This document shows, piece after piece, positions 1 through 64,000 of a stretch of DNA of 64,000 nucleotides. Source of the DNA: Byssovorax sp. (lineage in GTDB: Bacteria > Myxococcota_A > Polyangia > Polyangiales > Polyangiaceae); NCBI GenBank assembly GCA_025362495.1, contig JANYGI010000092.1, forward strand, positions 1 through 64,000, given 5' to 3'. The notes below the pieces were generated by a model. The model saw nothing but the letters and a program-made list of their open reading frames with translations. It had not been told where the DNA came from and did no database searches. The position numbers and the translations under genes were made by a program. Numbering within the stretch: position 1 is the stretch's first letter; each line of letters begins with the position of its first letter.

Positions 1-1
1 C

Positions 2-955
2 GGCGGAGGAGGCGCAGGCGGAGGCACCACAGGCACCGGCGGCACGGGCGGCGAAGGATGCGAGGGCCAATGCGTGCCGCTTGCTCCGGGAGTATGGAGC
101 GGGCCTCTTCTCGTCTGGATAGGAAAGGACGGAGACGCCCCCGATTGCCCGGCCAGCGCGCCTATCGCGGACGCGCCGATGTTCACCGACCTCAACGCGC
201 CGACCGTCTGCGGCGCGTGTACGTGCGACGCGCCCACGGGAACGTGCGCGCTCCCGATCACGATGATCGCGGCCGCGTCCACGTGCGCAGGAGATAAAGC
301 GGGCGTCGCTCACACGTCGTTTGACGCACCAGCGGCCTGGGACGGATCCTGCTCCGCGGTGAGCCCGATCGCCGCGAATCAGAAGTGCAATGGCGTCAAC
401 TGCGTTCAATCGTTGACCATCGCCCCGCTGACGCTCTCGGAGAATGCTTGCGCGGTGAAGGTGGAGTCTGTCGCGGCAAAGGTGCCATACACCTGGGGAA
501 CCACGGCGCGCTCCTGCCGCGGAGCAGCCTACGGGCGTTGCGCGGCTCCCGCAGATGGCTGCGCTCCGGCCGCCGAGCCAGGCTTTGCCCAGTGTATCGG
601 TCGCGACGGGGACAGAGAGTGCCCGGGGCCCTATTACACGGTCAAACATGTCTTTTACAGTGACCTCGTGGATACGCGCAATTGCACTGCTTGCGCCTGC
701 GGCGCCCCGGCAGGGAGCACGTGCGCGGCATATATCTCCGCGTTCAGCGATGGTTTTTGTATGTCACCGGTCGTCGCAGGCACCGTCGATGCGACGGGTC
801 CGGTGTGTCTCGACGTAGCGCCCTCCGGGCAGGCCCTCGGGAGCAAGCTCGCGGCTTCGCCCCTCTACGCGCCCGGCGCCTGCCAGGTCAGCGGCGGGGA
901 GCCCATGGGAGAGGGGCTCCCGGCGGATCCGTCGACCTATTGTTGCTTGCCGTAA
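2..955 (+). CDS. Cys-rich secreted/surface protein, 5'-truncated by window edge
   Basis: The reading frame is open from base 2, so the gene starts upstream and the first ATG (74) is internal. The visible 317 residues begin with a Gly/Thr-rich linker of the kind that follows a lipobox in myxobacterial lipoproteins, so I infer a surface lipoprotein whose signal peptide lies outside the window. The rest is a Cys-rich domain with many paired cysteines (for example CGACTCDAPTGTCALP, repeated later as CTACACGAPAGSTCAAY), pointing to a disulfide-stabilised extracellular fold with two similar halves. It ends in STYCCLP just before TAA. No catalytic motif is recognised. The next gene begins 38 bases downstream on the same strand. 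Confidence 0.75.
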   Translation, partial: GGGGAGGGTTGTGGTGGEGCEGQCVPLAPGVWSGPLLVWIGKDGDAPDCPASAPIADAPMFTDLNAPTVCGACTCDAPTGTCALPITMIAAASTCAGDKAGVAHTSFDAPAAWDGSCSAVSPIAANQKCNGVNCVQSLTIAPLTLSENACAVKVESVAAKVPYTWGTTARSCRGAAYGRCAAPADGCAPAAEPGFAQCIGRDGDRECPGPYYTVKHVFYSDLVDTRNCTACACGAPAGSTCAAYISAFSDGFCMSPVVAGTVDATGPVCLDVAPSGQALGSKLAASPLYAPGACQVSGGEPMGEGLPADPSTYCCLP

Positions 956-993
956 GAGGAGACCAAGCCTCGAGTACGACAAATCGGGGGGCC

Positions 994-2247
994 ATGACGA
1001 TTTTTTTACCAGATCCCGGACCTGGCGACACCGGGGAGGGCATGACACCGGCAGGCGCTACGGCGCTGGTTCGAGGATGGTTCGCGGCGCACTCCTCCAC
1101 GATCGAGCGCTCGCTCGCGTGGTATGGCGTCCGGTCCATCGAGGATCGGGCGGACTTGACGCACGACGTGCTCCTGGCCGGGTATGTCGCCCTTCTGCGC
1201 GGCGAGGCCATCGACTACCCGCGCGCATGGCTGCGGGAGTGCGCCCGGAAGCACGCGAGCAACTACCGTCATAAGGCCTCGAGGCGGGGGCTTGCCGGCG
1301 TGAAAGAGGTGGTCAACGCGATGCCGACCCCGGAGCAGATCGTCGAGCACAGGGAGCTGTTGCGCCGGCTCTTCGATGGTATTGACGACAAGGCGCAAGG
1401 CATCGTCTTCGACGTGCGGATCGACAACCTGTCCTGGGAGGAGATCGCGCGCGAGCGGCAGATCTCGGTCGATCAGGCGAGGTATCTGTTCCGACGCGCC
1501 CTCGCGCAGATGGAGGAAGCTGCGGCGAAGGACGACGCGACCGGGAAAGAACGGCAGGCTTTCGTGCTTGCGATCGCCATGGACCACGTCTTCGAGGCGG
1601 TCCGGGCAGAGGCTGACGACGTTCCAGCGGCGATGCGACAGCGGGTCTGGGAGTCCCTGGAGCGAAGCATGGATGCGGTGGGGGCCAGCGCGGCAGATCC
1701 AGAGCCAACCCCGGTCAACACCACACCTGCGCCGCCGATATCGGCCGGGGCGGCCGCCGGGATGGTCGGCGGAGGGGTCGTGCTCGGGACCATCCTTGGG
1801 TATCTCGCTCATGGTGCGCTCCCCGAAAAATCTCCTGACGCGCGGGGTCGCGCCGGGGCCACTCCTGTGCTGACGATGAGCGGCGCCGAGAACGAGCCGG
1901 GCGATCTGAATGCGTCGGCGCAGCTCGTCTGGTTGACCAGCACCGCCGAGGCGCTGGACGCGTCGCCCGCGGCGAGCCCTCCGAGGGATGGGCGTGCCCT
2001 CGTTGCGTCTCGGCCCACGTCGCCTTCCACGGTGGCGCCCACGATGCTCCTGGAGCGCGCACGCACTTCGTTCAGGCTGGGCGACGTGCGGGCGGCGCTC
2101 GCTTTCCTGAGGCAGCACGAGAGGCTCTCGCCGGTGCGGCTCGACGCCGAGGATCACCGGAGGCTCTTGCGGGAGGTATGCGCGGCGCCGGAGGCTCGGG
2201 ATGCGCGCGAATGCGTGGACGCAAAGGCTGCTCCAGCGCTCGAATAG
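994..2247 (+). CDS. Sigma-70-like (ECF-type) regulator with C-terminal membrane anchor
   Basis: A 417-residue protein. Residues ~20-95 look like sigma region 2 (ADLTHDVLLAGYVALL, then a Trp/Arg-rich helix) and ~115-170 like region 4, with the helix-turn-helix LSWEEIARERQISVDQARYL. After a Pro/Ala-rich linker comes one hydrophobic segment (~251-272, MVGGGVVLGTILGYLAHGAL), then a ~140-residue tail ending in a short helical domain with three cysteines. Ordinary ECF factors stop after region 4 at ~180-200 residues, so this is a long, predicted membrane-tethered form. The ATG at 994 is preferred because it follows a G-rich stretch and removes a non-homologous upstream extension of the frame. Target genes are not visible. 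It could instead be a degenerate sigma-like DNA-binding sensor. Confidence 0.75.
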   Translation: MTIFLPDPGPGDTGEGMTPAGATALVRGWFAAHSSTIERSLAWYGVRSIEDRADLTHDVLLAGYVALLRGEAIDYPRAWLRECARKHASNYRHKASRRGLAGVKEVVNAMPTPEQIVEHRELLRRLFDGIDDKAQGIVFDVRIDNLSWEEIARERQISVDQARYLFRRALAQMEEAAAKDDATGKERQAFVLAIAMDHVFEAVRAEADDVPAAMRQRVWESLERSMDAVGASAADPEPTPVNTTPAPPISAGAAAGMVGGGVVLGTILGYLAHGALPEKSPDARGRAGATPVLTMSGAENEPGDLNASAQLVWLTSTAEALDASPAASPPRDGRALVASRPTSPSTVAPTMLLERARTSFRLGDVRAALAFLRQHERLSPVRLDAEDHRRLLREVCAAPEARDARECVDAKAAPALE

Positions 2248-2282
2248 AGCAGTCCGCGCAGAGCCCCGTCGCTCGCGGAGCG

Positions 2283-3407
2283 CTACGGAGCGCTGGTGTA
2301 GAGGTAATTCCAGACGGGGGCGAACACGTAGCTCATCCCCATCTTGGGCGAGGTGCCGCCGGCCTGCACCGAGCTGTGGCCGTCGGTGGTCGCCGCCGAG
2401 GTCTCGAGTCGGTGGGTGCCGCCAAAAGGCGGCATCGCGCCGTCGACGGTGGTGGACGTGCCTTTGAGGCCGAGCGACTCGAACGCGGCGAGGTGCCCCG
2501 GGTGCTGCGGATCGGCCGTGTGGGAGAAGCCGAAGAAGAGCAGCGCCGGCGTGAGCGGCGTCTTCTTCAGCCAGGCCTGGTCGGTGTCGAGCGGCCCGGA
2601 GAGCATGACGACGCGGTTCGTCAGCCGGTGAAGACCGATGACACCGGCGCTGCTGGCGCCGTGGGAGATGCCGGAGATGATGATCTTCGACCAGCGCGGC
2701 TTGTCCCCGTCGAGGTAATACTTCCAGTCTCCCTGGGGGTTCTTGGTCTGGAGATAGGCAAGGCCCTTGGTGACCCGGGTCTCGATGCTCTCCGGCGGGG
2801 TGATGTCGACGAAGGGGTGGTGATCTTGCCCGTCGAAGGCCTCGAGTCGGCAGCCCTCGATGTCGGCGCCGCAGTTGGCGATGCCGTAATCGCTGGTGTA
2901 ACAGGGGCCGAGGACGTGAAAGCCGAGGCTGGCGAGCTGCTGCTCGTGCGCCGTCGATCCGCAGGTGCTCGGGGCGCCCGCGCCATGGAGGTACACGACG
3001 AGGAGCCCGCGCGGCGTCACCCGCGTATCGAGGTAGGCCGGCTGGATACCGAGCTTGGTCTTGGCGGCGGGATCGGCGTCGTCCGGCTTGAAATTGAGGG
3101 TGTAGAGCTGAGGATTGCTGACGTCGACGTTCGGCCCGGGGTCGACGGCGCCGCCGCCGGCTCCACCGACTCCGGTGGTGGTGGTCAGTGATCCGCCCGT
3201 GCCTTGCGCCGTGGTGCCGCTGCCCCCGGCGCCGCCGCTGCCCGTCGCGGCGCCTCCGGTTCCAGCGGTGCTCGTGGTGCCGGTCGTGGCCTCCGGGCTC
3301 GCGCTGGAGCACGCCGGCGCGAGCGCGAGGGCCGCGATCGCCAGGAGGCTCGCGCCCGCGCGCCTGCTCGGGAGAGTCCTTGTGGATTTCGACATCGGAT
3401 CTTTCAC
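2283..3407 (-). CDS. Alpha/beta-hydrolase-like lipoprotein
   Basis: A 374-residue predicted lipoprotein. The signal peptide ends in a lipobox (ALAPACSS), followed by a ~65-residue Gly/Thr/Ser linker and then an alpha/beta-hydrolase-like domain. Visible catalytic features are the oxyanion-type strand LLVVYLHGAG, a nucleophile elbow GISHGASSAG (GxSxG) and a late His within TTDGHSSV. This suggests an esterase, depolymerase or related serine hydrolase on the cell surface; the substrate is unknown. The start may be GTG at 3407, which overlaps the stop of the upstream gene as GTGA and implies coupling, or the ATG at 3395, four codons in. It is convergent with the sigma-like gene at 994. Confidence 0.78.
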   Translation of the reverse strand: MKDPMSKSTRTLPSRRAGASLLAIAALALAPACSSASPEATTGTTSTAGTGGAATGSGGAGGSGTTAQGTGGSLTTTTGVGGAGGGAVDPGPNVDVSNPQLYTLNFKPDDADPAAKTKLGIQPAYLDTRVTPRGLLVVYLHGAGAPSTCGSTAHEQQLASLGFHVLGPCYTSDYGIANCGADIEGCRLEAFDGQDHHPFVDITPPESIETRVTKGLAYLQTKNPQGDWKYYLDGDKPRWSKIIISGISHGASSAGVIGLHRLTNRVVMLSGPLDTDQAWLKKTPLTPALLFFGFSHTADPQHPGHLAAFESLGLKGTSTTVDGAMPPFGGTHRLETSAATTDGHSSVQAGGTSPKMGMSYVFAPVWNYLYTSAP

Positions 3408-3820
3408 GGCTTGTTACCTCGTTCGCACGTCACGTCGCCTGTACGCGTTCCGCCCTTCGATCCGCCCGGGTGATGGCAGACCAGGATCTCGGTGTGGCCG
3501 CAGCCCGTGGCCTCCAGCACCTCGTAGCCGATGTACGTCGAGAGCTTTGCCTCGCGGCGATCGGCCTGATCTTTCTGCCACTTCGCGAGGCGCGCCGGAT
3601 CTCGCTTGACCTCGTCGGACGGGGCAAGGGCGATCTCGCCGGGCCGCGCGAGGGCCTGCGCCGGCTGGATGTCGGCGCGCGGCTTCACCTCGACGCGATC
3701 TTCAGGGCAGCTGTAGCGCGCGGCGAAATCTTCGCGCGCGCCGGAGCTGAGCTGCTTGCACGAGGCCGCCGCGAGCGGGAGGAGCACGACGCACGCCGCG
3801 GGCAGGAGCGGTCTTCGCAT
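3404..3820 (-). CDS. Small lipoprotein with conserved GCG motif
   Basis: 138 residues from the ATG at 3820 (MRRPLLPAACVVLL...). The hydrophobic leader ends in a lipobox (PLAAASC), so the mature protein should be a membrane-anchored lipoprotein. The mature part carries YSCPEDRVEV and later YEVLEATGCGHTEILVCHH. The same arrangement (Cys-x-(x)-E-x-(x)-(I/V), then GCGH, then a final Cys) occurs in the lipoprotein at 22142, so the two look like paralogs. Four cysteines in the mature part could form disulfides. The in-frame extension up to 3958 is rejected because the signal peptide must be N-terminal. Its stop overlaps the GTG start of the hydrolase gene at 3407, so the two are probably co-transcribed. 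Function unknown. Confidence 0.72.
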   Translation of the reverse strand: MRRPLLPAACVVLLPLAAASCKQLSSGAREDFAARYSCPEDRVEVKPRADIQPAQALARPGEIALAPSDEVKRDPARLAKWQKDQADRREAKLSTYIGYEVLEATGCGHTEILVCHHPGGSKGGTRTGDVTCERGNKP

Positions 3821-4047
3821 GCGAGCGAAGGTAGCAGGCCTGGAAAGTGGAAAGGACGCGGCGCGCCGCGGCCAGCGACATCGCATTTTCACAACTGCAA
3901 GGCGGGCGCGCTGCGCAGCGCGGCATGCGATGACCTCGCGTGAGGCGGCTCCAGGCAATTGGCTCGCGGGTCGAGAGGGACTAAGCCGGAGTCTGCCGGG
4001 GCGGCCCGCTGCGCTCCCTTCGATCTTCCACGTCTCGAGGTACCCCG
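3821..4047. promoter_or_regulatory. Divergent intergenic region with two perfect GC palindromes
   Basis: 227 bases separate the divergently transcribed lipoprotein (3820, minus) and LeuD-LeuC (4048, plus) genes, so promoters for both must lie here. Two perfect palindromes stand out: 14 bp at 3857-3870 (CGCGGCGCGCCGCG) and 16 bp at 3907-3922 (CGCGCTGCGCAGCGCG), on either side of a less GC-rich stretch containing CATTTTCACAACTGCAA. Such palindromes are more likely by chance at this GC content, so an operator role is only a possibility. Confidence 0.35.
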
Positions 4048-6033
4048 ATGTCGACGCCGCGTCGCAAATCCGTGAAAATCTCCGGCAAGGTCCTCTATCT
4101 GACGGAGGACGCGGGGCTGCTGAAGCAGCAGCTCGAGGGGGAGGCGATCGCGTTCGATCCCGAGCGTCACGCGCTCGTGAACAACATCTCCACCGACGAG
4201 CTCACGCCCGGGTGGGTTTGTTACTACTACGACGAGACGCTCGCTCGTTACTGCCTCGTCGGCCTGCGCGGCGGCGTGATCCAGCGCGACGCGGTGAAGA
4301 GCGGCGGCTTCGAGATCATCGTCAGCGGCCGGTCGAAGGGCTGCGGCAGCTCGCGCGAGACGGCGCCGTACTCGGAGCGCGAGTCGGGCATCAAGATCGT
4401 CGTCGCCAAGAGCATCGAGAAGATCTACGGGCAGAACTGCCAGAACATCGGGCTGCTGACGACGACCGACTTCGGCATCGTCGAGCGGGCGATGCGCGGC
4501 GAGGAGATCCCGATCAGCGAGTTCACCCGCGGGCTCGATCCGATCAGCGCCGACGTCGTCGAGCACGGCGGCCTGTTCGCGTACAACGAGGCGCGCCTCG
4601 TCGGCGAGGTGCACCCGCCGACGATCACCACGGCGCCGCGGGCGATGACGCTGTGCGAGAAGATCCTCGCGCGCCACGCCATCGTCGACGCGCGCGCGGG
4701 CTCGCTCGGCGTGACGGCGGTGCAGCCGGGCGACGCGCTCTTCGTGCGCACCGACGTGCGCTTCTCGCACGAGTACGTGACGCCGATGGCCGAGTCGCTC
4801 TTCCGCGCGAGCCTCGGGCCGGACGCCAGGGTGAGCGAGCCGGAGAGCGTGTTTGCGTTCCGTGATCACCTCACGTTCCTCGACAAGGTGATGTCGGACT
4901 CGCACGTGAAGCTCGGCCTGCGCGAGCAGTCGCAGTCGCTGGCGACGGTGCAGGAGGCCTTCACGAAGAAGCAGAACATCAAGCTCTACGGCGAGGTGTT
5001 CCGTGACGGGAAGCTCGTGGGCTCCGAGGCGATCTGCCACAACAAGGTGATCGAAGAGCTGGCGCTGCCGGGCCAGGTCGTCGCCGGGACCGACTCGCAC
5101 ACTTGCATGGCCGGCGCGCTCGGGTGCTTCGCCTTCGGCGTGGGATCGACCGACATGGCCAACGCGTGGCTCACGCGCGACGTGCGCGTCGCCGTGCCCG
5201 AGTCGGCGCGCTTCAACCTCCACGGCGAGCTGCCCGCGGGCGTGACGGCCAAGGACGTGATGCTCTACCTGCTGTCGCAGCCCTTCTGGAAGAGCGGCGA
5301 CGGCATCGGCAAAGTGCTTGAATTTGCGGGATCGGGCGTCCGAGCGATGGGCCTCGACGAGCGCGCGACGCTGACCAACATGGCCGTCGAAGCGGGCGGG
5401 TTCACCGGGATCATCGAGGCCGACGAGGTCGTGGTCGAGTACCTGGTGAAGCAGCGCGGGCTCGACGCCGACGCGGTGCGGAAGCTGATCGTGACGGCCG
5501 ACGAGGGCGCGACCTACGTGGCCACGTTCGACGTCGATCTCGCGACGCTCGAGCCGATGGTGGCGACGCCGGGCGATCCCCGCAACGGCGTCCCGCTGCG
5601 CTCGCTCAACGAGGCGTCGGGCGGCGAGGTGAAGATCAACATCGCGTACGGCGGCTCGTGCACCGGCGGCAAGAAGGCCGACATGGACATGTACGCGTCG
5701 GTGCTGAAGCGCGCCGTGGCGAAGGGGAAGCGCGTCGCCGACGGCGTGCACCTCTACATCCAGTTCGGCTCGCAGGACATCCGCCGCTACGCCGAGGAGA
5801 AGGGCTACCTCGAGGTGTTCGCCAGCGCCGGGGCCGAGCTCGTCGACCCCTCGTGCGGCGCGTGCATCAAGGCCGGGCCGGGCGTGTCGTTCACCGCGGA
5901 CGAGGTCACCGTGTCGGCGATCAACCGCAATTTCCCGGGCCGCAGCGGGCCGGGCAAGGTGTACCTCGCGAGCCCGCTGGTGATCGCGGCGAGCGCGATC
6001 GCCGGCAAGATCGTCTCGCCCGATTCGATCTGA
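4048..6033 (+). CDS. Single-chain LeuD-LeuC (aconitase superfamily) hydro-lyase, swivel domain first
   Basis: 661 residues with both halves of an isopropylmalate-dehydratase/aconitase-type enzyme in one chain, in swapped order. The N-terminal ~200 residues are a LeuD-like swivel domain (GRSKGCGSSRETAP near residues 94-107, corresponding to GxxxGCGSSREHAP in LeuD). From ~270 on is the LeuC-like catalytic part, with GTDSHTCMAGALGC and three cysteines suited to a [4Fe-4S] cluster: C538 in YGGSCTGG and C603/C606 in DPSCGACIKAGPG. The family dehydrates and rehydrates tricarboxylic or isopropylmalate-type acids in the cytoplasm. The substrate is unclear: the cluster loop is YGGSCTGG rather than the IGSCTN of LeuC. 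No leuA or leuB lies nearby. Transcription appears monocistronic, with a strong hairpin directly downstream. Confidence 0.85.
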   Translation: MSTPRRKSVKISGKVLYLTEDAGLLKQQLEGEAIAFDPERHALVNNISTDELTPGWVCYYYDETLARYCLVGLRGGVIQRDAVKSGGFEIIVSGRSKGCGSSRETAPYSERESGIKIVVAKSIEKIYGQNCQNIGLLTTTDFGIVERAMRGEEIPISEFTRGLDPISADVVEHGGLFAYNEARLVGEVHPPTITTAPRAMTLCEKILARHAIVDARAGSLGVTAVQPGDALFVRTDVRFSHEYVTPMAESLFRASLGPDARVSEPESVFAFRDHLTFLDKVMSDSHVKLGLREQSQSLATVQEAFTKKQNIKLYGEVFRDGKLVGSEAICHNKVIEELALPGQVVAGTDSHTCMAGALGCFAFGVGSTDMANAWLTRDVRVAVPESARFNLHGELPAGVTAKDVMLYLLSQPFWKSGDGIGKVLEFAGSGVRAMGLDERATLTNMAVEAGGFTGIIEADEVVVEYLVKQRGLDADAVRKLIVTADEGATYVATFDVDLATLEPMVATPGDPRNGVPLRSLNEASGGEVKINIAYGGSCTGGKKADMDMYASVLKRAVAKGKRVADGVHLYIQFGSQDIRRYAEEKGYLEVFASAGAELVDPSCGACIKAGPGVSFTADEVTVSAINRNFPGRSGPGKVYLASPLVIAASAIAGKIVSPDSI

Positions 6034-6035
6034 GC

Positions 6036-6074
6036 GGCCCTCTGCGCGGCGCCTTCGAGGGCGCCGCGCGGGCC
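6036..6074 (+). terminator. GC hairpin after the LeuD-LeuC gene
   Basis: A perfect 10-bp stem, GCGCGGCGCC (6044-6053) with GGCGCCGCGC (6060-6069), encloses a 6-base loop. An outer 5-bp stem, GGCCC/GGGCC (6036-6040 / 6070-6074), flanks it. It begins three bases after the stop at 6033 and ends 15 bases before the next ATG. There is no U-tract, so it could be a Rho-assisted or attenuating stem, or an mRNA 3'-end stabiliser. Confidence 0.6.
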
Positions 6075-6089
6075 GTAACGTGACGCCGC

Positions 6090-7655
6090 ATGTACGGTCC
6101 CAGGAACAACCGCGCGCTCTTCTTCGCGGTCTTTGCGTCGCTCACGATCCTCGGCGCGCTGCCGTTCTGGCTCACGCAGATCCTGCCGATGCAGGACTAC
6201 CCGGCGTTCCTGCTCTTCGCGCGCGCGTTCGCGGACTACCGCGCGCCGGGGTCGCCCTTCGCCGGCGCGTACACCACGGGGTTCCCGCTCTCGCCGCTGG
6301 TGCTCCCGCTCCTGCTGACGCGCGGGATCGCCTTGTTTTCGAGCCTCGAAACGGCGGGTCGCGTGCTGTGGACGCTGTACGCAGTGGGGCTCCCCGTCGC
6401 GTCGCTGCACCTGCTCGGCGTGCTCAGGCGCGACGCGTGGAGCGTGCTGCTCGTGTTCCCGCTGGTGATTTCGTACTGGGTCGTCGGCGGCTTCTTCGCG
6501 TTCGCCACGGGGATGCCGCTGCTGCTGCTCGGGCTCGCGGCGTCGGTGCGCTGGCTCGAAGCGCCGACGCGGCGGCGCGGCCTCGTGCTCGCGGCGATCC
6601 TGGTCGCGGCGTTCCTGTGGCACGCGCTGATCTTCGCGCAGCTCGGGCTCGATTTGGGGATCCTGTGGCTGCTGCACCGGGCCGAGAGTCCGCGCGCCCG
6701 CGGCCGCGCGCTCGCGCCGATGGTGCCCGCGATGGTGATCTTCGCCGCGTGGATGATGGCCGCGGTGGAGGGCCGATCGCCGGGGCGCAAGCCGCTCGTG
6801 TGGCCGCCGTTCCTCGACAACGCGACGCATTTTTTCGCGTACCTCGGGCCGCTGCCGCAGGCCGCCGGCGTGGCGACGCTGTTCGCCTTGATGCTCGCCG
6901 TGGGCGCCGCGGCCACGTCCGCGCCGACGACGAGCGCGAGCCCTGCGTTCCGGGTGAAGCGCCCGTTCACGTGGCTGGCGATCGCCGCCGCGCTCGGCTA
7001 CGCGGTCCTGCCGAGCACCTGCTTCGGGGTCGAGGGGATCAACAATCGGCAGCCGTATTTCGCGGCGTTGCTGTTCGTGTTCGGGTGGTCGCTGCCGGCG
7101 CGGCGCGGGGCGCGCGCGCTCTTGCTCGGGGCGGTCGGGCTCGCTTCGGCGATGGGCCTCGTGCATCTGGCGGGGCGCTTCGCGGCGTTCGATCGCGAGA
7201 CGGCGGGCGCGTCGCGGCTGATCGATCGGGTCGGGCCGGGCGACGCGCTGCTGGCGCCGATCGATCGCGCGTCGACGATCTCGTTCCCCGAAAAGCCTTT
7301 GATTGCCCTCGATCTGTACTCATCGATCCGCCACGGCGGGCTGCCGAACGCGTCGTTCGCGGGCTACGAGATCAACTTCATCCGCTACGTGAACAACCAG
7401 AACCCGATGCCAGGGCTGTCGACGTACGGCTGGCAAGGGAGCCCCGGGCTCACGAAGTTCGACTACGTGCTGCTGCGCGGATCGGCCGGCGGATCGATGG
7501 AGCACGACGGCGCGCTGCGGCTCGTCGCGCGGGACGGCGAGTTCGCGCTGTTTGCGGTGTGCGACGGCGGCGCGCACCCGGTGTGCACGAAGCCGCCCAA
7601 GCCTACGCCGAAAGCGACGCCGCCCGCTGCGCCGGCTTCGTCCGCACGGCCTTGA
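6090..7655 (+). CDS. Polytopic membrane protein, GT-C-like
   Basis: 521 residues. About ten hydrophobic segments span residues ~8-360; the first is LFFAVFASLTILGALPFWL. A soluble C-terminal domain of ~140 residues (starting near GDALLAPIDRASTIS) would lie outside the membrane, followed by a Pro/Lys/Thr-rich tail. The LPMQDYPAFLLFAR loop after the first helix carries an acidic residue where GT-C glycosyltransferases often keep one, and the overall layout (many helices, then an extracytoplasmic domain) resembles that fold. I see no diagnostic family motif, so this is a weak inference. The 3' end overlaps the convergent transglutaminase gene by 53 bases. Confidence 0.75.
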   Translation: MYGPRNNRALFFAVFASLTILGALPFWLTQILPMQDYPAFLLFARAFADYRAPGSPFAGAYTTGFPLSPLVLPLLLTRGIALFSSLETAGRVLWTLYAVGLPVASLHLLGVLRRDAWSVLLVFPLVISYWVVGGFFAFATGMPLLLLGLAASVRWLEAPTRRRGLVLAAILVAAFLWHALIFAQLGLDLGILWLLHRAESPRARGRALAPMVPAMVIFAAWMMAAVEGRSPGRKPLVWPPFLDNATHFFAYLGPLPQAAGVATLFALMLAVGAAATSAPTTSASPAFRVKRPFTWLAIAAALGYAVLPSTCFGVEGINNRQPYFAALLFVFGWSLPARRGARALLLGAVGLASAMGLVHLAGRFAAFDRETAGASRLIDRVGPGDALLAPIDRASTISFPEKPLIALDLYSSIRHGGLPNASFAGYEINFIRYVNNQNPMPGLSTYGWQGSPGLTKFDYVLLRGSAGGSMEHDGALRLVARDGEFALFAVCDGGAHPVCTKPPKPTPKATPPAAPASSARP

Positions 7656-9756
7656 CCCGATCCTCGAACTCGCGGCGCAGCTCGTCGGTGATCACTTCCT
7701 TGCCGAAGCGGGCCTCGAGGTAGATCTCGGTGAGCGCGAGGATCTCCGATCCGAGCGGGTGATCGAGGGCCTTCAGCGTCTCGGCGTGGAGGAGCGGTGG
7801 GGTGCCCGGCGATCGCGACACGCCCTGCGCGCCCATGGCGCCGTCGAGGAGCTCGTAGAGCTCCGTGGCGAGCAGCGCGCTGCGTGATTTGGCCGCGCCT
7901 TCCCCGGGCTCGGGGAGGCGGTGACGAACGCGCCGTCGCGAGTACCAGTACCCGAAGCCGCCGGCCGCGAGCACGAGTGCGAAGCCGGCCACGACGGCGG
8001 GTCGCGGCCTCGTCATCCCGCGCGGCAGGAGCGAGCCGTTGCGGTTGCGCGTCAGCGTCTGGAAGAGGCTGACTTGCTGGTTGAGATCGTAGCCGACGAC
8101 GTGGCGATCCCAGCGCTGGCTCGACGCTTCGAGGAAGTCGCGCACGTAGGCCCACGCGCCCGCGAGCTCGCTGCGCGGCGCCGAGTCGCCCGGCGGCGTG
8201 GGGTCGAACGTGAGCCAGCCCTGCTCGTCGACGAAGACCTCGACCCACGAGTGCGCGTCGCCCTGGCGCACGGCGTAGAAGTGGCCGAAGCGGTTCCACG
8301 TGCCGCCGATGAAGCCGGTGACGTTGCGCGTGGGGACGCCGAGGGTCCGCAGCATCACGGCCATCGCGGTGGAGTAGTACTCGCAGTGCCCGCGCTTCGA
8401 TTCGAACAGGAAGTCGTCGAGGGGCTGCTTGCTCTTCCCCGAGGGTGAGTTGAGATCGTAGCGGTAGTCGGTGCGCAGGCGCGCCTCGATGGCGCGGGCG
8501 CGATCGAGCGGGAGCGTGAGCCCCTTCGTCCACTGCGCGGCGAGATCGCGGATGCGATCCGGCATGTCGCCGGGCAGCGCGAGGTAGCGCGGTCGCTCGG
8601 CCGCGGGCAGCCGACGGAACGTGGGGACGTTGCGCGTCGAGAGGAAGATCTCGTACTTGAGGCCGCGCTCGTCGAGCGGCTGGTAGCGGAACTCGCCCTC
8701 GGGGCCGCGAAACGGCGGCAGCGGCGACTCGATCCCGAACTGGCCGCGGCTGCGGAAGCGCATGCCGGTGGCGTTCTGCGGGAGGAACACGACCGGCGGC
8801 TCGATCGGCTCGAGGTCGGCGCGCATGACCTTGTCGGTCGTGACGTCGGGGTAGTGCTCGATCGGGATCAGCGTTCCATCCGTCTCGGCGGGGCGCTTCC
8901 AGCTCTCGCTCTGCGTCCAGGCGCGGCCGTCGTAGCTGTCGAGCGCGGTGCCGCGAAGATGGAGCGTGAGGCGCGGCGGCGGCGGCTCGGGCAGGTCCGG
9001 CATCTCGATGCGCATCGTCAGCGTGGGGTCGCTGCGGAGCACCCCGACCTCGCCTAGATCGACGCGACCGGAGAAGCCGATCATCCGCCCCGCGTGCCCG
9101 CGGTTCATCAGCAGGAGCGAGAGGCCGACGCGCGGAAACAGCACGAAAAGAAGGGCGGTGAACGCGAAGATCGGGATCGAGAGCAGGCAGGTGACGGCGA
9201 GGAACGAGCGCCCGACGACGCGGCGCGAGCGGAGGATGCGGGGCACGTCGACGGGCAAGCCGGTGCGATCGCGCGCGCCCTGGCGGTAGTTGCCCTCGAC
9301 CTCGCGGCGCAGGTGGCTGAGCACGAGCGCGCCCGGCGCGACGATGAGCACGCCGATGAAGCAGAGCCCGTAGCCGAGGCCGCCGCCGAGCACCGTGCCG
9401 GCGATGAGGTGCAGCAGCGAGAGGACGATGACCTGCTGATCGTGCGCGGCGCCCTTGCGCGTCGCGAGGCGAATGATCTGGAGCGCGGCGGCGAACTCGA
9501 CCAGCACGTCGAGCACGTTGGCGTCGAAGAGCACGCGGCCGATCTGCACGCCGAGGACGATGAGCAGCGCGCCGGTGTCGAGGTGGCGCAGCGCGGGGTG
9601 CCGCTGCCACGACTCGCGCACCGAGAGCGCCGCCACGAGGCCGAGCAAGATCGCCGCCGAGACCCAGCGGTTGAACTGCCCGCTCAGCACCAGCGCCAGC
9701 ACGCCCAGCGACGCGAGCGCGTCGGTCATCACCCGGTGAACGAAGCCGAACCTCAC
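7603..9756 (-). CDS. Transmembrane transglutaminase-like protein (TgpA/DUF3488 type)
   Basis: 717 residues. Five or six N-terminal membrane helices (DUF3488-like) are followed by an extracytoplasmic transglutaminase-core domain and another helix near the C-terminus (VVAGFALVLAAGGFGYWY). The Cys-His-Asp triad is intact: C in KRGHCEYYSTAM (~457), H in GDAHSWVEVF (~500) and D in LTFDPTPP (~517). The short cytoplasmic C-terminal segment after the last helix is DUF4129-like. Genes of this type almost always accompany MoxR ATPases and DUF58 proteins, as here: its start overlaps the stop of the DUF58 gene (9753) in an ATGA-type junction. The likely role is peptide-bond or crosslink chemistry at the envelope; the substrate is unknown. 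Confidence 0.9.
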   Translation of the reverse strand: MRFGFVHRVMTDALASLGVLALVLSGQFNRWVSAAILLGLVAALSVRESWQRHPALRHLDTGALLIVLGVQIGRVLFDANVLDVLVEFAAALQIIRLATRKGAAHDQQVIVLSLLHLIAGTVLGGGLGYGLCFIGVLIVAPGALVLSHLRREVEGNYRQGARDRTGLPVDVPRILRSRRVVGRSFLAVTCLLSIPIFAFTALLFVLFPRVGLSLLLMNRGHAGRMIGFSGRVDLGEVGVLRSDPTLTMRIEMPDLPEPPPPRLTLHLRGTALDSYDGRAWTQSESWKRPAETDGTLIPIEHYPDVTTDKVMRADLEPIEPPVVFLPQNATGMRFRSRGQFGIESPLPPFRGPEGEFRYQPLDERGLKYEIFLSTRNVPTFRRLPAAERPRYLALPGDMPDRIRDLAAQWTKGLTLPLDRARAIEARLRTDYRYDLNSPSGKSKQPLDDFLFESKRGHCEYYSTAMAVMLRTLGVPTRNVTGFIGGTWNRFGHFYAVRQGDAHSWVEVFVDEQGWLTFDPTPPGDSAPRSELAGAWAYVRDFLEASSQRWDRHVVGYDLNQQVSLFQTLTRNRNGSLLPRGMTRPRPAVVAGFALVLAAGGFGYWYSRRRVRHRLPEPGEGAAKSRSALLATELYELLDGAMGAQGVSRSPGTPPLLHAETLKALDHPLGSEILALTEIYLEARFGKEVITDELRREFEDRVKAVRTKPAQRAASLSA

Positions 9757-11192
9757 GCGCGGCCACCTGCTGCGCGGCGCTTGCCGTTGCTCCTGGTGGA
9801 GCCCTTCGGGGCGTCGTCGTCGGTCGTCGGGCGCGTCGCCGTGCTGACGGGGTTGAGCACCGGCGCGGCCTCCATCGGCGCGGATCGACCGGCGATGAGG
9901 GCGCGCGCGGCCCGCTCGGCCCGGAGCGCGGGCGCCTTCGCTTCGTCGACGGACTCGAGCAGCGCGAGGAAGCGGAGGATCGGATCGGAGCCGAGGTTCT
10001 TGTCGCCGCGCACGCGCTCGCCCAGCGTCGTCGAGACCACGACGCCGTCGCCGCGCTTGATGTGAGCCACGGCGCGCGACGCGACCTCGCGGATCCGCTT
10101 CTCGAATTGCGTGGTGTAGGCCTCGGCCAGCGGCCCGTTGTCTGCGGCCGACGCCGGGCGGACGGCGTCGATGATCACGTCGATGTCGGGGCGCGTCTCC
10201 CGCGATCGCTCGCGCAGGATCAGCTGATCGCGCACGGTGCTCTTGCGCCAGTAGATGTCGCGCGGATCGTCGCCCTCGCGCATCGGCCTGAGGGCGTACG
10301 TCTCGTCGCCGCCGCCGCGACCGCTGGAGCCGGCGCCTCCGTCGCGGCGCCCCGACTCATGGATCGACAGGCGCACCGCGTCGACCGCGGGGTAGATGAT
10401 GAGCTCGCCCTCGGCGTCGACTTCCCTTGATTTTTCGAACAAACCGAACGGGAAGCGGGTGGCGATGCGGAAGCCGGTGTGCCGATCGCGACCGCGCCGC
10501 GCCGGCGTGCGCCGGTAGGCCGCGACCTGCGCGGACGAGGGGCTGATCTTGAGAAAGAAGCAGCGCTTGTCGGCGGGCTGGCCGGCGCGCAGATCTTCGA
10601 CCTCGATCGCGTACGAGGGGACGCGCTTCTTGTGGTTGTAGACCTCGATCTCGACGAGGTGCGCGCGGCCGACCTGGGCGCGCACCGGGAGGCGGCGCGT
10701 GACGGTGAGCCGGCGGAGCGAGAGATCGCTCATCACGCCGGACACCAGCATCAGCGAGAGCAGCATGCCCAGCAGCAGGTAGAGCAGGTTGTTGCCGGTG
10801 TTGATCGCCGCGAAGCCGACGCCGAGCGTGATGCCGAGGTAATACTTGCCCTCGCGCGTGACCTTGAGCTTCCGCGGCGGCGTGAAGAAGCGCAAGAGCT
10901 TCTCCCAGGCCGTGCGGTGCTTCACGGGCTGCGGCGGCATCGGCGGGAGGCGCGGCGGCAAGCGGACCGCGGGGGCCTCGCGCGGCGCTTTGCCCGGGCG
11001 CGGCGACGGCGAAACCGAGGGCGGACCGAAGCCCGGCGATCGCGAGTCGGGCGGCGGAGGGATGGCGATTTCGCGCTTCGCCGCGGCGGGGCGCGTGATC
11101 GTCCCTGTGCCCGATTTCACCGCCGCGCGCGCGGTCCGGAGGCTGTCGGTGCCCCCGTCCTTCGCGACGTCATCCTCCCGGCCCTTCGCCAT
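9753..11192 (-). CDS. DUF58 domain membrane protein
   Basis: 479 residues from the ATG at 11192 (MAKGREDDVAKDGG), 11 bases after the MoxR stop. A basic, Pro-rich N-terminal region (~100 residues) precedes two close membrane helices (YYLGITLGVGFAAINTG and LLYLLLGMLLSLMLVSGV). A beta-rich domain and the DUF58 signature follow (ALRPMREGDDPRDIYWRKST, then an ILRERSRETRPDIDVIID strand). DUF58 resembles a von Willebrand A-type fold and is thought to act with MoxR ATPases in assembling or activating protein complexes. The longer frame opening at 11255 is rejected because it would run into the MoxR gene. It is the middle gene of the MoxR-DUF58-transglutaminase operon. Confidence 0.9.
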   Translation of the reverse strand: MAKGREDDVAKDGGTDSLRTARAAVKSGTGTITRPAAAKREIAIPPPPDSRSPGFGPPSVSPSPRPGKAPREAPAVRLPPRLPPMPPQPVKHRTAWEKLLRFFTPPRKLKVTREGKYYLGITLGVGFAAINTGNNLLYLLLGMLLSLMLVSGVMSDLSLRRLTVTRRLPVRAQVGRAHLVEIEVYNHKKRVPSYAIEVEDLRAGQPADKRCFFLKISPSSAQVAAYRRTPARRGRDRHTGFRIATRFPFGLFEKSREVDAEGELIIYPAVDAVRLSIHESGRRDGGAGSSGRGGGDETYALRPMREGDDPRDIYWRKSTVRDQLILRERSRETRPDIDVIIDAVRPASAADNGPLAEAYTTQFEKRIREVASRAVAHIKRGDGVVVSTTLGERVRGDKNLGSDPILRFLALLESVDEAKAPALRAERAARALIAGRSAPMEAAPVLNPVSTATRPTTDDDAPKGSTRSNGKRRAAGGRA

Positions 11193-11203
11193 GCCGATCC
11201 AGG

Positions 11204-12187
<984 letters not shown>

Positions 12188-12300
12188 GACGCCGCCGAGC
12201 GCTCGGACCGTCGCGCGAATGAGTCCCCCGGCTCGTCGATTTTCTGCGGGAGCTCGTCGGGCACCCGCGCCTCGCTCTTCTGGCCCAGCCTTTCGGTCGC

Positions 12301-13437
12301 ATGTATGCTGCGCGCGCTTTGGCGGCCCCCGGATTCAGCCCCCGATCGCAGCCGCTCGCCGGAGCGGGCGAAACGCCGCGATCCCCGTCGAACGCCGCCC
12401 GATCCGCGGAAGCGGCCGCGCAACAAGTTGTGTCTCAAAATACATCCACTTCCAGCGCGGAGCAGCCGCAGCCCCTCTCGGATCGCTCTCAGAACGAAGC
12501 TCAAGGGGAGACGCAGCCGATCCCGGTGATCCCCGAGTTTCGCAAGGGCGGTCTGCCCTGGCGGATCCGCGGGATGATCCGGACGCTCCGGCCGAACCAG
12601 TGGGTGAAGAACTTCTTCGTCCTCGCGCCGATCGTCTTCGCGAAAGAGCTGACGAAGCCCTCGCTGCTGATCACGGCGGCGTCGGCGTTCCTGGTGTTCT
12701 GCCTGCTCGCGGGCGCGGTCTACACGCTCAACGATCTCGTCGACGTCGCCGCCGATCGCGTCCACCCGGTGAAGCGCAACCGGCCGATCGCGTCGGGGCG
12801 CGTGCCCGAGTCGGTGGCGCGGGTGATGGTCGTCGTCCTGGTGATCGTCTCGCTCGGCAGCGCGCTGGCGATCAACATCCCGTTCTTCCTCGTGGCGCTC
12901 GGGTACTTCCTCCAGAACGTCGCATACTCGTTCCGCCTGAAGAAGGTGGCCTACGTCGACGTGGGGTTCATCGCGCTCGGCTTCGTGCTGCGCGTGCTCG
13001 CGGGCGGCTTCGCGACGCGCACCCACGTCTCGGGCTACATGCTCGCGTGCACGGCCCTGCTCGCGCTCTTCCTCGGCTTCGGCAAGCGCCGCCACGAGCT
13101 CGCCTCCGAGAACGCCACCAAGCAGCGCTCCGCGCTCCAGGCCTACACGCCGCGCGCGCTGACGATCGCCCTGGCGATCACCGGCGCGGCCAGCGTCGGC
13201 AACTACCTCGCGTACACGCTCGACGCCGAGACGCAGCGCTTCTTCGGCACGCGTCTTCTGTGGCTGACGACGGTGCACACGCTCTTCGGCGTGATCCGCT
13301 TCCTCCAGCTCGTCGCGGGCCGACCGAAGGCCGAGTCGCCCACGCAGGAGATGCTCCGCGACGTGCCCTTCGTGCTCAATCTCGTGCTCTGGGTGATCGA
13401 GGTGATCGCGTTCCTCTACAACGTGAGGCTGGCCTGA
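12301..13437 (+). CDS. UbiA-family prenyltransferase, decaprenyl-phosphate phosphoribosyltransferase-like
   Basis: 378 residues, with eight or nine hydrophobic segments after a ~90-residue Ser/Pro/Gln-rich N-terminal extension. The core starts with LRPNQWVKNFFVLAPIVF and carries the first UbiA aspartate motif NDLVDVAADRVHPVKRNRPI (NDxxDxxxD plus HPxKxRPIA). This combination is characteristic of 5-phosphoribosyl-1-phosphate:polyprenol-phosphate transferases, which make lipid-linked ribose as the precursor of arabinose donors in actinobacteria. The acceptor here is unknown. The second motif region (GFGKRRHEL) is also typical. The extension makes the true start uncertain; an internal start at ~12430-12560 is possible. 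It is followed after 4 bases by the CPBP protease gene. Confidence 0.85.
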   Translation: MYAARALAAPGFSPRSQPLAGAGETPRSPSNAARSAEAAAQQVVSQNTSTSSAEQPQPLSDRSQNEAQGETQPIPVIPEFRKGGLPWRIRGMIRTLRPNQWVKNFFVLAPIVFAKELTKPSLLITAASAFLVFCLLAGAVYTLNDLVDVAADRVHPVKRNRPIASGRVPESVARVMVVVLVIVSLGSALAINIPFFLVALGYFLQNVAYSFRLKKVAYVDVGFIALGFVLRVLAGGFATRTHVSGYMLACTALLALFLGFGKRRHELASENATKQRSALQAYTPRALTIALAITGAASVGNYLAYTLDAETQRFFGTRLLWLTTVHTLFGVIRFLQLVAGRPKAESPTQEMLRDVPFVLNLVLWVIEVIAFLYNVRLA

Positions 13438-13441
13438 TCGC

Positions 13442-14173
13442 ATGGCGAAGCCCGTCGCGCCCGCCGCGAAGGACGACGCCGACGTCCCCGAGGTCGCGCG
13501 CAAGAGCGACGCCTGGACCGACCTCGGGCTGACGCTGCCGATCTTCGTCGCGTACCACCTCGGCGTGGTGTTCCTCCCCGTGCGCAACGCGGCCGACCTC
13601 GTCACGAGCGAGCTGCGATCGCTCGCGAAACACAGCCTCCCGATGTACGCGACGCTCACGCTCGCGCTCGGCGCGCTCTTCGTGATCTCCCTCTGGTCGC
13701 TCGGGCAGAAGCGGGCCCTCGCGCCCTCGCGCTTCGTCTTCATCGCCCTCGAAGGCACGCTCTACGCGGTGCTGATGCGCGCCGCGAGCTCGTACGTCGT
13801 GGGCTCGCTCCGCCTCGCGGGCGCGAGCGGCAGCGGCGCGTTCAGCAGCGTGGTGATGGCGCTCGGGGCTGGTTTTTACGAGGAGATCGCGTTTCGCGTC
13901 GGCATCTTCGGCGTGGGCTCGCTGGTGCTCCGGCAGCTCTTCGGCAAGGGCGGCAAGGGCGTGGCCGTCACCGTGCTCTGGGCCCTGTGCGAGTCGGCCG
14001 CGTTCTCCGGCTGGCACTACGTCGGCGCGATGGGCGACCCGTTCGATCTCCAGTCATTCGCGTTCCGGGCCTTCTGCGGCCTGTTTCTCACGGTGATCTT
14101 CGCCTTCCGCGGCTTCGCTCCCGCCGTCTGGACCCACGCCATCTACGACGTCTGGGTCATGGTCGGGGGCTGA
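13442..14173 (+). CDS. CPBP-family intramembrane metalloprotease-like protein
   Basis: 243 residues with about six membrane helices. The CPBP (Abi/Rce1-type) motifs are present: YEEIAFRVG (EExxxR, ~146-153), a histidine in FSGWHYVG (~190), and a final HAIYDVWV. These residues form the metal site of Rce1-like glutamic/metallo-proteases. It begins 4 bases after the prenyltransferase stop, so the two are almost certainly co-transcribed. Its last ~40 codons overlap the convergent deacetylase gene (14054-14173). Confidence 0.85.
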   Translation: MAKPVAPAAKDDADVPEVARKSDAWTDLGLTLPIFVAYHLGVVFLPVRNAADLVTSELRSLAKHSLPMYATLTLALGALFVISLWSLGQKRALAPSRFVFIALEGTLYAVLMRAASSYVVGSLRLAGASGSGAFSSVVMALGAGFYEEIAFRVGIFGVGSLVLRQLFGKGGKGVAVTVLWALCESAAFSGWHYVGAMGDPFDLQSFAFRAFCGLFLTVIFAFRGFAPAVWTHAIYDVWVMVGG

Positions 14174-14971
14174 GCTTCCCGCGTCGGGCGCGTCGAGCCA
14201 GGCGTCGACGCGCACCCCGACGAGGTTCTTGCGGGTCATCGCGGCGAGGATCTTCGGCAGCGCGGCGAGGCTCGCGGGCGTGAAGTCGTCGTTCTCGGCG
14301 GCGTCGTGGAGCAGCACGATCGCCCCGTCGCGCAGGTGCGGGACAATGCGCGCGGCGACGCGATCGGGGCGCGCGCCCGCGAGCCCGTCGAGGCCCTTCA
14401 CCGACCAGCCGACGACGGTGAAATCGAAGGCCTCGAGCGCCCCGGCGATGCGCGGGCTGGTGTGGCCGATCGGCGGTCGGAACAGCGTCGGCGCCTGCCC
14501 CGACGCGGCGGTGATCACCTCGATCGCGCGCGCCAGATCGAGGCGGATCGACTCCGGCGTGCGCAGCGAAAACAGGCGATCGTGATCGTAGCCATGCACG
14601 CCGACCGCGTGCCCGCGCGCCACGATGTCGCGCACGAGGTCGGGGTAGAGCTTCACCTTGCGGCCGATGACGAAGAACGTCGCCTTGACGCCGGCTCGGT
14701 CGAGCTCTGCGAGGACCTTCGGCGTCGTCTCGGGGCTCGGTCCGTCGTCGAACGTCAACGCGACACCACGCGCGTCAACGGGCCCGCGCCAGAGGACGTC
14801 GACGAACATCCCGAGCCGTAAAATGAAGACCCCGGTGAGGATCAGCGCGAGGTAGCCGCCGAGCGCGACGCCCGCGACCCACATCGGGATCGGGCCCAGG
14901 ATGACCGAGCGAGCGACGAGCGCGAGCGAGCCCGCGGTGGCGATGTAGAGAGCACCCCGCGCGGGCGTCAT
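14054..14971 (-). CDS. Membrane-anchored polysaccharide deacetylase (NodB domain)
   Basis: 305 residues. Two N-terminal hydrophobic segments (~8-28 and ~31-55) anchor a carbohydrate-esterase-4 domain. Visible motifs are TFDDGPSPETTP (catalytic D75, metal D76), HGYDH (metal ligands H126 and H130), RPPIGHTSP and the late LLHDAAEN. The protein should remove N-acetyl groups from an envelope or exported polysaccharide such as peptidoglycan, chitin-like or PNAG-like polymers. The acidic tail after the domain (DAPDAGSSAPDHDPD...) is read antisense to the CPBP gene: the two coding regions overlap by 120 bases. It starts 7 bases after the stop of the upstream membrane protein at 14979, which implies an operon. 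Confidence 0.9.
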   Translation of the reverse strand: MTPARGALYIATAGSLALVARSVILGPIPMWVAGVALGGYLALILTGVFILRLGMFVDVLWRGPVDARGVALTFDDGPSPETTPKVLAELDRAGVKATFFVIGRKVKLYPDLVRDIVARGHAVGVHGYDHDRLFSLRTPESIRLDLARAIEVITAASGQAPTLFRPPIGHTSPRIAGALEAFDFTVVGWSVKGLDGLAGARPDRVAARIVPHLRDGAIVLLHDAAENDDFTPASLAALPKILAAMTRKNLVGVRVDAWLDAPDAGSSAPDHDPDVVDGVGPDGGSEAAEGEDHREKQAAEGPERE

Positions 14972-14978
14972 GCGTGGA

Positions 14979-15533
14979 TTACTTCTTCGAGCGCTTCGGA
15001 TCGGCCTCGGCGTCGAGCTCCTCGTCGGCCTCGTCGCTCGCGTCGTCCGCGGCGATCCGCTTGTTGCTGGCCGGCGCGCGCTTGCCGCCGCTCTCGGTTG
15101 CGCTGCCGCCCTCGCTCGGATCGTTGTCGACCTCGTAGAAGCCGCCGAGCAGCGCGGCGATCGCGGCGAGCGAGGTGATCGCCATCCCGCCCACGGTGCC
15201 GGTGCTCGTCGCCGCTTCGCCGAGCGAGGTGTTGGCCGCCGACAGCGGGCCGAGCGCGATCGGCAGCGGCATCGTGAGCCACCGCCGCGCCGCGTACATC
15301 AGCCCGGCGCCGAGCAGCGCGCCGACAAAGGCCTTCATTCCGGCCTCGATCTTCGCGTCCTTCGCCCAGATGGGCTTGCCGGCGACGAGCCCGATCAGCA
15401 CGCCCGTCACGGCGGCCGCGAGGTACGCGACGATGGCCATGGGCGCGGCGAGGCCGAGCTTCGCCAGCCCAAACCCGATCAAGCCCCCGACCAGGAGCCC
15501 CTTGACGATTCCGATGAGCAGACGCCCGAGCAT
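14979..15533 (-). CDS. Glycine/alanine-rich membrane protein of unknown function
   Basis: 184 residues with about four predicted membrane segments. The first two are Gly/Ala-rich helices (LIGIVKGLLVGGLIGFGLAKL and MAIVAYLAAAVTGVLIGLVAG), the latter followed by a short positive loop. A ~50-residue acidic/basic cytoplasmic tail ends in DPKRSKK. A GAGGA-like ribosome site precedes the ATG. It is upstream of and close to the deacetylase gene, so the two probably form a small operon. No family is recognised. Confidence 0.7.
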   Translation of the reverse strand: MLGRLLIGIVKGLLVGGLIGFGLAKLGLAAPMAIVAYLAAAVTGVLIGLVAGKPIWAKDAKIEAGMKAFVGALLGAGLMYAARRWLTMPLPIALGPLSAANTSLGEAATSTGTVGGMAITSLAAIAALLGGFYEVDNDPSEGGSATESGGKRAPASNKRIAADDASDEADEELDAEADPKRSKK

Positions 15534-15646
15534 CGTCCTCGATCCTTGGCACGAGGCCGCGCCACGTTCAACATGGGCCGCCCTCGCAGCCCGGCCAGCG
15601 TAGCAGGTTCGGCGGCGGACGTGCCCCCTTCACCGCTACGGTCTTC

Positions 15647-17122
15647 GTGCTCTTCACAACCCTCAAGTACGCGGCGTTCTTCGCCGTCGCATTTCTAGGC
15701 TCCTGGGCCCTCTGCCTCGTCCCGGGGCGAGCCCGGTCGCTCGACGAAGGCGGCGGGCGGGTGTTCAACGCTTGGCCCCGCATCATCTTCCTGCTCGTCC
15801 TCAGTTACGGCTTTTACGCCGCGTGGGACTGGCGCTACCTGCCGCTGATCTTCGGCTCGTCCACCGTCGATTTCTTCCTGGCCCGCGCCGTCGATCGCGA
15901 GAAACGCCCCGGCGCGAAGCGCGCGCTGCTGCTGATCACGGTCGCGCTCAACCTCGGGTTCCTGGGCTTCTTCAAGTACTGGAACTTCGCCTCCGACAAC
16001 GTGCACGCCCTCGTCGCGCTCGCCCACGGCGGGGCACCTCCAGCGGCCACGGCCTTCCGCGTGCTGCTCCCGCCCGTCGGGATCTCGTTCTTCACGTTCG
16101 AATCGATGAGCTACGTCGTCGACGTGTACCGCGGCGAGCTCGCGCCTCACCGCAGCTACTTTCGCTACCTGCTCTTCGTCTCGTTCTTCCCGCACCTCGT
16201 CGCGGGGCCGATCGTCCGCCCGCGCGATCTGCTGCCGCAGCTCGAGCGTCGTCCATCGTTGACGCGCGAGGACGGGAGCGAGGCGCTCTTCCTCATCGCC
16301 ATCGGGCTCGTGAAGAAGCTCGTGCTCTCCGACCAGCTCGCGCAGAACCTCGTCGACCGCGTCTTCGAGCGCCCGACGAGCTTCTCCTCCGTCGAGGTGC
16401 TCTGCGCCGTCTACGGCTATGCGGCGCAGATCTACTGTGATTTCTCGGGCTACACCGACATCGCGATCGGCTCGGCGCTGCTGCTCGGCGTGCGCTTCCC
16501 GAAGAACTTCGACTCGCCCTACAAGTCGGAAGACCTCGCCGACTTCTGGCGTCGCTGGCACATCTCGCTCTCGTCGTGGCTGCGCGATTATCTCTACATC
16601 CCGCTCGGGGGAAACCGCGCCGGCGGGTGGAAGACCTACCGCAACCTGATGCTGACGATGCTCCTCGGCGGCCTCTGGCACGGCGCCTCGTGGACCTTCG
16701 TGTTCTGGGGGTTCCTCCACGGCACAGGGCTCGTCGCGACGCGCCTCTGGCAGCGCGGTCGGCCGCGGAAGTCGAGCGCCGATCACCCTGTTTACAAGGC
16801 GATCTGCGTCCTCGCGACGTTCCACTACGTGTGCCTCGCGTGGATCTTCTTCCGCGCGAAGACGTTCGCGGACGCGGCGCAGATCCTCCGTCAGCTCGCG
16901 CTGGGGACGACGTTCCACCCCAACTTGCCAAAGCTGGTGCTCGCCCTGCTCGCGATCGCGATCGGCTCGCACTACGTGCCCGAGGCGACGTACCAGGGCG
17001 CGCGGGCGCGCTTCACTGCGCTGCCCGCGCCGGCCCAGGGGATGATCCTGTTCCTGGTCGCGGTGGTGCTGCACGAAGCGGCGAGCACCACCGCGGTCCC
17101 CTTCGTCTACTTCCAGTTCTGA
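15647..17122 (+). CDS. MBOAT-family O-acyltransferase (AlgI-like)
   Basis: 491 residues from a GTG start, with many membrane helices. The AlgI-type signature is clear: GISFFTFESMSYVVDVYRGE, FVSFFPHLVAGPIVRPRDLLPQ split around residue ~185, FWRRWHISLSSWLRDYLYIP, and the catalytic His region GGLWHGASWTFVFWGFLHG. AlgI-type MBOAT proteins pass acyl (usually acetyl) groups across the membrane to a polysaccharide, normally together with an SGNH-type partner. None is adjacent; the nearest SGNH-like gene is at 34083. The gene ends one base before the stop of the convergent gene at 17124. Confidence 0.9.
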   Translation: MLFTTLKYAAFFAVAFLGSWALCLVPGRARSLDEGGGRVFNAWPRIIFLLVLSYGFYAAWDWRYLPLIFGSSTVDFFLARAVDREKRPGAKRALLLITVALNLGFLGFFKYWNFASDNVHALVALAHGGAPPAATAFRVLLPPVGISFFTFESMSYVVDVYRGELAPHRSYFRYLLFVSFFPHLVAGPIVRPRDLLPQLERRPSLTREDGSEALFLIAIGLVKKLVLSDQLAQNLVDRVFERPTSFSSVEVLCAVYGYAAQIYCDFSGYTDIAIGSALLLGVRFPKNFDSPYKSEDLADFWRRWHISLSSWLRDYLYIPLGGNRAGGWKTYRNLMLTMLLGGLWHGASWTFVFWGFLHGTGLVATRLWQRGRPRKSSADHPVYKAICVLATFHYVCLAWIFFRAKTFADAAQILRQLALGTTFHPNLPKLVLALLAIAIGSHYVPEATYQGARARFTALPAPAQGMILFLVAVVLHEAASTTAVPFVYFQF

Positions 17123-17123
17123 G

Positions 17124-17669
17124 CTACTTGTTGCCGCTCGGCGGCGTGGCCACCGCGTCGGTGATGTCGATCCCGAGCGACACCTGCTCCGACTTCACGT
17201 CGCACTTCCCGTCGGCTGCGCAGACGCGGACGTCGATCACGCCCTCGATCGTCCCTCGGCCCGCCTCGCGCGCGAGGAAGGGAACGCTGAAGGTGACCGA
17301 GCCGTCGCTGATCAGCGCGTCGGCGCGCGTGTACACGTTCTTCACGTACGCGAGCTTGTAGCCGGGAGGGTTGTGGAGCGTCAGCGTCCACGGGTGGTTC
17401 TTGTCGATGGCGTACGGCAGCTTCGACAGGACGCTGAACGTCGCCGTTCCGGGCCGGTTAACCTGGTACGTCCTCGAGTAAGGCACCGCCGTGAGGGAGA
17501 CCGAGTAGTCCGCGGTGTCGACCTGCGACACCTGCGTCTGCGCCGCGGCTTCGTGCGTCGAGGCGCCGAGGAATGCAGCGCCGGTGACCCCAAGAATGAA
17601 GAGAAGGCGCGACGCCGTCGTCCGCCTCCCATTCCCCCGCGCGCTGGTGCTGAGCGATTGATCAATCAC
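17124..17669 (-). CDS. Small secreted beta-rich protein, unknown function
   Basis: 181 residues from a GTG at 17669, chosen because a purine-rich ribosome site (GGGAGAGAGG) sits 9 bases upstream and the signal peptide then starts properly. A Sec-type signal (LLFILGVTGAAFLGASTHEAAAQ) ends near residue 45. The mature ~135 residues are predicted beta-rich (SVTFSVPFLAREAGRGTIEG, VRVCAADGKCDVKSEQVSLG) with one Cys pair. This could be an Ig-like or cohesin-like periplasmic module. The frame stays open far upstream, but that part is antisense to the kinase gene and is not coding. The leader carries a perfect inverted repeat (17701-17744). Confidence 0.7.
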   Translation of the reverse strand: MIDQSLSTSARGNGRRTTASRLLFILGVTGAAFLGASTHEAAAQTQVSQVDTADYSVSLTAVPYSRTYQVNRPGTATFSVLSKLPYAIDKNHPWTLTLHNPPGYKLAYVKNVYTRADALISDGSVTFSVPFLAREAGRGTIEGVIDVRVCAADGKCDVKSEQVSLGIDITDAVATPPSGNK

Positions 17670-18023
17670 GTGGTCGAGCCTCTCTCCCTGATGGGGATTC
17701 GTTTCCAGAGTGCAGGACCCATAGACGCAGGAGCCTCTGGAAACTTTCGAGAATGCATCGTCGAACATTCCGAAAATGTAGGCAACTTGGTGCACACGTC
17801 GATTTTTGGACGCATTTCGACCGGTTCCACTCCAGCACTGGACATGCGGACGCGATTGCCAGGCGAGGGCGCCATGCCGTACTACCTGCGCTGGTCGGCC
17901 CGGATCGCCGTCGCGCGCTCGACCGAGGGAACGAAGGGCAGTCGTGGGATCCCGTAGTACATCGTGCCTGACGGGTCCGCTCTCCGAGCGGCGCGCCGAT
18001 CTGCGAGCCTCGATCGTCGCGCC
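17670..18023. other. 354-bp divergent intergenic region
   Basis: This separates the small secreted protein (minus) from the kinase regulator (plus) and must hold promoters for both. It contains the perfect 10-bp inverted repeat at 17701-17744, listed separately. It also contains a 5-bp inverted repeat ACATT-N5-AATGT at 17765-17779, in a stretch (17740-17825) that is clearly richer in A/T than the surroundings. No convincing -35/-10 or -24/-12 pair could be assigned by eye, and no open frame here resembles a gene. Confidence 0.5.
17701..17744. promoter_or_regulatory. Perfect 10-bp inverted repeat in the leader of the 17669 gene
   Basis: GTTTCCAGAG (17701-17710) is matched exactly by CTCTGGAAAC (17735-17744), with a 24-base spacer. 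It lies 31-75 bases upstream of the GTG at 17669. It could be an operator for a dimeric regulator or a 5'-leader stem-loop in the minus-strand mRNA. The arms are not GC-only, which makes a chance match less likely than for the many GC palindromes of this genome. Confidence 0.5.
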
Positions 18024-21000
18024 ATGCTCGCCGGCGATCTGATCGCGGAGCGCTTCGAGGTCGGAGGCCTCGCCCGATCGGGCGGGATGGGGGACGTGTA
18101 CCGCGCGCAGGATCGGATCACCGGCGAGCAGGTCGCGGTGAAGGTCCTCCAGGGCAGCCGGGCGCTCGACGGCGCGAGGTTCACCCGCGAGGCCGAGACG
18201 CTCTCGAATTTGCGGCACCCGGGGATCGTCCGCTACGTGGCCCACGGCGCGACGCCCGTCGGCGAGCGCTACCTCGTGATGGAGTGGCTCGAGGGCGAAG
18301 AGCTCGCCGATCGCCTCGATCGCGGGCCGCTCTCGATCGAGCACGCCGTGGGCCTCGCGCGCTGCGTGGCCGAGTCGCTCGCGGCGGCGCACGCCCGCGG
18401 CGTCGTGCATCGCGACATCAAGCCCGGCAACCTCTACCTGCCGGGCGGCGAGGTGGAGCGGTGCAAGATCCTCGACTTCGGCATCGCCCGCTCCGGCCGC
18501 GACGTGCTCACCGCGACGGCCACCGGGATGATGATGGGCACGCCGGGCTACATGGCGCCAGAGCAGGCGCGCGGCGATCCCGATCTCGACGCGCGCACCG
18601 ACGTGTTCGCGCTCGGCTGCGTGCTCTTCGAATGCCTCACCGGCAAGCCCGCGTTCGTCGGCGAGCACGTGATGGCGCTGCTCGCGAAGATCCTCCTCGA
18701 CGAGACGCCGCGCGCTCGCGATCTCGTGCGCGGCGTGCCGCCGCAGCTCGACGATCTCGTCTCGCGCATGATGGCCAAGGAGCCCGACGCGAGGCCGCGC
18801 GACGGGGCCGCCGTGGTGGCCGAGATCGCGGCGCTCGGCTCGATGGAAGGCGCGTTTCGCGCGGTCGCGAGCGCGCCGCCCGAGTCGATCACCCGGCGCG
18901 AGCAGCGGCTCCTCAGCGTGGTGATGATCGGCGGCGAGGACCTGTTCTCGTCCGACTCGGCCACGGCGCCGACGATGACCTCCGCCGAAGCGGCGGGCGC
19001 GCTGTCGCCATTTCGCGTGGCCGTGGAGGCGCGCGGCGGTCGGCTCGAGGTGCTGCCCGGCGGCTTGATCGTGGCGACGATCTCGGGGACGGGGATCGCC
19101 ACCGATCAGGCGGCGCAGGCGGCTCTCTGCGCGCTCGCGGTGCGCGCGTCGATCCCCGATCGCGCGATGGCGCTGGCCACCGGTCGAGGCGAGGTCGCGG
19201 GGCGATTGCCGGTGGGCGAGGCGATCGATCGCGCCGCGAGGATGCTCTACGCGCGTCGCTCGGCGCGGGCGTCGGAGCGCGGGCGCGCCGCTCCGATCGG
19301 CATCGACGAGGTCACCGCCGGGCTGCTGGGCGCGCGCTTCGAGATCGGCGGCGACGCGGCCGGCCTCGAGCTCCGCGGCGCGCGCGCCGTCCACGAGGTC
19401 GCGCGCACCGTCCTCGGAAAGCCGACGTCGTGCGTCGGTCGCGATCGCGAGATCGCGGTGCTCGACGGCGTCTTCGGCGAGTGCATCGAGGAGAGCGTCG
19501 CCCGCGTCGTCCTCGTCACCGGCGCGCCCGGCATCGGTAAATCACGCATCCGCGACGAGTTCGTTCGCTCGCCGAAGCGCCTCGCCGAGGCCCAGATCTG
19601 GATCGCGCGCGGCGATCCGATCCGCGCGGGCTCGGCCTTTGGATTGCTCGCCGAGGCGCTCCATGGCGCGGCTGGCGTGCACGCCGGCGAGCCGCTCGGC
19701 ACGCGCCAGAAGAAGCTCCGCGCCCGCGTCGCGCGTCACGTCTCGGCGGCCGACGTGGCCCGCGTGTCCGAGTTCCTCGGCGAGATCGCCGGCACCCCGT
19801 TCCCCGACGAGGGCAGCGTCCAGCTCCGCGCCGCGAGGCGCGACGCGATGCTCATGGGCGATCAGATGCGCCGCGCCTGGGAGGACTTTCTCTCTGCCGA
19901 GTGCGCCGCGCAGCCGGTGGTGCTCGTGCTCGAAGATCTGCACTGGGGCGATCTCCCCACGGTGAAGCTCGTCGACGCCGCGCTCCGTCGGCTCGCCGAG
20001 CAACCGTTCCTCGTCGTCGCCCTCGCGCGCGCCGAGGTGCACCAGATCTTCCCGAAGCTGTGGGCCGAGCGCGGCCTGCAAGAGATCCGCCTCGGCGCGC
20101 TGACGAAGCGATCGAGCGAGCGATTGGTGCGGCAGATCCTCGGCGCTGACGCGAGCGACGCCGTCGTCGCGCGGCTGCTGGAGCGCGCCGAAGGCAACGC
20201 GTTCTACCTCGAAGAGCTGGTGCGCGCGGCCGCGTCGGGCAAGGGCGCCGAGCTGCCGGAGACGGTGCTGGCGATGGTCCAGGCGCGCCTCGAAGGCCTC
20301 GAAGCCGAGGCGCGGCGGCTCCTGCGCGCGGCGAGCGTCTTCGGCCAGACGTTCTGGTCCGGCGGCGTGGCCGCGCTGCTCGGAGGCTCCGCGCCGACCA
20401 CCAACGCCGCCGAGTGGCTCACGACGTTGCAGGAGCGCGAGGTGATCGTCCGCTCGGGCGAGAGCCGTTTTCCCGGTCAAGACGAGTACGTGTTCCGTCA
20501 CGCGCTCTTCCGCGACGCCGCTTACGCCATGCTCACCGACGGCGACCGCGCCCTCGGTCATCGCCTCGCCGGCCGCTGGCTGGAGCGCCTCGGCGAGCGC
20601 GACGCGATGATGCTGGCCGAGCACCTCGAGCGCGGCGGCCTCCCTGCGAAAGCGGCGATCTGGTATCGCCGCGCCGCCGAGGACGCCCTCGAAGGCAACG
20701 ATCTCGACGCCGTGCTCGCGCGCGCCGACCGCGGTCTTGCTTGCCTCGTCCAAGCGGCCACCGTCGATCCGGAGTCGCGTCAGACGCTGGAGATCAAGGT
20801 CCACGACGATCGAGCCGTGATGTCGTCCGTCCCGATATCGCGCGATCCACCCTCGATCTCGGCTGTTTCGGTCGACGCGCCGCTGGCGGGGGCGCTCCAC
20901 CTCTTGCTCGCGGAGGCCCACCTCTGGCGCGGGAAGCTCGACGACGCGCAGAGCTCCGCGCTCGAAGCGCTCGCCGCGCTGCCGAGCGGCGCGCGGCTCT

Positions 21001-22076
21001 GGTACGACGGCGCGCGGCTAGCGATCATGGCGAGCGGCAGGCTCGGCAACCTCGACTGGGTGAAGACGATCACCGATCTCGTGCGCTCGCAGCCGAGCGA
21101 AACGGAGAGCGCCGAGCTCAAGGTCACGGCGCTGACGCGCGCCGTCGCCGAGCTCTTGCAAGCGGGCCTCTACGATCTCGCGGACGCGGCGCTCGCCGAC
21201 ATCACAGCGATCGCGAGGGAGCACCGGATCACCGATCCCGCGGTCCTCGCGCGCACGCTCGACTCGCACGCGCGTCGGGCGCTGGTCCTCGGGGATCTCG
21301 GCGAGTTCCTTCAGCTCATCGCCGCGGCGCTCGAGAGCTTCGAGAGCGCGGGGCACGTCCGCGCTTCGTGCAACATCCGCGTCAGCGTCGGCTACGCGCA
21401 CCTCCAGCTCGGCGCCTACGTCGACGCCGAGCGCACCCTGCGAGAAGCCTTGATCGAAGCCAATCGCCTGGGTCTGAGCGGCGTCAGCCCCAGCGCCAAG
21501 GAGAACCTCGGCATGGCGCTCGCGGGGCAAGAGCGCTGGGACGAGGCGCGCGCCGTCGCCGTCGAGGCCGTCGAGGCGTTCCGCGCGCAAGGCCACCGCC
21601 GCATGGAAGCCGGCGCGCTGATCTACCTCGCGCTGATGCTGGGCATGTCGGGCGATCTCGAGGCCGCCGAGCGTGAGGCCCGCGCCGCGCTCGCCGTCGA
21701 TCCGCCGCCGCCGATCCGCGCCCACGCGCTCGCCACGCTGGCCGAGGCGCTGCTCCGTCGCGGCGACGCCGAGAGCGCGCTCACCGCCGCGCGCGAGGCC
21801 ACCGATCTCCTCGACACGCTCGGGACCCTCGAAGAAGGCGAGCCGCTGGTGCGCCTCGTCTACGCCGAGGTCCTCCACGCCGCGGGCGATCGCCGCGCCG
21901 CCTCGGCGATCCTCGTCGCCCGCGATCACCTCCTCGATCGCGCGGCCAAGATCCGCGATCCGATCCTCCGCCGGAGCTTCCTCGAGCGCGTCCCCGAGAA
22001 CGCGCGCACCCTCGCGTTCGCCCGCGACTGGGCCGTCGAACCGCCGCCCGCGCTGGCCGTGTCGCCCCCGCAGTAG
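18024..22076 (+). CDS. Ser/Thr protein kinase - pseudo-cyclase - AAA ATPase - TPR regulator
   Basis: About 1350 residues from the ATG at 18024; a GTG at 17964 would add 20 residues. An N-terminal Hanks-type kinase domain (~8-270) has the glycine loop (ARSGGMGDVY), VAVKVL lysine, HRDIKPGN, DFGIAR and GTPGYMAPEQ, so it is predicted active. Residues ~290-430 resemble a class III nucleotide-cyclase homology domain, but the metal-binding Asp positions are replaced (VVMIGG, LPGGLIVATI), so it is probably non-catalytic. From ~470 is an AAA_16/STAND ATPase with Walker A GAPGIGKS (~500) and Walker B VVLVLEDLHWGD (~632). The last ~500 residues are helical TPR-like repeats. Such proteins integrate signals and phosphorylate partners; the input here is unknown. 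Confidence 0.92.
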   Translation: MLAGDLIAERFEVGGLARSGGMGDVYRAQDRITGEQVAVKVLQGSRALDGARFTREAETLSNLRHPGIVRYVAHGATPVGERYLVMEWLEGEELADRLDRGPLSIEHAVGLARCVAESLAAAHARGVVHRDIKPGNLYLPGGEVERCKILDFGIARSGRDVLTATATGMMMGTPGYMAPEQARGDPDLDARTDVFALGCVLFECLTGKPAFVGEHVMALLAKILLDETPRARDLVRGVPPQLDDLVSRMMAKEPDARPRDGAAVVAEIAALGSMEGAFRAVASAPPESITRREQRLLSVVMIGGEDLFSSDSATAPTMTSAEAAGALSPFRVAVEARGGRLEVLPGGLIVATISGTGIATDQAAQAALCALAVRASIPDRAMALATGRGEVAGRLPVGEAIDRAARMLYARRSARASERGRAAPIGIDEVTAGLLGARFEIGGDAAGLELRGARAVHEVARTVLGKPTSCVGRDREIAVLDGVFGECIEESVARVVLVTGAPGIGKSRIRDEFVRSPKRLAEAQIWIARGDPIRAGSAFGLLAEALHGAAGVHAGEPLGTRQKKLRARVARHVSAADVARVSEFLGEIAGTPFPDEGSVQLRAARRDAMLMGDQMRRAWEDFLSAECAAQPVVLVLEDLHWGDLPTVKLVDAALRRLAEQPFLVVALARAEVHQIFPKLWAERGLQEIRLGALTKRSSERLVRQILGADASDAVVARLLERAEGNAFYLEELVRAAASGKGAELPETVLAMVQARLEGLEAEARRLLRAASVFGQTFWSGGVAALLGGSAPTTNAAEWLTTLQEREVIVRSGESRFPGQDEYVFRHALFRDAAYAMLTDGDRALGHRLAGRWLERLGERDAMMLAEHLERGGLPAKAAIWYRRAAEDALEGNDLDAVLARADRGLACLVQAATVDPESRQTLEIKVHDDRAVMSSVPISRDPPSISAVSVDAPLAGALHLLLAEAHLWRGKLDDAQSSALEALAALPSGARLWYDGARLAIMASGRLGNLDWVKTITDLVRSQPSETESAELKVTALTRAVAELLQAGLYDLADAALADITAIAREHRITDPAVLARTLDSHARRALVLGDLGEFLQLIAAALESFESAGHVRASCNIRVSVGYAHLQLGAYVDAERTLREALIEANRLGLSGVSPSAKENLGMALAGQERWDEARAVAVEAVEAFRAQGHRRMEAGALIYLALMLGMSGDLEAAEREARAALAVDPPPPIRAHALATLAEALLRRGDAESALTAAREATDLLDTLGTLEEGEPLVRLVYAEVLHAAGDRRAASAILVARDHLLDRAAKIRDPILRRSFLERVPENARTLAFARDWAVEPPPALAVSPPQ

Positions 22077-22141
22077 CGCCGATCGCGCGCGCGTCCGAGC
22101 CGCGCTTGACGCCTCGCGAACGCGCGCCGTTGATGGCGTCC

Positions 22142-22438
22142 ATGCGCGCCGCTCTCGTCCTCGCCTTCGCCGCCTCGCTCCTGACGCCCGCCTGCTTCAC
22201 CACCAACGGCGCGAGCGCCAACGCGATCCCCGGCGTGCGCGTCCGCGCCGAGAAAGACTTCGACTGCGCGCAGGAGCAGATCCGCATCACCCAGCAGCTC
22301 GGCGGCCGCTTCGAGGCCATCGGCTGCGGTCACCGCGCCACGTACCTCACGGCCTGCGAGGGCCTCCAGTGCACGGTCGAGGAGCAGGGAAAATCGATCC
22401 CGTGGCACGCTCGCCCGGACCCGGTATCGAACCCGTGA
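22142..22438 (+). CDS. Small lipoprotein with conserved GCG motif (paralog of 3404-3820)
   Basis: 98 residues from the ATG at 22142 (MRAALVLAFAASLLTPACF), chosen so that the lipobox LTPAC sits at residue ~17; a longer frame opens at 22106. The mature part has FDCAQEQIRITQQLGGRFEA followed by IGCGHRATYLTACEG. This parallels the pattern in the lipoprotein at 3820 (SCPEDRVEV ... ATGCGHTEILVCHH), so both seem to belong to one myxobacterial family with a conserved Cys-Glu-(I/V), Gly-Cys-Gly-His, Cys pattern. Function unknown. It follows the kinase gene on the same strand at 65 bases. Confidence 0.68.
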   Translation: MRAALVLAFAASLLTPACFTTNGASANAIPGVRVRAEKDFDCAQEQIRITQQLGGRFEAIGCGHRATYLTACEGLQCTVEEQGKSIPWHARPDPVSNP

Positions 22439-22572
22439 ACCCGGCGAAAAAGCTTCGCTCGCCCCCGCCCCCGCCGCATCCCACGCTGCGATTGCCCTTG
22501 CGGAACATTTGACTGAGGCGTTCGCGGGGGGCTTGCGCTAGCCTCGCGTCCCTCTCCAACGGGTCCCCACCG

Positions 22573-23091
22573 ATGCCCTTCATCATCACCGAGAACTGCA
22601 CCGGCTGTACGGCGTGCATCAAGCGCTGCCCTACGGACGCGATCACCGGCGAGCGCAAGCTCCTCCACGTCATCGACCCCGAGCTCTGCATCAACTGCGG
22701 CTCGTGCGGCGTCGTGTGCCCCGACGAGGCCATCTACGACAACGAGGGCAACCTCTGCGAGATGCTGAAGCCCGTCGCGCGGCCCAAGGCCTACGTCGAT
22801 CTCCAGTCGTGCGTCGGCTGCGAGTGGTGCGTCTGGGCCTGCCCGTTCGACGCGCTCGAGATGGTGAAGCTCGCCGGGAGCCACCATTTCCCGGTGTCGG
22901 AGGTGATCGCCAAGAAGTGCGTCGGCTGCACGCTGTGCGAGCTCGACTGCCCCTACGACGCCATCCACATTTTCAAGGGCGACTCGACCGAGGCGCTCAC
23001 CCAGAACGAGCGCAACGCGCGCTTCGAAGAAGAAGTCGGCGCGCGCAAGCCCGAGGCGGCGGCCGTCGACGAAGACGAGAAGGCCGCGTGA
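22573..23091 (+). CDS. Ferredoxin-type protein with four [4Fe-4S] motifs
   Basis: 172 residues with four complete CxxCxxCxxxCP motifs: C9-C19 (CTGCTACIKRCP), C39-C49 (CINCGSCGVVCP), C80-C90 (CVGCEWCVWACP) and C116-C126 (CVGCTLCELDCP). These are arranged as two bacterial-ferredoxin-like pairs joined by a ~30-residue linker. Up to four [4Fe-4S] clusters are expected, making it a cytoplasmic electron carrier or the electron-transfer subunit of an unidentified oxidoreductase. The tail is acidic. The stop overlaps the GTG of the next gene as GTGA, so it is translationally coupled to a predicted tail-anchored membrane protein. No partner enzyme gene is adjacent. Confidence 0.9.
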   Translation: MPFIITENCTGCTACIKRCPTDAITGERKLLHVIDPELCINCGSCGVVCPDEAIYDNEGNLCEMLKPVARPKAYVDLQSCVGCEWCVWACPFDALEMVKLAGSHHFPVSEVIAKKCVGCTLCELDCPYDAIHIFKGDSTEALTQNERNARFEEEVGARKPEAAAVDEDEKAA

Positions 23092-23516
23092 GCGACGAGG
23101 AGCCGGCGGAGACGACTCCGGCCCCGGCGCGTCCGAAGAAAAAGAAGCGGCGCCGGGCCGAGCCCGAGAGCCAGACCGAGACCGGTCGCGAAGTCAGCGC
23201 CGAGTCGCCCGCGCTCCGCCCGCTGGACAGCCGGCACGACGCGCCGCAGATCCCCGCGTTCGCCCTTGATTTCCCGGCTGACCCGGAGCTCGACGCCCTC
23301 GTCGCGGCCTTCGAGAGCGGCGACTACGCGCGCGTCCGTCGCGAGGCGCCGCTGCTCGTGAAGGCCACCGAGAGCGTCGCCGTTCGCAAGGCCGCGCGCG
23401 AGCTCCTGAAGCGCATCGAGCCCGATCCCGTGGCGGTCTACTTGCTCGCGGGGGCGGCGCTGCTGCTCACGTTCCTGGCCTTCTGGTACTGGACCCACCC
23501 GCATGCTTCTCCGTGA
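23088..23516 (+). CDS. Tail-anchored membrane protein, unknown function
   Basis: 142 residues from a GTG that overlaps the ferredoxin stop. The N-terminal ~65 residues are low-complexity, charged and Pro/Lys/Arg-rich. A helical segment (DPELDALVAAFESGDYARVR ... KAARELLKRI) follows, resembling a single TPR-like hairpin. A single hydrophobic helix (VAVYLLAGAALLLTFLAFWYW) lies 8 residues from the end, giving tail-anchored topology with the bulk in the cytoplasm. Its 3' end overlaps the next lipoprotein start by 14 bases. The coupling suggests it docks the ferredoxin at the membrane, which is inference. Confidence 0.72.
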   Translation: MSDEEPAETTPAPARPKKKKRRRAEPESQTETGREVSAESPALRPLDSRHDAPQIPAFALDFPADPELDALVAAFESGDYARVRREAPLLVKATESVAVRKAARELLKRIEPDPVAVYLLAGAALLLTFLAFWYWTHPHASP

Positions 23517-24198
23517 CACCGCGCCACGCGCTCTGCTCGTGATCACCAGCCTCTTCGGCCTCGCCGCGTGCGGCGGCGCCAGCGCCACGACCGAGGCTCC
23601 CGCGTGGCTCGCGCCCGCCGACGGCGCGAAGAAAGCGCTCGTCTCGGGCACCCCGCTCGAGCGCTACTTCCCGCTCGTCGACGGGATGATCTACCACTAC
23701 GTCACCGAGAACGAGATGGGCGAGGCGGGGCTCCTCATCGCCCGCGCCGGCCGCACCAGCGAGCGCGGCGGACAGCTTCATTTCCCGACGGGATCGAAGC
23801 GCTTCGAGTACGCGCCCGACGGCATCACCGTCACGGTGGACGGCGCCGCGATCTACGTCCTCAAGCAGCCGCTCGCCGTCGGCACCACGTGGCGCGGCGA
23901 GCACGGCGGCACCACGCGCATCCTCTCGACGGCGTCGTCGGTCGAGGTCCCGCTCGGCCATTTCGACAGCTGCGTGCAGACGCTCGAAGAGCGCGGCGGC
24001 GATCGGCCCGTGAAGTACGCGACCACGTTCTGCCCGGGCATCGGCGTCGTCCTGCTCGAGGCCGCCAGCGGCGCGAGCCTCGAGCGCGCCTCGCTCAAGA
24101 CCTACGCCGCGCCGATCGAGGTCGGCCTCGACGGCACCGATCGCTTCCAGCTCAAGCAGCCCGCGCCCGAGGCCGCGCCGCCCTCCCTCCCGCGCTGA
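23503..24198 (+). CDS. Lipoprotein, unknown function
   Basis: 231 residues with a signal peptide and lipobox (LFGLAACGG). The mature part starts with a short spacer, then YFPLVDGMIYHYVTENEMGE; the pattern PL-x-DGxxWxY-x(T/S) is common in a family of bacterial secreted beta-rich proteins that start near this motif. Later comes a single FDSCVQTLEE ... TTFCPGIGVVLLE Cys pair. It ends in a Pro-rich tail. It overlaps the tail-anchored gene and forms the third member of the ferredoxin operon. Function unknown. Confidence 0.75.
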   Translation: MLLRDTAPRALLVITSLFGLAACGGASATTEAPAWLAPADGAKKALVSGTPLERYFPLVDGMIYHYVTENEMGEAGLLIARAGRTSERGGQLHFPTGSKRFEYAPDGITVTVDGAAIYVLKQPLAVGTTWRGEHGGTTRILSTASSVEVPLGHFDSCVQTLEERGGDRPVKYATTFCPGIGVVLLEAASGASLERASLKTYAAPIEVGLDGTDRFQLKQPAPEAAPPSLPR

Positions 24199-24450
24199 GC
24201 GGCCGCTCTTCCGCCTCTCCCTACGTGAGGTACGGAGCGCCGCGATCAGCCGTGATCCGCGAGGTTTTTCGCGATTCTCACCGACGCTCCAGATCGCCTC
24301 TCCGGCGCAATCGCCGCGTCAACGCACCACTTGCGCCGCTCTGCGCAGCGCCGCATCCCGCGCGCTGCTCTTTTCCGTCGAGGGAAGTAGACTCGGCGCG
24401 CGCCTTGCCATAGGTGGATCGAGCGAGTCGACCGGCGATCACAGGACCTG

Positions 24451-25593
<1,143 letters not shown>

Positions 25594-25599
25594 GCGTCA

Positions 25600-25614
25600 C
25601 GGCAACCCTTGCCG
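25600..25614 (+). terminator. Short hairpin after kynA
   Basis: CGGCAA (25600-25605) pairs exactly with TTGCCG (25609-25614) across a CCC loop, seven bases after the kynA stop. No U-tract follows. The possible TTG start of the next gene (25609) falls inside this stem, which argues for the later GTG. Confidence 0.4.
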
Positions 25615-25653
25615 CGGCGTGGACCACAGACCTGCCCGAATTGCTTGAGTCGA

Positions 25654-27696
25654 GTGAACGTGGGAAAGGCGCTTCGAGACCATTATCTTCGCATCGACCC
25701 GCGATCGCTGGGGCTGTTCCGCCTCGGCATGGGGCTGGTGCTCATCTACGATCTCCTGCGCCGGTTCCGGTACATCAAGGAGTTCTATTCCAACGACGGG
25801 GTCCTGCCGAACCACAACCACCTCTTCAACCTGCACGGAGCGCAGGTGTGGAGCTTGTTGCACGCGTTCTCGACCGAGGGTGAGAGCACCTTCGCGTTCC
25901 TGCTGATCTTCGTCGCGTACCTCCTGTTCGCGCTCGGCTTCCAGACGCGCTTCTTTCACGCCGTCTCCCTCGTGGCCCTCGTGAGCCTGACGGGGCGCAA
26001 CATCCTCCTCGAGAACGCCGGCAACTACGCGGCGATTGCCCTCCTCGCGTTCACGTTCTTCCTGCCGTGCGGCAGCCGCTTCTCGCTCGACGCGATCCGC
26101 GCCGCGCTCGCCGCCCGGGACGAGAAGACGGCCGCGGCCCTCAACGATCGTCCGGTTAGCCCCGACGACGAGCTCGACGCCCAGCGGCTCCCCGGCTGGA
26201 CGCCGACCTCGCTCGCGGCCTTCGCCGTGCTCGCCCAGGTCGCCATCATCTACCTCGCCACCGCCGCCCAGCAGAAGGGCGCCTGGCGCGACGGCACCGC
26301 GCTTTACTACGGCCTCAACGTCGAGCGCTGGGTCAGCCGTGAAGGCGCCTTTGTGCGTCACCTCTCGCCGGCCATCCTCGCGATCTGGACTCGCCTGCTC
26401 TACCTCGCCGAGTGGGGCATTCCCGCTCTGCTCGTCGTGCCGGTGGGCTTCCGTTACACGCGCACCGGCGCCGCGATCCTCTCCGCGTTCTACGCTCTGA
26501 CACTCGGGATCTTGTTCTCGTTTGGCCTCTACGCGTGGACGCTCCTCGTCGCCTCGCTCCTGCTCCTCCCGAAGGAGATGTGGGCAGGCCTCGAAGGCGT
26601 GCCGAGCGCCTCGCGCCTCCGCACGGTGATCTACGACGCGGACTGCGGGGTTTGCCTCTGGCTCTCTCGCGTCGCCAAGCACGCTGATCTCCGCCACCAC
26701 CTCACCTTCCAGGGCAACGACGACGTGAGCGAGCTCCTCGTCACCGGGAAGCAGGGCGTCTATCGCGTCCCGGCGCCGACGGGCCTCACGCCCACGGTCG
26801 TGCTCGACTCGGTCGTCGTCGCCGACGGCGAGGGCCACACGTTCACGAAGTCGCGGGCCGTCTCCGAGGTGATCGGCGCGCTGCCGCTCGGCTGGGCCGT
26901 CGCCTGGATCTTCCGCGTCCCCGGGCTCAGCAGCCTGTGGGACGTGCTCTACGACGCCGTCGCCAGGCGCCGCCAGAACATCAGCGTGCTCATGGGCAAA
27001 GAGGCCTGTGGGATCACCGCTCCTCACGAGACCGACGCTCCGGCCGGGGCCCAGGGCCCGAAGGCGGACGACGAGGTCGCCCCCGCGATCCGCACGGCGC
27101 GCATCGGCACGGCCTTCGTGCGCGAGCTCGCGGTGGGCGTCGTCTTCGCCGCGATGCTGGCGCAGACCTCGGTCGCCAACGAGCTCCCGTACAAGCTCGC
27201 TCAGCCCAAGTGGCTCGCTTCGGTGGCCGCCTGGCCGCGGATGATGGCCAAATGGGACGTGCTCACCCCCGAGCCCCCGAAGGACGACGAGCTCTTCGTC
27301 ATCGACGGTCAGACCAAGGGTGGGCGCTCGATTGACACTCTCACAGGCAAGGATCCCGTGCTCGATCCGGGCGCGATGCGCGGCGCGGGCCTGGGCCAGC
27401 TCTGGGGCGATTACCTCACCCGGATGCACGAGAAAGAGTGGGTCGACTTCCAGCGTGCCTTCCGCGATTACCTCGCGAAGAGCGGCCCTGCCTGGGACGA
27501 GAAGACGGGCGACGACCAGATAACGGGCCTCGACGCCTACTGGTTGAAGCAGCCGATCCCGGCCCCCGGCGCGGAGCGCGATCCCGCGGCCGTGACGAAG
27601 GAGAAGATGTTCACCCACTCTCGCGGCGGAAAATCCGGCGTCAACGCCGAGAAGATCATGCCGCTCGTTCGCCCCGATCTCAACCTGAAGCGGTGA
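25654..27696 (+). CDS. HTTM-domain membrane protein fused to DCC (thiol-disulfide) domain, intact CxxC
   Basis: About 680 residues from the GTG at 25654 (GTG 25660 and TTG 25609 are alternatives). The N-terminal ~320 residues are polytopic and HTTM-like, the family related to vitamin K-dependent gamma-glutamyl carboxylase: FRLGMGLVLIYDLLRRFRYI, FYSNDGVLPNHNH, FALGFQTR. A DUF393/DCC-type domain follows (VIYDADCGVCLWLSRVAKHA, with C331 and C334), as in YuxK-like thiol-disulfide proteins. After one more hydrophobic segment comes a ~150-residue C-terminal domain (PRMMAKWDVLTPEPPKDDE ... GLGQLWGDYL). It heads a four-gene run with spacings of 1, 33 and 14 bases. The reaction is unknown. Confidence 0.85.
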   Translation: MNVGKALRDHYLRIDPRSLGLFRLGMGLVLIYDLLRRFRYIKEFYSNDGVLPNHNHLFNLHGAQVWSLLHAFSTEGESTFAFLLIFVAYLLFALGFQTRFFHAVSLVALVSLTGRNILLENAGNYAAIALLAFTFFLPCGSRFSLDAIRAALAARDEKTAAALNDRPVSPDDELDAQRLPGWTPTSLAAFAVLAQVAIIYLATAAQQKGAWRDGTALYYGLNVERWVSREGAFVRHLSPAILAIWTRLLYLAEWGIPALLVVPVGFRYTRTGAAILSAFYALTLGILFSFGLYAWTLLVASLLLLPKEMWAGLEGVPSASRLRTVIYDADCGVCLWLSRVAKHADLRHHLTFQGNDDVSELLVTGKQGVYRVPAPTGLTPTVVLDSVVVADGEGHTFTKSRAVSEVIGALPLGWAVAWIFRVPGLSSLWDVLYDAVARRRQNISVLMGKEACGITAPHETDAPAGAQGPKADDEVAPAIRTARIGTAFVRELAVGVVFAAMLAQTSVANELPYKLAQPKWLASVAAWPRMMAKWDVLTPEPPKDDELFVIDGQTKGGRSIDTLTGKDPVLDPGAMRGAGLGQLWGDYLTRMHEKEWVDFQRAFRDYLAKSGPAWDEKTGDDQITGLDAYWLKQPIPAPGAERDPAAVTKEKMFTHSRGGKSGVNAEKIMPLVRPDLNLKR

Positions 27697-27697
27697 C

Positions 27698-29860
27698 GTG
27701 GTGAGCGATCCGGACGACGTCGCCCCGGGCGAACGCGGCTCCGAGCCGTCCGCGCCCGCCCTGGAGGCCGCCTCGCCGGAGGCGCCCTCTGCCGACGAGC
27801 CCTCCCCCGAGGTGCCTTTGCCCGCGGCCGCGCCCGCAGCGGCCGTGAAGAAAAAGCGGAGCGAGCGCCTGCGCGAGACGCTCCTCTGGATCCGCGATCA
27901 CTACTGCGTGATGGAGCCCCGCACCGCCGGCATCTACCGCTTGGTCGTGGGCTTCCTCTGCGTGGCCGACATGCTCCGTCACTGGAGCGAGGCCCGCTGG
28001 TTCTATTCCAACGAGGGTGTGCTCACCAACCACTATCACCTGTGGCGCCCGAGCAGCGGCTACAACTTCAGCGTCTTCCATGCGTTCTCCTCGCTCGGCG
28101 AGGTCCACGTCATCTTCGCGTTCTTCGTCCTCTGCCACTTCTTCTTCATGATCGGGTGGCACACCAAGCTCTTCTCGATCCTCTCGTTCGTGGCCGTCAC
28201 CAGCGTCGACAACCGCCTGGTGATGGTCGAGAACGGGGGCTACGTCGTCGTCAACCTCGTCGTCGCGTATGCCATGTTCCTCCCCACGGGGAAGCGCTTC
28301 TCGGTCGACGCCTGGCTCCGCTCGTGGCGTGAGCGCAAGGAGGGCAACGTCGCCGAATTGAACGATCGGTATCGGCCCGATTGGGCCTACAAGCCCTACA
28401 CGTCGCTCGCCGTCCTCCTCGTGGTGCTGAACCTCGCGGTCGTTTACTTCTTCAACGTCGTCAACAAGTCGGGGAACCTCTGGCGCACGGGCCAGACGGT
28501 GCATTACGTCCTCCACTTGAACCGGATGGTGACGGGCCTCGCCGTCTTCCTCCGCGATCTGCTCCCTTACTGGACGACGCGGCCGATGACCTGGGCCGTC
28601 CTCTGCACCGAGGCCTTGCTGGTGGGCTGGATCCTCTCGCCCTACGCCAAGCGGATCACCCGCGCGGCGGCGATGATTGGCATCCTGCTGCTGCACACGT
28701 CCTTCGGCGTGATGATGCGCCTCGGGCCGTTCGCGTGGTTCATGATCGGCTGGTCGATGTGCCTGATCTCGCCCGAGCAGTGGCAGATCGCCGAGAGCTG
28801 GTATCGCCGCAAGGCCGCCCCGCGCGTGGTGGTGTACGACCGCACCTCGCCGCTCGCCTTCGCGATCTGCCGCGCCCTCAGCCGGCTCGACTGCCTCGAG
28901 CTGCTCCGCTTCGAGGAGAGCGAAGGCGACTCGCCCGAGCTCCTCACGGCGCGCGACGAGGCCTCAGGGACCGTCTTCACCGGGCTCGCCGCGTTCCACG
29001 AGATCTGCCGCGCCCTCCCGGGCGGGCGCTGGGGTTACTGGATCCTCCGCGTTCTCACGCTCGGGCTGCTCGGAGCGCTCCTGTCCTTCGCGAGCCGCCG
29101 CCGCGCGGCCCTGGCCCGCTTCTTCGGCCTCGCCATCCCGCCCCGCGGCCGAGAGGCCGTGTCGCCCTGGTCGCCGCTGCGGAGCAAGATCTGGACTGGC
29201 AGCGTCTACCTGCGCGAGACGCTCCTCGTCTGGGTCGCCATCTGCTCGGTGCTCCAGGCCATCGCGGAGAACAAGGCCGTCCCGACCCGGATCAAGCCCA
29301 AGATGCCCGCGGTGATGACGGCGACGCTCACGTACCCGCGCATGTTCCAGGGCTGGGGCATGTTCGCGCCCAACCCGATTACCGACGACGGCTCGGTCAG
29401 CATCGACGCCGTCACCCTCGAAGGGCGCCACGTCGATCCCTTCACCGGGCAGGCTCCCGATCTCGACATCTCCGACGCGCGCGGCCTCGGCCTCGGCCAG
29501 ATCCGCCAAGACTACTTCAACCGCATCCGGCTCGATCGAAACAAGGTGTTTCGCCAGCCGCTGCAAGACTACCTCCGCAACTGGCACAAGGAGACGGGGC
29601 GCCCGGAGGACGAGCTCGTGGCCTTCGACGTCTACTGGGTCCGCGCGATGTGCCCGCCCCCCGGCCAGACTCACGCGTACAAGAACGAAAAAATCGCTCT
29701 GTTGACGTACCGGAAGCCCGGCTATAGGCCGCCCCCTGGCCAGCCGCCGCTGCCGCCGGAGCCCAAGGTCGAGAGCGCAGACACCATCGACAACAAGGCG
29801 ACGCCGGCGCCGAGCATGCCGCTCGAAGCCGTCCAGAAAGTCCTCAACCTCCTCCAGTAA
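27698..29860 (+). CDS. HTTM-domain membrane protein, paralog with degenerate DCC domain
   Basis: 720 residues from the GTG at 27698 or 27701, one base after the previous stop. A ~45-residue Pro/Glu/Ala-rich cytoplasmic N-terminus precedes the HTTM core (FYSNEGVLTNHYHLWRPSSG, FFMIGWHTKLFSILSFVAVTS). The segment matching the DCC domain reads VVVYDRTSPLAFAICRALSR, so the two redox cysteines of the neighbour (YDADCGVC) are Ser and Ala here and the domain cannot do CxxC chemistry. The C-terminal domain is clearly shared with the neighbour (YPRMFQGWGMFAPNPITDDG, ARGLGLGQIRQDYFNRI, a late D-x-YW). This implies a tandem duplication followed by divergence, perhaps into a catalytic/structural heterodimer. 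Confidence 0.85.
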   Translation: MVSDPDDVAPGERGSEPSAPALEAASPEAPSADEPSPEVPLPAAAPAAAVKKKRSERLRETLLWIRDHYCVMEPRTAGIYRLVVGFLCVADMLRHWSEARWFYSNEGVLTNHYHLWRPSSGYNFSVFHAFSSLGEVHVIFAFFVLCHFFFMIGWHTKLFSILSFVAVTSVDNRLVMVENGGYVVVNLVVAYAMFLPTGKRFSVDAWLRSWRERKEGNVAELNDRYRPDWAYKPYTSLAVLLVVLNLAVVYFFNVVNKSGNLWRTGQTVHYVLHLNRMVTGLAVFLRDLLPYWTTRPMTWAVLCTEALLVGWILSPYAKRITRAAAMIGILLLHTSFGVMMRLGPFAWFMIGWSMCLISPEQWQIAESWYRRKAAPRVVVYDRTSPLAFAICRALSRLDCLELLRFEESEGDSPELLTARDEASGTVFTGLAAFHEICRALPGGRWGYWILRVLTLGLLGALLSFASRRRAALARFFGLAIPPRGREAVSPWSPLRSKIWTGSVYLRETLLVWVAICSVLQAIAENKAVPTRIKPKMPAVMTATLTYPRMFQGWGMFAPNPITDDGSVSIDAVTLEGRHVDPFTGQAPDLDISDARGLGLGQIRQDYFNRIRLDRNKVFRQPLQDYLRNWHKETGRPEDELVAFDVYWVRAMCPPPGQTHAYKNEKIALLTYRKPGYRPPPGQPPLPPEPKVESADTIDNKATPAPSMPLEAVQKVLNLLQ

Positions 29861-29893
29861 CCGGCGCCCCCGACGGCGCCCCCAAGGAGCCCG

Positions 29894-31006
29894 TTGGCCC
29901 GTCCGCAGATCCTCTCGCTCCCCGAACGCCTCGAAGCCCACCCGAAATACGCCGGCCGCGGCGTGTGCATTGGCTTCGTCGACTCGGGCTTCTACCCGCA
30001 CCCCGATCTGATGCACCCGCGCCGGCGGATCCGCGTCTACGCCGACGCCGCCCGCGAGGTGCCCGTCGGCGGCGAGTTCTTCACCCCGCAGGCCTTCGGC
30101 TGGCACGGGACGATGACGGCCTGCTGCGCCGCGGGCAACGGCTACGTCTCCGGGGGCCGCTACCGCGGGCTCGCCAGCGAGTCCGATGTCGTGCTGATCA
30201 AGGCCAGCATCGACGACGGCCGCATCCGCGGCAAGCACGTCGCCAACGCCATCCGCTTCCCGCTCCGCTACCCGCACCTCGAGATCAAGGTCCTCAACAT
30301 CTCGCTCGGCGTGCGCCGCGACGATCCCGATTTCGCCGACACCGAGGCCGCCGTGCGCGAGGTCGTCGCCGCCGGCATCGTCGTCGTCTGCGCCGCGGGC
30401 AACAACCCCGGCGCGCCCCCGCTCGCCCCCGGCTCGGTCGACGAGGCCATCACCGCGGGCGGCAGCAACGACAAGAACACCACCGGCAGCGACGACGACG
30501 AGCCCTGGCCGTCGAGCCACGGCCGCGTCGGCAACGTGATCAAGCCCGACCTCCTCGCCCCGGCGATCTGGCTCCCCGCGCCGATGCTCCCCGGCACCCT
30601 CACCGCGCGCGAGGCGGCGCCGCTCTTCCAGCTCCTCTCCGTGCTCGAAGAAGAGTCGGTCGAGCACGGCTTCTCCGAGACGCGCCAGACCGCCTCCGCG
30701 GAAGAGCGCGCCTCGGTCCAGGCGCTGATCGAGGCCATCGGCGCCCGCATCAACCGCTGCAAGTACATCTCGCCCGACTACCAGCACGTCGACGGGACCT
30801 CGTTTGCCTCGCCGATCACCGCGTCGGTCGTGGCCCAGATGCTCGAGGCCAACCCGGCGCTGACGCCGGCCGAGATCAAGCGTGGCCTCCTGTCAACGGC
30901 GGTCCCGCTCGTCAACGTCGACCGTGAGCGCCAGGGCGCGGGCGTGCTCAAGCCGCGTCGCGCGGTGGAGTGGGCGCTCGATCAGCGCCGCGATTCCCGG
31001 GCCTGA
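29894..31006 (+). CDS. Subtilisin-like serine protease (S8) without signal peptide
   Basis: 370 residues from a TTG start supported by a strong AAGGAG four bases upstream. The catalytic triad is intact: D30 in IGFVDSGFYPHPD, H71 in FGWHGTMTACC and S303 in DGTSFASP; the oxyanion Asn region is VVVCAAGNNPG. There is no signal peptide or pro-region and only a short N-terminus, so it is predicted to act in the cytoplasm or to be exported by a non-Sec route. A helical, charged insertion (~235-285, with EEESVEHGFSETRQT) separates the core from the active Ser. It follows the HTTM pair by 33 bases, which suggests a joint role. The substrate is unknown. Confidence 0.88.
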   Translation: MARPQILSLPERLEAHPKYAGRGVCIGFVDSGFYPHPDLMHPRRRIRVYADAAREVPVGGEFFTPQAFGWHGTMTACCAAGNGYVSGGRYRGLASESDVVLIKASIDDGRIRGKHVANAIRFPLRYPHLEIKVLNISLGVRRDDPDFADTEAAVREVVAAGIVVVCAAGNNPGAPPLAPGSVDEAITAGGSNDKNTTGSDDDEPWPSSHGRVGNVIKPDLLAPAIWLPAPMLPGTLTAREAAPLFQLLSVLEEESVEHGFSETRQTASAEERASVQALIEAIGARINRCKYISPDYQHVDGTSFASPITASVVAQMLEANPALTPAEIKRGLLSTAVPLVNVDRERQGAGVLKPRRAVEWALDQRRDSRA

Positions 31007-31020
31007 TCGCGGTTCACGCC

Positions 31021-32889
31021 ATGTCCGCGCCCGAGCCCGCCGCGCCACCGCAGCGCCCCGCGCGCCCGTGGCGCCGGCGCGGCCTCGTCGTCCTCACGGC
31101 GCTGGCGGTGCCCCTCGCGTTGACGACGTTCGACGTCGTCAACCGAGGGGCCCTGTTCCCCTACCTCAACCATCGCAACCGCGTCACCTACGTCGAGGCG
31201 GCGCTCCTCGGCCTCGCGTTCTGGACCTTCGCGATGGAGGCCGCGCGCCACCCGAACCGCGTCGTCCGTGGCGTCGCGCTCGCGGTGCTCGGCGTCACCG
31301 CGGCGTTCGGCATCGGCGGACAGAGCTATTTTCGCAGGGTCACCAACGAATACGTCACCCGCAGCGCCGTCCTGCTCGCGGCCGACATGCCGGGGATCAT
31401 CACCGGCTTCGTCAGCAGCCACGCCCTGATCATGGCGGCGTACTTCGCGCTGCCGGCGATCGCGATCCTCGCCTTCGCCCGCGAGCGCGCTCGCCGCTTC
31501 GATCGCGATCGCCGCGGCATCTGGGCCTCGATCGCCGCTGGCGCCGCTGTCGCCGCTCTCGGCGCGATGATGTTCTCGAGCTTCAATCCCGACTGGTATC
31601 AGTGCCTCCCGCCCGACATGCTCTGGGTGCAGGGCAGCGGAGGCCCGATCCTCCGCGCGCTAGGCCGCGTCCCGCCGACGACGAGCCTGCCTGTCGGCCA
31701 GCACGAGGCGCTCCCGCCCGCCGCGCCCGCTCCCGCCGACGCGCCCACGATCGTCGTCATCTTCGGCGAGAGCGTCCGCCGCGACGAGGTCTGTGTGGCC
31801 CGCAAAGATGGCTGCGCGAAGAGCCCCGTCGTCGACGCTGCCGCGCCGGATCGCATCGGCTACGAGCGGGCGTTCTCGGTCGCATCCTGCACCGAGCTCG
31901 CGTCGTCGGTGCTGTGGAGTGGGCTCGCGATCAACGCGAACCTCGGCGCCCTCGGCCACGCCCCGCTCCTCTGGGATTACGCCAGGGCGCGCGGGTATCG
32001 CACGGCGTACCTCACGTCGCAGAACCTCACGTTCCAGCACATCGATCGCTTCCTCCGCGGGAGCCGGATCGATCTCCAGCGCGAGGCCCGCGACCGCATG
32101 GCGAACCCGCGCCTCGACGAGGGCTCCCCCGACGAGCTGCTCGGCGCCGAGGTGGCGAATTTCGTCGAGAAAGGCGGCCCTTCGCTGGTGTTCGTCCACC
32201 TCTCGAACACCCACGTGCCTTATCGCCAGGTGCCGGGGTTCACGCCCTACAAGGGCGGTGACACCCGCTCCGACTACCGCAACAGCCTCGTCCACGACGA
32301 CGCGGTGATTGGCAATCTCGTCGCCTTGCTCCGCCGCGGCGAGCGCGGCCGCCGCGCCGTCGTCGTCTCGCTCTCCGATCACGGCGAAGCCTGGAACGAG
32401 CACCACGCGCTCGGCCACACCTTCGACGTCTACGCCGAGCAGATCGACATCCCGCTCTGGATCGACGCCCCGGAGGGCTCGCTCTCCCCCGACCTGATTG
32501 CCCACCTCCGCAACGACGCCGCTGTCCGCCCGGTGAGCACCGCCGACGTGAGCGCCACCGTGATTGACCTGCTCGGCGCCCTCGATCTGCCCGAATTCCA
32601 CGCCTCCACCGCCGCCCTCGTCGGCACGAGCCTGCTGCGCGAGCCCCCCGGCCCGCGCAACGTGCTGCTGTGGAACTGCCCCCCTTCGCGCACCTGCCCC
32701 GCGGACGCCTTCGGCGTGATCACCTGGCCGCTGAAGCTGCACTACGTGGGACGCGAGTTCCACTATGCTTGCCACGATCTGGAGGCAGATCCGCTCGAGA
32801 CTACGCCGCTCCCGGCGAGCCGGTGCGCGACGCAGCGGGCCCTGCTCGACAAGCTGTTCTACTCGGGTCCCGAGGTCCCGGTGCAGTGA
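31021..32889 (+). CDS. Sulfatase / phosphoethanolamine-transferase-like membrane enzyme
   Basis: 622 residues from the ATG at 31021, which begins right after the subtilase stop. Four membrane segments (~20-200) anchor an extracytoplasmic alkaline-phosphatase-superfamily domain. Metal and nucleophile positions look intact: VVIFGESVRRDE (Glu ligand), SVASCTELASSVLWSG (a Thr nucleophile candidate), FVHLSNTHVPY, and SLSDHGEAWNEHHALGH (Asp/His ligands). This matches EptA/LtaS-type transferases more than true sulfatases, as no formylglycine CxPSR motif is present. A role in decorating envelope lipid or glycan with a phospho-group is likely. It is last in the HTTM-subtilase run; a GC-rich hairpin (32893-32918) follows. 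Confidence 0.85.
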   Translation: MSAPEPAAPPQRPARPWRRRGLVVLTALAVPLALTTFDVVNRGALFPYLNHRNRVTYVEAALLGLAFWTFAMEAARHPNRVVRGVALAVLGVTAAFGIGGQSYFRRVTNEYVTRSAVLLAADMPGIITGFVSSHALIMAAYFALPAIAILAFARERARRFDRDRRGIWASIAAGAAVAALGAMMFSSFNPDWYQCLPPDMLWVQGSGGPILRALGRVPPTTSLPVGQHEALPPAAPAPADAPTIVVIFGESVRRDEVCVARKDGCAKSPVVDAAAPDRIGYERAFSVASCTELASSVLWSGLAINANLGALGHAPLLWDYARARGYRTAYLTSQNLTFQHIDRFLRGSRIDLQREARDRMANPRLDEGSPDELLGAEVANFVEKGGPSLVFVHLSNTHVPYRQVPGFTPYKGGDTRSDYRNSLVHDDAVIGNLVALLRRGERGRRAVVVSLSDHGEAWNEHHALGHTFDVYAEQIDIPLWIDAPEGSLSPDLIAHLRNDAAVRPVSTADVSATVIDLLGALDLPEFHASTAALVGTSLLREPPGPRNVLLWNCPPSRTCPADAFGVITWPLKLHYVGREFHYACHDLEADPLETTPLPASRCATQRALLDKLFYSGPEVPVQ

Positions 32890-32917
32890 ATCCGCGGGCG
32901 CCGGGCCCTCGCCCCGC

Positions 32918-32947
32918 GTCGATGTCGATGTCGATGTCGATGTCGAG
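32918..32947 (+). repeat. Hexamer tandem repeat (GTCGAT)n
   Basis: Four perfect GTCGAT units (32918-32941) and a fifth ending in G. It sits between the sulfatase-like gene and the FAD-oxidoreductase remnant, directly after the hairpin CGCGGGCG...CGCCCCGCG (32893-32918). Simple-sequence tracts of this kind are prone to slippage. Confidence 0.8.
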
Positions 32948-32995
32948 TCCAGGCCGGCGTTGCCAGCGCGCGCGCCTGCCTGCTAAGGTCGCATC

Positions 32996-33798
32996 ATGGC
33001 GCGTGTAGAGTCCGCGAGCGTGGTTGTCATCGGTGGTGGACCGGCCGGCTGCACGGCGGCCACCCTCCTGCAACAGGCCCGCTCCGACGCGCGGATCGTG
33101 CTCATCGAGCGGATGGTCTTCCCGCGCCAGCACATGGGCGAGTCGCTCTTGCCGGACTCCAACCCGGTGCTCGCCCGGCTCGGCGTGCTCCAGAAGGTCA
33201 AGGGAAAGAGCAGATTTACCGCCCCCGGGTGGACTGCAGTCCTTCGGGCGAGCCCGACGTGGCCCGCACCGTCGCCGCGCTGGAGAGCGTGCTCGCCACG
33301 ACGGAGGTCACCTGTGCTTTCGGCGACATCGGCGGCGACATCCGTCGTCGCGGCCAGGCCGGCGAGCTGAGCACGCCCGCGCGGGGCGTGGTCCAGGACC
33401 TCTTGCGGATGAAGCTCCTCGCGCCGGGCGGCGCGCCGATGGTGCTGCGCGACGCCGCGAGGAGCATTGAAGATCGGGGCCAGATCGTCAAGCGCGCGTT
33501 CACGCGCGTCGAGCCGACACCGCACCAGGACATCTCGTTCGCCGACGAGCCCCCGAGCTTCACCCTGGTCACCTTCACCCTCGGCGGAGTGAAGCAGAGC
33601 TATCGTCCCGCGCCAGGACGACTCGCCTACGTCAAAGCGTTGCTCGACGCCACCGACGGTCGCCGCTCGGTCGAAGAGGTGGTGCGCGAGGCCCGGCGGC
33701 GCATCGGCGCGGGCGACGACCGCGACGTGCACGACGCCGTCAACTCCTTGCTGGTCGATCTTTTCCACCTGGGGGCGCTCACGCTCGCCCCGCGCTGA
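32996..33798 (+). pseudogene. Decayed FAD-dependent oxidoreductase/halogenase remnant joined to a second coding fragment
   Basis: The first ~70 codons (frame of 32996) encode the start of an FAD-dependent monooxygenase or halogenase: VVVIGGGPAGCTAATLL (GxGxxG dinucleotide motif) and FPRQHMGESLLP, then ARLGVLQKVKG. From about 33205 natural-looking protein continues in another frame: EQIYRPRVDCSPSGEPDVAR, on to a helical C-terminus (SVEEVVREARRRIGAG, VNSLLVDLFHLGALTL) ending at 33798. The bulk of the oxidoreductase (normally 350-550 residues) is missing. The simplest reading is an internal deletion that fused two fragments out of frame. The second fragment resembles regulatory C-terminal domains but is not identified. 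A hairpin follows at 33812. Confidence 0.7.
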
Positions 33799-33811
33799 AC
33801 GGCTCGCATTT

Positions 33812-33833
33812 CGCGGCCGCGACGGCGGCCGCG
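33812..33833 (+). terminator. GC hairpin downstream of the remnant
   Basis: CGCGGCCGC (33812-33820) pairs perfectly with GCGGCCGCG (33825-33833) across a GACG loop, 13 bases after the stop at 33798. No U-tract. It is probably the former terminator of the decayed gene. Confidence 0.5.
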
Positions 33834-33885
33834 GAGTGGCCTGCACCACGCGATCGCGAGCGGCGTCGCGACCCGGAACAGGGTG

Positions 33886-34043
33886 TTGGAGCGTCTCACA
33901 AAGCCTCCCGTCGCCGCCCGGCGGATCCGCGGCGCTCGCCTGCGTTGCTCGGATTCGACGTGCATTCGCACGCCTTCATCCTCGCGCCTTGGCGAGCTTG
34001 CGGCTCCTTGGCCGGCTCGGTCCGGTTTTGTGAGGCGCTCCAA
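33886..34043. repeat. 158-bp fold-back (long imperfect palindrome), MITE-like or structured RNA
   Basis: The ends are 20-bp inverted repeats with 18 matches: TTGGAGCGTCTCACAAAGCC (33886-33905) against the complement of GGTTTTGTGAGGCGCTCCAA (34024-34043). Inner segments continue the pairing on the same axis: 33923-33940 with 33991-34007 (about 14 pairs), and CGTGC (33959-33963) with GCACG (33968-33972) around an ATTC loop at the exact centre. It lies in the 284-bp gap between the oxidoreductase remnant and the SGNH gene, ending 39 bases before the ATG at 34083. It could be a miniature inverted-repeat element, an IS remnant or a hairpin RNA. No target-site duplication was clear and no second copy was seen in this window. 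Confidence 0.7.
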
Positions 34044-34082
34044 AGACATGCTCGATTTGACGGGACCATGTACCATGGCGCC

Positions 34083-35105
34083 ATGTCAAGCCGCGCCTCT
34101 GGGCTGTTCTCGACGCTGAAGAAACTCGGCGCGTCCCTCGGTTCGATCGTCGTGCTCTTGCTCTTGCTCGAGGCTGGCTTCCGCATCTTCTACCACGACG
34201 ACACGCTGACGCTCGACCTCGATCCCGAGCTCTACTGGTTTCCCCGCCCCGACCAGACCACGAGCATGACGCACATCAACACGCTCGGCCTGCGAGGTCC
34301 GGAGACGAAGGAGAAGGACCCTTCCAGGTTCCGCTTCCTCGCCACGGGCGACTCGTTCACCTACGGTGATCGCGTCACCACCGACGAGAGCTGGCCGCTC
34401 CAGCTCGAGGCCCTCTTCACGAAGGAAGGGAGCACGCACCCCGGCGATGGCAAGGTGGCCGAGGTCCTCAACGGCGGCGGCCCGGGCTGGGGCATCTTCC
34501 AGATGGAGCGTTACCTGCGACGGGCCATCCCTAGGTTCGCGCCCGACGTCGTGTTCTTGACGATCACGCCCATCGACATCTATCGCCAGCCCTTCAGCGA
34601 CCAGGAGCTCAAGACGTATCTGAAGCTCCAGGAGCGGCGCAAGCTGCTGCGCGACACCAGCTCTTTTCTCACCTTCATGGCGCGCCGGGTCGCGCGGATC
34701 CAGACCGGCAAGCGCGCGGTGCCAAACGAGCGCGGCGCCGACACCGACAAGAGCGCCCTATGGGCGGCCGACTCCGATCGCATCCGCAAGCTCGTGGCCG
34801 ACTTCTCCGGCAAGACGCGGTTCGCGCTCATCGTCCTCCAGGACTTCAGCCAGGAGCACGACTGGGTCGCCGGCCAGGTGAAATCCCTCGCGGACGAGCT
34901 CAAGATTGACTATTTCGATCTCGGCCCGGCGAACGTCGGCGCCGATCCGGCGGCCTTGAAGGTGCCTGGCGACGGCCACCCGAACCGCGCTGGACACGCG
35001 ATCACGGCGCGCGCCATCGACGACATGATCTGCGCCCGCGGGCTCGCTTGCGGGGCGGGGCGCTCGCCGAAGCCGGACGCCGGAGCCGCCGCCGATCCGA
35101 AGTGA
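34083..35105 (+). CDS. Membrane-anchored SGNH/GDSL-type hydrolase-like protein
   Basis: 340 residues from the ATG at 34083; the frame is open from 33945, but that part runs through the fold-back element. One N-terminal membrane helix (LGSIVVLLLLLEAGFRIFY) precedes an extracytoplasmic domain with SGNH features: block I FLATGDSFTYGD (nucleophile Ser), a Gly/Asn motif VLNGGGPGWG, and block V DGHPNRAGH (Asp-x-x-His dyad). Such proteins deacylate or O-acetylate envelope glycans, often with an MBOAT partner; one is encoded at 15647. A small-residue tail ends the protein. A sulfotransferase gene follows after 100 bases. Confidence 0.82.
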   Translation: MSSRASGLFSTLKKLGASLGSIVVLLLLLEAGFRIFYHDDTLTLDLDPELYWFPRPDQTTSMTHINTLGLRGPETKEKDPSRFRFLATGDSFTYGDRVTTDESWPLQLEALFTKEGSTHPGDGKVAEVLNGGGPGWGIFQMERYLRRAIPRFAPDVVFLTITPIDIYRQPFSDQELKTYLKLQERRKLLRDTSSFLTFMARRVARIQTGKRAVPNERGADTDKSALWAADSDRIRKLVADFSGKTRFALIVLQDFSQEHDWVAGQVKSLADELKIDYFDLGPANVGADPAALKVPGDGHPNRAGHAITARAIDDMICARGLACGAGRSPKPDAGAAADPK

Positions 35106-35205
35106 CGTAGGGGGGCGAGTGGGCCCACTGGCCGCTCGGGCCGCTCCGGTCCACGCCGGATACATGATAGCCTTTCTGCAAACGCGCCAGCGTGAGGACC
35201 TGTAC

Positions 35206-36162
35206 ATGGAACGAGATTCACACGAGTGGAAGCGGCTGATGGACGCCTACACGCTGGAGGAAGAGCTCCGGAATGCTCGCTATGAAGGCGTGAAGACGCT
35301 CGAGGAGCGCATCAAATTCAGGGTATCGACCCTGAAGTACCAGCTCTTGCCCCACTACTTCAGCGGAGTGCCGAGCTGGAGGCTCAAGCTCCGCTCGCTG
35401 AGCGGCCCGCGCACGCTGCCGGATTTCGCCTGTGTCGGCCCGATCAAGAGCGGCACCAGCGATCTCTCCACGTACATGTTCCAGCACCCCTGCATCATCG
35501 CCCCTCTCGCCAAGGAGGTCACGTCGGCGAGCCACAAGGAGTGGCTGCTCTACTATCCGACGGTGAAGGAGAAGGAGAGGGTCGCGCGCGAGCACGGGAA
35601 GGCGCTGTGCGGCTATTTCACCCCCGCGATGCACAGCCTGCCGCTGATGGACTCGTTCCACGAGGCCAGGCCCGACGGCAAGGTCATCCTCCTGGTGCGC
35701 AACCCCGTCGACCGGGCCTACTCCTACTACAAATGGGATCTGCTCATCGGCGGGAAGCGATGGTTGAAGCACCCTGATTACAAGAGCTTCTCCGGCCACA
35801 TCGACATGGCGCTCGACTTCTTCCCCGCGGTCAAGTTCCCCTCGCGCGCCTCGAACAGCGAGCTCCTCCAGTCGGGGATCTACGTCAAGGCGGTCGAGCT
35901 GTGGATGGAGCGCTTCGGCCGCGAGAACGTCTGTGTCGTGCGCGCCGAGGATTTTTTCAAGGACCCTGCCGCGACGGTGTGCGACCTCCATCGGTTCCTC
36001 GGGCTCGAGCCGATCAGGCCCCAGATCCACGAGATCGCCAACCAGAACGTGATCAAGGCGCCGCCGTTCGAGAAGGAGACCCGCGCCAAGCTCCAGGCGT
36101 TTTACAGGCCCTGGAACGAGAAGCTCTATGCGCTCCTCGACCGGGATCTCGGCTGGGGCTGA
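35206..36162 (+). CDS. Sulfotransferase (PAPS-dependent type)
   Basis: 318 residues from the ATG at 35206, preferred because GAGGA lies 7 bases upstream; an ATG at 35164 would add 14 residues. The 5'-phosphosulfate loop is FACVGPIKSGTSDLSTYMF (~75-93) and the 3'-phosphate site is LLVRNPVDRAYSYYKWDLL (~165-183), both as in sulfotransferase family 1/3 enzymes. A C-terminal RAEDFFKDPAATVCDLHRFL completes the usual pattern. It should transfer sulfate from PAPS to a hydroxyl or amine of a carbohydrate or small molecule. The 3' end overlaps the convergent SulP transporter gene by 37 bases. Confidence 0.85.
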   Translation: MERDSHEWKRLMDAYTLEEELRNARYEGVKTLEERIKFRVSTLKYQLLPHYFSGVPSWRLKLRSLSGPRTLPDFACVGPIKSGTSDLSTYMFQHPCIIAPLAKEVTSASHKEWLLYYPTVKEKERVAREHGKALCGYFTPAMHSLPLMDSFHEARPDGKVILLVRNPVDRAYSYYKWDLLIGGKRWLKHPDYKSFSGHIDMALDFFPAVKFPSRASNSELLQSGIYVKAVELWMERFGRENVCVVRAEDFFKDPAATVCDLHRFLGLEPIRPQIHEIANQNVIKAPPFEKETRAKLQAFYRPWNEKLYALLDRDLGWG

Positions 36163-37928
36163 GGTCGCGCTTGCCCGGCCAGCGAGCGGGCTCGGGCCAG
36201 CGCGTCGCGAGTCGCGCGCATCGGCTCGTCGGCGATGCGGAACACCGACTCGGCGCCGATGGCGTCGAGGATGCCCGCGCGCTCGAGCGTGCCATACATG
36301 CCGTCGCGCACCCCCGAGAGGATCAACGCTCCTCCGCGGGCGCGCGCGTGCCTGGCGACGTTGCCGAGCGCCTGAGCGCAGGTGGCGTCGAGGTTGTAGG
36401 CCTGTCGCACGCGGAGCACGATGAAGCGCGCGCCGCCCGCGAGTATCTCCCGGAGGCGTAGCTCGAGCACGTCGGCGGCCGCGAAGAACAGCTCGCCTTG
36501 CAGATCGACGACGAGGACCTCGTCCGTGTACGGCGCGACGAGCGGCGCCTCGACGAGGTGCCCATCGGCCGTCTCGCGCAGGTGGATCAGCTCGAACCCT
36601 TCGGCGCGGCCGAGCGCCTGAGCGATCGAGACCGCGACGCCGGCGAGCAGCGCGTGGCTCAGATCTTCGAGCAGGAGCACCGCGACCAGCGTCGCGAGGA
36701 GCGCGATCCGATCGGCCGTCGTGGTCGCCATCGCCTGCTTCAGCTTGCTGACGTCGACGAGCTTGATCCCGACGTGGACCAGCGTCCCGGCGAGGGCCGC
36801 GAGCGGAATGTGGTTCGCCGCGGGCGCCGCGAGCAGCATGATCGCGATCACGGCGAAGCCCGAGAAGATGCACGAGAGCCGGGTCACCGCGCCCGCCTCG
36901 TGGTTGACGGTGCTGCGCGTGAACGAGCCCGACGACGCGAACCCGCCGACGAGCGCCGCGCCGAGGTTGCAGGCCGCCTCGCCGACGATCTGCTGCGACA
37001 CATCGAACGTGTGCCCCGCCTTCGCGGCCAGGTGCTTGCCGATGGCGATCGCCTCGATCAACCCGAGCAGGCCAATGGTGATCGCCGGCGCCGCGAGCTC
37101 GGTGAAGTCGGCGGCGACGAAGCGAGGCCAGGCGAAGGCCGGGAGCCGGTGCGTGAGCGGCGCGATGTCCTGGAGGAGCCGCAGCTTGCCTTCGCCCCGC
37201 GCGGCGTCGCCGAGCCCGAGATAATGAGCCGCGATGCTGACGGTGACGATGGCGATGAACGGCGCGGGGAGCCGGCGTCCGACCTTCTGCAGCGCGCGGA
37301 TCAGCGCGAGAGTGCCAATCCCGACGAGGATCGCCGCGGGGTTGAGGTGCCCCAGGCTCATCGCGGTGCGCGCCAGATCGAAGACGGCGTCGTGCGGCGG
37401 CGACCACCCGCCGAGGCTCGTCACCAGCGTCGCCCTGCTCAGGCCGAGGAGCGGCGGGAGCTGGTTCACCGCGATGTAGACGCCTGCGCCCGCCGTGAAT
37501 CCCGTGAGCACGGGCTGGCTCACGAGGCGCGTGAAGCGGCCCAGTCGGAGCGCCGCGGCGGCGAGCTGGACGGCTCCGATCATCAGCGTCAACACCACGA
37601 TCCGATCGGAGCGCGTCATCAGCGCTGCGGTGGCTGCGAGCATGACGGAGAGCGCGTTGGTGGGGCCGTTGACGAGGAACTCCGAGCTCCCGAACGCCGC
37701 CCCGAGGATCGACGCGACCGCCGCGCCGAAGATGCCGGCGGCCGGCGGGATGCCGGCGATGATCGCGTAGGCCATGGCCTGCGGGATGGTGAACAGAGCG
37801 ACGGTGAGCCCCGCGATGAGGTCGTGTCGGGCCGCTCCCGCGCGGTAGCCGCGGAGGGTCCGCGCCAGCGGAAACAGCCGCACGAGCGCGGACTCCCGCG
37901 GAGCGCCGCCGGTCTCTTCGCCGTTCAC
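36126..37928 (-). CDS. SulP-family inorganic anion transporter with STAS domain
   Basis: 600 residues from the GTG at 37928, chosen because upstream residues of the open frame are not protein-like. About 11-12 membrane helices carry SulP hallmarks (DLIAGLTVALFTIPQAMAYA, GIPPAAGIFGAAVASILGA, LVNGPTNALSVMLAA). The C-terminal cytoplasmic STAS domain begins near VVDLQGELFFAAADVLEL and contains an FIVLRVRQAYNLDATCAQAL helix. The family moves sulfate, bicarbonate or other anions. Convergent placement against a sulfotransferase is compatible with sulfate uptake for PAPS synthesis, but this is inference. Confidence 0.9.
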   Translation of the reverse strand: MNGEETGGAPRESALVRLFPLARTLRGYRAGAARHDLIAGLTVALFTIPQAMAYAIIAGIPPAAGIFGAAVASILGAAFGSSEFLVNGPTNALSVMLAATAALMTRSDRIVVLTLMIGAVQLAAAALRLGRFTRLVSQPVLTGFTAGAGVYIAVNQLPPLLGLSRATLVTSLGGWSPPHDAVFDLARTAMSLGHLNPAAILVGIGTLALIRALQKVGRRLPAPFIAIVTVSIAAHYLGLGDAARGEGKLRLLQDIAPLTHRLPAFAWPRFVAADFTELAAPAITIGLLGLIEAIAIGKHLAAKAGHTFDVSQQIVGEAACNLGAALVGGFASSGSFTRSTVNHEAGAVTRLSCIFSGFAVIAIMLLAAPAANHIPLAALAGTLVHVGIKLVDVSKLKQAMATTTADRIALLATLVAVLLLEDLSHALLAGVAVSIAQALGRAEGFELIHLRETADGHLVEAPLVAPYTDEVLVVDLQGELFFAAADVLELRLREILAGGARFIVLRVRQAYNLDATCAQALGNVARHARARGGALILSGVRDGMYGTLERAGILDAIGAESVFRIADEPMRATRDALARARSLAGQARPQPQPRSRSRSA

Positions 37929-38269
37929 CCGTCGCCCACGGGGAGCGTCGGCGTGAGCTGGGCGGCGAGCAGGGAGGGCTTCAGCGACGCGCTCATGATC
38001 CGATCCGAGCAAGGATACGCTGCCCGCGCGCGATCCATCAAGCTCGGACGCGGCGAGCTCCGCGGGGTCGTTCTCACGTCGGTGCAGCGCGGGAGTCGCG
38101 AGCTCGATACCCACGCTCCTCCCCGGATCCTCGCGCCCGGAGACCGTTGTTGCTGGTCGTCAACGATTGGGTACACGTCAATGGCAGGATCGTTTTCACG
38201 CTCTGATGCCCCGCCGCGACTGCACATCACCGGGCGTGGCGGCGTCACCGGCCTCGAGCGCGCGGCCGA
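37929..38269. other. 341-bp region upstream of the SulP gene, no gene seen
   Basis: This lies between the SulP start (37928) and the stop of the Sel1 gene (38270), both on the minus strand, so it should hold the SulP promoter. A weak inverted repeat AACGAT (38162-38167) / ATCGTT (38189-38194) and, on the minus strand, two TTGACG direct repeats with a 12-base spacer overlap each other near 38160-38180. No open frame resembles a protein. Confidence 0.4.
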
Positions 38270-40180
38270 TCACTCGAGCTTGACGCCGACCTTCTCGCGG
38301 AGCTTCTGCGCTTCTTCGCAGCGCTCGCCGCCGGCCGCGCAGGTTCGATCGAGCAAGTCAGCGGCGCGCGCCTCATCGCTCGCGTCCTTGTCGTCCTCTT
38401 TCTGCTTCTCGCTGGAGACCTTCACCGCAGGATCGAGGGCCGGCGCCACGTGAAGGCTCGTCAAGCGCTGACAGGCCAGCCCGTCGCCCGCCTCGCAGGC
38501 GCGATCGAGGAGCCGCGCGCCCTCGATCTTGTCGGCCTCGGCCGCGTGCGAGAGCAAGATCATCCCGAGGCTGCTGCACGCGGCGCCGCTGTCGCCGCCC
38601 TTGTCGCAGGCCGGTCGCAGGAGCCCGAGCGCGGCGGTCTCCGATCGTTCGCCGCCCTCGCCCGAGGCGAGCAGACGACCGAGATCGGTGCAGGCGCGGC
38701 CATCGCCGGCGTCGCAGGCCTTGCGGTAGAACATCCGCGCCTTCACCGCGTCCTTCGCGACGCTGAGGCCGTGCTCGTGCCAGTACGCGAGGCGACGGCA
38801 CCAGAGCGGCTTGCCCTCGTCACACGAGGTGCGAATGCGCCCGAGCACCACCTTCGCGGTGGCCCGAGGGACGCGGCCCGCGGCGATGGCGCGAGCGAGC
38901 GCGCCGCACGCCGCGGGGACCTCGGCGTCGCAGGTGTCGACGAGGGCGCCGAACGCTTGCTTCGCCACCCTGGTCGGCACCTTGCCGAGCCACTCGCACG
39001 CCGCCGCGGTCGATCGGCAGTCGGACGCGGCCTGGGCGATGCCGAAATCGTAGCCCGGCTGATCGGGGCCGCGGCGCAGGTAGCAGCTCCCGAGGCGCGC
39101 ACACGACGTCGCGTCGCCGCGCCCGCAGCCCGATCGAAAGAGGCCCTCGGCGCGAGCGTCGTCGCGCGGCACGCCGTCGCCGAGCGCGTACACGAGCCCG
39201 AGCAGGTTGCACGCCGACGCGGCGCCGCCGGCGCAGGCTTTCTGCAGCAGCGCGCTGCCGCGCTCGGGATCGGGCGCCGCGCCGCGCCCCTTCAGGATCG
39301 CGAAGCCGAGTCGCGCGCAGCCGGCTGCGTTGCCCGCGTCGCAGGTGCGGCTCCACAGCGACGTCGCGGCGGCGAGATCGGCGGTCGTGCCGCGGCCGAC
39401 CGAGAGCAACCCCGCGGCCTCGTAGCAAGCGCCGGTGTCACCGGCGTCGCAGGAGCGGCGAAACAAGCGGAAGGCCGTCGCGTCGTCGCGCACCGGGGGC
39501 AGCGCCTTCGACAGCAGCGAGGCGAGCTCGCGGCAGCTCGGCGCGTGATCACGCGCGCACGCCGCGCGGAGCAGGCCGGCCGCGCGCGCCTCGTCCTTCG
39601 GCACGCCGAGGCCCGACGCGTAGCCCGATCCCAGGCGTGCGCAGCCCTCGATCGATCCGTACGCGCAGGCGCGGCCGTAGAGCGCGGCGGCCTGCGCTTC
39701 GTCCTTCGGCACGCCGAGGCCGAGCGCCGTCGACACGCCGAGCTGGGCGCAGGCGTCGGGCAGATCGTGCGCGCAGGCCTTGGCGTAGAGCGCCGCGGCG
39801 CCGGCCGGATCGGCCGCCTCGCCGCGCCCCGCTTCGACCATCCGCGCGAGCCGCGCGCACGCCGTCGGCACGTCGCCCTCGCACGCCGATCGGTAGAGCC
39901 TCGCCGCGCGCGCGTCGTCGCGCGGGACGCCCTCGCCGCGCTCGTACAGCGCGCCGAGCTCGCCGCAGCCGCGCGCGTCACCCTCGGCGCACGTGCGCGC
40001 GTGGAGGCCCATGCAGGCCGCGCCGTCGCCCGCCGCGCACGCGGCCACGTCGGGCGACGCCACCGGCGCCGCGCTCGCGTGGATCGAAGGCGCCGCGCCG
40101 GGAGCGGCGCAGGCGCTGAGCGCCGCCAGGAGGAGCGCCGCGCTTCCGCGGCCGACTGCGCGGCGCCCCGGCGAGTTCAC
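38270..40180 (-). CDS. Sel1-repeat lipoprotein
   Basis: 636 residues from the GTG at 40180, which overlaps the stop of the kelch gene (40177) as GTGA. The signal peptide ends in a lipobox (AALSACAAP). The mature protein is built almost wholly of about fourteen Sel1-like (SLR) units of ~36 residues with the consensus GxGxxxDxAxAxxLxxxACxxGxxxxCxxLG. Examples are ERGEGVPRDDARAARLYRSA and ALGLGVPKDEAQAAALYGRA. In nearly every unit a Cys pair sits at equivalent places, as in secreted Cys-rich SLR proteins where disulfides link adjacent helices. It is likely a protein-protein scaffold at the cell surface, coupled to the kelch lipoprotein. Confidence 0.88.
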   Translation of the reverse strand: MNSPGRRAVGRGSAALLLAALSACAAPGAAPSIHASAAPVASPDVAACAAGDGAACMGLHARTCAEGDARGCGELGALYERGEGVPRDDARAARLYRSACEGDVPTACARLARMVEAGRGEAADPAGAAALYAKACAHDLPDACAQLGVSTALGLGVPKDEAQAAALYGRACAYGSIEGCARLGSGYASGLGVPKDEARAAGLLRAACARDHAPSCRELASLLSKALPPVRDDATAFRLFRRSCDAGDTGACYEAAGLLSVGRGTTADLAAATSLWSRTCDAGNAAGCARLGFAILKGRGAAPDPERGSALLQKACAGGAASACNLLGLVYALGDGVPRDDARAEGLFRSGCGRGDATSCARLGSCYLRRGPDQPGYDFGIAQAASDCRSTAAACEWLGKVPTRVAKQAFGALVDTCDAEVPAACGALARAIAAGRVPRATAKVVLGRIRTSCDEGKPLWCRRLAYWHEHGLSVAKDAVKARMFYRKACDAGDGRACTDLGRLLASGEGGERSETAALGLLRPACDKGGDSGAACSSLGMILLSHAAEADKIEGARLLDRACEAGDGLACQRLTSLHVAPALDPAVKVSSEKQKEDDKDASDEARAADLLDRTCAAGGERCEEAQKLREKVGVKLE

Positions 40181-41775
40181 ATGGGCGCCGACGCGTCGTA
40201 GATCGCGCCGGTGCTGGTGAGCGCGCCGCTGTTGAGGGCGCCGACATCGCCGCCCCAGATGATCATCTTCGAGCCGAGATCGCCGTTGATCACCGTCGAG
40301 TGATGCGACCGCGCGATCGGCGCCGTGGGCAGCGCGGGCGACCACGTGAGGCTCACCTCGTTGAGCAGCGCGCCGCTGTCGAGGTACGTCGAGGCGTTCT
40401 GCCCGCCCCACACGATCATCCGCATGCCGAGCGAGGTCGTCATCCACGCGGCCGAGTGCCCCGCGCGCGCCGTCGGAGCGAGGTTGCTGATCGTGAACCA
40501 CGTCCCGCTCGCGTACTTCGCGCCGTCACCGAGATACCCGGTCGAATCCACGCCACCCCACACCAGCATGTTCGCACCCGTCCACACCGCCGTCGCCTGC
40601 GCCCGCGCCGTGGGAGCGAGCGCCCCGGTATTCATGGGAGCCCATGCGCTGCCCTGGATGTCGTAAACGCCGCCGTCACCGAGGTAGATCGGGTTCGCCA
40701 TCGCGTCGGGGCCGTAGCCGCCGAACACGAGCATCGAGTTGGTGGTCACGCCCGTCCACACCGCGCTGTGGAGCGTGCGCGGGGTGGGAGACGCTGCGGC
40801 CGCGCCGATCGGCGCCCAGCCCCCCGTGGCCGAAGGATCGAATGCGGCGCCGTCGCCGAGCTGCCCGCCGGCGTTCTCGCCGCCCCACACGAGCATCTTC
40901 GCGCCGGTCCACACCGCCGAGTGACCCCAGCGCGCGGCCGGCGTGTTCGGATCGATGGCGATCGTCTTCCACACGTTCTTGGCCGGGTAATAGAGCGCGC
41001 CGGTCGCGAGGGCCGGGCCGCCTCCGAGCCCGGCGCGGCCGCCCCACACGATCATCGCCTTCTCGGTGTCGTCCCAGATCGCGGTCGCGTCGACGCGCGC
41101 GCTCGGCGCGTTGGCGAGGCTCGTCGGCGTCCAGGTGCTGGTCGCGGGGTTGTAGACGCCGCCGGTCGACGCCGGGCCGCTCGCGGTGCGGCCGCCCCAC
41201 ACGATCATCGTCTTGTCGGTCGCGTCCCACACGGCCACGTGGTGCGAGCGCGCGTCGGGCGCGCCGACGAGCGACGTGGGCTCCCACGGATCGGCGCATT
41301 TGCCAGCCGCGCAGGCCCCGAAGCACGCGTGGCCGCAGCTCCCGCAGTCGGTCTGCGTCGTCATCGTGTCGACGCACTGCGCGCTCCCCGCGGGGCCGCA
41401 GAACTGATCGCTCTTCACGGGGCAGCCGCATTTGCCCGCCGCGCAGACCGGACCGCCCTTGAGCGAGCAGTCCTTGTCGACGAGGCACTCGCGGCACTCG
41501 CCCGCGACCGGGTCGCACACCGTCTCCGGGAAGACGGCGCAATCCGGGTTCGACTTGCACGCCACCACGGGCGCCTCGCCGCCGCTGCCGCCGGCCCCCG
41601 TCGTCGTCGCCGCGGTGCTCGTCGATGCGCCGCCCGTCCCGGTGGCCGAAGCGCCGGGAGGATCGAGGTGCGTGGACGACGAGCACGCCGCGAGGGCGAC
41701 GCCGATCACGCCGGCGGCGCTCAGACATCCAGGAAGTCGAATCGAGGGGATAACGCGGGGGTCGTTCGTTCGCAT
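40177..41775 (-). CDS. Kelch-repeat surface lipoprotein with Cys-rich neck
   Basis: 532 residues. A lipobox (GVALAACSSS) is followed by a Gly/Ser/Thr linker, then a Cys-rich neck (CKSNPDCAVFPETVCDP ... CGSCGHACFGACAAGKC). The rest is at least six kelch-like blades with a repeated core of the form H(S/V)AVW-G-MLVWGG, typical of myxobacterial surface proteins. A beta-propeller is predicted, displayed outside the outer membrane by the linker and neck. The stop overlaps the start of the Sel1 lipoprotein gene, so the two are translationally coupled and may form a surface complex. Binding target unknown. Confidence 0.87.
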   Translation of the reverse strand: MRTNDPRVIPSIRLPGCLSAAGVIGVALAACSSSTHLDPPGASATGTGGASTSTAATTTGAGGSGGEAPVVACKSNPDCAVFPETVCDPVAGECRECLVDKDCSLKGGPVCAAGKCGCPVKSDQFCGPAGSAQCVDTMTTQTDCGSCGHACFGACAAGKCADPWEPTSLVGAPDARSHHVAVWDATDKTMIVWGGRTASGPASTGGVYNPATSTWTPTSLANAPSARVDATAIWDDTEKAMIVWGGRAGLGGGPALATGALYYPAKNVWKTIAIDPNTPAARWGHSAVWTGAKMLVWGGENAGGQLGDGAAFDPSATGGWAPIGAAAASPTPRTLHSAVWTGVTTNSMLVFGGYGPDAMANPIYLGDGGVYDIQGSAWAPMNTGALAPTARAQATAVWTGANMLVWGGVDSTGYLGDGAKYASGTWFTISNLAPTARAGHSAAWMTTSLGMRMIVWGGQNASTYLDSGALLNEVSLTWSPALPTAPIARSHHSTVINGDLGSKMIIWGGDVGALNSGALTSTGAIYDASAPM

Positions 41776-41940
41776 GCTGTCGACCGCAAGAGATACCAGA
41801 GAGCCGCAGCGTCCGGATCTTCTACTTCGCGCGCTGTCGTTCCCCCGTGCGCGTCCGCGCGAGCCGGCCCCACGCAGGCGAGACCTCGCGAGCCCACGAA
41901 AAGGCGATGCGCTCGCTCTTCGCCGAGGTCCTCGGTGAGG

Positions 41941-42213
41941 TCACCGAGCCTCCTCGCCGAGCCGACGCTCGCGAGCGCAGCTCCCATCGGTGCACCGATC
42001 GGCGGTGGGCTTCCCCTGCACCCGCGCGACGACGGTTTGCACGAGGCCCACCGTCCAGCACATGGGGCACCCTCGGAGCGCCACGAACCCCACTGGCACC
42101 ATCGCCAGCGCGAGCATCGGGTGAGCCGGCGCGAGGGCCGCGGCGAGCGCGAAGGCGCCGAGGCCCAGGGCCCCGCGAATCAAGTGCTCGACGACCGATT
42201 TGCTGGCAAACAT
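41941..42213 (-). CDS. Small membrane protein, YgaP-like transmembrane family (possible)
   Basis: 90 residues with two hydrophobic segments around a central RGCPMCWTVGLVQTV motif and a positive/acidic C-terminal tail containing two more cysteines. It resembles the short YgaP/DUF2892 transmembrane module, in which a CP-x-C-type motif follows the helix pair. AAAGGA lies 8 bases before the ATG. It is the last gene of the ECF operon (4 bases after the sigma stop) and shows the same layout as the first gene of that operon. Function unknown; an envelope redox or sulfur role is possible. Confidence 0.7.
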   Translation of the reverse strand: MFASKSVVEHLIRGALGLGAFALAAALAPAHPMLALAMVPVGFVALRGCPMCWTVGLVQTVVARVQGKPTADRCTDGSCARERRLGEEAR

Positions 42214-42217
42214 GGCA

Positions 42218-42769
42218 TCATCCTTTCTCGCGGACCGCGTCGCGCACGCGCGCTCTGGCCCGCAGCAGCCGGCTCTTCATCGCGGCTTCGCCGATCCCCA
42301 GCGCGGCGCACACCGCCTCGCCGGAGAGCCCCTCGACGTCGCGCAGCACGAGGACCTCGCGGTACGCCGGCTCCAGCGCGGCGATCGCCTGATGAACGGC
42401 GTGCACGAGGCGCCACCGCTCCAGCGCCGCCTGCGGATCGAGGTCGGTCGAGGGCGTGAGATCCACGTCCTCGCCGCGCTCGCCGAGGCGGGCCCGCTCG
42501 CGCGCGAACGGCCGGAGCAGCCGCAGGCACGCGTTCCTCACCACGCTCATCAGCCACGAGAGCGCGCTCGGATCGCGCACGACGTCGGGGCGTCGCACCA
42601 GCCGCGAGAAGGCCTCTTGCACCGCGTCGTCGGCGTCGAAGTGATCGCGGCAAACCAGCTTGCCGAACCGATGCACCCGATCGTGGTACTTCCGCACCAG
42701 CTCTTCGAGCGCCCGATCGTCGCCGTGCGCCGCCGCGTCGAGGAGGGCCTGGTGGTCTCCGCTCGTCAT
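42218..42769 (-). CDS. ECF RNA polymerase sigma factor
   Basis: 183 residues, the usual ECF length. Region 2: ALEELVRKYHDRVHRFGKLV and DADDAVQEAFSRLVRRPDVV (the -10-binding helix with the conserved DAVQEAF), then WLMSVVRNACLR. Region 4: IAALEPAYREVLVLRDVEGL followed by the recognition helix GEAVCAALGIGEAAMKSRLL. No anti-sigma gene is adjacent. Instead it sits between two small membrane proteins with cysteine motifs, spaced 6 and 4 bases apart, so one or both may replace an anti-sigma factor or be its main products. It probably autoregulates the operon; no promoter motif could be fixed by eye. Confidence 0.92.
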   Translation of the reverse strand: MTSGDHQALLDAAAHGDDRALEELVRKYHDRVHRFGKLVCRDHFDADDAVQEAFSRLVRRPDVVRDPSALSWLMSVVRNACLRLLRPFARERARLGERGEDVDLTPSTDLDPQAALERWRLVHAVHQAIAALEPAYREVLVLRDVEGLSGEAVCAALGIGEAAMKSRLLRARARVRDAVREKG

Positions 42770-42775
42770 CAGCGC

Positions 42776-42988
42776 TCAGCGCGGGTCGACCGGGCAGGTC
42801 GATTTCCCCATCAGCGCGTACCCGAAGCACGTCCCGGCGAGCGTCGTGAACAGCATGTAACAGCCCGCGACACCGAACGTCCCGATCCGCACCAGCAGCG
42901 GTAACGGGGCCATCGCCGAGCAGGTGAACAGCGCGAGCGCGCCGAGGCCACGAAGCCAGCGGTCCCAGGTTCCAAGATTACGTTTCAT
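42776..42988 (-). CDS. Small two-helix membrane protein, DUF2892/YgaP-like
   Basis: 70 residues from the ATG at 42988, selected because AGGAG lies in GAGGAGAAGACC just upstream; the open frame begins at 43042. The sequence NLGTWDRWLRGLGALALFTC then GTCFGYALMGKSTCPVD matches the layout of DUF2892 proteins: N-x-x-x-x-x-R-x-x-x-G, two helices, then G-x-C and a closing TCP. In YgaP this module anchors a rhodanese domain; here it stands alone. It is first in the operon with the ECF sigma factor and the 90-residue membrane protein. Function is inferred only to be envelope or sulfur/redox related. Confidence 0.78.
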   Translation of the reverse strand: MKRNLGTWDRWLRGLGALALFTCSAMAPLPLLVRIGTFGVAGCYMLFTTLAGTCFGYALMGKSTCPVDPR

Positions 42989-43091
42989 GGTCTTCTCCTC
43001 GTCTCTCGAAAGGAGAAGCCCGGCGCGGCGCGAAGGATTCAAGAAATCGACCCCGAGGCGCCGAAGTCCTTCATTTGCAGAGGTTCTGTCG

Positions 43092-44309
43092 TCACCGCGT
43101 GTGGCGGGCGATGCCCTCGACCAGCCGCGGGATGTCGCGCTCGGCTACCGAGCACAGCGCCACGCGGAGCGCCCCCGACTGCGGCACCACGAACAGGCCA
43201 TCTGCGCGGAGCTTCGCCGCGGCGCCCGTCGCGTCGTCGCAGAACACCGTGGTGAAGAAGCCGCCGGTGTAACGCGGGTACTTCAGCCCGGCCTTCCCCG
43301 CGTGCTCGTTCCAGCAGGCGACGCGGCGATCGAGCACGGCCTTCAGCTCCATCCGCTCGCCGTCGACCTGGGCCTTGAGCTTGCCGTCGTCGAGGATCTT
43401 CGCGATGGCGGCCATCCCCGCTGCGTTGCAGTTCGACCACGTCCCGCGGCACGAGTACGAGAACGCGCTCTCGATCTGCTTGCGCTCGGCCGCGTCGGGC
43501 ACCACGGCCACGAGGGCGCCCACGCGCAGGCCGTACTCGGTGAACGACTTCGACGCCGACCAGGCGAAGAGCACCAGCGCCTTCTTTGCCAGGTGAATGA
43601 CGCGATCGATCGCCTGCGAAAGATCGGTCGCCGCATAGCGCGCATAGGCCACGTCGAGCAGGATCGTCACCGGCCCTCGCCCGCGATCGGCGACGCGCGC
43701 CACGGCCGCCGCGACGGCGTCCCACTCGGCGTCGTCGAACGAATAGCCCGTCGGGTTGTGGCAAGGCGAGTTGAGGAACACCAGCGCTCGCCCCTCGCTC
43801 TCCACCAGCGCCGAGAGCTTCGTCTCGAAGTCGACGACGTCGAGCCGGCCTCGCTCATCGAACATCCGGAACGTCGCGAGCTTGCGCTCTGCCTCGTCGG
43901 CGAGGGTCTTGTAAGGGCCCCAGTAAAGGCTCGTCGTCAGCAGCGTTTGCCCGGGCTCCAGGAAGTTGCCCAGGGCCAGGCGAAGAGCGCCCGAGCCGCC
44001 GGGCGTGGCCACCGCGATGGCCTGCGCCGCCTCGTCGCGGCCGCCCAGGAGATCGGCAATCACCGCGCGCTGAAACGCCGCCGTCCCCGAGATGGGCGCA
44101 TAGCCCGCGGCCACCTCGGCGGGTATCTCGCGCAGCGTCTGGGCCACGCTGGGCAGCACCGCGAGTCGCCCGGCGTCATCCATCAACGCTCCCAGCGTGC
44201 CGTTGACGATCGACTCGCCGGCCGCGGCGCGGGCCTTCGCCTCGGCGTTCAGGGCAAAGATCAGATCATCACCGGGACGGCCAGCATGCGCGGGGATCAA
44301 GAACGCCAT
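43092..44309 (-). CDS. Aminotransferase class I/II (aspartate/aromatic type)
   Basis: 405 residues with the fold-type I PLP pattern: TPGGSGALRLALGNFLEPGQ, NSPCHNPTGYSFDDAEW (NPTG), the strand VTILLDVAYARYA (Asp binding the pyridine N), and SASKSFTEYGLRVGAL with the Schiff-base Lys near residue 253. Sequence style is closest to the aspartate/aromatic-amino-acid transferases. The exact substrate is not determined. The gene is divergent from the esterase gene at 44380 with a 70-base gap and stands alone on its strand. Confidence 0.88.
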   Translation of the reverse strand: MAFLIPAHAGRPGDDLIFALNAEAKARAAAGESIVNGTLGALMDDAGRLAVLPSVAQTLREIPAEVAAGYAPISGTAAFQRAVIADLLGGRDEAAQAIAVATPGGSGALRLALGNFLEPGQTLLTTSLYWGPYKTLADEAERKLATFRMFDERGRLDVVDFETKLSALVESEGRALVFLNSPCHNPTGYSFDDAEWDAVAAAVARVADRGRGPVTILLDVAYARYAATDLSQAIDRVIHLAKKALVLFAWSASKSFTEYGLRVGALVAVVPDAAERKQIESAFSYSCRGTWSNCNAAGMAAIAKILDDGKLKAQVDGERMELKAVLDRRVACWNEHAGKAGLKYPRYTGGFFTTVFCDDATGAAAKLRADGLFVVPQSGALRVALCSVAERDIPRLVEGIARHTR

Positions 44310-44379
44310 GGAGCGCGGCTACCACGATCGTCTGCCGGTCGCCAGCCAGGCCTCGCGCCGAGCGTGATACGTTCTCGTC

Positions 44380-45336
44380 ATGTCCCGCCTCCGCGCTGAT
44401 TCCAGCGTTTCCGAAGCCTTGACGCGTCGCTCCCTGCTGCTCGCGACCGCGGGTCTCGCGCTCTCTGGCTGTCACCGCACGCGGCCCTCGGAGGCGAGCG
44501 TCCCCGCCGAAGCCGGCCCGCCACCGCCCGGCGGAGCGTGGCGCGTGCTCGATTTCCCGCCGGCGCCGGACTACCCCGAAGGCCAGCGCGCGCAGCTCCT
44601 CGTCCCCGATGCGCCGGCCTCCGCACCGCTCCTCATCGCCCTTCACGGCCGCGGCGAAGCGGGCCGCGGCCTGGAGATCGGCGCCGGCGCCTGGCCGAGC
44701 GAATACGCGCTCGACCGCCTCCACCGCCGCCTCCTCGCGCCCCCGCTCACCGGGGCTGATCTCCAGGACATGTTCAGCCCGGCGCGCCTCGACCGACTCA
44801 ACGCCTCGCTCGCCGAGGCGCCCTACAAAGGCCTCTCGGTGGCGTGCCCGGCGACTCCGGTGCTCGCCGATCGATCGGTGGAGGGCGCCCGGTCGTTCGC
44901 CCGCTTCCTGATCGAGACCCTCCTCCCGCGGATGCGAAAAGAGACGGGATCTACAGCCGATCGCGCCGCGACTGGCATCGACGGCGTCAGCATGGGCGGC
45001 CGCGTCGCGCTCTTCGTGGGCCTGAGTCACCCGGAGATCTTCGGCGTCGTCAGCGCCCTGCAACCGGCCATCAGCGTCGACGAAGCGCCGTTGATCTCCG
45101 AGCTCGCCCGCGCGGCGAACGCCAGGGCCAATGTGGTCCTGCGCCTCGTCTCCAGCGACGCCGATCCGTTCCTGCCCGCCGTGCGCGCGGCCTCCGCCCG
45201 CCTCGCGCAAGACGGCGTGATCCACGAGCTGCTCGTGGTGCCGGGCACGCATGGATACGAGTTCAACCGCGGGCCCGGCGGAGCCGAGATGCTCCTCTGG
45301 CACGAGCGGGTGCAAAGGGGCCTCAAGGCCCCTTGA
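44380..45336 (+). CDS. Tat-type lipoprotein esterase / alpha-beta hydrolase
   Basis: 318 residues. The N-terminus has a twin-arginine-like signal (TRRSLLLATAGLALSGC) that also provides a lipobox, so the protein is expected to be Tat-exported and lipid-anchored. The catalytic domain shows LLIALHGRGEAGRG (oxyanion HG), GIDGVSMGGRVALF (GxSxG nucleophile) and VVPGTHGYEFNRGPG (late His). It resembles the carboxylesterase/phospholipase or putative-esterase families. The last codons lie in a hairpin that probably terminates the convergent transcript (45315-45334). Confidence 0.82.
   Translation: MSRLRADSSVSEALTRRSLLLATAGLALSGCHRTRPSEASVPAEAGPPPPGGAWRVLDFPPAPDYPEGQRAQLLVPDAPASAPLLIALHGRGEAGRGLEIGAGAWPSEYALDRLHRRLLAPPLTGADLQDMFSPARLDRLNASLAEAPYKGLSVACPATPVLADRSVEGARSFARFLIETLLPRMRKETGSTADRAATGIDGVSMGGRVALFVGLSHPEIFGVVSALQPAISVDEAPLISELARAANARANVVLRLVSSDADPFLPAVRAASARLAQDGVIHELLVVPGTHGYEFNRGPGGAEMLLWHERVQRGLKAP
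45315..45334 (-). terminator. Hairpin between convergent genes
   Basis: AAGGGGCC (45315-45322) and GGCCCCTT (45327-45334) are exact complements around a 4-base loop. On the minus strand the stem is followed by a short TTT, making it a credible intrinsic terminator for the lipoprotein gene ending at 45343. It covers the last codons of the plus-strand esterase gene. Confidence 0.6.
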
Positions 45337-45342
45337 GCCTCA

Positions 45343-45891
45343 TCACTGCTTCGCGTGGCAGCTGCGATCCCCGCCGCACTGCTCGCCGCTCGCGCAGCCC
45401 GGGTTGCACGCCGTCACGCAGGCCCCGTGCAAGCAGGTGAACCCGGGGCTGCAGTCCGGCTCGCAGAGTGCCTTGGGGAGCACGATGGCGTCGCTGGCCT
45501 GAGCGGCGTTCTGCGGCCCGACGCTGGCGATCTGCACCGGCGCGCGGAACGGCTGCGGCTGCGGGGCGGCAGGACGAGGGCAGTTGAAGAGCCGCCCGCG
45601 CACCACATAACCCCCGACGCCGGCGACGACGGGGCGCTCGATCACGTCGATGGCCACGTAGTTTCCGCCGGTCATCACCGCGTTGCGCACGGCGTCCCCG
45701 TTGGCGTCGGCGATGTCGCCGACGAGCGTGCTACCCTTGATCGGGCTCACGAACCCGCAGGTGGGCGGCGGCTCGACCGTCGCGAGCTCGACCTGCGCGG
45801 CGGCGCGCGCGTCGACCATCGGCCTCCGGACGGCGGCGCAGGCAGGCAACGTGGCAACGGCAAGGACCGTGAAGAGGAGGGTTCGCATCAT
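45343..45891 (-). CDS. Lipoprotein with Cys-rich C-terminus
   Basis: 182 residues from the ATG at 45891 (a second ATG follows at once), with GGAGGGG upstream. The leader LLFTVLAVATLPACAA gives a lipobox. A beta-rich middle (GGNYVAIDVIERPVVAGVGG) is followed by a C-terminal Cys-rich domain with about nine cysteines (LCEPDCSPGFTCLHGACVTA, CNPGCASGEQCGG). Such modules are common in myxobacterial surface proteins. Function unknown. Confidence 0.72.
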   Translation of the reverse strand: MMRTLLFTVLAVATLPACAAVRRPMVDARAAAQVELATVEPPPTCGFVSPIKGSTLVGDIADANGDAVRNAVMTGGNYVAIDVIERPVVAGVGGYVVRGRLFNCPRPAAPQPQPFRAPVQIASVGPQNAAQASDAIVLPKALCEPDCSPGFTCLHGACVTACNPGCASGEQCGGDRSCHAKQ

Positions 45892-45939
45892 GGCCCCTCC
45901 GGCGTACAGCCGCCGCCCCCGCCGGGCCAAACTTCTGGC

Positions 45940-46827
45940 TCACACGGTCTTCACGCTGGCCTTCCCCAGCAGCGCCAGGAAGTTCTCGGAGAACACGGCC
46001 TCTCGCTTCGCGTGGGTCACCGGCAAACGCTCCACCCAGCGCTTGATCTCGCCGTAATCGTAGCTCCCTCCCGCGTCGTGGAAGCCATAGGGCGCGTCCG
46101 TCCCGTAGAGGCACCGCTCCGGCCCCATCACGGCCACGGCGGCGCGCGCCAGCTCCTCGTCGATATAAGGGCTCGACAGATCGACGTGCAGGTTCGGGTG
46201 CTCGCGGTGATGGGCCCAGAGGTCCTTGTAGAACGGGAAGCCCGCGTGGGCGCTGATCAGCGTGAGTCGCGGAAATTTGCTGCAAATCGCCCGGAAATCA
46301 CCCCGTTTGCCGAAGCCGAGGTGGATGAGCACCGGCAGCCCCAGCTCCTCCGCGCGCGCGAGCAAGGGATTGAGCAGCTCCGTCCGGTAATCGTGCCAGT
46401 GGGGATGGAGCTTGACGCCGATCATCCCGGGCACGCTCCTCCACTGCTCCAGCTCGTCGAGCACGCCGGGGTTGTTGCGCGGATTGAGGAAGATCCACCC
46501 GAGAAAACGCGCCGGATACGCCTCCACCAGCCTGGCGACAGAGGCGTTGTCGGGGCGATCGTAGATCGTGAACACCTTGCCGGAGAGCTTCAGATCGCCC
46601 TCGGGCGTCAGCGTGGCACGGTGGATGAGCCTGGCCGCGGCGCGCCCGGCGCTCGACATCATCAGCCTGCGCAGGGCCGAGAGCAGGCGCTCCGGCGTCG
46701 CGGGGAGCGGATCGTTCATCGTCGGGATCATCACGATCCGGTCGACGCCCGCCGCGTCCATCCGGGCCAGGATCTGGTCGACCTCGAGCATCCTTGGCTC
46801 GAAATGAGCATGGCAATCGATGATCAC
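45940..46827 (-). CDS. Amidohydrolase_2-family metal hydrolase
   Basis: 295 residues from a GTG at 46827 whose last two bases are the first two of the phosphofructokinase-remnant stop (GTGA). The TIM-barrel amidohydrolase-2 pattern is complete: IIDCHAHFEP at the start (metal HxH), KLHPHWHD, VLIHLGFGKRG, LISAHAGFPF and LYGTDAPYG (metal Asp). The family covers decarboxylases and hydrolases of aromatic or lactone substrates. The reading frame is open far upstream, but those residues come from the broken kinase gene and are not part of this protein. Confidence 0.85.
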   Translation of the reverse strand: MIIDCHAHFEPRMLEVDQILARMDAAGVDRIVMIPTMNDPLPATPERLLSALRRLMMSSAGRAAARLIHRATLTPEGDLKLSGKVFTIYDRPDNASVARLVEAYPARFLGWIFLNPRNNPGVLDELEQWRSVPGMIGVKLHPHWHDYRTELLNPLLARAEELGLPVLIHLGFGKRGDFRAICSKFPRLTLISAHAGFPFYKDLWAHHREHPNLHVDLSSPYIDEELARAAVAVMGPERCLYGTDAPYGFHDAGGSYDYGEIKRWVERLPVTHAKREAVFSENFLALLGKASVKTV

Positions 46828-47421
46828 GTCATGACCTCGGGGAAGTCGGGGAAGAAGGAGCGGGGCACGGGCTCGTTCTTCACAAGGTACGCGAACTGCG
46901 CCTGGAAGTCCTCGATCGTGATGCCAAGGACGCTCGCGAACTTCGCCAGCTCGCTCGGATCGTCGAAGTCGTCCTGGCGCAGGCGGAGCATGTAGCGGCG
47001 CGCGATCATGTACCGATCGCTGTCGATGTCGACCATCCGCACCCGCATTCGCCCCGATACCCGGTCCAGGATCGAGTCGAACGGCAAGGCGCGAAACACG
47101 CTGTGGACCATGGCCACGAGGGCCGCGAGCCGGAGCAAGCTCGCGATCGTGGTCTCGAGCAGGCGCTCGTCCGTGGTGGGGTTGGCGCGCGATACCGAGG
47201 TGCGAGCCGCCGCGAAAGTGGATCCGGCTCACCTCGGGTATCGTCAGGTGCCGGACGTGATCGATATCGCCCTTCATGATCCACTTGAAGCCGTCGCAGA
47301 TGCCGACCACCTCGCGCCCCGAGAGCGCCGCGCGGATCGTCGCCGCGCCGATCACGGCGTTGATGCCCGGAGCCGGACCCCCGCCGACCAAAATACCGAC
47401 CTTCTTGGGCTGGTGGAGCAT
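46824..47421 (-). pseudogene. 6-phosphofructokinase remnant with frameshift and internal deletion
   Basis: From the ATG at 47421 the frame encodes the start of a phosphofructokinase (KVGILVGGGPAPGINAVIGA, then GFKWIMKGDI and HFRGGSHLGIAR). A run GCGCGC (47185-47190) appears two bases short: adding two restores ARANPTTDERLLETTIASLL. About 25 codons later the sequence jumps straight to a phosphofructokinase C-terminus (VFRALPFDSILDRVSGRMRV, ARRYMLRLRQDDFDDPSELA, FQAQFAYLVKNEPVP). The catalytic middle (~250-300 residues, including the GGDD-type motif) is missing. Both lesions together make it a pseudogene. It may still be transcribed, because the downstream amidohydrolase start is coupled to its stop. 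Confidence 0.82.
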
Positions 47422-47466
47422 GGTTCGGGCCTAGCATCCACCGGCGACCAGGGCTAACGTCGAGAC

Positions 47467-48399
47467 GTGCGCTTCCCTCGTTTTATTGTGGCTTTTACGC
47501 TCTGTCTCGCGGCCGCTCCGCTCGCCTGCGGGGCTGCGATCCAGCCTCCGCCCGGGGAGGCGGCGCCGCCTCCGAAGGAGCGTAACGCGGCCACGATCGC
47601 CTGGGACATCGTGCATGCGAAGGTGGGAGCTCTGACGTACGTCGAGCGCGTCCGCGGCCGCCCGATCGCCGCGCGGATTCAATCGCTCGATCTCTTCCGA
47701 CCGTACCTCGACGGGACAGGCCTCGATCCCGAGCGAGACCTCGATCGCGCCTTCGTCGCCGCGCCCGCGACCGATCGCGCCGACGAGTCCATCGTCGTCG
47801 CCCAGCATCACCTCTCGTCCGATCAGATCCGTTTGGCGCTCGGCGCGATGATCACCTCGGGCCGCGTCGCGGGCGAGTGGATCCCGGGCGCGCCCGTCCC
47901 CGAAGCGCGGGTGACGGCGCGCGGGCAGACTCGTATTCTCGCGATCATCGAGCCCGACATTCTGGTGCTCTTGCCCGAGGCGCACGCGATCGAAGCGGGG
48001 CGGTTCACCGGCACCGGCGGCTTCCCCGATCCCGAGGGCCCCGGCGCGGTGTTCGCGACCGCGATCGATCCCGCGACCTCGGTGCGCGGCAACCGCGTCC
48101 CGGCGATCCCACCCTCGATCCAGAGCCTCCGCGCCATCGTCACGCTCGGCGACGACGGCGGCGCGGCGATCGCGATCGAGGGCCCGAGCGCGAGCCCCGA
48201 GCAGGCCGTGGCCGACGCGGCGGCGCTCACGCGATCGATCGACGACGCGACCTCGGTGCGCGTCGTCTTCGTCCGCGTGCGCCTCTTCAAGCCGATCCGT
48301 TTCTTCGCGGAGATGGGGAACGTGAAGGCCGACGTCCACCTGACGGCCGGTGAAATCGACACGCTCGTCGGCGCCGCCTCGGCGTTCATCCCGAAGTAG
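47467..48399 (+). CDS. Lipoprotein of unknown function
   Basis: 310 residues from a GTG. The signal peptide ends in a lipobox (AAPLACGAA). The mature domain begins after a Pro-rich spacer (QPPPGEAAPPPKER) and is a mixed alpha/beta domain (AARIQSLDLFRPYLDGTGLD, DRAFVAAPATDR). It recalls the repeated ~140-residue domains seen in Polyangiales lipoproteins, but no family motif was recognised. It is divergent from the phosphofructokinase remnant (45-base gap) and 43 bases before nadE. Confidence 0.65.
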   Translation: MRFPRFIVAFTLCLAAAPLACGAAIQPPPGEAAPPPKERNAATIAWDIVHAKVGALTYVERVRGRPIAARIQSLDLFRPYLDGTGLDPERDLDRAFVAAPATDRADESIVVAQHHLSSDQIRLALGAMITSGRVAGEWIPGAPVPEARVTARGQTRILAIIEPDILVLLPEAHAIEAGRFTGTGGFPDPEGPGAVFATAIDPATSVRGNRVPAIPPSIQSLRAIVTLGDDGGAAIAIEGPSASPEQAVADAAALTRSIDDATSVRVVFVRVRLFKPIRFFAEMGNVKADVHLTAGEIDTLVGAASAFIPK

Positions 48400-48442
48400 C
48401 GCGCCCTTTCCCTGCGCGCTGGATCGAGTACGCTCCGCGGCC

Positions 48443-50362
48443 ATGCGGCTCGTGAAATTCGGCATCGCCAGCGTCAACTCCACCGTCGGGGCCGTGCGCT
48501 CGAACACTGACAAGTGCATCGATCTCGCCCGCTCGTTCGCCGCCGAAGACACGACGCTCGCGGTCTTCCCCGAGCAGGTCATCGGCGGCTACGCGGTCGA
48601 AGATCTCGTCCAGTGGCGCGCCTTCGTCGCCTCGCAGCGGCGCGAGCTCCTCCGCTTCGCCGACGTGACGAAGGACCTCGCGACAGCGTTCGTCATCGGC
48701 GTCACCGTCGGTGTCGGCGGCGATCTCTTCAACTGCGGCGCCCTCGTTCACCGCGGCAAGATCCTCGGCTTTTGCCCGAAGGAGAAGCTGCCGACGTACA
48801 ACATCTTCTACGAGGCGCGCACGTTCTCGCGCGGCACGCCGGGCCTCGCGCTCGACGCGGAGGGCATCTTCCTCGGCGACCGACTCTACACCTTCGACTT
48901 CGGCACCGTGGCGATGGAGGTCTGTGAGGACATCTGGTCTCCCGACGGCCCGATGCGCCGCCGCTGCTACTCGGGCGCCGAGATCGTGTGCAACCTCTCG
49001 GCCTCTCCCTTCCGCGCCGGCGTCACCAGCACCCGCCGCGAGATGATCGCCACCCGCGCCTCGGACAATCAGTGCACGGTCGTGTATGCCAACCTCGTCG
49101 GCGGCAACGACGGCCTGGTCTTCGACGGCGGCGGCTACGTGAACCAGAACGGCCGCCCGATGCTCGACGCGCCGCGCTTTCAGCAGGGCTATCAGACGAC
49201 GGTCGTCGATCTCGATCGCACCACGCGCTGCCGCCGCGAGGCGAGCACCTGGCGCGCCGATCTCGAGGATTTTCGCCACGACGAGCGCCTCGTGCCCGAG
49301 GTGAAGATCGACGCGAAGACGGCCGATCGATCCCACCACGCGTACCCCGCGCCGCCGAGAGGGACCACGTTCTTTCTGCCGACGTCGAGCGCCGAGAGCA
49401 TCTCTCCGCGCGACGCGCTCCTCGACGACTTCTTCGACGCGCTCTCGCTCGCCGTCGCCGATTACTACCGGAAAACCGGCGCTTTCCGCTCGATCGGCGT
49501 GGCCCTGTCCGGCGGCCGCGACTCGCTCCTCACCACCCTCGTGGCCTGGCGCGCGCTCCAGCTCATTCACGCCGGGCTCGACGACGCGGCCCTCGCCGCG
49601 AAGATCAAGGCCACCTTCTACACGTTCTACATGCCGACGCGCTTCTCCAGCGCCGACACGCGCGGCGCCGCGGCGCGCATCGCGGCGGACCTCGGCGCGA
49701 CGTTCACGGTGCTGCCGATCGAGGACGCCTTCCACCGCGAGCTCGAGGCGACGAAGGCCATGCTCGGCGAGCACGGCCCCGCGCCGACGGCGATAACGCA
49801 GCAGAACGTGCAGGCCCGCATCCGTGGTACGCGCATGTGGAACTGGGCGAACACCAGCGGAGCGCTCTTCCTCCAGACTGGCAACATGAGCGAGAAGGCC
49901 GTCGGCTACACCACGGTGGGCGGCGATCTGGAGGGGTGCTACAGCGTGATTGCCAATCTCCCGAAGACGGTGGTGATCGCCCTGATCGACCGGCTGTATC
50001 GCCGCTACGGCTTCGAGGGGATCCGCATGACGATGGGCACCACGGCCGGACCGGAGCTGGCAGAGAACCAGTCGGGCGAGGACGAGCTCATGCCCTTCGA
50101 GGTGCTCGATGCGTGCCTGTACCTGTACGCGAGCGAGAAGCTCGCCACGGACGAGGTCGTGCGTGCTCTCCCGAGCCTGTTTCCGGAGCGCGACCCGAAG
50201 CAACTGGCCACCTGGGCGCAGAAGTTCTCGCGTCTGTTCACGCAGTCGATCTTCAAGTGGGTCCAGGCGCCGCTCGCCATCCACGTCGGCTCGCTGGAGC
50301 TGGATCGCGAGCGTGCTTTGCAGCTCCCCGTCGTGCAGCGGACGGAGTGGAGCGGCGAGTAG
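48443..50362 (+). CDS. nadE: Glutamine-dependent NAD+ synthetase
   Basis: 639 residues from the ATG at 48443. The N-terminal nitrilase-type glutaminase has the triad E44 (VFPEQVIGG), K113 (CPKEKLPTY) and C161 (AMEVCEDIW). The C-terminal synthetase has the ATP-pyrophosphatase P-loop (VALSGGRDSLLT) and the usual EDAFHREL / NVQARIRGTRMW / NMSEKAVGYTTVGGD segments. It makes NAD+ from deamido-NAD+ with ammonia tunnelled from glutamine. Length and domain order are standard for the two-domain enzyme. It stands alone in its transcription unit, with the Rpn-type nuclease gene 59 bases downstream. Confidence 0.95.
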   Translation: MRLVKFGIASVNSTVGAVRSNTDKCIDLARSFAAEDTTLAVFPEQVIGGYAVEDLVQWRAFVASQRRELLRFADVTKDLATAFVIGVTVGVGGDLFNCGALVHRGKILGFCPKEKLPTYNIFYEARTFSRGTPGLALDAEGIFLGDRLYTFDFGTVAMEVCEDIWSPDGPMRRRCYSGAEIVCNLSASPFRAGVTSTRREMIATRASDNQCTVVYANLVGGNDGLVFDGGGYVNQNGRPMLDAPRFQQGYQTTVVDLDRTTRCRREASTWRADLEDFRHDERLVPEVKIDAKTADRSHHAYPAPPRGTTFFLPTSSAESISPRDALLDDFFDALSLAVADYYRKTGAFRSIGVALSGGRDSLLTTLVAWRALQLIHAGLDDAALAAKIKATFYTFYMPTRFSSADTRGAAARIAADLGATFTVLPIEDAFHRELEATKAMLGEHGPAPTAITQQNVQARIRGTRMWNWANTSGALFLQTGNMSEKAVGYTTVGGDLEGCYSVIANLPKTVVIALIDRLYRRYGFEGIRMTMGTTAGPELAENQSGEDELMPFEVLDACLYLYASEKLATDEVVRALPSLFPERDPKQLATWAQKFSRLFTQSIFKWVQAPLAIHVGSLELDRERALQLPVVQRTEWSGE

Positions 50363-50421
50363 ATCGGCGATCGCCCGGCGATCGAGTTGCGTCCCGTCCC
50401 GCGCCCCGCTACCAGGGACAT

Positions 50422-51351
50422 GTGGCCTTCGCGGATCTCACGAACGACTTCGTTTTCCGGCGCATCTTCGCGACGCACCCGGAGATCTTGCGCGGCCTGC
50501 TGAACGATCTGCTCGATCGACAGGGCGAGCAGGCGATCGAGGGCATCGAGTACCTGCCGAGCGAGCAGCTCCCGCTGGTGGCCGGCGCCAAGCTGTCGAT
50601 CCTGGATGTCCGCTGTCGGGACCGCGCCGGGACGACGTTCGTGGTGGAGATGCAGCTCATCCACCATCCCGGCTTCGTCAACCGCGTCGTCTACAACGCT
50701 TGCAAAGCCTACGTCGGGCAGCTCAAGGCCGGCACCTGGTACGACACGCTCACCGACGTCGTGGCGATCTCGATCTGCGATTTCGAGATCTGGCCCGATG
50801 CGACGCAGCAGGCGCGCGGCCTCGAGCCGGTGCCGATGCTGAGCCGGTGGAACATGAGCGAGCGCGTCTCGGGCAACGCCGGCCTCCTGCAGGTGCAGTA
50901 TGCCTTCCTCGAGCTGCCCAAGCTGCCAGAGCGCAAGCCCGATACCGGCGCTTCTCAGTGGGCCTGGCTCTTCGTGCACGCACCCGAGCTGACCGAGGTC
51001 CCGGCAGACTTGCCGCCGCCGCACCGCGAGGCCCTGGCGCTGGCGAACAAGGCCACCTTCACCCTGGAAGAGCTCGACGCCTACGAAAAGGTACGAGACG
51101 AGATCCAGCAGGTGCTCGCGATCGCCGAGGCCAGGTGGGTGGAAGGCAAGGCCGAGGGCAAGGCCGAGGGCAAGGCCGAGGGCGAGCTCGAGGGTCGCCG
51201 CGTCACCCTCCTCCGCCTTCTTGCGCGCGCAGGAATCGCCCTCGCCGACGAGGACCGCGCCCTCATCCAGGCATGCACGAGCGAGGCGACCCTGGACCGC
51301 TGGATCGACAATGTCTTCGGGGCAAAGGCCGCCGCCGACGTGCTCTCTTGA
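50422..51351 (+). CDS. Rpn-family PD-(D/E)XK nuclease/transposase-like protein
   Basis: 309 residues from a GTG with AGGGAC upstream. It begins FADLTNDFVFRRIFATHPEI and shows the PD-(D/E)XK_2 core: LSILDVRCRDRAGTTFVVEM with the active Asp and Glu, followed by Gln. Members (Rpn or putative transposase family) are mobile-element-like recombination-promoting nucleases that are often multicopy. The C-terminal region has a GKAE repeat (three exact 12-bp units plus GELE, 51145-51192), then a helical HTH-like end (LLARAGIALADEDRALIQAC). No flanking inverted repeats are visible. Confidence 0.85.
   Translation: MAFADLTNDFVFRRIFATHPEILRGLLNDLLDRQGEQAIEGIEYLPSEQLPLVAGAKLSILDVRCRDRAGTTFVVEMQLIHHPGFVNRVVYNACKAYVGQLKAGTWYDTLTDVVAISICDFEIWPDATQQARGLEPVPMLSRWNMSERVSGNAGLLQVQYAFLELPKLPERKPDTGASQWAWLFVHAPELTEVPADLPPPHREALALANKATFTLEELDAYEKVRDEIQQVLAIAEARWVEGKAEGKAEGKAEGELEGRRVTLLRLLARAGIALADEDRALIQACTSEATLDRWIDNVFGAKAAADVLS
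51145..51192 (+). repeat. In-frame 12-bp tandem repeat coding for GKAE
   Basis: GGCAAGGCCGAG occurs three times exactly (51145-51180), then once as GGCGAGCTCGAG. It is inside the Rpn-type nuclease gene and encodes a charged helical linker; slippage would change its length without a frameshift. Confidence 0.85.
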
Positions 51352-51366
51352 GCGCGTGAATCCGGA

Positions 51367-52803
51367 TCAGCAGCCCGCGACCGCGGCTCCGATATCCTCG
51401 ATGGCCATGTCGACACGCTCTTTGTGGGTGCGGAAGCTGAGGATACACATCCTGATCAGATAACGCCCCTTGACCACCGCGCCGGTCAGAAACACCCGCT
51501 GCCGCAGGTTCACCGCGGCGATCACCCTCCGCGTCAGGGCGTCGATCTCTGCCTCGCCGAGCCCCGGCCTTCGCACGCGAAACGCCAGCAACGACAGCTC
51601 GGGCTCGGCCGCGATCTCCACGTCCGGGATCGCCCGCAGCGCCTCGACAGCGTACCTGGCGAGGTCGAGCTTCTCGTCCAGCTCGGCGCGGAACACCTTC
51701 GCTCCGTGCATCTTCAGCGGGAGCCAGACGCGGAGTCCGCGGGAATCGCGCGAGAGCTCGGGGCCAATCTCGCAGAAGTCGACGAGATCGTCCTCCGTCT
51801 GCATCGGCGGCATGTACGCGCCGGCCACGGCGTGCGCGCGCCGGAGCGACTCCCGATCACGGACGAGGAGGCACCCTGTTCCATACGGCAAGAACAGGCT
51901 CTTGTGAGGATCGAGGGTGATCGAGTCGGCCCGCTCGATCCCTTTCAGCAGGGCGCGCCCGCGCTCGGTGAGCAGGAAGAAACCACCGTACGCCGCGTCG
52001 ACGTGGAACCACAGGTGCTCTCGCTCGGCGAGCCGCGCGAGTGTCGCGAGATCGTCGACGGCGCCGGTGTTGGTCGTGCCCGCGGCCGCGGCGAGGAAGA
52101 AGGGAGCCTTCCCGGCAGCGCGATCCTCGGCGATGGCGGCCTCGAGCGCCGCGGGGATCATCCGGAAATGGTCGTCCGTGGCAATCTCCCGGACGTTCCC
52201 CTCGGGGAAGCCGGCGATCAAGGCCGCTTTGCGCACCGAATGGTGCGCCTCGGTCGACGTGTAGATCATCCCGCGCAGGAAATCCGGGGGCAAGCGCTCG
52301 CGTCGGGCCGTGACCAGCGCCGTGAGGTTGGCCATCGATCCTCCGGTCGTGAGCAGCCCTCCCGTCGTTTCGGGCATTCCCGCCATCGTCGCGAACCAGG
52401 TGATCACGTTCGATTCGAGCTGCACCAGGCCAGGCGCGGCCGCGAAGAGGCCGACGTAACGATTGATGGACAGCGTGACGAGATCGGCCACGGCAGCGTG
52501 GAAGAGGCCGCCGCCGGGGATGTAGGCCAGGTATCCCGGAGAGGCCGTGTTCAGCGTCGCCGGGAAGACGCGGCTGAAGAGCATGGTGAGCAGCTTGTCG
52601 AAGGGGGCGCCATCTTCCGGCAGCGGCTCGCGCAGCCAGCGGGCGAGCTTCTTTCCCCCGGTCATCGTGTGCATTCGCTGCTCGGGCAGCGCGCCGACGA
52701 AGGGGACGACGCGGTCCATCACCTGAGCGACCATGTCGCGCATGACGGAGCCGGTGAGCTCGAGGGGATGCGGGGAGGGCGGTGACGGAGGGCGACGCTT
52801 CAA
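51367..52803 (-). CDS. PLP-dependent decarboxylase (aromatic-L-amino-acid decarboxylase family)
   Basis: 478 residues. Family hallmarks are SPGYLAYIPGGGLFHAAVAD, GLLTTGGSMANLTALVTAR, an Ala-rich AAAAGTTNTGAVDD loop, HVDAAYGGFFLL (Asp binding PLP), and SITLDPHKSLFLPYGTG with the Schiff-base Lys near residue 300. It decarboxylates an amino acid such as an aromatic one, glutamate or diaminobutyrate; the specificity cannot be read. It starts 17 bases after the BON-SRPBCC gene and ends close to the Rpn gene on the other strand. Confidence 0.9.
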   Translation of the reverse strand: MKRRPPSPPSPHPLELTGSVMRDMVAQVMDRVVPFVGALPEQRMHTMTGGKKLARWLREPLPEDGAPFDKLLTMLFSRVFPATLNTASPGYLAYIPGGGLFHAAVADLVTLSINRYVGLFAAAPGLVQLESNVITWFATMAGMPETTGGLLTTGGSMANLTALVTARRERLPPDFLRGMIYTSTEAHHSVRKAALIAGFPEGNVREIATDDHFRMIPAALEAAIAEDRAAGKAPFFLAAAAGTTNTGAVDDLATLARLAEREHLWFHVDAAYGGFFLLTERGRALLKGIERADSITLDPHKSLFLPYGTGCLLVRDRESLRRAHAVAGAYMPPMQTEDDLVDFCEIGPELSRDSRGLRVWLPLKMHGAKVFRAELDEKLDLARYAVEALRAIPDVEIAAEPELSLLAFRVRRPGLGEAEIDALTRRVIAAVNLRQRVFLTGAVVKGRYLIRMCILSFRTHKERVDMAIEDIGAAVAGC

Positions 52804-52820
52804 GGCCGCCGCAGCTTACC

Positions 52821-54038
52821 TCAGTTCCCGCCGCCCGCGCAGACCTCGATGAAGTGCACCTCGTGGCCGTGCGCCGTCGTCTTGCCGCGCTCGAACAGCG
52901 ATTGAAAGCGGACGAGGTCTTCATCCATGAGGCGCTTGGGCGCGGCGCCGAGGAGCGAGGCCAGTGCGTGGCCGAGAACGCCGCCCGGCGGGTTGTAGGC
53001 GAGCTTGATCGTCACCCGCGTCGAGCCGTCCGGCGTCGCGTCGAACTGCACGGCTCCCTCGCTCGCGACCATGGAGCCAGGCAGGCTCGCCCAGGCAATT
53101 CGCCGCTCGGGGACGAGGTCGACGATGTCGGCCTCCCAGCTCACCGACACGCCCGCCGGGCCGCGCACGATCCAGCGATAGCGCCCCTCGCCCAGGACCT
53201 CCACGCGGCGCAGGTGATCCATGAAGAGAGGGAATCGCTCGCAGTGGAGCCACAGATCGAACACGTCCTCGATCGCGGCGCGGATGGTGAGCGTCTTCTG
53301 GATCTCGATGACGTCTCTCCCGGCGCCGAGCCCGAGCAGCCGCCTCAACGATTGATCGGCGACGTCGCGCGCGAGGATGGCCATCCCGCCGAGGCGGAGC
53401 ACCGCGCCGAGCCCGTCCCGCCGCCGCGCGCCCGCGGCGAGCAGCCCCACGCCGACGACGCCCGCGCCGAGCCGGCGGAGCGGAGACCAGCGCTCGCGCG
53501 CGCGCGTGAAGTGATCGCTCCCCCATCCGTCGCTGCTCTGCAGCGCGGGGACGTGCTCCGGCGCGTCGTACACCTCGAGTCGCGACTCGACCCCTCGCAC
53601 CCCGGGAATCACTGCCATGCTGGCGATGAGCCCGTCCTCGTCCTCGGCGAGGATCGGTCCGCGCAGCTCCACGTGCCCTCCGTGAACCGTGACCTCGATG
53701 GCGTGCGGATTGCCAATCACATGCCCGAGCTTCGCCCGCACGCGCGCTTTCAACACCTCATCCGGGACGTTGTCATCATGAAAGAACGATCGGGCCTCGG
53801 CGACCAGGCCGCGCGATCGGCTGGTGAGATCGCGCGCCCCCTTCTCGACGACCCGGTCCAGCGCGTGCAGCGCGTGCACGATCCCGTCGCGGGCGAGCGC
53901 CCGCCGCCGCGCGCCGCGCACGGGATCGAGGAAGTACATGAGCCCGGCGCCGACGCCGAACGCCCCGAGGACAGGCGTCATGTCGCGCGAGCCTCCACGC
54001 CTCAGCCTGCGTCGCTGCTGCTCGATCCAGGTTGCCAT
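52821..54038 (-). CDS. BON-domain / SRPBCC-domain membrane protein
   Basis: 405 residues from the ATG at 54038, with GGAGGG upstream. An N-terminal hydrophobic/Gly-rich segment (VLGAFGVGAGLMYFLDPVRG), of the YtxH-like type, leads into a BON domain (~95-165, VTVHGGHVELRGPILAEDED). After another hydrophobic stretch comes an SRPBCC/START-like domain (~245-390, TLTIRAAIEDVFDLWLHCER, YRWIVRGPAGVSVSWEADIV). Such fusions are stress- and envelope-related in other bacteria. A small stem (54040-54061) encloses the ribosome site. It lies between the lipoprotein and decarboxylase genes. Confidence 0.83.
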   Translation of the reverse strand: MATWIEQQRRRLRRGGSRDMTPVLGAFGVGAGLMYFLDPVRGARRRALARDGIVHALHALDRVVEKGARDLTSRSRGLVAEARSFFHDDNVPDEVLKARVRAKLGHVIGNPHAIEVTVHGGHVELRGPILAEDEDGLIASMAVIPGVRGVESRLEVYDAPEHVPALQSSDGWGSDHFTRARERWSPLRRLGAGVVGVGLLAAGARRRDGLGAVLRLGGMAILARDVADQSLRRLLGLGAGRDVIEIQKTLTIRAAIEDVFDLWLHCERFPLFMDHLRRVEVLGEGRYRWIVRGPAGVSVSWEADIVDLVPERRIAWASLPGSMVASEGAVQFDATPDGSTRVTIKLAYNPPGGVLGHALASLLGAAPKRLMDEDLVRFQSLFERGKTTAHGHEVHFIEVCAGGGN

Positions 54039-54039
54039 C

Positions 54040-54061
54040 GCTCTCGCCCTCCGGGGAGAGC
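54040..54061 (-). promoter_or_regulatory. Stem-loop enclosing the Shine-Dalgarno site of the 54038 gene
   Basis: On the minus strand GCTCTC pairs with GAGAGC, with two further C-G pairs inside after one mismatch, and the enclosed bases hold GGAGGG, immediately 5' of the ATG at 54038. This could mask the ribosome site and give translation control, for example in response to temperature. It may also be chance. Confidence 0.35.
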
Positions 54062-54123
54062 AGCAGTGCAATCGATGTTCCGCGCCGGGGCAGATCCCGC
54101 GGCGCGGCTCGCTCACCCGGTGA

Positions 54124-54852
54124 TCAGGGCGCCGGAGACCAGACGAACGCCGGCGGTGCCTCGGCCGTCATCCCGATCACGATCGCCCCGTGGTTGCGCG
54201 GAGCCGTGGTCGCGTTGATCACATAAGGATCCACCCCGGCGGGCGCGTCGTTGAAGTCGACGTGCTCGAACCATTGACCGACGTCAAACTGGATATCGAG
54301 CTTCTGCCCGTCACCGGCGATCGTCGCGCTGGCGACCTGGCTCGGCGCGGCGCGCTGACCCTGGAATTGCGGCACCACGTCGATATCGGCCACGAAGTGA
54401 TGCTTCTTTTCGCCTCTCTGGGCGGTGCCGGAGAAATGCGCCGAGTGACCCCCGGGAGCCACGGTGGACGGGCTCGGCGCCTCGTCGGTCAGGAACCAGT
54501 GGATGCCGTAATCGTACGACGCGCTCTGGATCTTCCCGACCAGGCCGTGCGCGGTGCCGAGCGCGTGCGGCGCCGGGTCGAGAGCGTCGAACGCCGTCGT
54601 CGTCAGCAGCTCTCCGATCGCCGTCTGGCAAAGCGTGGCAGAGCCCGACTCCGACGCGCAGAAGTACACCGGCCCGAAGGCCACCGTCGCCTGATCGAGC
54701 GTCACGGTCCAGCCGTGATCGGCGCCGATCGGCGCCTGCGCCGCGGGCGCGGCGAAGGTGGCATAGTCGATGTCGGGTTGCCCGGTGCCGGAGCAGGCGG
54801 CGCACGCGAGCAGGGCAATCGGGGCAAGGCGAAAGAGCAGATCACGGAGCAT
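54124..54852 (-). CDS. Lipoprotein encoded after the TonB-receptor fusion
   Basis: 242 residues from the ATG at 54852 (GTGAGG upstream), only 8 bases after the stop of the TonB-receptor gene. The lipobox is ALLACAACSG. The mature domain is beta-rich with HGWTVTLDQATVAFGPVYFC, a HWFLTDEA strand, KKHHFVADIDVV (two adjacent His) and a late HVDFNDAP. Metal binding by the scattered histidines is possible. Operon placement suggests it serves the receptor as a substrate-binding or metal-handling lipoprotein, but the family is not recognised. Confidence 0.75.
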   Translation of the reverse strand: MLRDLLFRLAPIALLACAACSGTGQPDIDYATFAAPAAQAPIGADHGWTVTLDQATVAFGPVYFCASESGSATLCQTAIGELLTTTAFDALDPAPHALGTAHGLVGKIQSASYDYGIHWFLTDEAPSPSTVAPGGHSAHFSGTAQRGEKKHHFVADIDVVPQFQGQRAAPSQVASATIAGDGQKLDIQFDVGQWFEHVDFNDAPAGVDPYVINATTAPRNHGAIVIGMTAEAPPAFVWSPAP

Positions 54853-54860
54853 GGAGCGCC

Positions 54861-57467
54861 TCACAGGTAGAGAGTGACGCTCGCCAGGATGGAGAGCGGC
54901 GCGCCCGCGGCGACGTGCCGCGCAGGGAGGAACGAGGGGGCCGACGAGGTCTGCCAGTTCGACACGAACGAGTACTCGGTGTCGGCGAATCTGGCGTTGA
55001 AGATGTTCTCGCCGTCGACGCCGATCTCCAGGAAATCGCGGCGGATACCGATCGAAGCGTCGGCGAGGAACACCGCCGCGGCCTCTTGCGCATACGGGAG
55101 CGGGCGGGGCGAGAGGAACGTGGCGCCGTAGCCGACGCGGCCCTCGACGGGCTTGCCGAGGAGGGAGCCGAGCGGACGTCGATACCCCACGTCGGCGCGG
55201 ACGACGACGGGCGGCACATAGGGCAGCTGCTGCCCGGCGATGAACGCCGGAGTCGGGTTGCTCGGCGTGGCCGGAGGAGGCGAGTCGAGCGTCGCGTGGA
55301 CGAACGTCGCGCTGATCGACGAGGTGAACCCCTGGACCGGCGAGGCCTGGAGATACCCGACGAGGCCGCGGCGCGTCGTCGGGCCGATCCGCGTCAGGCT
55401 CCCCTCGACGGCGTCGAACGCGAGATCGTAAGAAAGCCTTGTTTCGTAGGCGATCGCCGTCACGCTGATCCGGTTCTGATCGGTGAGCTTCACCCCGGCT
55501 TCGTAGCTCTGCACCTTGGCGAACGGGGCGCTCTCGCCCTCTTCGAGCTGGCGGGCCTGCGGCGATCGATATCCCTCTCCATAGGCACCGAGGAGCTTCA
55601 ACCACGGCAGCGGGCTGACCTCGATCGTCCCGCGCGGGCCGATGGCCACGCCCGCGGCGGTGCGGCGAAACCCGGGGATGTGCGTCTTGACCTGGAACGC
55701 AGGGATGAAGTTGCCGAGGCGATCGTCGACGTCGTACACCGACACATCGGCGCGCACGCCACCGCGCAGGCGAACGTACTTGCTCGCGTTGAGCAGGGCG
55801 TCGGCGTAAAACCCCGCCGTCGTGGCCCGCACGGTCGCGTCCACGCGCTGATCCCAGGTCTCGTTCTGCGGCGCTTGCAGCAGGTTCTGCGCCTGATCGA
55901 TCGAGCTCGTGCGCCCCGCGGCGCCGAGGTTGAGCTGCGCCGACAGCCACGGCAGCACGTCGGCGCGGCGCGATCGGTAGGTGAGCTTGGCGCCGAGGCC
56001 GAGGTCTTCGTTCGATTGCTCGACGAGATCGCCGCGGCCCGCAAAATCGGGGTTCACCCGCGATCGCTGGGTGTAGCCGGTGAAGTTGAGCCGGCTCCGG
56101 TAGGTGGAGTACGCCGTCCAGATCGCGGCGCCGGCGAAGCTCCCATCGTCGCTCGACCGCTCGAACGTCAGGCTCATCTGGGTGCGGGTCGTCGCGGCGG
56201 ACTGCGAGCGGGCCGAGGGATCGGGGTAGGCGTCGTAGAATCCCACTCTCCCGGCCTGGATGTCGTCTTCCCGGAGCACGCCGGCGATGCTGGCGCGACC
56301 GGCGTTGATGCCCACGTGAAGCAGGCCAGTCACGTCGCCCGGCAAATCGAGCTTGTACTGGCCCAGGATGCCGCCCGACAGCGACCCGCGCGTGCCGTCG
56401 CCGAAGCCGTTCGAGGCGCGGATTTGCCCGGCGACGAAGGTCTCTTCCGCCTGCCCCTCGGGCGCCCACATCGCCAGGAAGCGCCTGGTGGCGAACGAGC
56501 CATAGCTGGCCTTGAGGCGGACCCCGCGCTCCTGCACGCCGAGATCGTAATCGACGCTCCCGGCCACCGCGAAGTCGCCCTGGCTGGGCTCGTACACGCC
56601 CTCGAGCACGCGAATCGATCGCACCACCTCGGGGATGATGATGTTCAGATCCGCGTAGCCCTGGCCGTGCAGGTGCGAGACCTGATTGATGGGGATCGCC
56701 CCGACCGTGAACTCGATGTCTTGCCCGTGATCGGCGTCGAATCCGCGGAGAAACACCCGCTGCGCGACCACGTCGCCCTCGGGGTGAGTGACGTGGACGC
56801 CGGGAGCCGTGTTGAGCAGATCGGCCGCGTTGGAGTGCGGAGCGGCGCTGAGGGCCTGAGCGTCGAGGCGAAAATCGCTGGCGGCGCGGCGCGGCGGGCT
56901 CGGCCGACCCTGGACGTGGATCTCGATCGGCTTGCCCGGCTCGGACACCGCGTGCGGCAGACCGGTGCCCGCGGGCAGCTCCTGCGGAGCCTCGCGGGGC
57001 TTCGTTTCAGAGGCCGGGAGCCTCGGCGCGGGCTCGGTCGGCTTCGGCGGCTCGGGCTCTTTCGGCGCCGCCGGGTGGGTGTCGGGCGCGAAATGAAACG
57101 GCACCTGGATGCGCGCGCGCACCGGGCGACCTTCCTTGAGCGCGGGTGAAAAGTGCCAGCGCTTGACGGCGAGGAGCGCGGCCTCGTCGAAATCGTCGCC
57201 GCCGGGCGTGACCACGCTCGCGTCGCTCACCGAGCCGTCTTTTTCGACGGTGACCTTGAGGACCACCGTCGTTTCGATCGCGTCGCCGAGGTGAGATTGC
57301 GGGTACGCCGCGTCGACGTGCTCGAGCACCTGCGGCGGCGTGACGGTGCTCGGCGGCGGCGCGTCGCCGGGCGGCTGCGGCGCAGCGCCGGGCGGCGCCG
57401 GCTGGGCCGCAGCGCTCCCCGCGAAGAGGGCGAGGACCGCGACGAGGGAGACAGGGCGTAGCTTCAC
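54861..57467 (-). CDS. TonB C-terminal-like domain fused to TonB-dependent receptor
   Basis: 868 residues. A signal peptide (LVAVLALFAGSAAAQ) is followed by a Pro-rich stretch, then a TonB C-terminal-type domain (~45-127): YPQSHLGDAIETTVVLKVTV, EAALLAVKRWHFSPALKEGR, ARIQVPFHF. A second Pro/Glu/Lys-rich linker (~130-185) leads to the plug (~195-315, LLNTAPGVHVTHPEGDVVAQ, VFLRGFDADHGQDIEFTVGA) and a 22-strand-type barrel ending in an aromatic-poor LASVTLYL. TonB domains normally reside on an inner-membrane energiser; fusing one to an outer-membrane receptor is unusual. A lipoprotein gene follows. Substrate unknown. Confidence 0.88.
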   Translation of the reverse strand: MKLRPVSLVAVLALFAGSAAAQPAPPGAAPQPPGDAPPPSTVTPPQVLEHVDAAYPQSHLGDAIETTVVLKVTVEKDGSVSDASVVTPGGDDFDEAALLAVKRWHFSPALKEGRPVRARIQVPFHFAPDTHPAAPKEPEPPKPTEPAPRLPASETKPREAPQELPAGTGLPHAVSEPGKPIEIHVQGRPSPPRRAASDFRLDAQALSAAPHSNAADLLNTAPGVHVTHPEGDVVAQRVFLRGFDADHGQDIEFTVGAIPINQVSHLHGQGYADLNIIIPEVVRSIRVLEGVYEPSQGDFAVAGSVDYDLGVQERGVRLKASYGSFATRRFLAMWAPEGQAEETFVAGQIRASNGFGDGTRGSLSGGILGQYKLDLPGDVTGLLHVGINAGRASIAGVLREDDIQAGRVGFYDAYPDPSARSQSAATTRTQMSLTFERSSDDGSFAGAAIWTAYSTYRSRLNFTGYTQRSRVNPDFAGRGDLVEQSNEDLGLGAKLTYRSRRADVLPWLSAQLNLGAAGRTSSIDQAQNLLQAPQNETWDQRVDATVRATTAGFYADALLNASKYVRLRGGVRADVSVYDVDDRLGNFIPAFQVKTHIPGFRRTAAGVAIGPRGTIEVSPLPWLKLLGAYGEGYRSPQARQLEEGESAPFAKVQSYEAGVKLTDQNRISVTAIAYETRLSYDLAFDAVEGSLTRIGPTTRRGLVGYLQASPVQGFTSSISATFVHATLDSPPPATPSNPTPAFIAGQQLPYVPPVVVRADVGYRRPLGSLLGKPVEGRVGYGATFLSPRPLPYAQEAAAVFLADASIGIRRDFLEIGVDGENIFNARFADTEYSFVSNWQTSSAPSFLPARHVAAGAPLSILASVTLYL

Positions 57468-57569
57468 CGGACGTGTCTCTTACACACGCCGAGCCGGGGG
57501 CGGTATCGTAAATCGAACGCTTGCATTGCCCGGGGGGAAAGCGGAAAACTGCGTCGCAGCGGAGGAACC
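57468..57569. promoter_or_regulatory. Divergent promoter region, candidate operator
   Basis: 102 bases between the TonB-receptor gene (minus) and a lipoprotein gene (plus). A perfect 5-bp inverted repeat CGTGT-N7-ACACG (57472-57488) lies right at the receptor start, where a repressor of nutrient-controlled receptors could bind. No Fur- or Zur-type sequence was recognised. Confidence 0.3.
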
Positions 57570-58148
57570 ATGGCGAACACGACGAAGCGTTGGATGGCCG
57601 CGACGGCCACGGTGCTGGGGATCGCCGCGCTCGCCGCGGGCTGTCACGACGGCCCGCCGCTCGACGATTACGTGCATCGCGTGTTCGATCTGCAATGCCA
57701 GCGCATCTTCTCGTGCTGCTCCGCGCCCGTCAGCTTCGGTTTCGGGGCGACGGCAGAGGCATGTCGCGCCGATCGCGCCGGCTTCGAGCAGCTCGCTGTC
57801 AACGCGATCAGGGCCGATCTCGATGCCGATTTCGTCCAGATCGACGAGGCCGCGCTCGCGAGCTGCCTGACGTCGATCGAGGCCTCTTCCTGTCCGGCGT
57901 ACTTCGCGCGCCGCGACCGCGACTGCGAGGCCGCGTTCACGCCGAGGGTCCTGAACGGAGGCGATTGCTCGTCGAACCTCGCCTGCCTCGGCGGCCTCTG
58001 CGTGGACTTCGTGTGCACCGGCGACACGCGCCCGCTCGGCGCCGCGTGCGCGAGCGCGGACGATTGTTTGAGCTCAAACTGTGTCGGCGGCGCCTGCGTC
58101 GAGAGCGCCGCCCTCGCGGCGTGCGGCGGGGCGAGCCCCGGCAAATAA
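57570..58148 (+). CDS. Cys-rich lipoprotein
   Basis: 192 residues with GGAGGAACC before the ATG and a lipobox (LGIAALAAGCHD). After a helical region with four cysteines (LQCQRIFSCCSAPVS) the C-terminal ~60 residues contain a Cys-rich GxCxxxxxCxxGLCxxFVC / GAACASADDCLSSNCVGGAC pattern, as in myxobacterial surface modules. Function unknown. Divergent from the TonB-receptor gene. Confidence 0.72.
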   Translation: MANTTKRWMAATATVLGIAALAAGCHDGPPLDDYVHRVFDLQCQRIFSCCSAPVSFGFGATAEACRADRAGFEQLAVNAIRADLDADFVQIDEAALASCLTSIEASSCPAYFARRDRDCEAAFTPRVLNGGDCSSNLACLGGLCVDFVCTGDTRPLGAACASADDCLSSNCVGGACVESAALAACGGASPGK

Positions 58149-58271
58149 CTTGCACGTCGTTCCAGCCTGGCGGCGAAGATTCAGCTCCGGGCGATCTGGG
58201 ATCGCGACGTCGCGCCTGATGCCGAGCGAGGCCGCTCGCGCTAGTCTTGGCCTCCCCCAAGAGGTCCTTCG

Positions 58272-59330
58272 ATGTCGCTTCACCGCTCCCCGTCGTTCGC
58301 TTTCAGCTCTTTTGCCCTGATCTTCGCGGTCGGATGCACGTCGAGCATCGAGACCACGACCGGCACGACGACCGGCGGGACGACCACCGGTGCAGGCGGA
58401 GGGCCGTCGGGATCGACGACGAGCGGCGGCGGCGGCGACATGGTCGACGGCGGCGTGCCGTTCACGACCATCGAGGAGGGCATTGGCCCGATCAAGACGG
58501 GCTCCGGCGAGGAGCACACTCAGTGCATCACCGTGAGCCTGAAGAACGCAAAGAGCGCCTTTGTCCGCCGCTTCCGCGCCGATCTCGGCGTGGGCTCTCA
58601 CCACATGATCGCGTACAAGTCCAATGCCACGGCCGAGTCGCTCGTCCCCACGGACTGCCAGGGCTTCAGCGGCCTGCTCAGCGGCGAGCACCCGATCTTC
58701 ATCGCCCAGCAGGCCAAGGCCCAGCTCGACTTCCCCAGCGACGAGAACGGTGTCCCCGTCGCTCTGGAGATCGCGCCGAACCAGATGGTGCGGCTCGAGC
58801 TGCACTTCATCAACACCACCACGCAGCCCCTCGACGTGACTGGCAAGCTCTTCGTCGATACCGTGCCTCTCGACACGAACGTCGTGAAGAGCGATCTGGC
58901 CTTCTGGGGCACGCAGCAGATCAAGATCCCCGCGAACGGCACGGGGGATACAGGGGTGAGGTTCCAGAAGGCCCTCCCCGCGACGAAGACCTTCGCCCTG
59001 ACGACTCACCAGCACCACCTCGGGACGGAGATGCGCGTCTGGTACGCCAACAGCGTCAACGATCAGAACATGAAGCCGGTGGCGGACGGGAAGAACTGGT
59101 CCGATCCCCCGCTCGAGCTCTTCACGCCCGCCCTCGATTTCCCGGACAGCGGCAATGGCAAGAACAGCTCGAGGGGCCTCGCCTTCGAGTGCAACTGGAC
59201 GAACCCGACCGCGAGCGACGTGAAATTCGGCGAGGGGTTCAACGACGAGATGTGCTTCCTCTGGCAGTATTACTATCCTTCGCAGGGCTTCCAGCTCTGC
59301 ATCGATGGGTTCTGCAAGAAGGTGCAATGA
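58272..59330 (+). CDS. Copper type II monooxygenase-like lipoprotein (PHM/DBH fold)
   Basis: 352 residues. The signal peptide ends in FAVGCTSS, then a Thr/Gly linker of ~40 residues. The domain shows copper-ligand motifs of peptidylglycine/dopamine-type monooxygenases: GVGSHHMIAYKSNA (two adjacent His, ~108), MVRLELHFINTT (His), ALTTHQHHLGTEM (HxHH, ~246) and NDEMCFLWQYYYP (Met). With the mononuclear and dinuclear-site ligands present it may hydroxylate a C-H bond; alternatively it is a lytic-monooxygenase-like or pilin-type relative. It is surface-exposed by the linker. A hairpin follows the stop (59339-59378). Confidence 0.75.
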   Translation: MSLHRSPSFAFSSFALIFAVGCTSSIETTTGTTTGGTTTGAGGGPSGSTTSGGGGDMVDGGVPFTTIEEGIGPIKTGSGEEHTQCITVSLKNAKSAFVRRFRADLGVGSHHMIAYKSNATAESLVPTDCQGFSGLLSGEHPIFIAQQAKAQLDFPSDENGVPVALEIAPNQMVRLELHFINTTTQPLDVTGKLFVDTVPLDTNVVKSDLAFWGTQQIKIPANGTGDTGVRFQKALPATKTFALTTHQHHLGTEMRVWYANSVNDQNMKPVADGKNWSDPPLELFTPALDFPDSGNGKNSSRGLAFECNWTNPTASDVKFGEGFNDEMCFLWQYYYPSQGFQLCIDGFCKKVQ

Positions 59331-59338
59331 CGCCCGCG

Positions 59339-59378
59339 ATCAGGCCGCAGACGGCCCGTACGGCGTTTGCGGTCTGAT
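59339..59378 (+). terminator. Hairpin terminator after the copper-protein gene
   Basis: ATCAGGCCGCAGACG (59339-59353) pairs with CGTTTGCGGTCTGAT (59364-59378), 13 of 15 positions, with a 10-base loop, and is followed by TGTAATTAT. It starts 8 bases after the stop at 59330. A T/A-rich tail in such a GC-rich genome supports an intrinsic terminator. Confidence 0.6.
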
Positions 59379-59430
59379 TGTAATTATCGCGACGACATCG
59401 CCCCCGCGCCGTCGTGATAGCGTCTCGCCC

Positions 59431-61503
59431 ATGGGCTCTCTTCGTCACCTCCGCGCCACCCCTCGAACGCTCCTCGGCTTGCTCGCGGCCACTCTCGCGC
59501 TCGGCACCGCCGCCCGCGCCGAGGCGGCCGCGCTCGGCCCGGTCAACGTCACGCCCTCGTTCGAGACGGCGGGCGTGATCGTGCAGCTCACCGGTGACAG
59601 CGGCAACGAGACCGTCACCGTCGACGTCAAAGGGCCCAAGGACGCGGATTTTCACCCCGCGCATGCCGCGGTACTGTTCGAGCCGCACGCCTTCGCGACG
59701 AGCCTCTTCGAGCTCGCGCCGGGCACGGATTACACGCTGCGGATCACCGTCGCCGATCCCGACGGCGTCACCGGCAGCGCCACGCAGATGGTCGCGCTGC
59801 ATACGCGCGCGGAGCCGACGTTGCCAGTCCCGACGCGGGTGCGCTGGGTCGGCCCCGGCGGGAGCGACGCCGCCGGCGCGGGCACCACCAAGGCAGCTCC
59901 GTATGCCACGCCGGGATATGCCCTCTCCCAGGCCATGCCCGGCGACGAGATCCGCGTGCTCGCGGGGAGCTACGCCGCCGTCAGCGCGGATGGGACGCAT
60001 GGCACCGAGGCGCTCCCGATCGTGCTGCGGGCGGACGATCCCGCGCAGAAGCCGGTGATCGACGGCGCCATGGCCGGGAGCTCGCTCTACCTCAACGACG
60101 CGGCTTACGTGGTCATCGACGGCTTCGAGGTGCGCAACGGCGGCGACGACAGCGGTGGTCATGGCGTCTATCTGCGCGCGTCATCGCACGTCACCGTGCG
60201 CAACTCGTTCATCCACGACAACGGCCACGACAACGTGCTGATCAGCAAGGGCGCGGAGTTCTCGGGCGGGCCGCTCCTCGGGGGCTTTCACCTGATCGAG
60301 GGCAACGACATCGCCGATCTCGTCCAGGAGACCTGCACCGGCGGGAGCAACACCGCCTGCCCTGGCCAGACGTATTACGGCATCAAGCAGGACAATAACC
60401 CCGGCGGCGGCACCGTCATTCGCAAGAACCGTATCCGCGGCCACGACGACAACACCAGCCCTTGCGGCGACGAGGACAGCGGGCGCGAGCTCGCCGACGG
60501 CTCACCGGTGCTGGCGCTCGTCGGCGCCGGACCGTGGACGAACCACGATCTCGAGATCTACGACAACACCTTCGAGGACGCGCGCGACGACGGGATGGAG
60601 CTCGACGGGATCTGCGTCAACGCGCGGATCTACCGCAACACCATCCACAACGCGCAGAACCCGTTCTCGGCCGCTCCGGTGATGCCGGGGCCGTACTTCT
60701 TCGTGCGCAACCTCGCCACGGGCAACTGGGGTGACGCGGGCTTCAAGATGAACACGGCGGGCAACAGCGCCGTCCCGAGCCGCCATGTGTTCGTCTACCA
60801 GAACACCTTCGTGCGAGCGAACCAGGGCCCCGCTCTCCACCTCTGGTACGCGGTCGAGGGCGATCACAACGTGCCGATTCACGACTTCGTCTTCCGCAAC
60901 AACGTCTTCGCGACGCCGATGGGCGGGGTGTGCACCAACGCCTACAATCACGGCGCGGAGCAGCCGAGCTTCGACGGCAACGTGTGGTGGACGACCGACA
61001 CCACACAGATCTTCTCGTGGTGGAACGGCGCGAGCAACGACAAGTACGATACCTTCGCGGCCTTCCAGACCGGCGCTTCGCAGGAGGCGCATGGAGCCTT
61101 TGGCGAGCCGGGTCTCGGGGCCGATTTTGCCCCGGTGATGGGCTCTCTCGTGGTCGATCGTGGGGTGTTGATCCCCGGCATCAACGATGACTTCGCAGGC
61201 AAGGCGCCGGACGTGGGTGCCTTCGAGCTCGGCGGCACGGGCCCGATGCCGAGCACGAGCAGCAGCGGTTCGTCGGGCGCCGGGGCCGGCGGCGGCGCGG
61301 CGACCGGCACGGGCGCGACGAGCGGCAGCGGTGGAGGCAGCGGCGGGAGCGGTGGAGCGAGCAGCGATAGCGGCAGCTCCGGTGGTTGCGGTTGCGTCCT
61401 GTCGGATCGCGATCGCACCTCGCCCGCGACGGCGCTCTTCAGCCTCTTCGCCCTCGCGATCGTCGCGCGACGTTCGCGCGCCGGACGGGTCGCTCTGAAA
61501 TAG
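59431..61503 (+). CDS. Right-handed parallel beta-helix surface protein with MYXO-CTERM-like tail
   Basis: 690 residues from the ATG at 59431. A Sec signal (LLGLLAATLALGTAARAEAA) is followed by a fibronectin-like domain (~30-125), then a parallel beta-helix (~140-560) starting with TPGYALSQAMPGDEIRVLAG and continuing with strands such as AYVVIDGFEVRNGG, SHVTVRNSFIHDNGH and ARIYRNTIHNAQN, as in pectate-lyase-like proteins. A Ser/Gly linker leads to GGCGC, a hydrophobic helix (PATALFSLFALAIVARR) and a basic end, the layout of the myxobacterial MYXO-CTERM sorting signal. No lyase catalytic residues could be assigned; it may bind or cleave a polysaccharide. Confidence 0.85.
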   Translation: MGSLRHLRATPRTLLGLLAATLALGTAARAEAAALGPVNVTPSFETAGVIVQLTGDSGNETVTVDVKGPKDADFHPAHAAVLFEPHAFATSLFELAPGTDYTLRITVADPDGVTGSATQMVALHTRAEPTLPVPTRVRWVGPGGSDAAGAGTTKAAPYATPGYALSQAMPGDEIRVLAGSYAAVSADGTHGTEALPIVLRADDPAQKPVIDGAMAGSSLYLNDAAYVVIDGFEVRNGGDDSGGHGVYLRASSHVTVRNSFIHDNGHDNVLISKGAEFSGGPLLGGFHLIEGNDIADLVQETCTGGSNTACPGQTYYGIKQDNNPGGGTVIRKNRIRGHDDNTSPCGDEDSGRELADGSPVLALVGAGPWTNHDLEIYDNTFEDARDDGMELDGICVNARIYRNTIHNAQNPFSAAPVMPGPYFFVRNLATGNWGDAGFKMNTAGNSAVPSRHVFVYQNTFVRANQGPALHLWYAVEGDHNVPIHDFVFRNNVFATPMGGVCTNAYNHGAEQPSFDGNVWWTTDTTQIFSWWNGASNDKYDTFAAFQTGASQEAHGAFGEPGLGADFAPVMGSLVVDRGVLIPGINDDFAGKAPDVGAFELGGTGPMPSTSSSGSSGAGAGGGAATGTGATSGSGGGSGGSGGASSDSGSSGGCGCVLSDRDRTSPATALFSLFALAIVARRSRAGRVALK

Positions 61504-61550
61504 TGAACGTCTGCTGAAATAACCCCGGGGCGCCCCGCGAAAGGTGCCCC

Positions 61551-62282
61551 ATGAAGACACTTCGTCGCGTCGCCCTGGGCGTGCTCCTCGCGGTTTCCCT
61601 CCCGGCGTGCGCCGACTCGAGGCGGAGCAAGGTCGAGGAGATCCCGGTCGCCACGCGAACGTTCCTGTACTCGGACGGCGGCGGCGCCGTCGGCCGCGTC
61701 GAGCGACGCATCATGGCCGACGGCGAGGAGCGGTTGCACGGGCAGACCGAAATCCGGAGCGACGGTGGCCATTTTCTCGTCGTGGAAGACGTGACGCTCG
61801 ATCCGCGCGGGCGCCTCGTCCACGCCGAGACCGCGATCGCCGGGCGCTGCGCCGAGGTGACGGAGCAGCGCATCGTCTACGATGCTTCGAACGGAGCAGT
61901 GTCGGTGAGCGACGCCGGCGGTGAGAGGCGCTGGTCGGTCCCGACCGACGCGCCCTGGGTCCTCGCCCCTTCAAAAGACGCTCAGCGGCGGCCGATCGCG
62001 ACGGCGTTGACGGGGTGGATCGCCATCCGCGCCGCCGCTCTGGCGCCCTCGCTCCGCGTCGTCGACGTGGCCGAGAAGACGGCGTATGCCACCTCGTCCG
62101 ACCAGCTCGCCGTGCCGACCGAGCACGGGATGACGGCGGTGCTCGGTGACGCCGGGATCGACGCCGGCCCTGATTTCGTGGAGGAACTGCGCCTCGTGCC
62201 GCTCAGCCGCACGATGACGCGAGTCGCGGTGCTGCCGCCCCGGAGCGCGCTGCTCTGTGGACAGACCATGAACGAGCAGTAG
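61551..62282 (+). CDS. Lipoprotein of unknown function
   Basis: 243 residues with a typical lipobox (LLAVSLPACAD). The mature protein is beta-rich with repeated basic/acidic strands (RTFLYSDGGGAVGRVERRIM, ERLHGQTEIRSDGGHFLVVE) and a single Cys pair. No family motif is recognised. It is convergent with the sulfatase-like gene, with an 11-base gap. Confidence 0.65.
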   Translation: MKTLRRVALGVLLAVSLPACADSRRSKVEEIPVATRTFLYSDGGGAVGRVERRIMADGEERLHGQTEIRSDGGHFLVVEDVTLDPRGRLVHAETAIAGRCAEVTEQRIVYDASNGAVSVSDAGGERRWSVPTDAPWVLAPSKDAQRRPIATALTGWIAIRAAALAPSLRVVDVAEKTAYATSSDQLAVPTEHGMTAVLGDAGIDAGPDFVEELRLVPLSRTMTRVAVLPPRSALLCGQTMNEQ

Positions 62283-62293
62283 AGCCCTCCGCG

Positions 62294-64000
62294 CTACTGC
62301 GCGCCCCAGACCATCAGCGCCGCGGCGGTGTCCTGATCGATCGTCGCCGGCTCGCGCGCGCTCGCTGGCACGCGCGAGCCGAGCTGCTCGGCGATGATGC
62401 TGCGGAACAGGGCCCCCGCGGCGATGGGCATCTTCTCGCGGCGGTTGAAGGCACACGTCGGATCGACGGCCAGATCGCAGAGATCGGGCGGAGCCGGATA
62501 GCGGCCCTCGAGCACCAGAGTCCCCCAGCGGGCGGAGTAGCGGCTGTCGAGACTGGCGATCTGCGGCGCCGCGCCCTCGTCGATGCCGCCGGCCGCGCGG
62601 GAGATGTCCCGGCCGGTGGCCTGCTTGGAGAAGCCGAGGCTGAGGGCGCCGAGAGCCTCGTTGGCGAGGTCGACGACGGACGTGGGCTGGCTGATGCGTT
62701 TCCCGGCATAGATGCCTGTCGGGAAATGGATGTAGAGCGGCAGCATCAAGGTCGGCTCCGAGAGGGGCTCTTTCAGCTCGCCTGCCTCGGCGAACAGAGC
62801 GCCGACGCCCGAGCTTCCGTCGCCGGTGACGATCAGCAACGTCGTGTCCCAGAGGTTCTGCGTCTTCAGGGCGGTGATGACGGCGCCGAGCGCGCGGTCC
62901 TGGCCGGCGAGCGCGATCTGCTCGAGCGAGCGGATGCGCTGGCGGTCTGCGTCGTTGACGTTGGTGGCCGCGTGCCTGCCGCGGCGGAGCTTGGAGATGA
63001 GCTGCGCGGCGGTGCGCGGCTCGACCATCCCCGTGTAATCGGTGGGCACCGCGGTGGACATTTCCTTCAAGGTCATGTCCCAGGGAGGGTGTCCGCCGCG
63101 CGCGTGGATCACCGTGAGCAGCCGGGATTCGCTCGACGCTCTGGCGACCTCGGTGATCCAGGCCGCGGCGCTGTCGAGAGGGGCAGTCGCCGGATCGCCG
63201 CTGCTCGGGGCGAACTCGACGAAGCGCTCCCAGGCCTGGGCGAAGCCGAAGGCGCGGAAGGTGTGCGGCACGCCGGTGAACATCGCCGTTCGCACCGAGG
63301 CGTCGCGCGCCACGCCGGCGATGGTGGTCAGATCGGCCGGGACGCGCGCCGCGGCGTCGGAGAGGCCGAGCGCGGAGGGTGGCAGTCCGGTGAGCAGCGA
63401 GGCGACCACGGCCGAGACGAGCGGGCTCGGGGCGCGGTGTTGATCGAAGATCGTCGCCGTGGCGGCGAGATCGGAGAGGGCGGGGAGGCCCGGAGTCGGC
63501 GCGGCGTTCCAGGGCGGTAGCTCGGCGCGCTCGACGCCATCGAGCACGACGATCACCACGGCGCGGGCGGCCGGCGCGGGCGGCGGCGGAGGTGCGGTGA
63601 CGGTCACCATCGGATCACCGAAGAGGATGCGCCCGCCGCGCGAGGCCTGCGTGGCGCGGAGCTCGAGGGCGATCACCTCGTGAGCATAGGCGATGAGCGG
63701 GACTTCGACCTCGGTCCAGGCCGCGTGATCGCCGGACTCCAGGTGGAGAACGCTCAGGCTCTCTGGCTTCTTTCCATCGCGCAAAACGCGGATCTCGGCG
63801 TCGCCCTCGCCGGTGCCTTGCACTCCGACCGAGGCGCGGAGAATGGCCCCCTCGGGCACGCGGACGGTGCATCGCACGCTGCCCGGGGCGCGGAGGGCGA
63901 GGGATCGATGCGGCACTCCACCGATCGCCGCGGCCGGCGCGACGAGATCGCGGAGCGTGGGTGGCCCGTACGTCATCGCGCTGTCGTCGGGGACGCCGAC
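62294..64000 (-). CDS. Sulfatase-like (alkaline-phosphatase superfamily) protein, 5'-truncated by window edge, catalytic residues degenerate
   Basis: The frame is open to base 64000 in the same phase (VGVPDDSAMTYGPPTLRDL), so the start lies outside; 568 residues are visible. The first part is a beta-rich N-terminal domain (GSVRCTVRVPEGAILRASVG). From ~150 a sulfatase fold follows: VVIVVLDGVERAELPPWNAA, APTPGLPALSDLAATATIFD, HRAPSPLVSAVVASLLTGLP. The DTLRADH-type metal Asp pair is reduced to DGVERAE, no formylglycine Cys is present, and the SDHG-type motif reads TGDGSSGVG. It is probably non-catalytic or altered in chemistry, and may be a secreted or periplasmic binding protein. Confidence 0.75.
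   Translation of the reverse strand, partial: VGVPDDSAMTYGPPTLRDLVAPAAAIGGVPHRSLALRAPGSVRCTVRVPEGAILRASVGVQGTGEGDAEIRVLRDGKKPESLSVLHLESGDHAAWTEVEVPLIAYAHEVIALELRATQASRGGRILFGDPMVTVTAPPPPPAPAARAVVIVVLDGVERAELPPWNAAPTPGLPALSDLAATATIFDQHRAPSPLVSAVVASLLTGLPPSALGLSDAAARVPADLTTIAGVARDASVRTAMFTGVPHTFRAFGFAQAWERFVEFAPSSGDPATAPLDSAAAWITEVARASSESRLLTVIHARGGHPPWDMTLKEMSTAVPTDYTGMVEPRTAAQLISKLRRGRHAATNVNDADRQRIRSLEQIALAGQDRALGAVITALKTQNLWDTTLLIVTGDGSSGVGALFAEAGELKEPLSEPTLMLPLYIHFPTGIYAGKRISQPTSVVDLANEALGALSLGFSKQATGRDISRAAGGIDEGAAPQIASLDSRYSARWGTLVLEGRYPAPPDLCDLAVDPTCAFNRREKMPIAAGALFRSIIAEQLGSRVPASAREPATIDQDTAAALMVWGAQ

Follow-up and report, generated by a model that had tools for sequence, protein, structure and literature searches.

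A fold-back element between a halogenase remnant and an SGNH gene

The window, by which we mean the whole 64,000-nt stretch of Byssovorax sp. DNA analysed, contains a 152-bp fold-back element that carries no transposase gene and, as a sequence-only reading of this DNA had noted, no coding feature. To its left lies the remnant of a tryptophan-halogenase-like flavoprotein gene (32996-33370, plus strand; the PF04820 match is confined to the first 65 residues), after which comes an ORF with no Pfam match (33229-33798, plus strand). Together, these two adjoining the element look like a decayed or fused gene; just before the remnant, a short ORF reading SMSMSMSMSS (~32920-32960) forms a small tandem repeat. 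To its right, 42 bp lie between the element and a possible start codon (ATG, 34083) of an SGNH (GDSL-lipase-like) ORF.

The sequence-only reading had described a fold-back of 158 bp whose ends match as inverted repeats in 18 of 20 positions. We recovered this match, between 33886-33905 (TTGGAGCGTCTCACAAAGCC) and the reverse complement of 34024-34043 (TTGGAGCGCCTCACAAAACC), as well as the inner blocks reported to pair on the same axis, which close on a hairpin at ~33957-33974. The fold-back stands, but the edges had to be moved inward: comparison with sister copies placed the element proper at GAGC...GCTC (Table 1), with the outer TTG and CAA belonging to the flank. Compared with dinucleotide shuffles (n=200), the plus strand folded at -98.7 kcal/mol (z -5.9) and the minus strand at -99.3 kcal/mol (z -6.75). 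Both strands of the window copy, almost equal in fold energy, were thus ~6 to 7 SD better than the shuffles, none of which (0/200) folded as well on either strand, in line with the earlier claim that the symmetry is beyond chance. No run of T, the mark of a Rho-independent terminator, follows the hairpin in the window copy.

Table 1. Coordinates of the element and its parts in the window
Feature	Position	Strand	Basis
Whole element, 152 bp	33889..34040	- (family-favoured 'sense' strand)	Edges from sister copies; strand from mismatch bias and fold energy
Left terminal arm GAGCGTCTCACAAAGC, IS5-type end	33889..33904	+	Same type as ends of IS5-family IS in So ceGT47
Right terminal arm, GAGCGCCTCACAAAAC on minus strand	34025..34040	-	Inverted-repeat match and sister copies
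Core cassette, 120 bp, CGGACCGAGC to GCGACGGGAG on minus strand	33905..34024	-	Retained between copies and between genera despite changing arms
Internal loop, 5' side, CGGACCGAGC	34015..34024	-	Invariant or nearly so in alignment A2
Internal loop, 3' side, GCGACGGGAG	33905..33914	-	Invariant or nearly so in alignment A2
Middle loop, 5' side, CAAGGCGCGA	33982..33991	-	Conservation in alignment and enrichment over shuffled cores
Middle loop, 3' side, GAGCAACG	33943..33950	-	Conservation in alignment and enrichment over shuffled cores
Apical hairpin at midpoint	33957..33974	-	Fold and pairing analysis

Read along the sense strand, which is the minus strand of the window, the order is arm (16-19 nt), CGGACCGAGC, stem, CAAGGCGCGA, apical hairpin, GAGCAACG, stem, GCGACGGGAG and arm. 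On this strand the conserved internal loops are CGGACCGAGC/GCGACGGGAG and AAGGCGCGA/GAGCAACG.

The element has many relatives in its own and other genomes

BLAST against the 10.8-Mb draft genome from which the window comes, the check proposed with the sequence-only reading, found more than 20 further copies, most of them aligning over almost the full 152 bp at 82-95% identity; by a covariance model (R1), the genome holds 23 strong copies, all told. The sequence-only reading had staked its claim against a lone copy of ordinary fold energy, and the element is neither. Aligned, the own-genome copies consist of a conserved core and variable arms. The arms are mostly GAGCGCC(TC/GA)ACAAAAC, with GAGCCTATCCCGGTAG-type arms in L014, L015 and L018, GAGCACATGAAGGAACG in L019 and GAGCGCCTGACAAA in a few, and are self-complementary whatever their sequence. 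One own-genome locus, L023 (C218), is a derivative element from which the apical half of the core is deleted.

R1 also matched elsewhere in the order, for a total of 28 of 184 genomes with the own genome included, many of them multi-copy. Among these are Minicystis rosea (CP016211; 16,040,666-bp chromosome) and Sorangium cellulosum So ceGT47 (NZ_CP012670), in which a second covariance model (R2) gave 34 and 33 matches, respectively, the weakest being uncertain. The spread outside the order comes from a scan of GTDB genomes for the exact pattern CGGACCGAGC-N88..118-GCGACGGGAG, which listed at least 108 places. Record titles for these matches include Anaeromyxobacter, Sandaracinaceae, Ca. Binatia, Elusimicrobia and Planctomycetota; many are metagenome bins, so that taxa are given by label only. 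Using features outside the search pattern, namely complementary arms and the middle loops, we judged ~67 of 80 inspected loci to be genuine, while 13 look like chance, having no complementary arms. Arm complementarity was often 14-18 of 18 positions and lower where the arms are shifted by one base. Of 34 representative cores, 16 contained CAAGGCGCGA with no more than one mismatch and 18 likewise contained GAGCAACG; the corresponding shares of shuffled cores were 0.4% and 6.6%. A search of viral contigs, phages and plasmids gave no match to the element.

In Minicystis rosea (G140:C1), the stronger copies are oriented in long blocks, one way from ~3.8 to 9.6 Mb and the other way in most of the rest. 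A replication-strand bias, as if these blocks were linked to replichores, was rejected given that So ceGT47 lacks the pattern and that local GC skew over 140 copies shows none.

The ends and target sites are those of IS5-type transposition

At 152 bp, with 16-bp arms and ~23 dispersed copies in its own genome, the element has the format of a MITE, one of the options raised in the sequence-only reading. So ceGT47 provides the corresponding IS: six copies of an IS5-family element (Pfam PF13340 and PF01609; NCBIfam NF033580 above cut-off), one of which is complete, with the ends GAGCGCCTAACAA and TTA/TTA as its duplication. It lies immediately next to a MITE copy, and another of the IS copies likewise adjoins one (the abutting pairs are at L137 and L136). 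The IS and the MITE diverge after ~16 bp, which led us to reject internal deletion of this IS as the origin of the element; likewise, the earlier option of an IS end-relic falls, since the overlap with the IS is limited to these ~16 bp and does not extend into the core. In another genome (G042), IS5-family transposase genes are accompanied by an end, TAA-GAGATGGTTTCAAAAC, that is similar to the MITE arm GAGCTGGTTTCAGAAC.

Among 137 family elements, 55 are flanked by target duplications, TNA in 39 and TA in 16, mostly within CTNAG or CTAG. In G042 an element begins exactly at the stop codon of secA, and in a congener (G043) secA is followed by the same gene but the element is absent, that is, the site is empty. 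Collectively, the MITE option is borne out by the multiple copies, the IS5-type ends, the duplicated targets of fresh copies, the unoccupied site in a congener and the complete IS of a relative, and a MITE superfamily apparently mobilised by IS5-type transposases is well supported by these comparisons.

The window copy itself has no target duplication (TTG/CAA flanks), and no NF033580-type or matching transposase was detected in its genome, a 240-contig draft in which absence is not proof. A Minicystis IS with 12 near-identical matches was considered and rejected, as its ends differ (CTAGAGACC...). The family in the window's genome appears orphaned, and the window copy is best read as old and orphaned, with no duplication left.

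Elsewhere in the family, L174 (G044:C11:275811 region) contains at least 19 regularly spaced repeats, ~73-75 bp apart, with GAGACGCGCCCAGTT, in what resembles a CRISPR array. The repeat of this array differs at no more than two positions from the MITE arm found in that genome (GAGACGCGACCAAGT), a likeness that may be due to chance.

The core is conserved in its loops and covaries in its stems

Across 29 diverse copies, 38 pairs were formed in 88.7% of cells, compared to 34-41% with slid partners, and double-sided changes numbered 251, compared to 81 in shuffles. Most of the invariant columns fall in the loops and in the short pairs that separate them, and the junction of arm and core is constant to the base in most copies. 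That loops stay unpaired while stems covary supports selection of the core as a folded strand.

Which strand folds can be read from the mismatches. Pairing the two halves by Watson-Crick matches only, a procedure that treats both strands alike, we counted single core-stem mismatches on the sense strand of 53 clusters and found 42 G.T versus 9 A.C, and 58 purine-purine versus 17 pyrimidine-pyrimidine. Neutral decay predicts equal classes, and the excess of G.T(U) over A.C on the minus strand thus points to the minus strand as the folding strand. Likewise, for 49 of 50 representatives the sense strand gave the better predicted fold, both with RNA parameters (mean -98.3 versus -82.8) and with DNA parameters, a result that is due in part to the conserved loops themselves. 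From these data we infer that the core acts as a folded single strand, which may be RNA or single-stranded DNA.

Could the core instead be functionless filler, inherited by an ordinary MITE family whose loops look conserved from recent spread or horizontal transfer? The 82-95% identity of copies within the genome would fit, and bacterial MITEs in general form stable stem-loops (PMC10969869, PMC2229807). Between genera, however, both sides of the stems have diverged and the loops are unchanged, and recent spread would have kept the stems too. With the mismatches also being strand-biased, we consider this explanation unlikely and favour selection on the folded strand.

Palindromes can be corrected from arm to arm, and such neutral, hairpin-mediated conversion would keep stems complementary without any selection for folding. 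Rare derivatives with closed loops do exist, at L086 (G049, ~975-1133) and L100 (G171), where the outer loop has turned into a perfect pair. Yet repair of this kind should close loops generally, and they are open and unchanged in nearly all copies; it also predicts no strand bias, contrary to the 42 versus 9 mismatches. Neutral repair could be the source of part of the covariation, though as the whole explanation we find it improbable, and selection on the folded core again accounts better for open loops and biased mismatches.

In many own-genome and So ceGT47 copies (L003, L135 and others), the two arms differ from each other, and do so alike in both genera: the sense-left arm is GAGCGCCGAACAAAAC and the right arm GAGCGCCTCACAAAAC or GAGCGCCTCTCAAAAC, giving a tandem G.A mismatch in the folded arm stem.

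The same core is found between unrelated arms

Two copies in the window's genome, L003 and L014, have 96% of the core in common but unrelated arms. The reverse is seen between L003 and the So ceGT47 loci L137/L225, for which 19 of 19 bases of the sense-left arm plus duplication are identical, while the cores are only 66% identical. In a tree of the inner core, the three GAGCCTATCCC copies of this genome fall inside a supported clade (97/92) with ordinary-arm copies; this nesting indicates that arms were replaced while the core lineage continued. GAGCCTATCCC-type arms are also found on different cores, in the own genome, in Minicystis and at L251. Gradual co-evolution of the arms with one IS was rejected as it does not give both patterns of exchange.

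On a wider scale, the ~120-nt cassette is found repeatedly with arms that differ completely, in Myxococcota and, judging by record labels, in other phyla. What is preserved may thus be the folded core and not the ends, and a conserved core with unrelated ends goes beyond what the sequence-only reading could have seen. One tentative extension, to which we give somewhat less than even weight, is that the folded core would itself be the selfish unit, an RNA or single-stranded DNA parasite of transposases that has been repeatedly re-equipped with resident IS5-type ends.

Insertion at stop codons is probably explained by the target site

Many copies lie no more than 8 bp from the stop codon of an adjacent ORF, ~29 genes reading into the sense strand and ~35 into the antisense strand, in an approximate tally for which ORFs were called by a simple GC3 rule and related copies were all counted. 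In comparable DNA only ~10% of CTNAG/CTAG sites are at stops, and the copies are there about five times more often, again by a rough count. Duplication of TNA restores a TAA or TGA stop, such that insertions at stops are harmless; the target motif and the stop-restoring duplication thus explain the position without a host function. A family-wide tally showed no orientation preference of copies towards neighbouring genes, and regular transcription of the sense strand by read-through is therefore not assured.

A hairpin retained after stops for the benefit of the host, as a terminator or mRNA stabiliser, would also place copies at stops, and the excess over CTNAG/CTAG sites at large is in its favour. 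We nevertheless consider it very unlikely, since the abutted genes are divided about evenly between the two orientations (29 versus 35) though the two strands fold differently, the secA site is not common to the congener, and the target motif with its duplication already accounts for the position. The proposal in the sequence-only reading of a long-hairpin RNA in the SGNH leader, taken here as a regulator of that gene, draws on the 42-bp distance to the possible ATG and is scarcely credible, given that the element has many dispersed sister copies, which adjoin unrelated genes with no preferred orientation to them, and that SGNH transcription would yield the strand not favoured in the family.

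A model for the element

The window element is probably an old MITE copy in which two IS5-type arms surround a conserved, strand-specific fold-back core. A resident IS5-family transposase, binding the arms, would have moved the element in trans. As the target motif often overlaps a stop that the duplication restores, harmless insertions would survive. The core would work as a folded single strand (the minus strand of the window) with purine-rich, G.A-type loops, which may be kept because the folded RNA or single-stranded DNA binds a widespread factor aiding movement or persistence; the simplest guess is that this widespread partner belongs either to the host or to transposition. When a genome gains another IS5-type transposase, the same core could acquire the ends of that IS; a plausible candidate route is copying of the new end by fold-back around the hairpin, by which the two arms would come to match in a single step.

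The usual view of a MITE is that it derives from a single IS, to which it is tied by sequence; here, the core seems to outlive many ISs and to change its ends abruptly. Its loops are kept across distant bacteria though it encodes nothing, which makes what a folded core does for a non-autonomous transposon a testable question. The model also offers a target-site effect, rather than terminators, as the explanation for hairpins exactly at stop codons in GC-rich genomes.

Comparison with known systems

Rfam 15 gave no match to the window region at E 1 and, for eight family loci, only a tRNA and sub-threshold chance matches; no published description was found in the open-licence literature. In integron attC sites, one strand of an imperfect palindrome folds, and stems vary while unpaired features are kept. 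The likeness to our element is in this way of working only: by eye it has no attC boxes, there is no integron context, and it has target duplications of the transposase type in place of site-specific recombination.

We take the ends and the TNA duplication to match the IS1031-like group of the IS5 family. A three-nucleotide target site is a feature of the IS1031 group (PMC2516522). The So ceGT47 transposase is NF033580, whereas the element has no transposase and only its terminal ~16 bp are common to the IS.

Like other bacterial MITEs (PMC10969869, PMC2229807), the element is shorter than 200 bp, multi-copy and mostly intergenic, and has terminal inverted repeats, target duplications, a stable stem-loop, no transposase and ends matching an IS of the same or a related genome. 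Unlike them, it is GC-rich, its core is kept across distant bacteria by loops with covarying stems, and this core recurs with unrelated ends, not tied to one parental IS. The Correia/NEMIS elements of Neisseria (PMC2229807) are similar in size (~100-155 bp), inverted ends and intergenic insertion, and their transcripts fold into long hairpins. However, they are AT-rich with TA ends, restricted to Neisseria, contain IHF and promoter motifs (PMC2229807), and have no known exchange of ends or conservation of loops across phyla.

The nearest published analogue, as far as the main text describes it, is the class of mobile or repeat structured candidates such as MRSC-65-2 (PMC11109978), which share a single long stem, strong covariation, many copies per genome and occurrence in diverse phyla, are sometimes near transposase genes and have inconsistent orientation to genes. 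The hallmark UYCCGG repeat in the description of MRSC-65-2 differs by eye from the loops CGGACCGAGC/GCGACGGGAG and AAGGCGCGA/GAGCAACG. That main text names no myxobacterium, and identity with one of the 250 candidates in the set is possible. Its authors suggest that the structure of such candidates may matter as DNA (PMC11109978).
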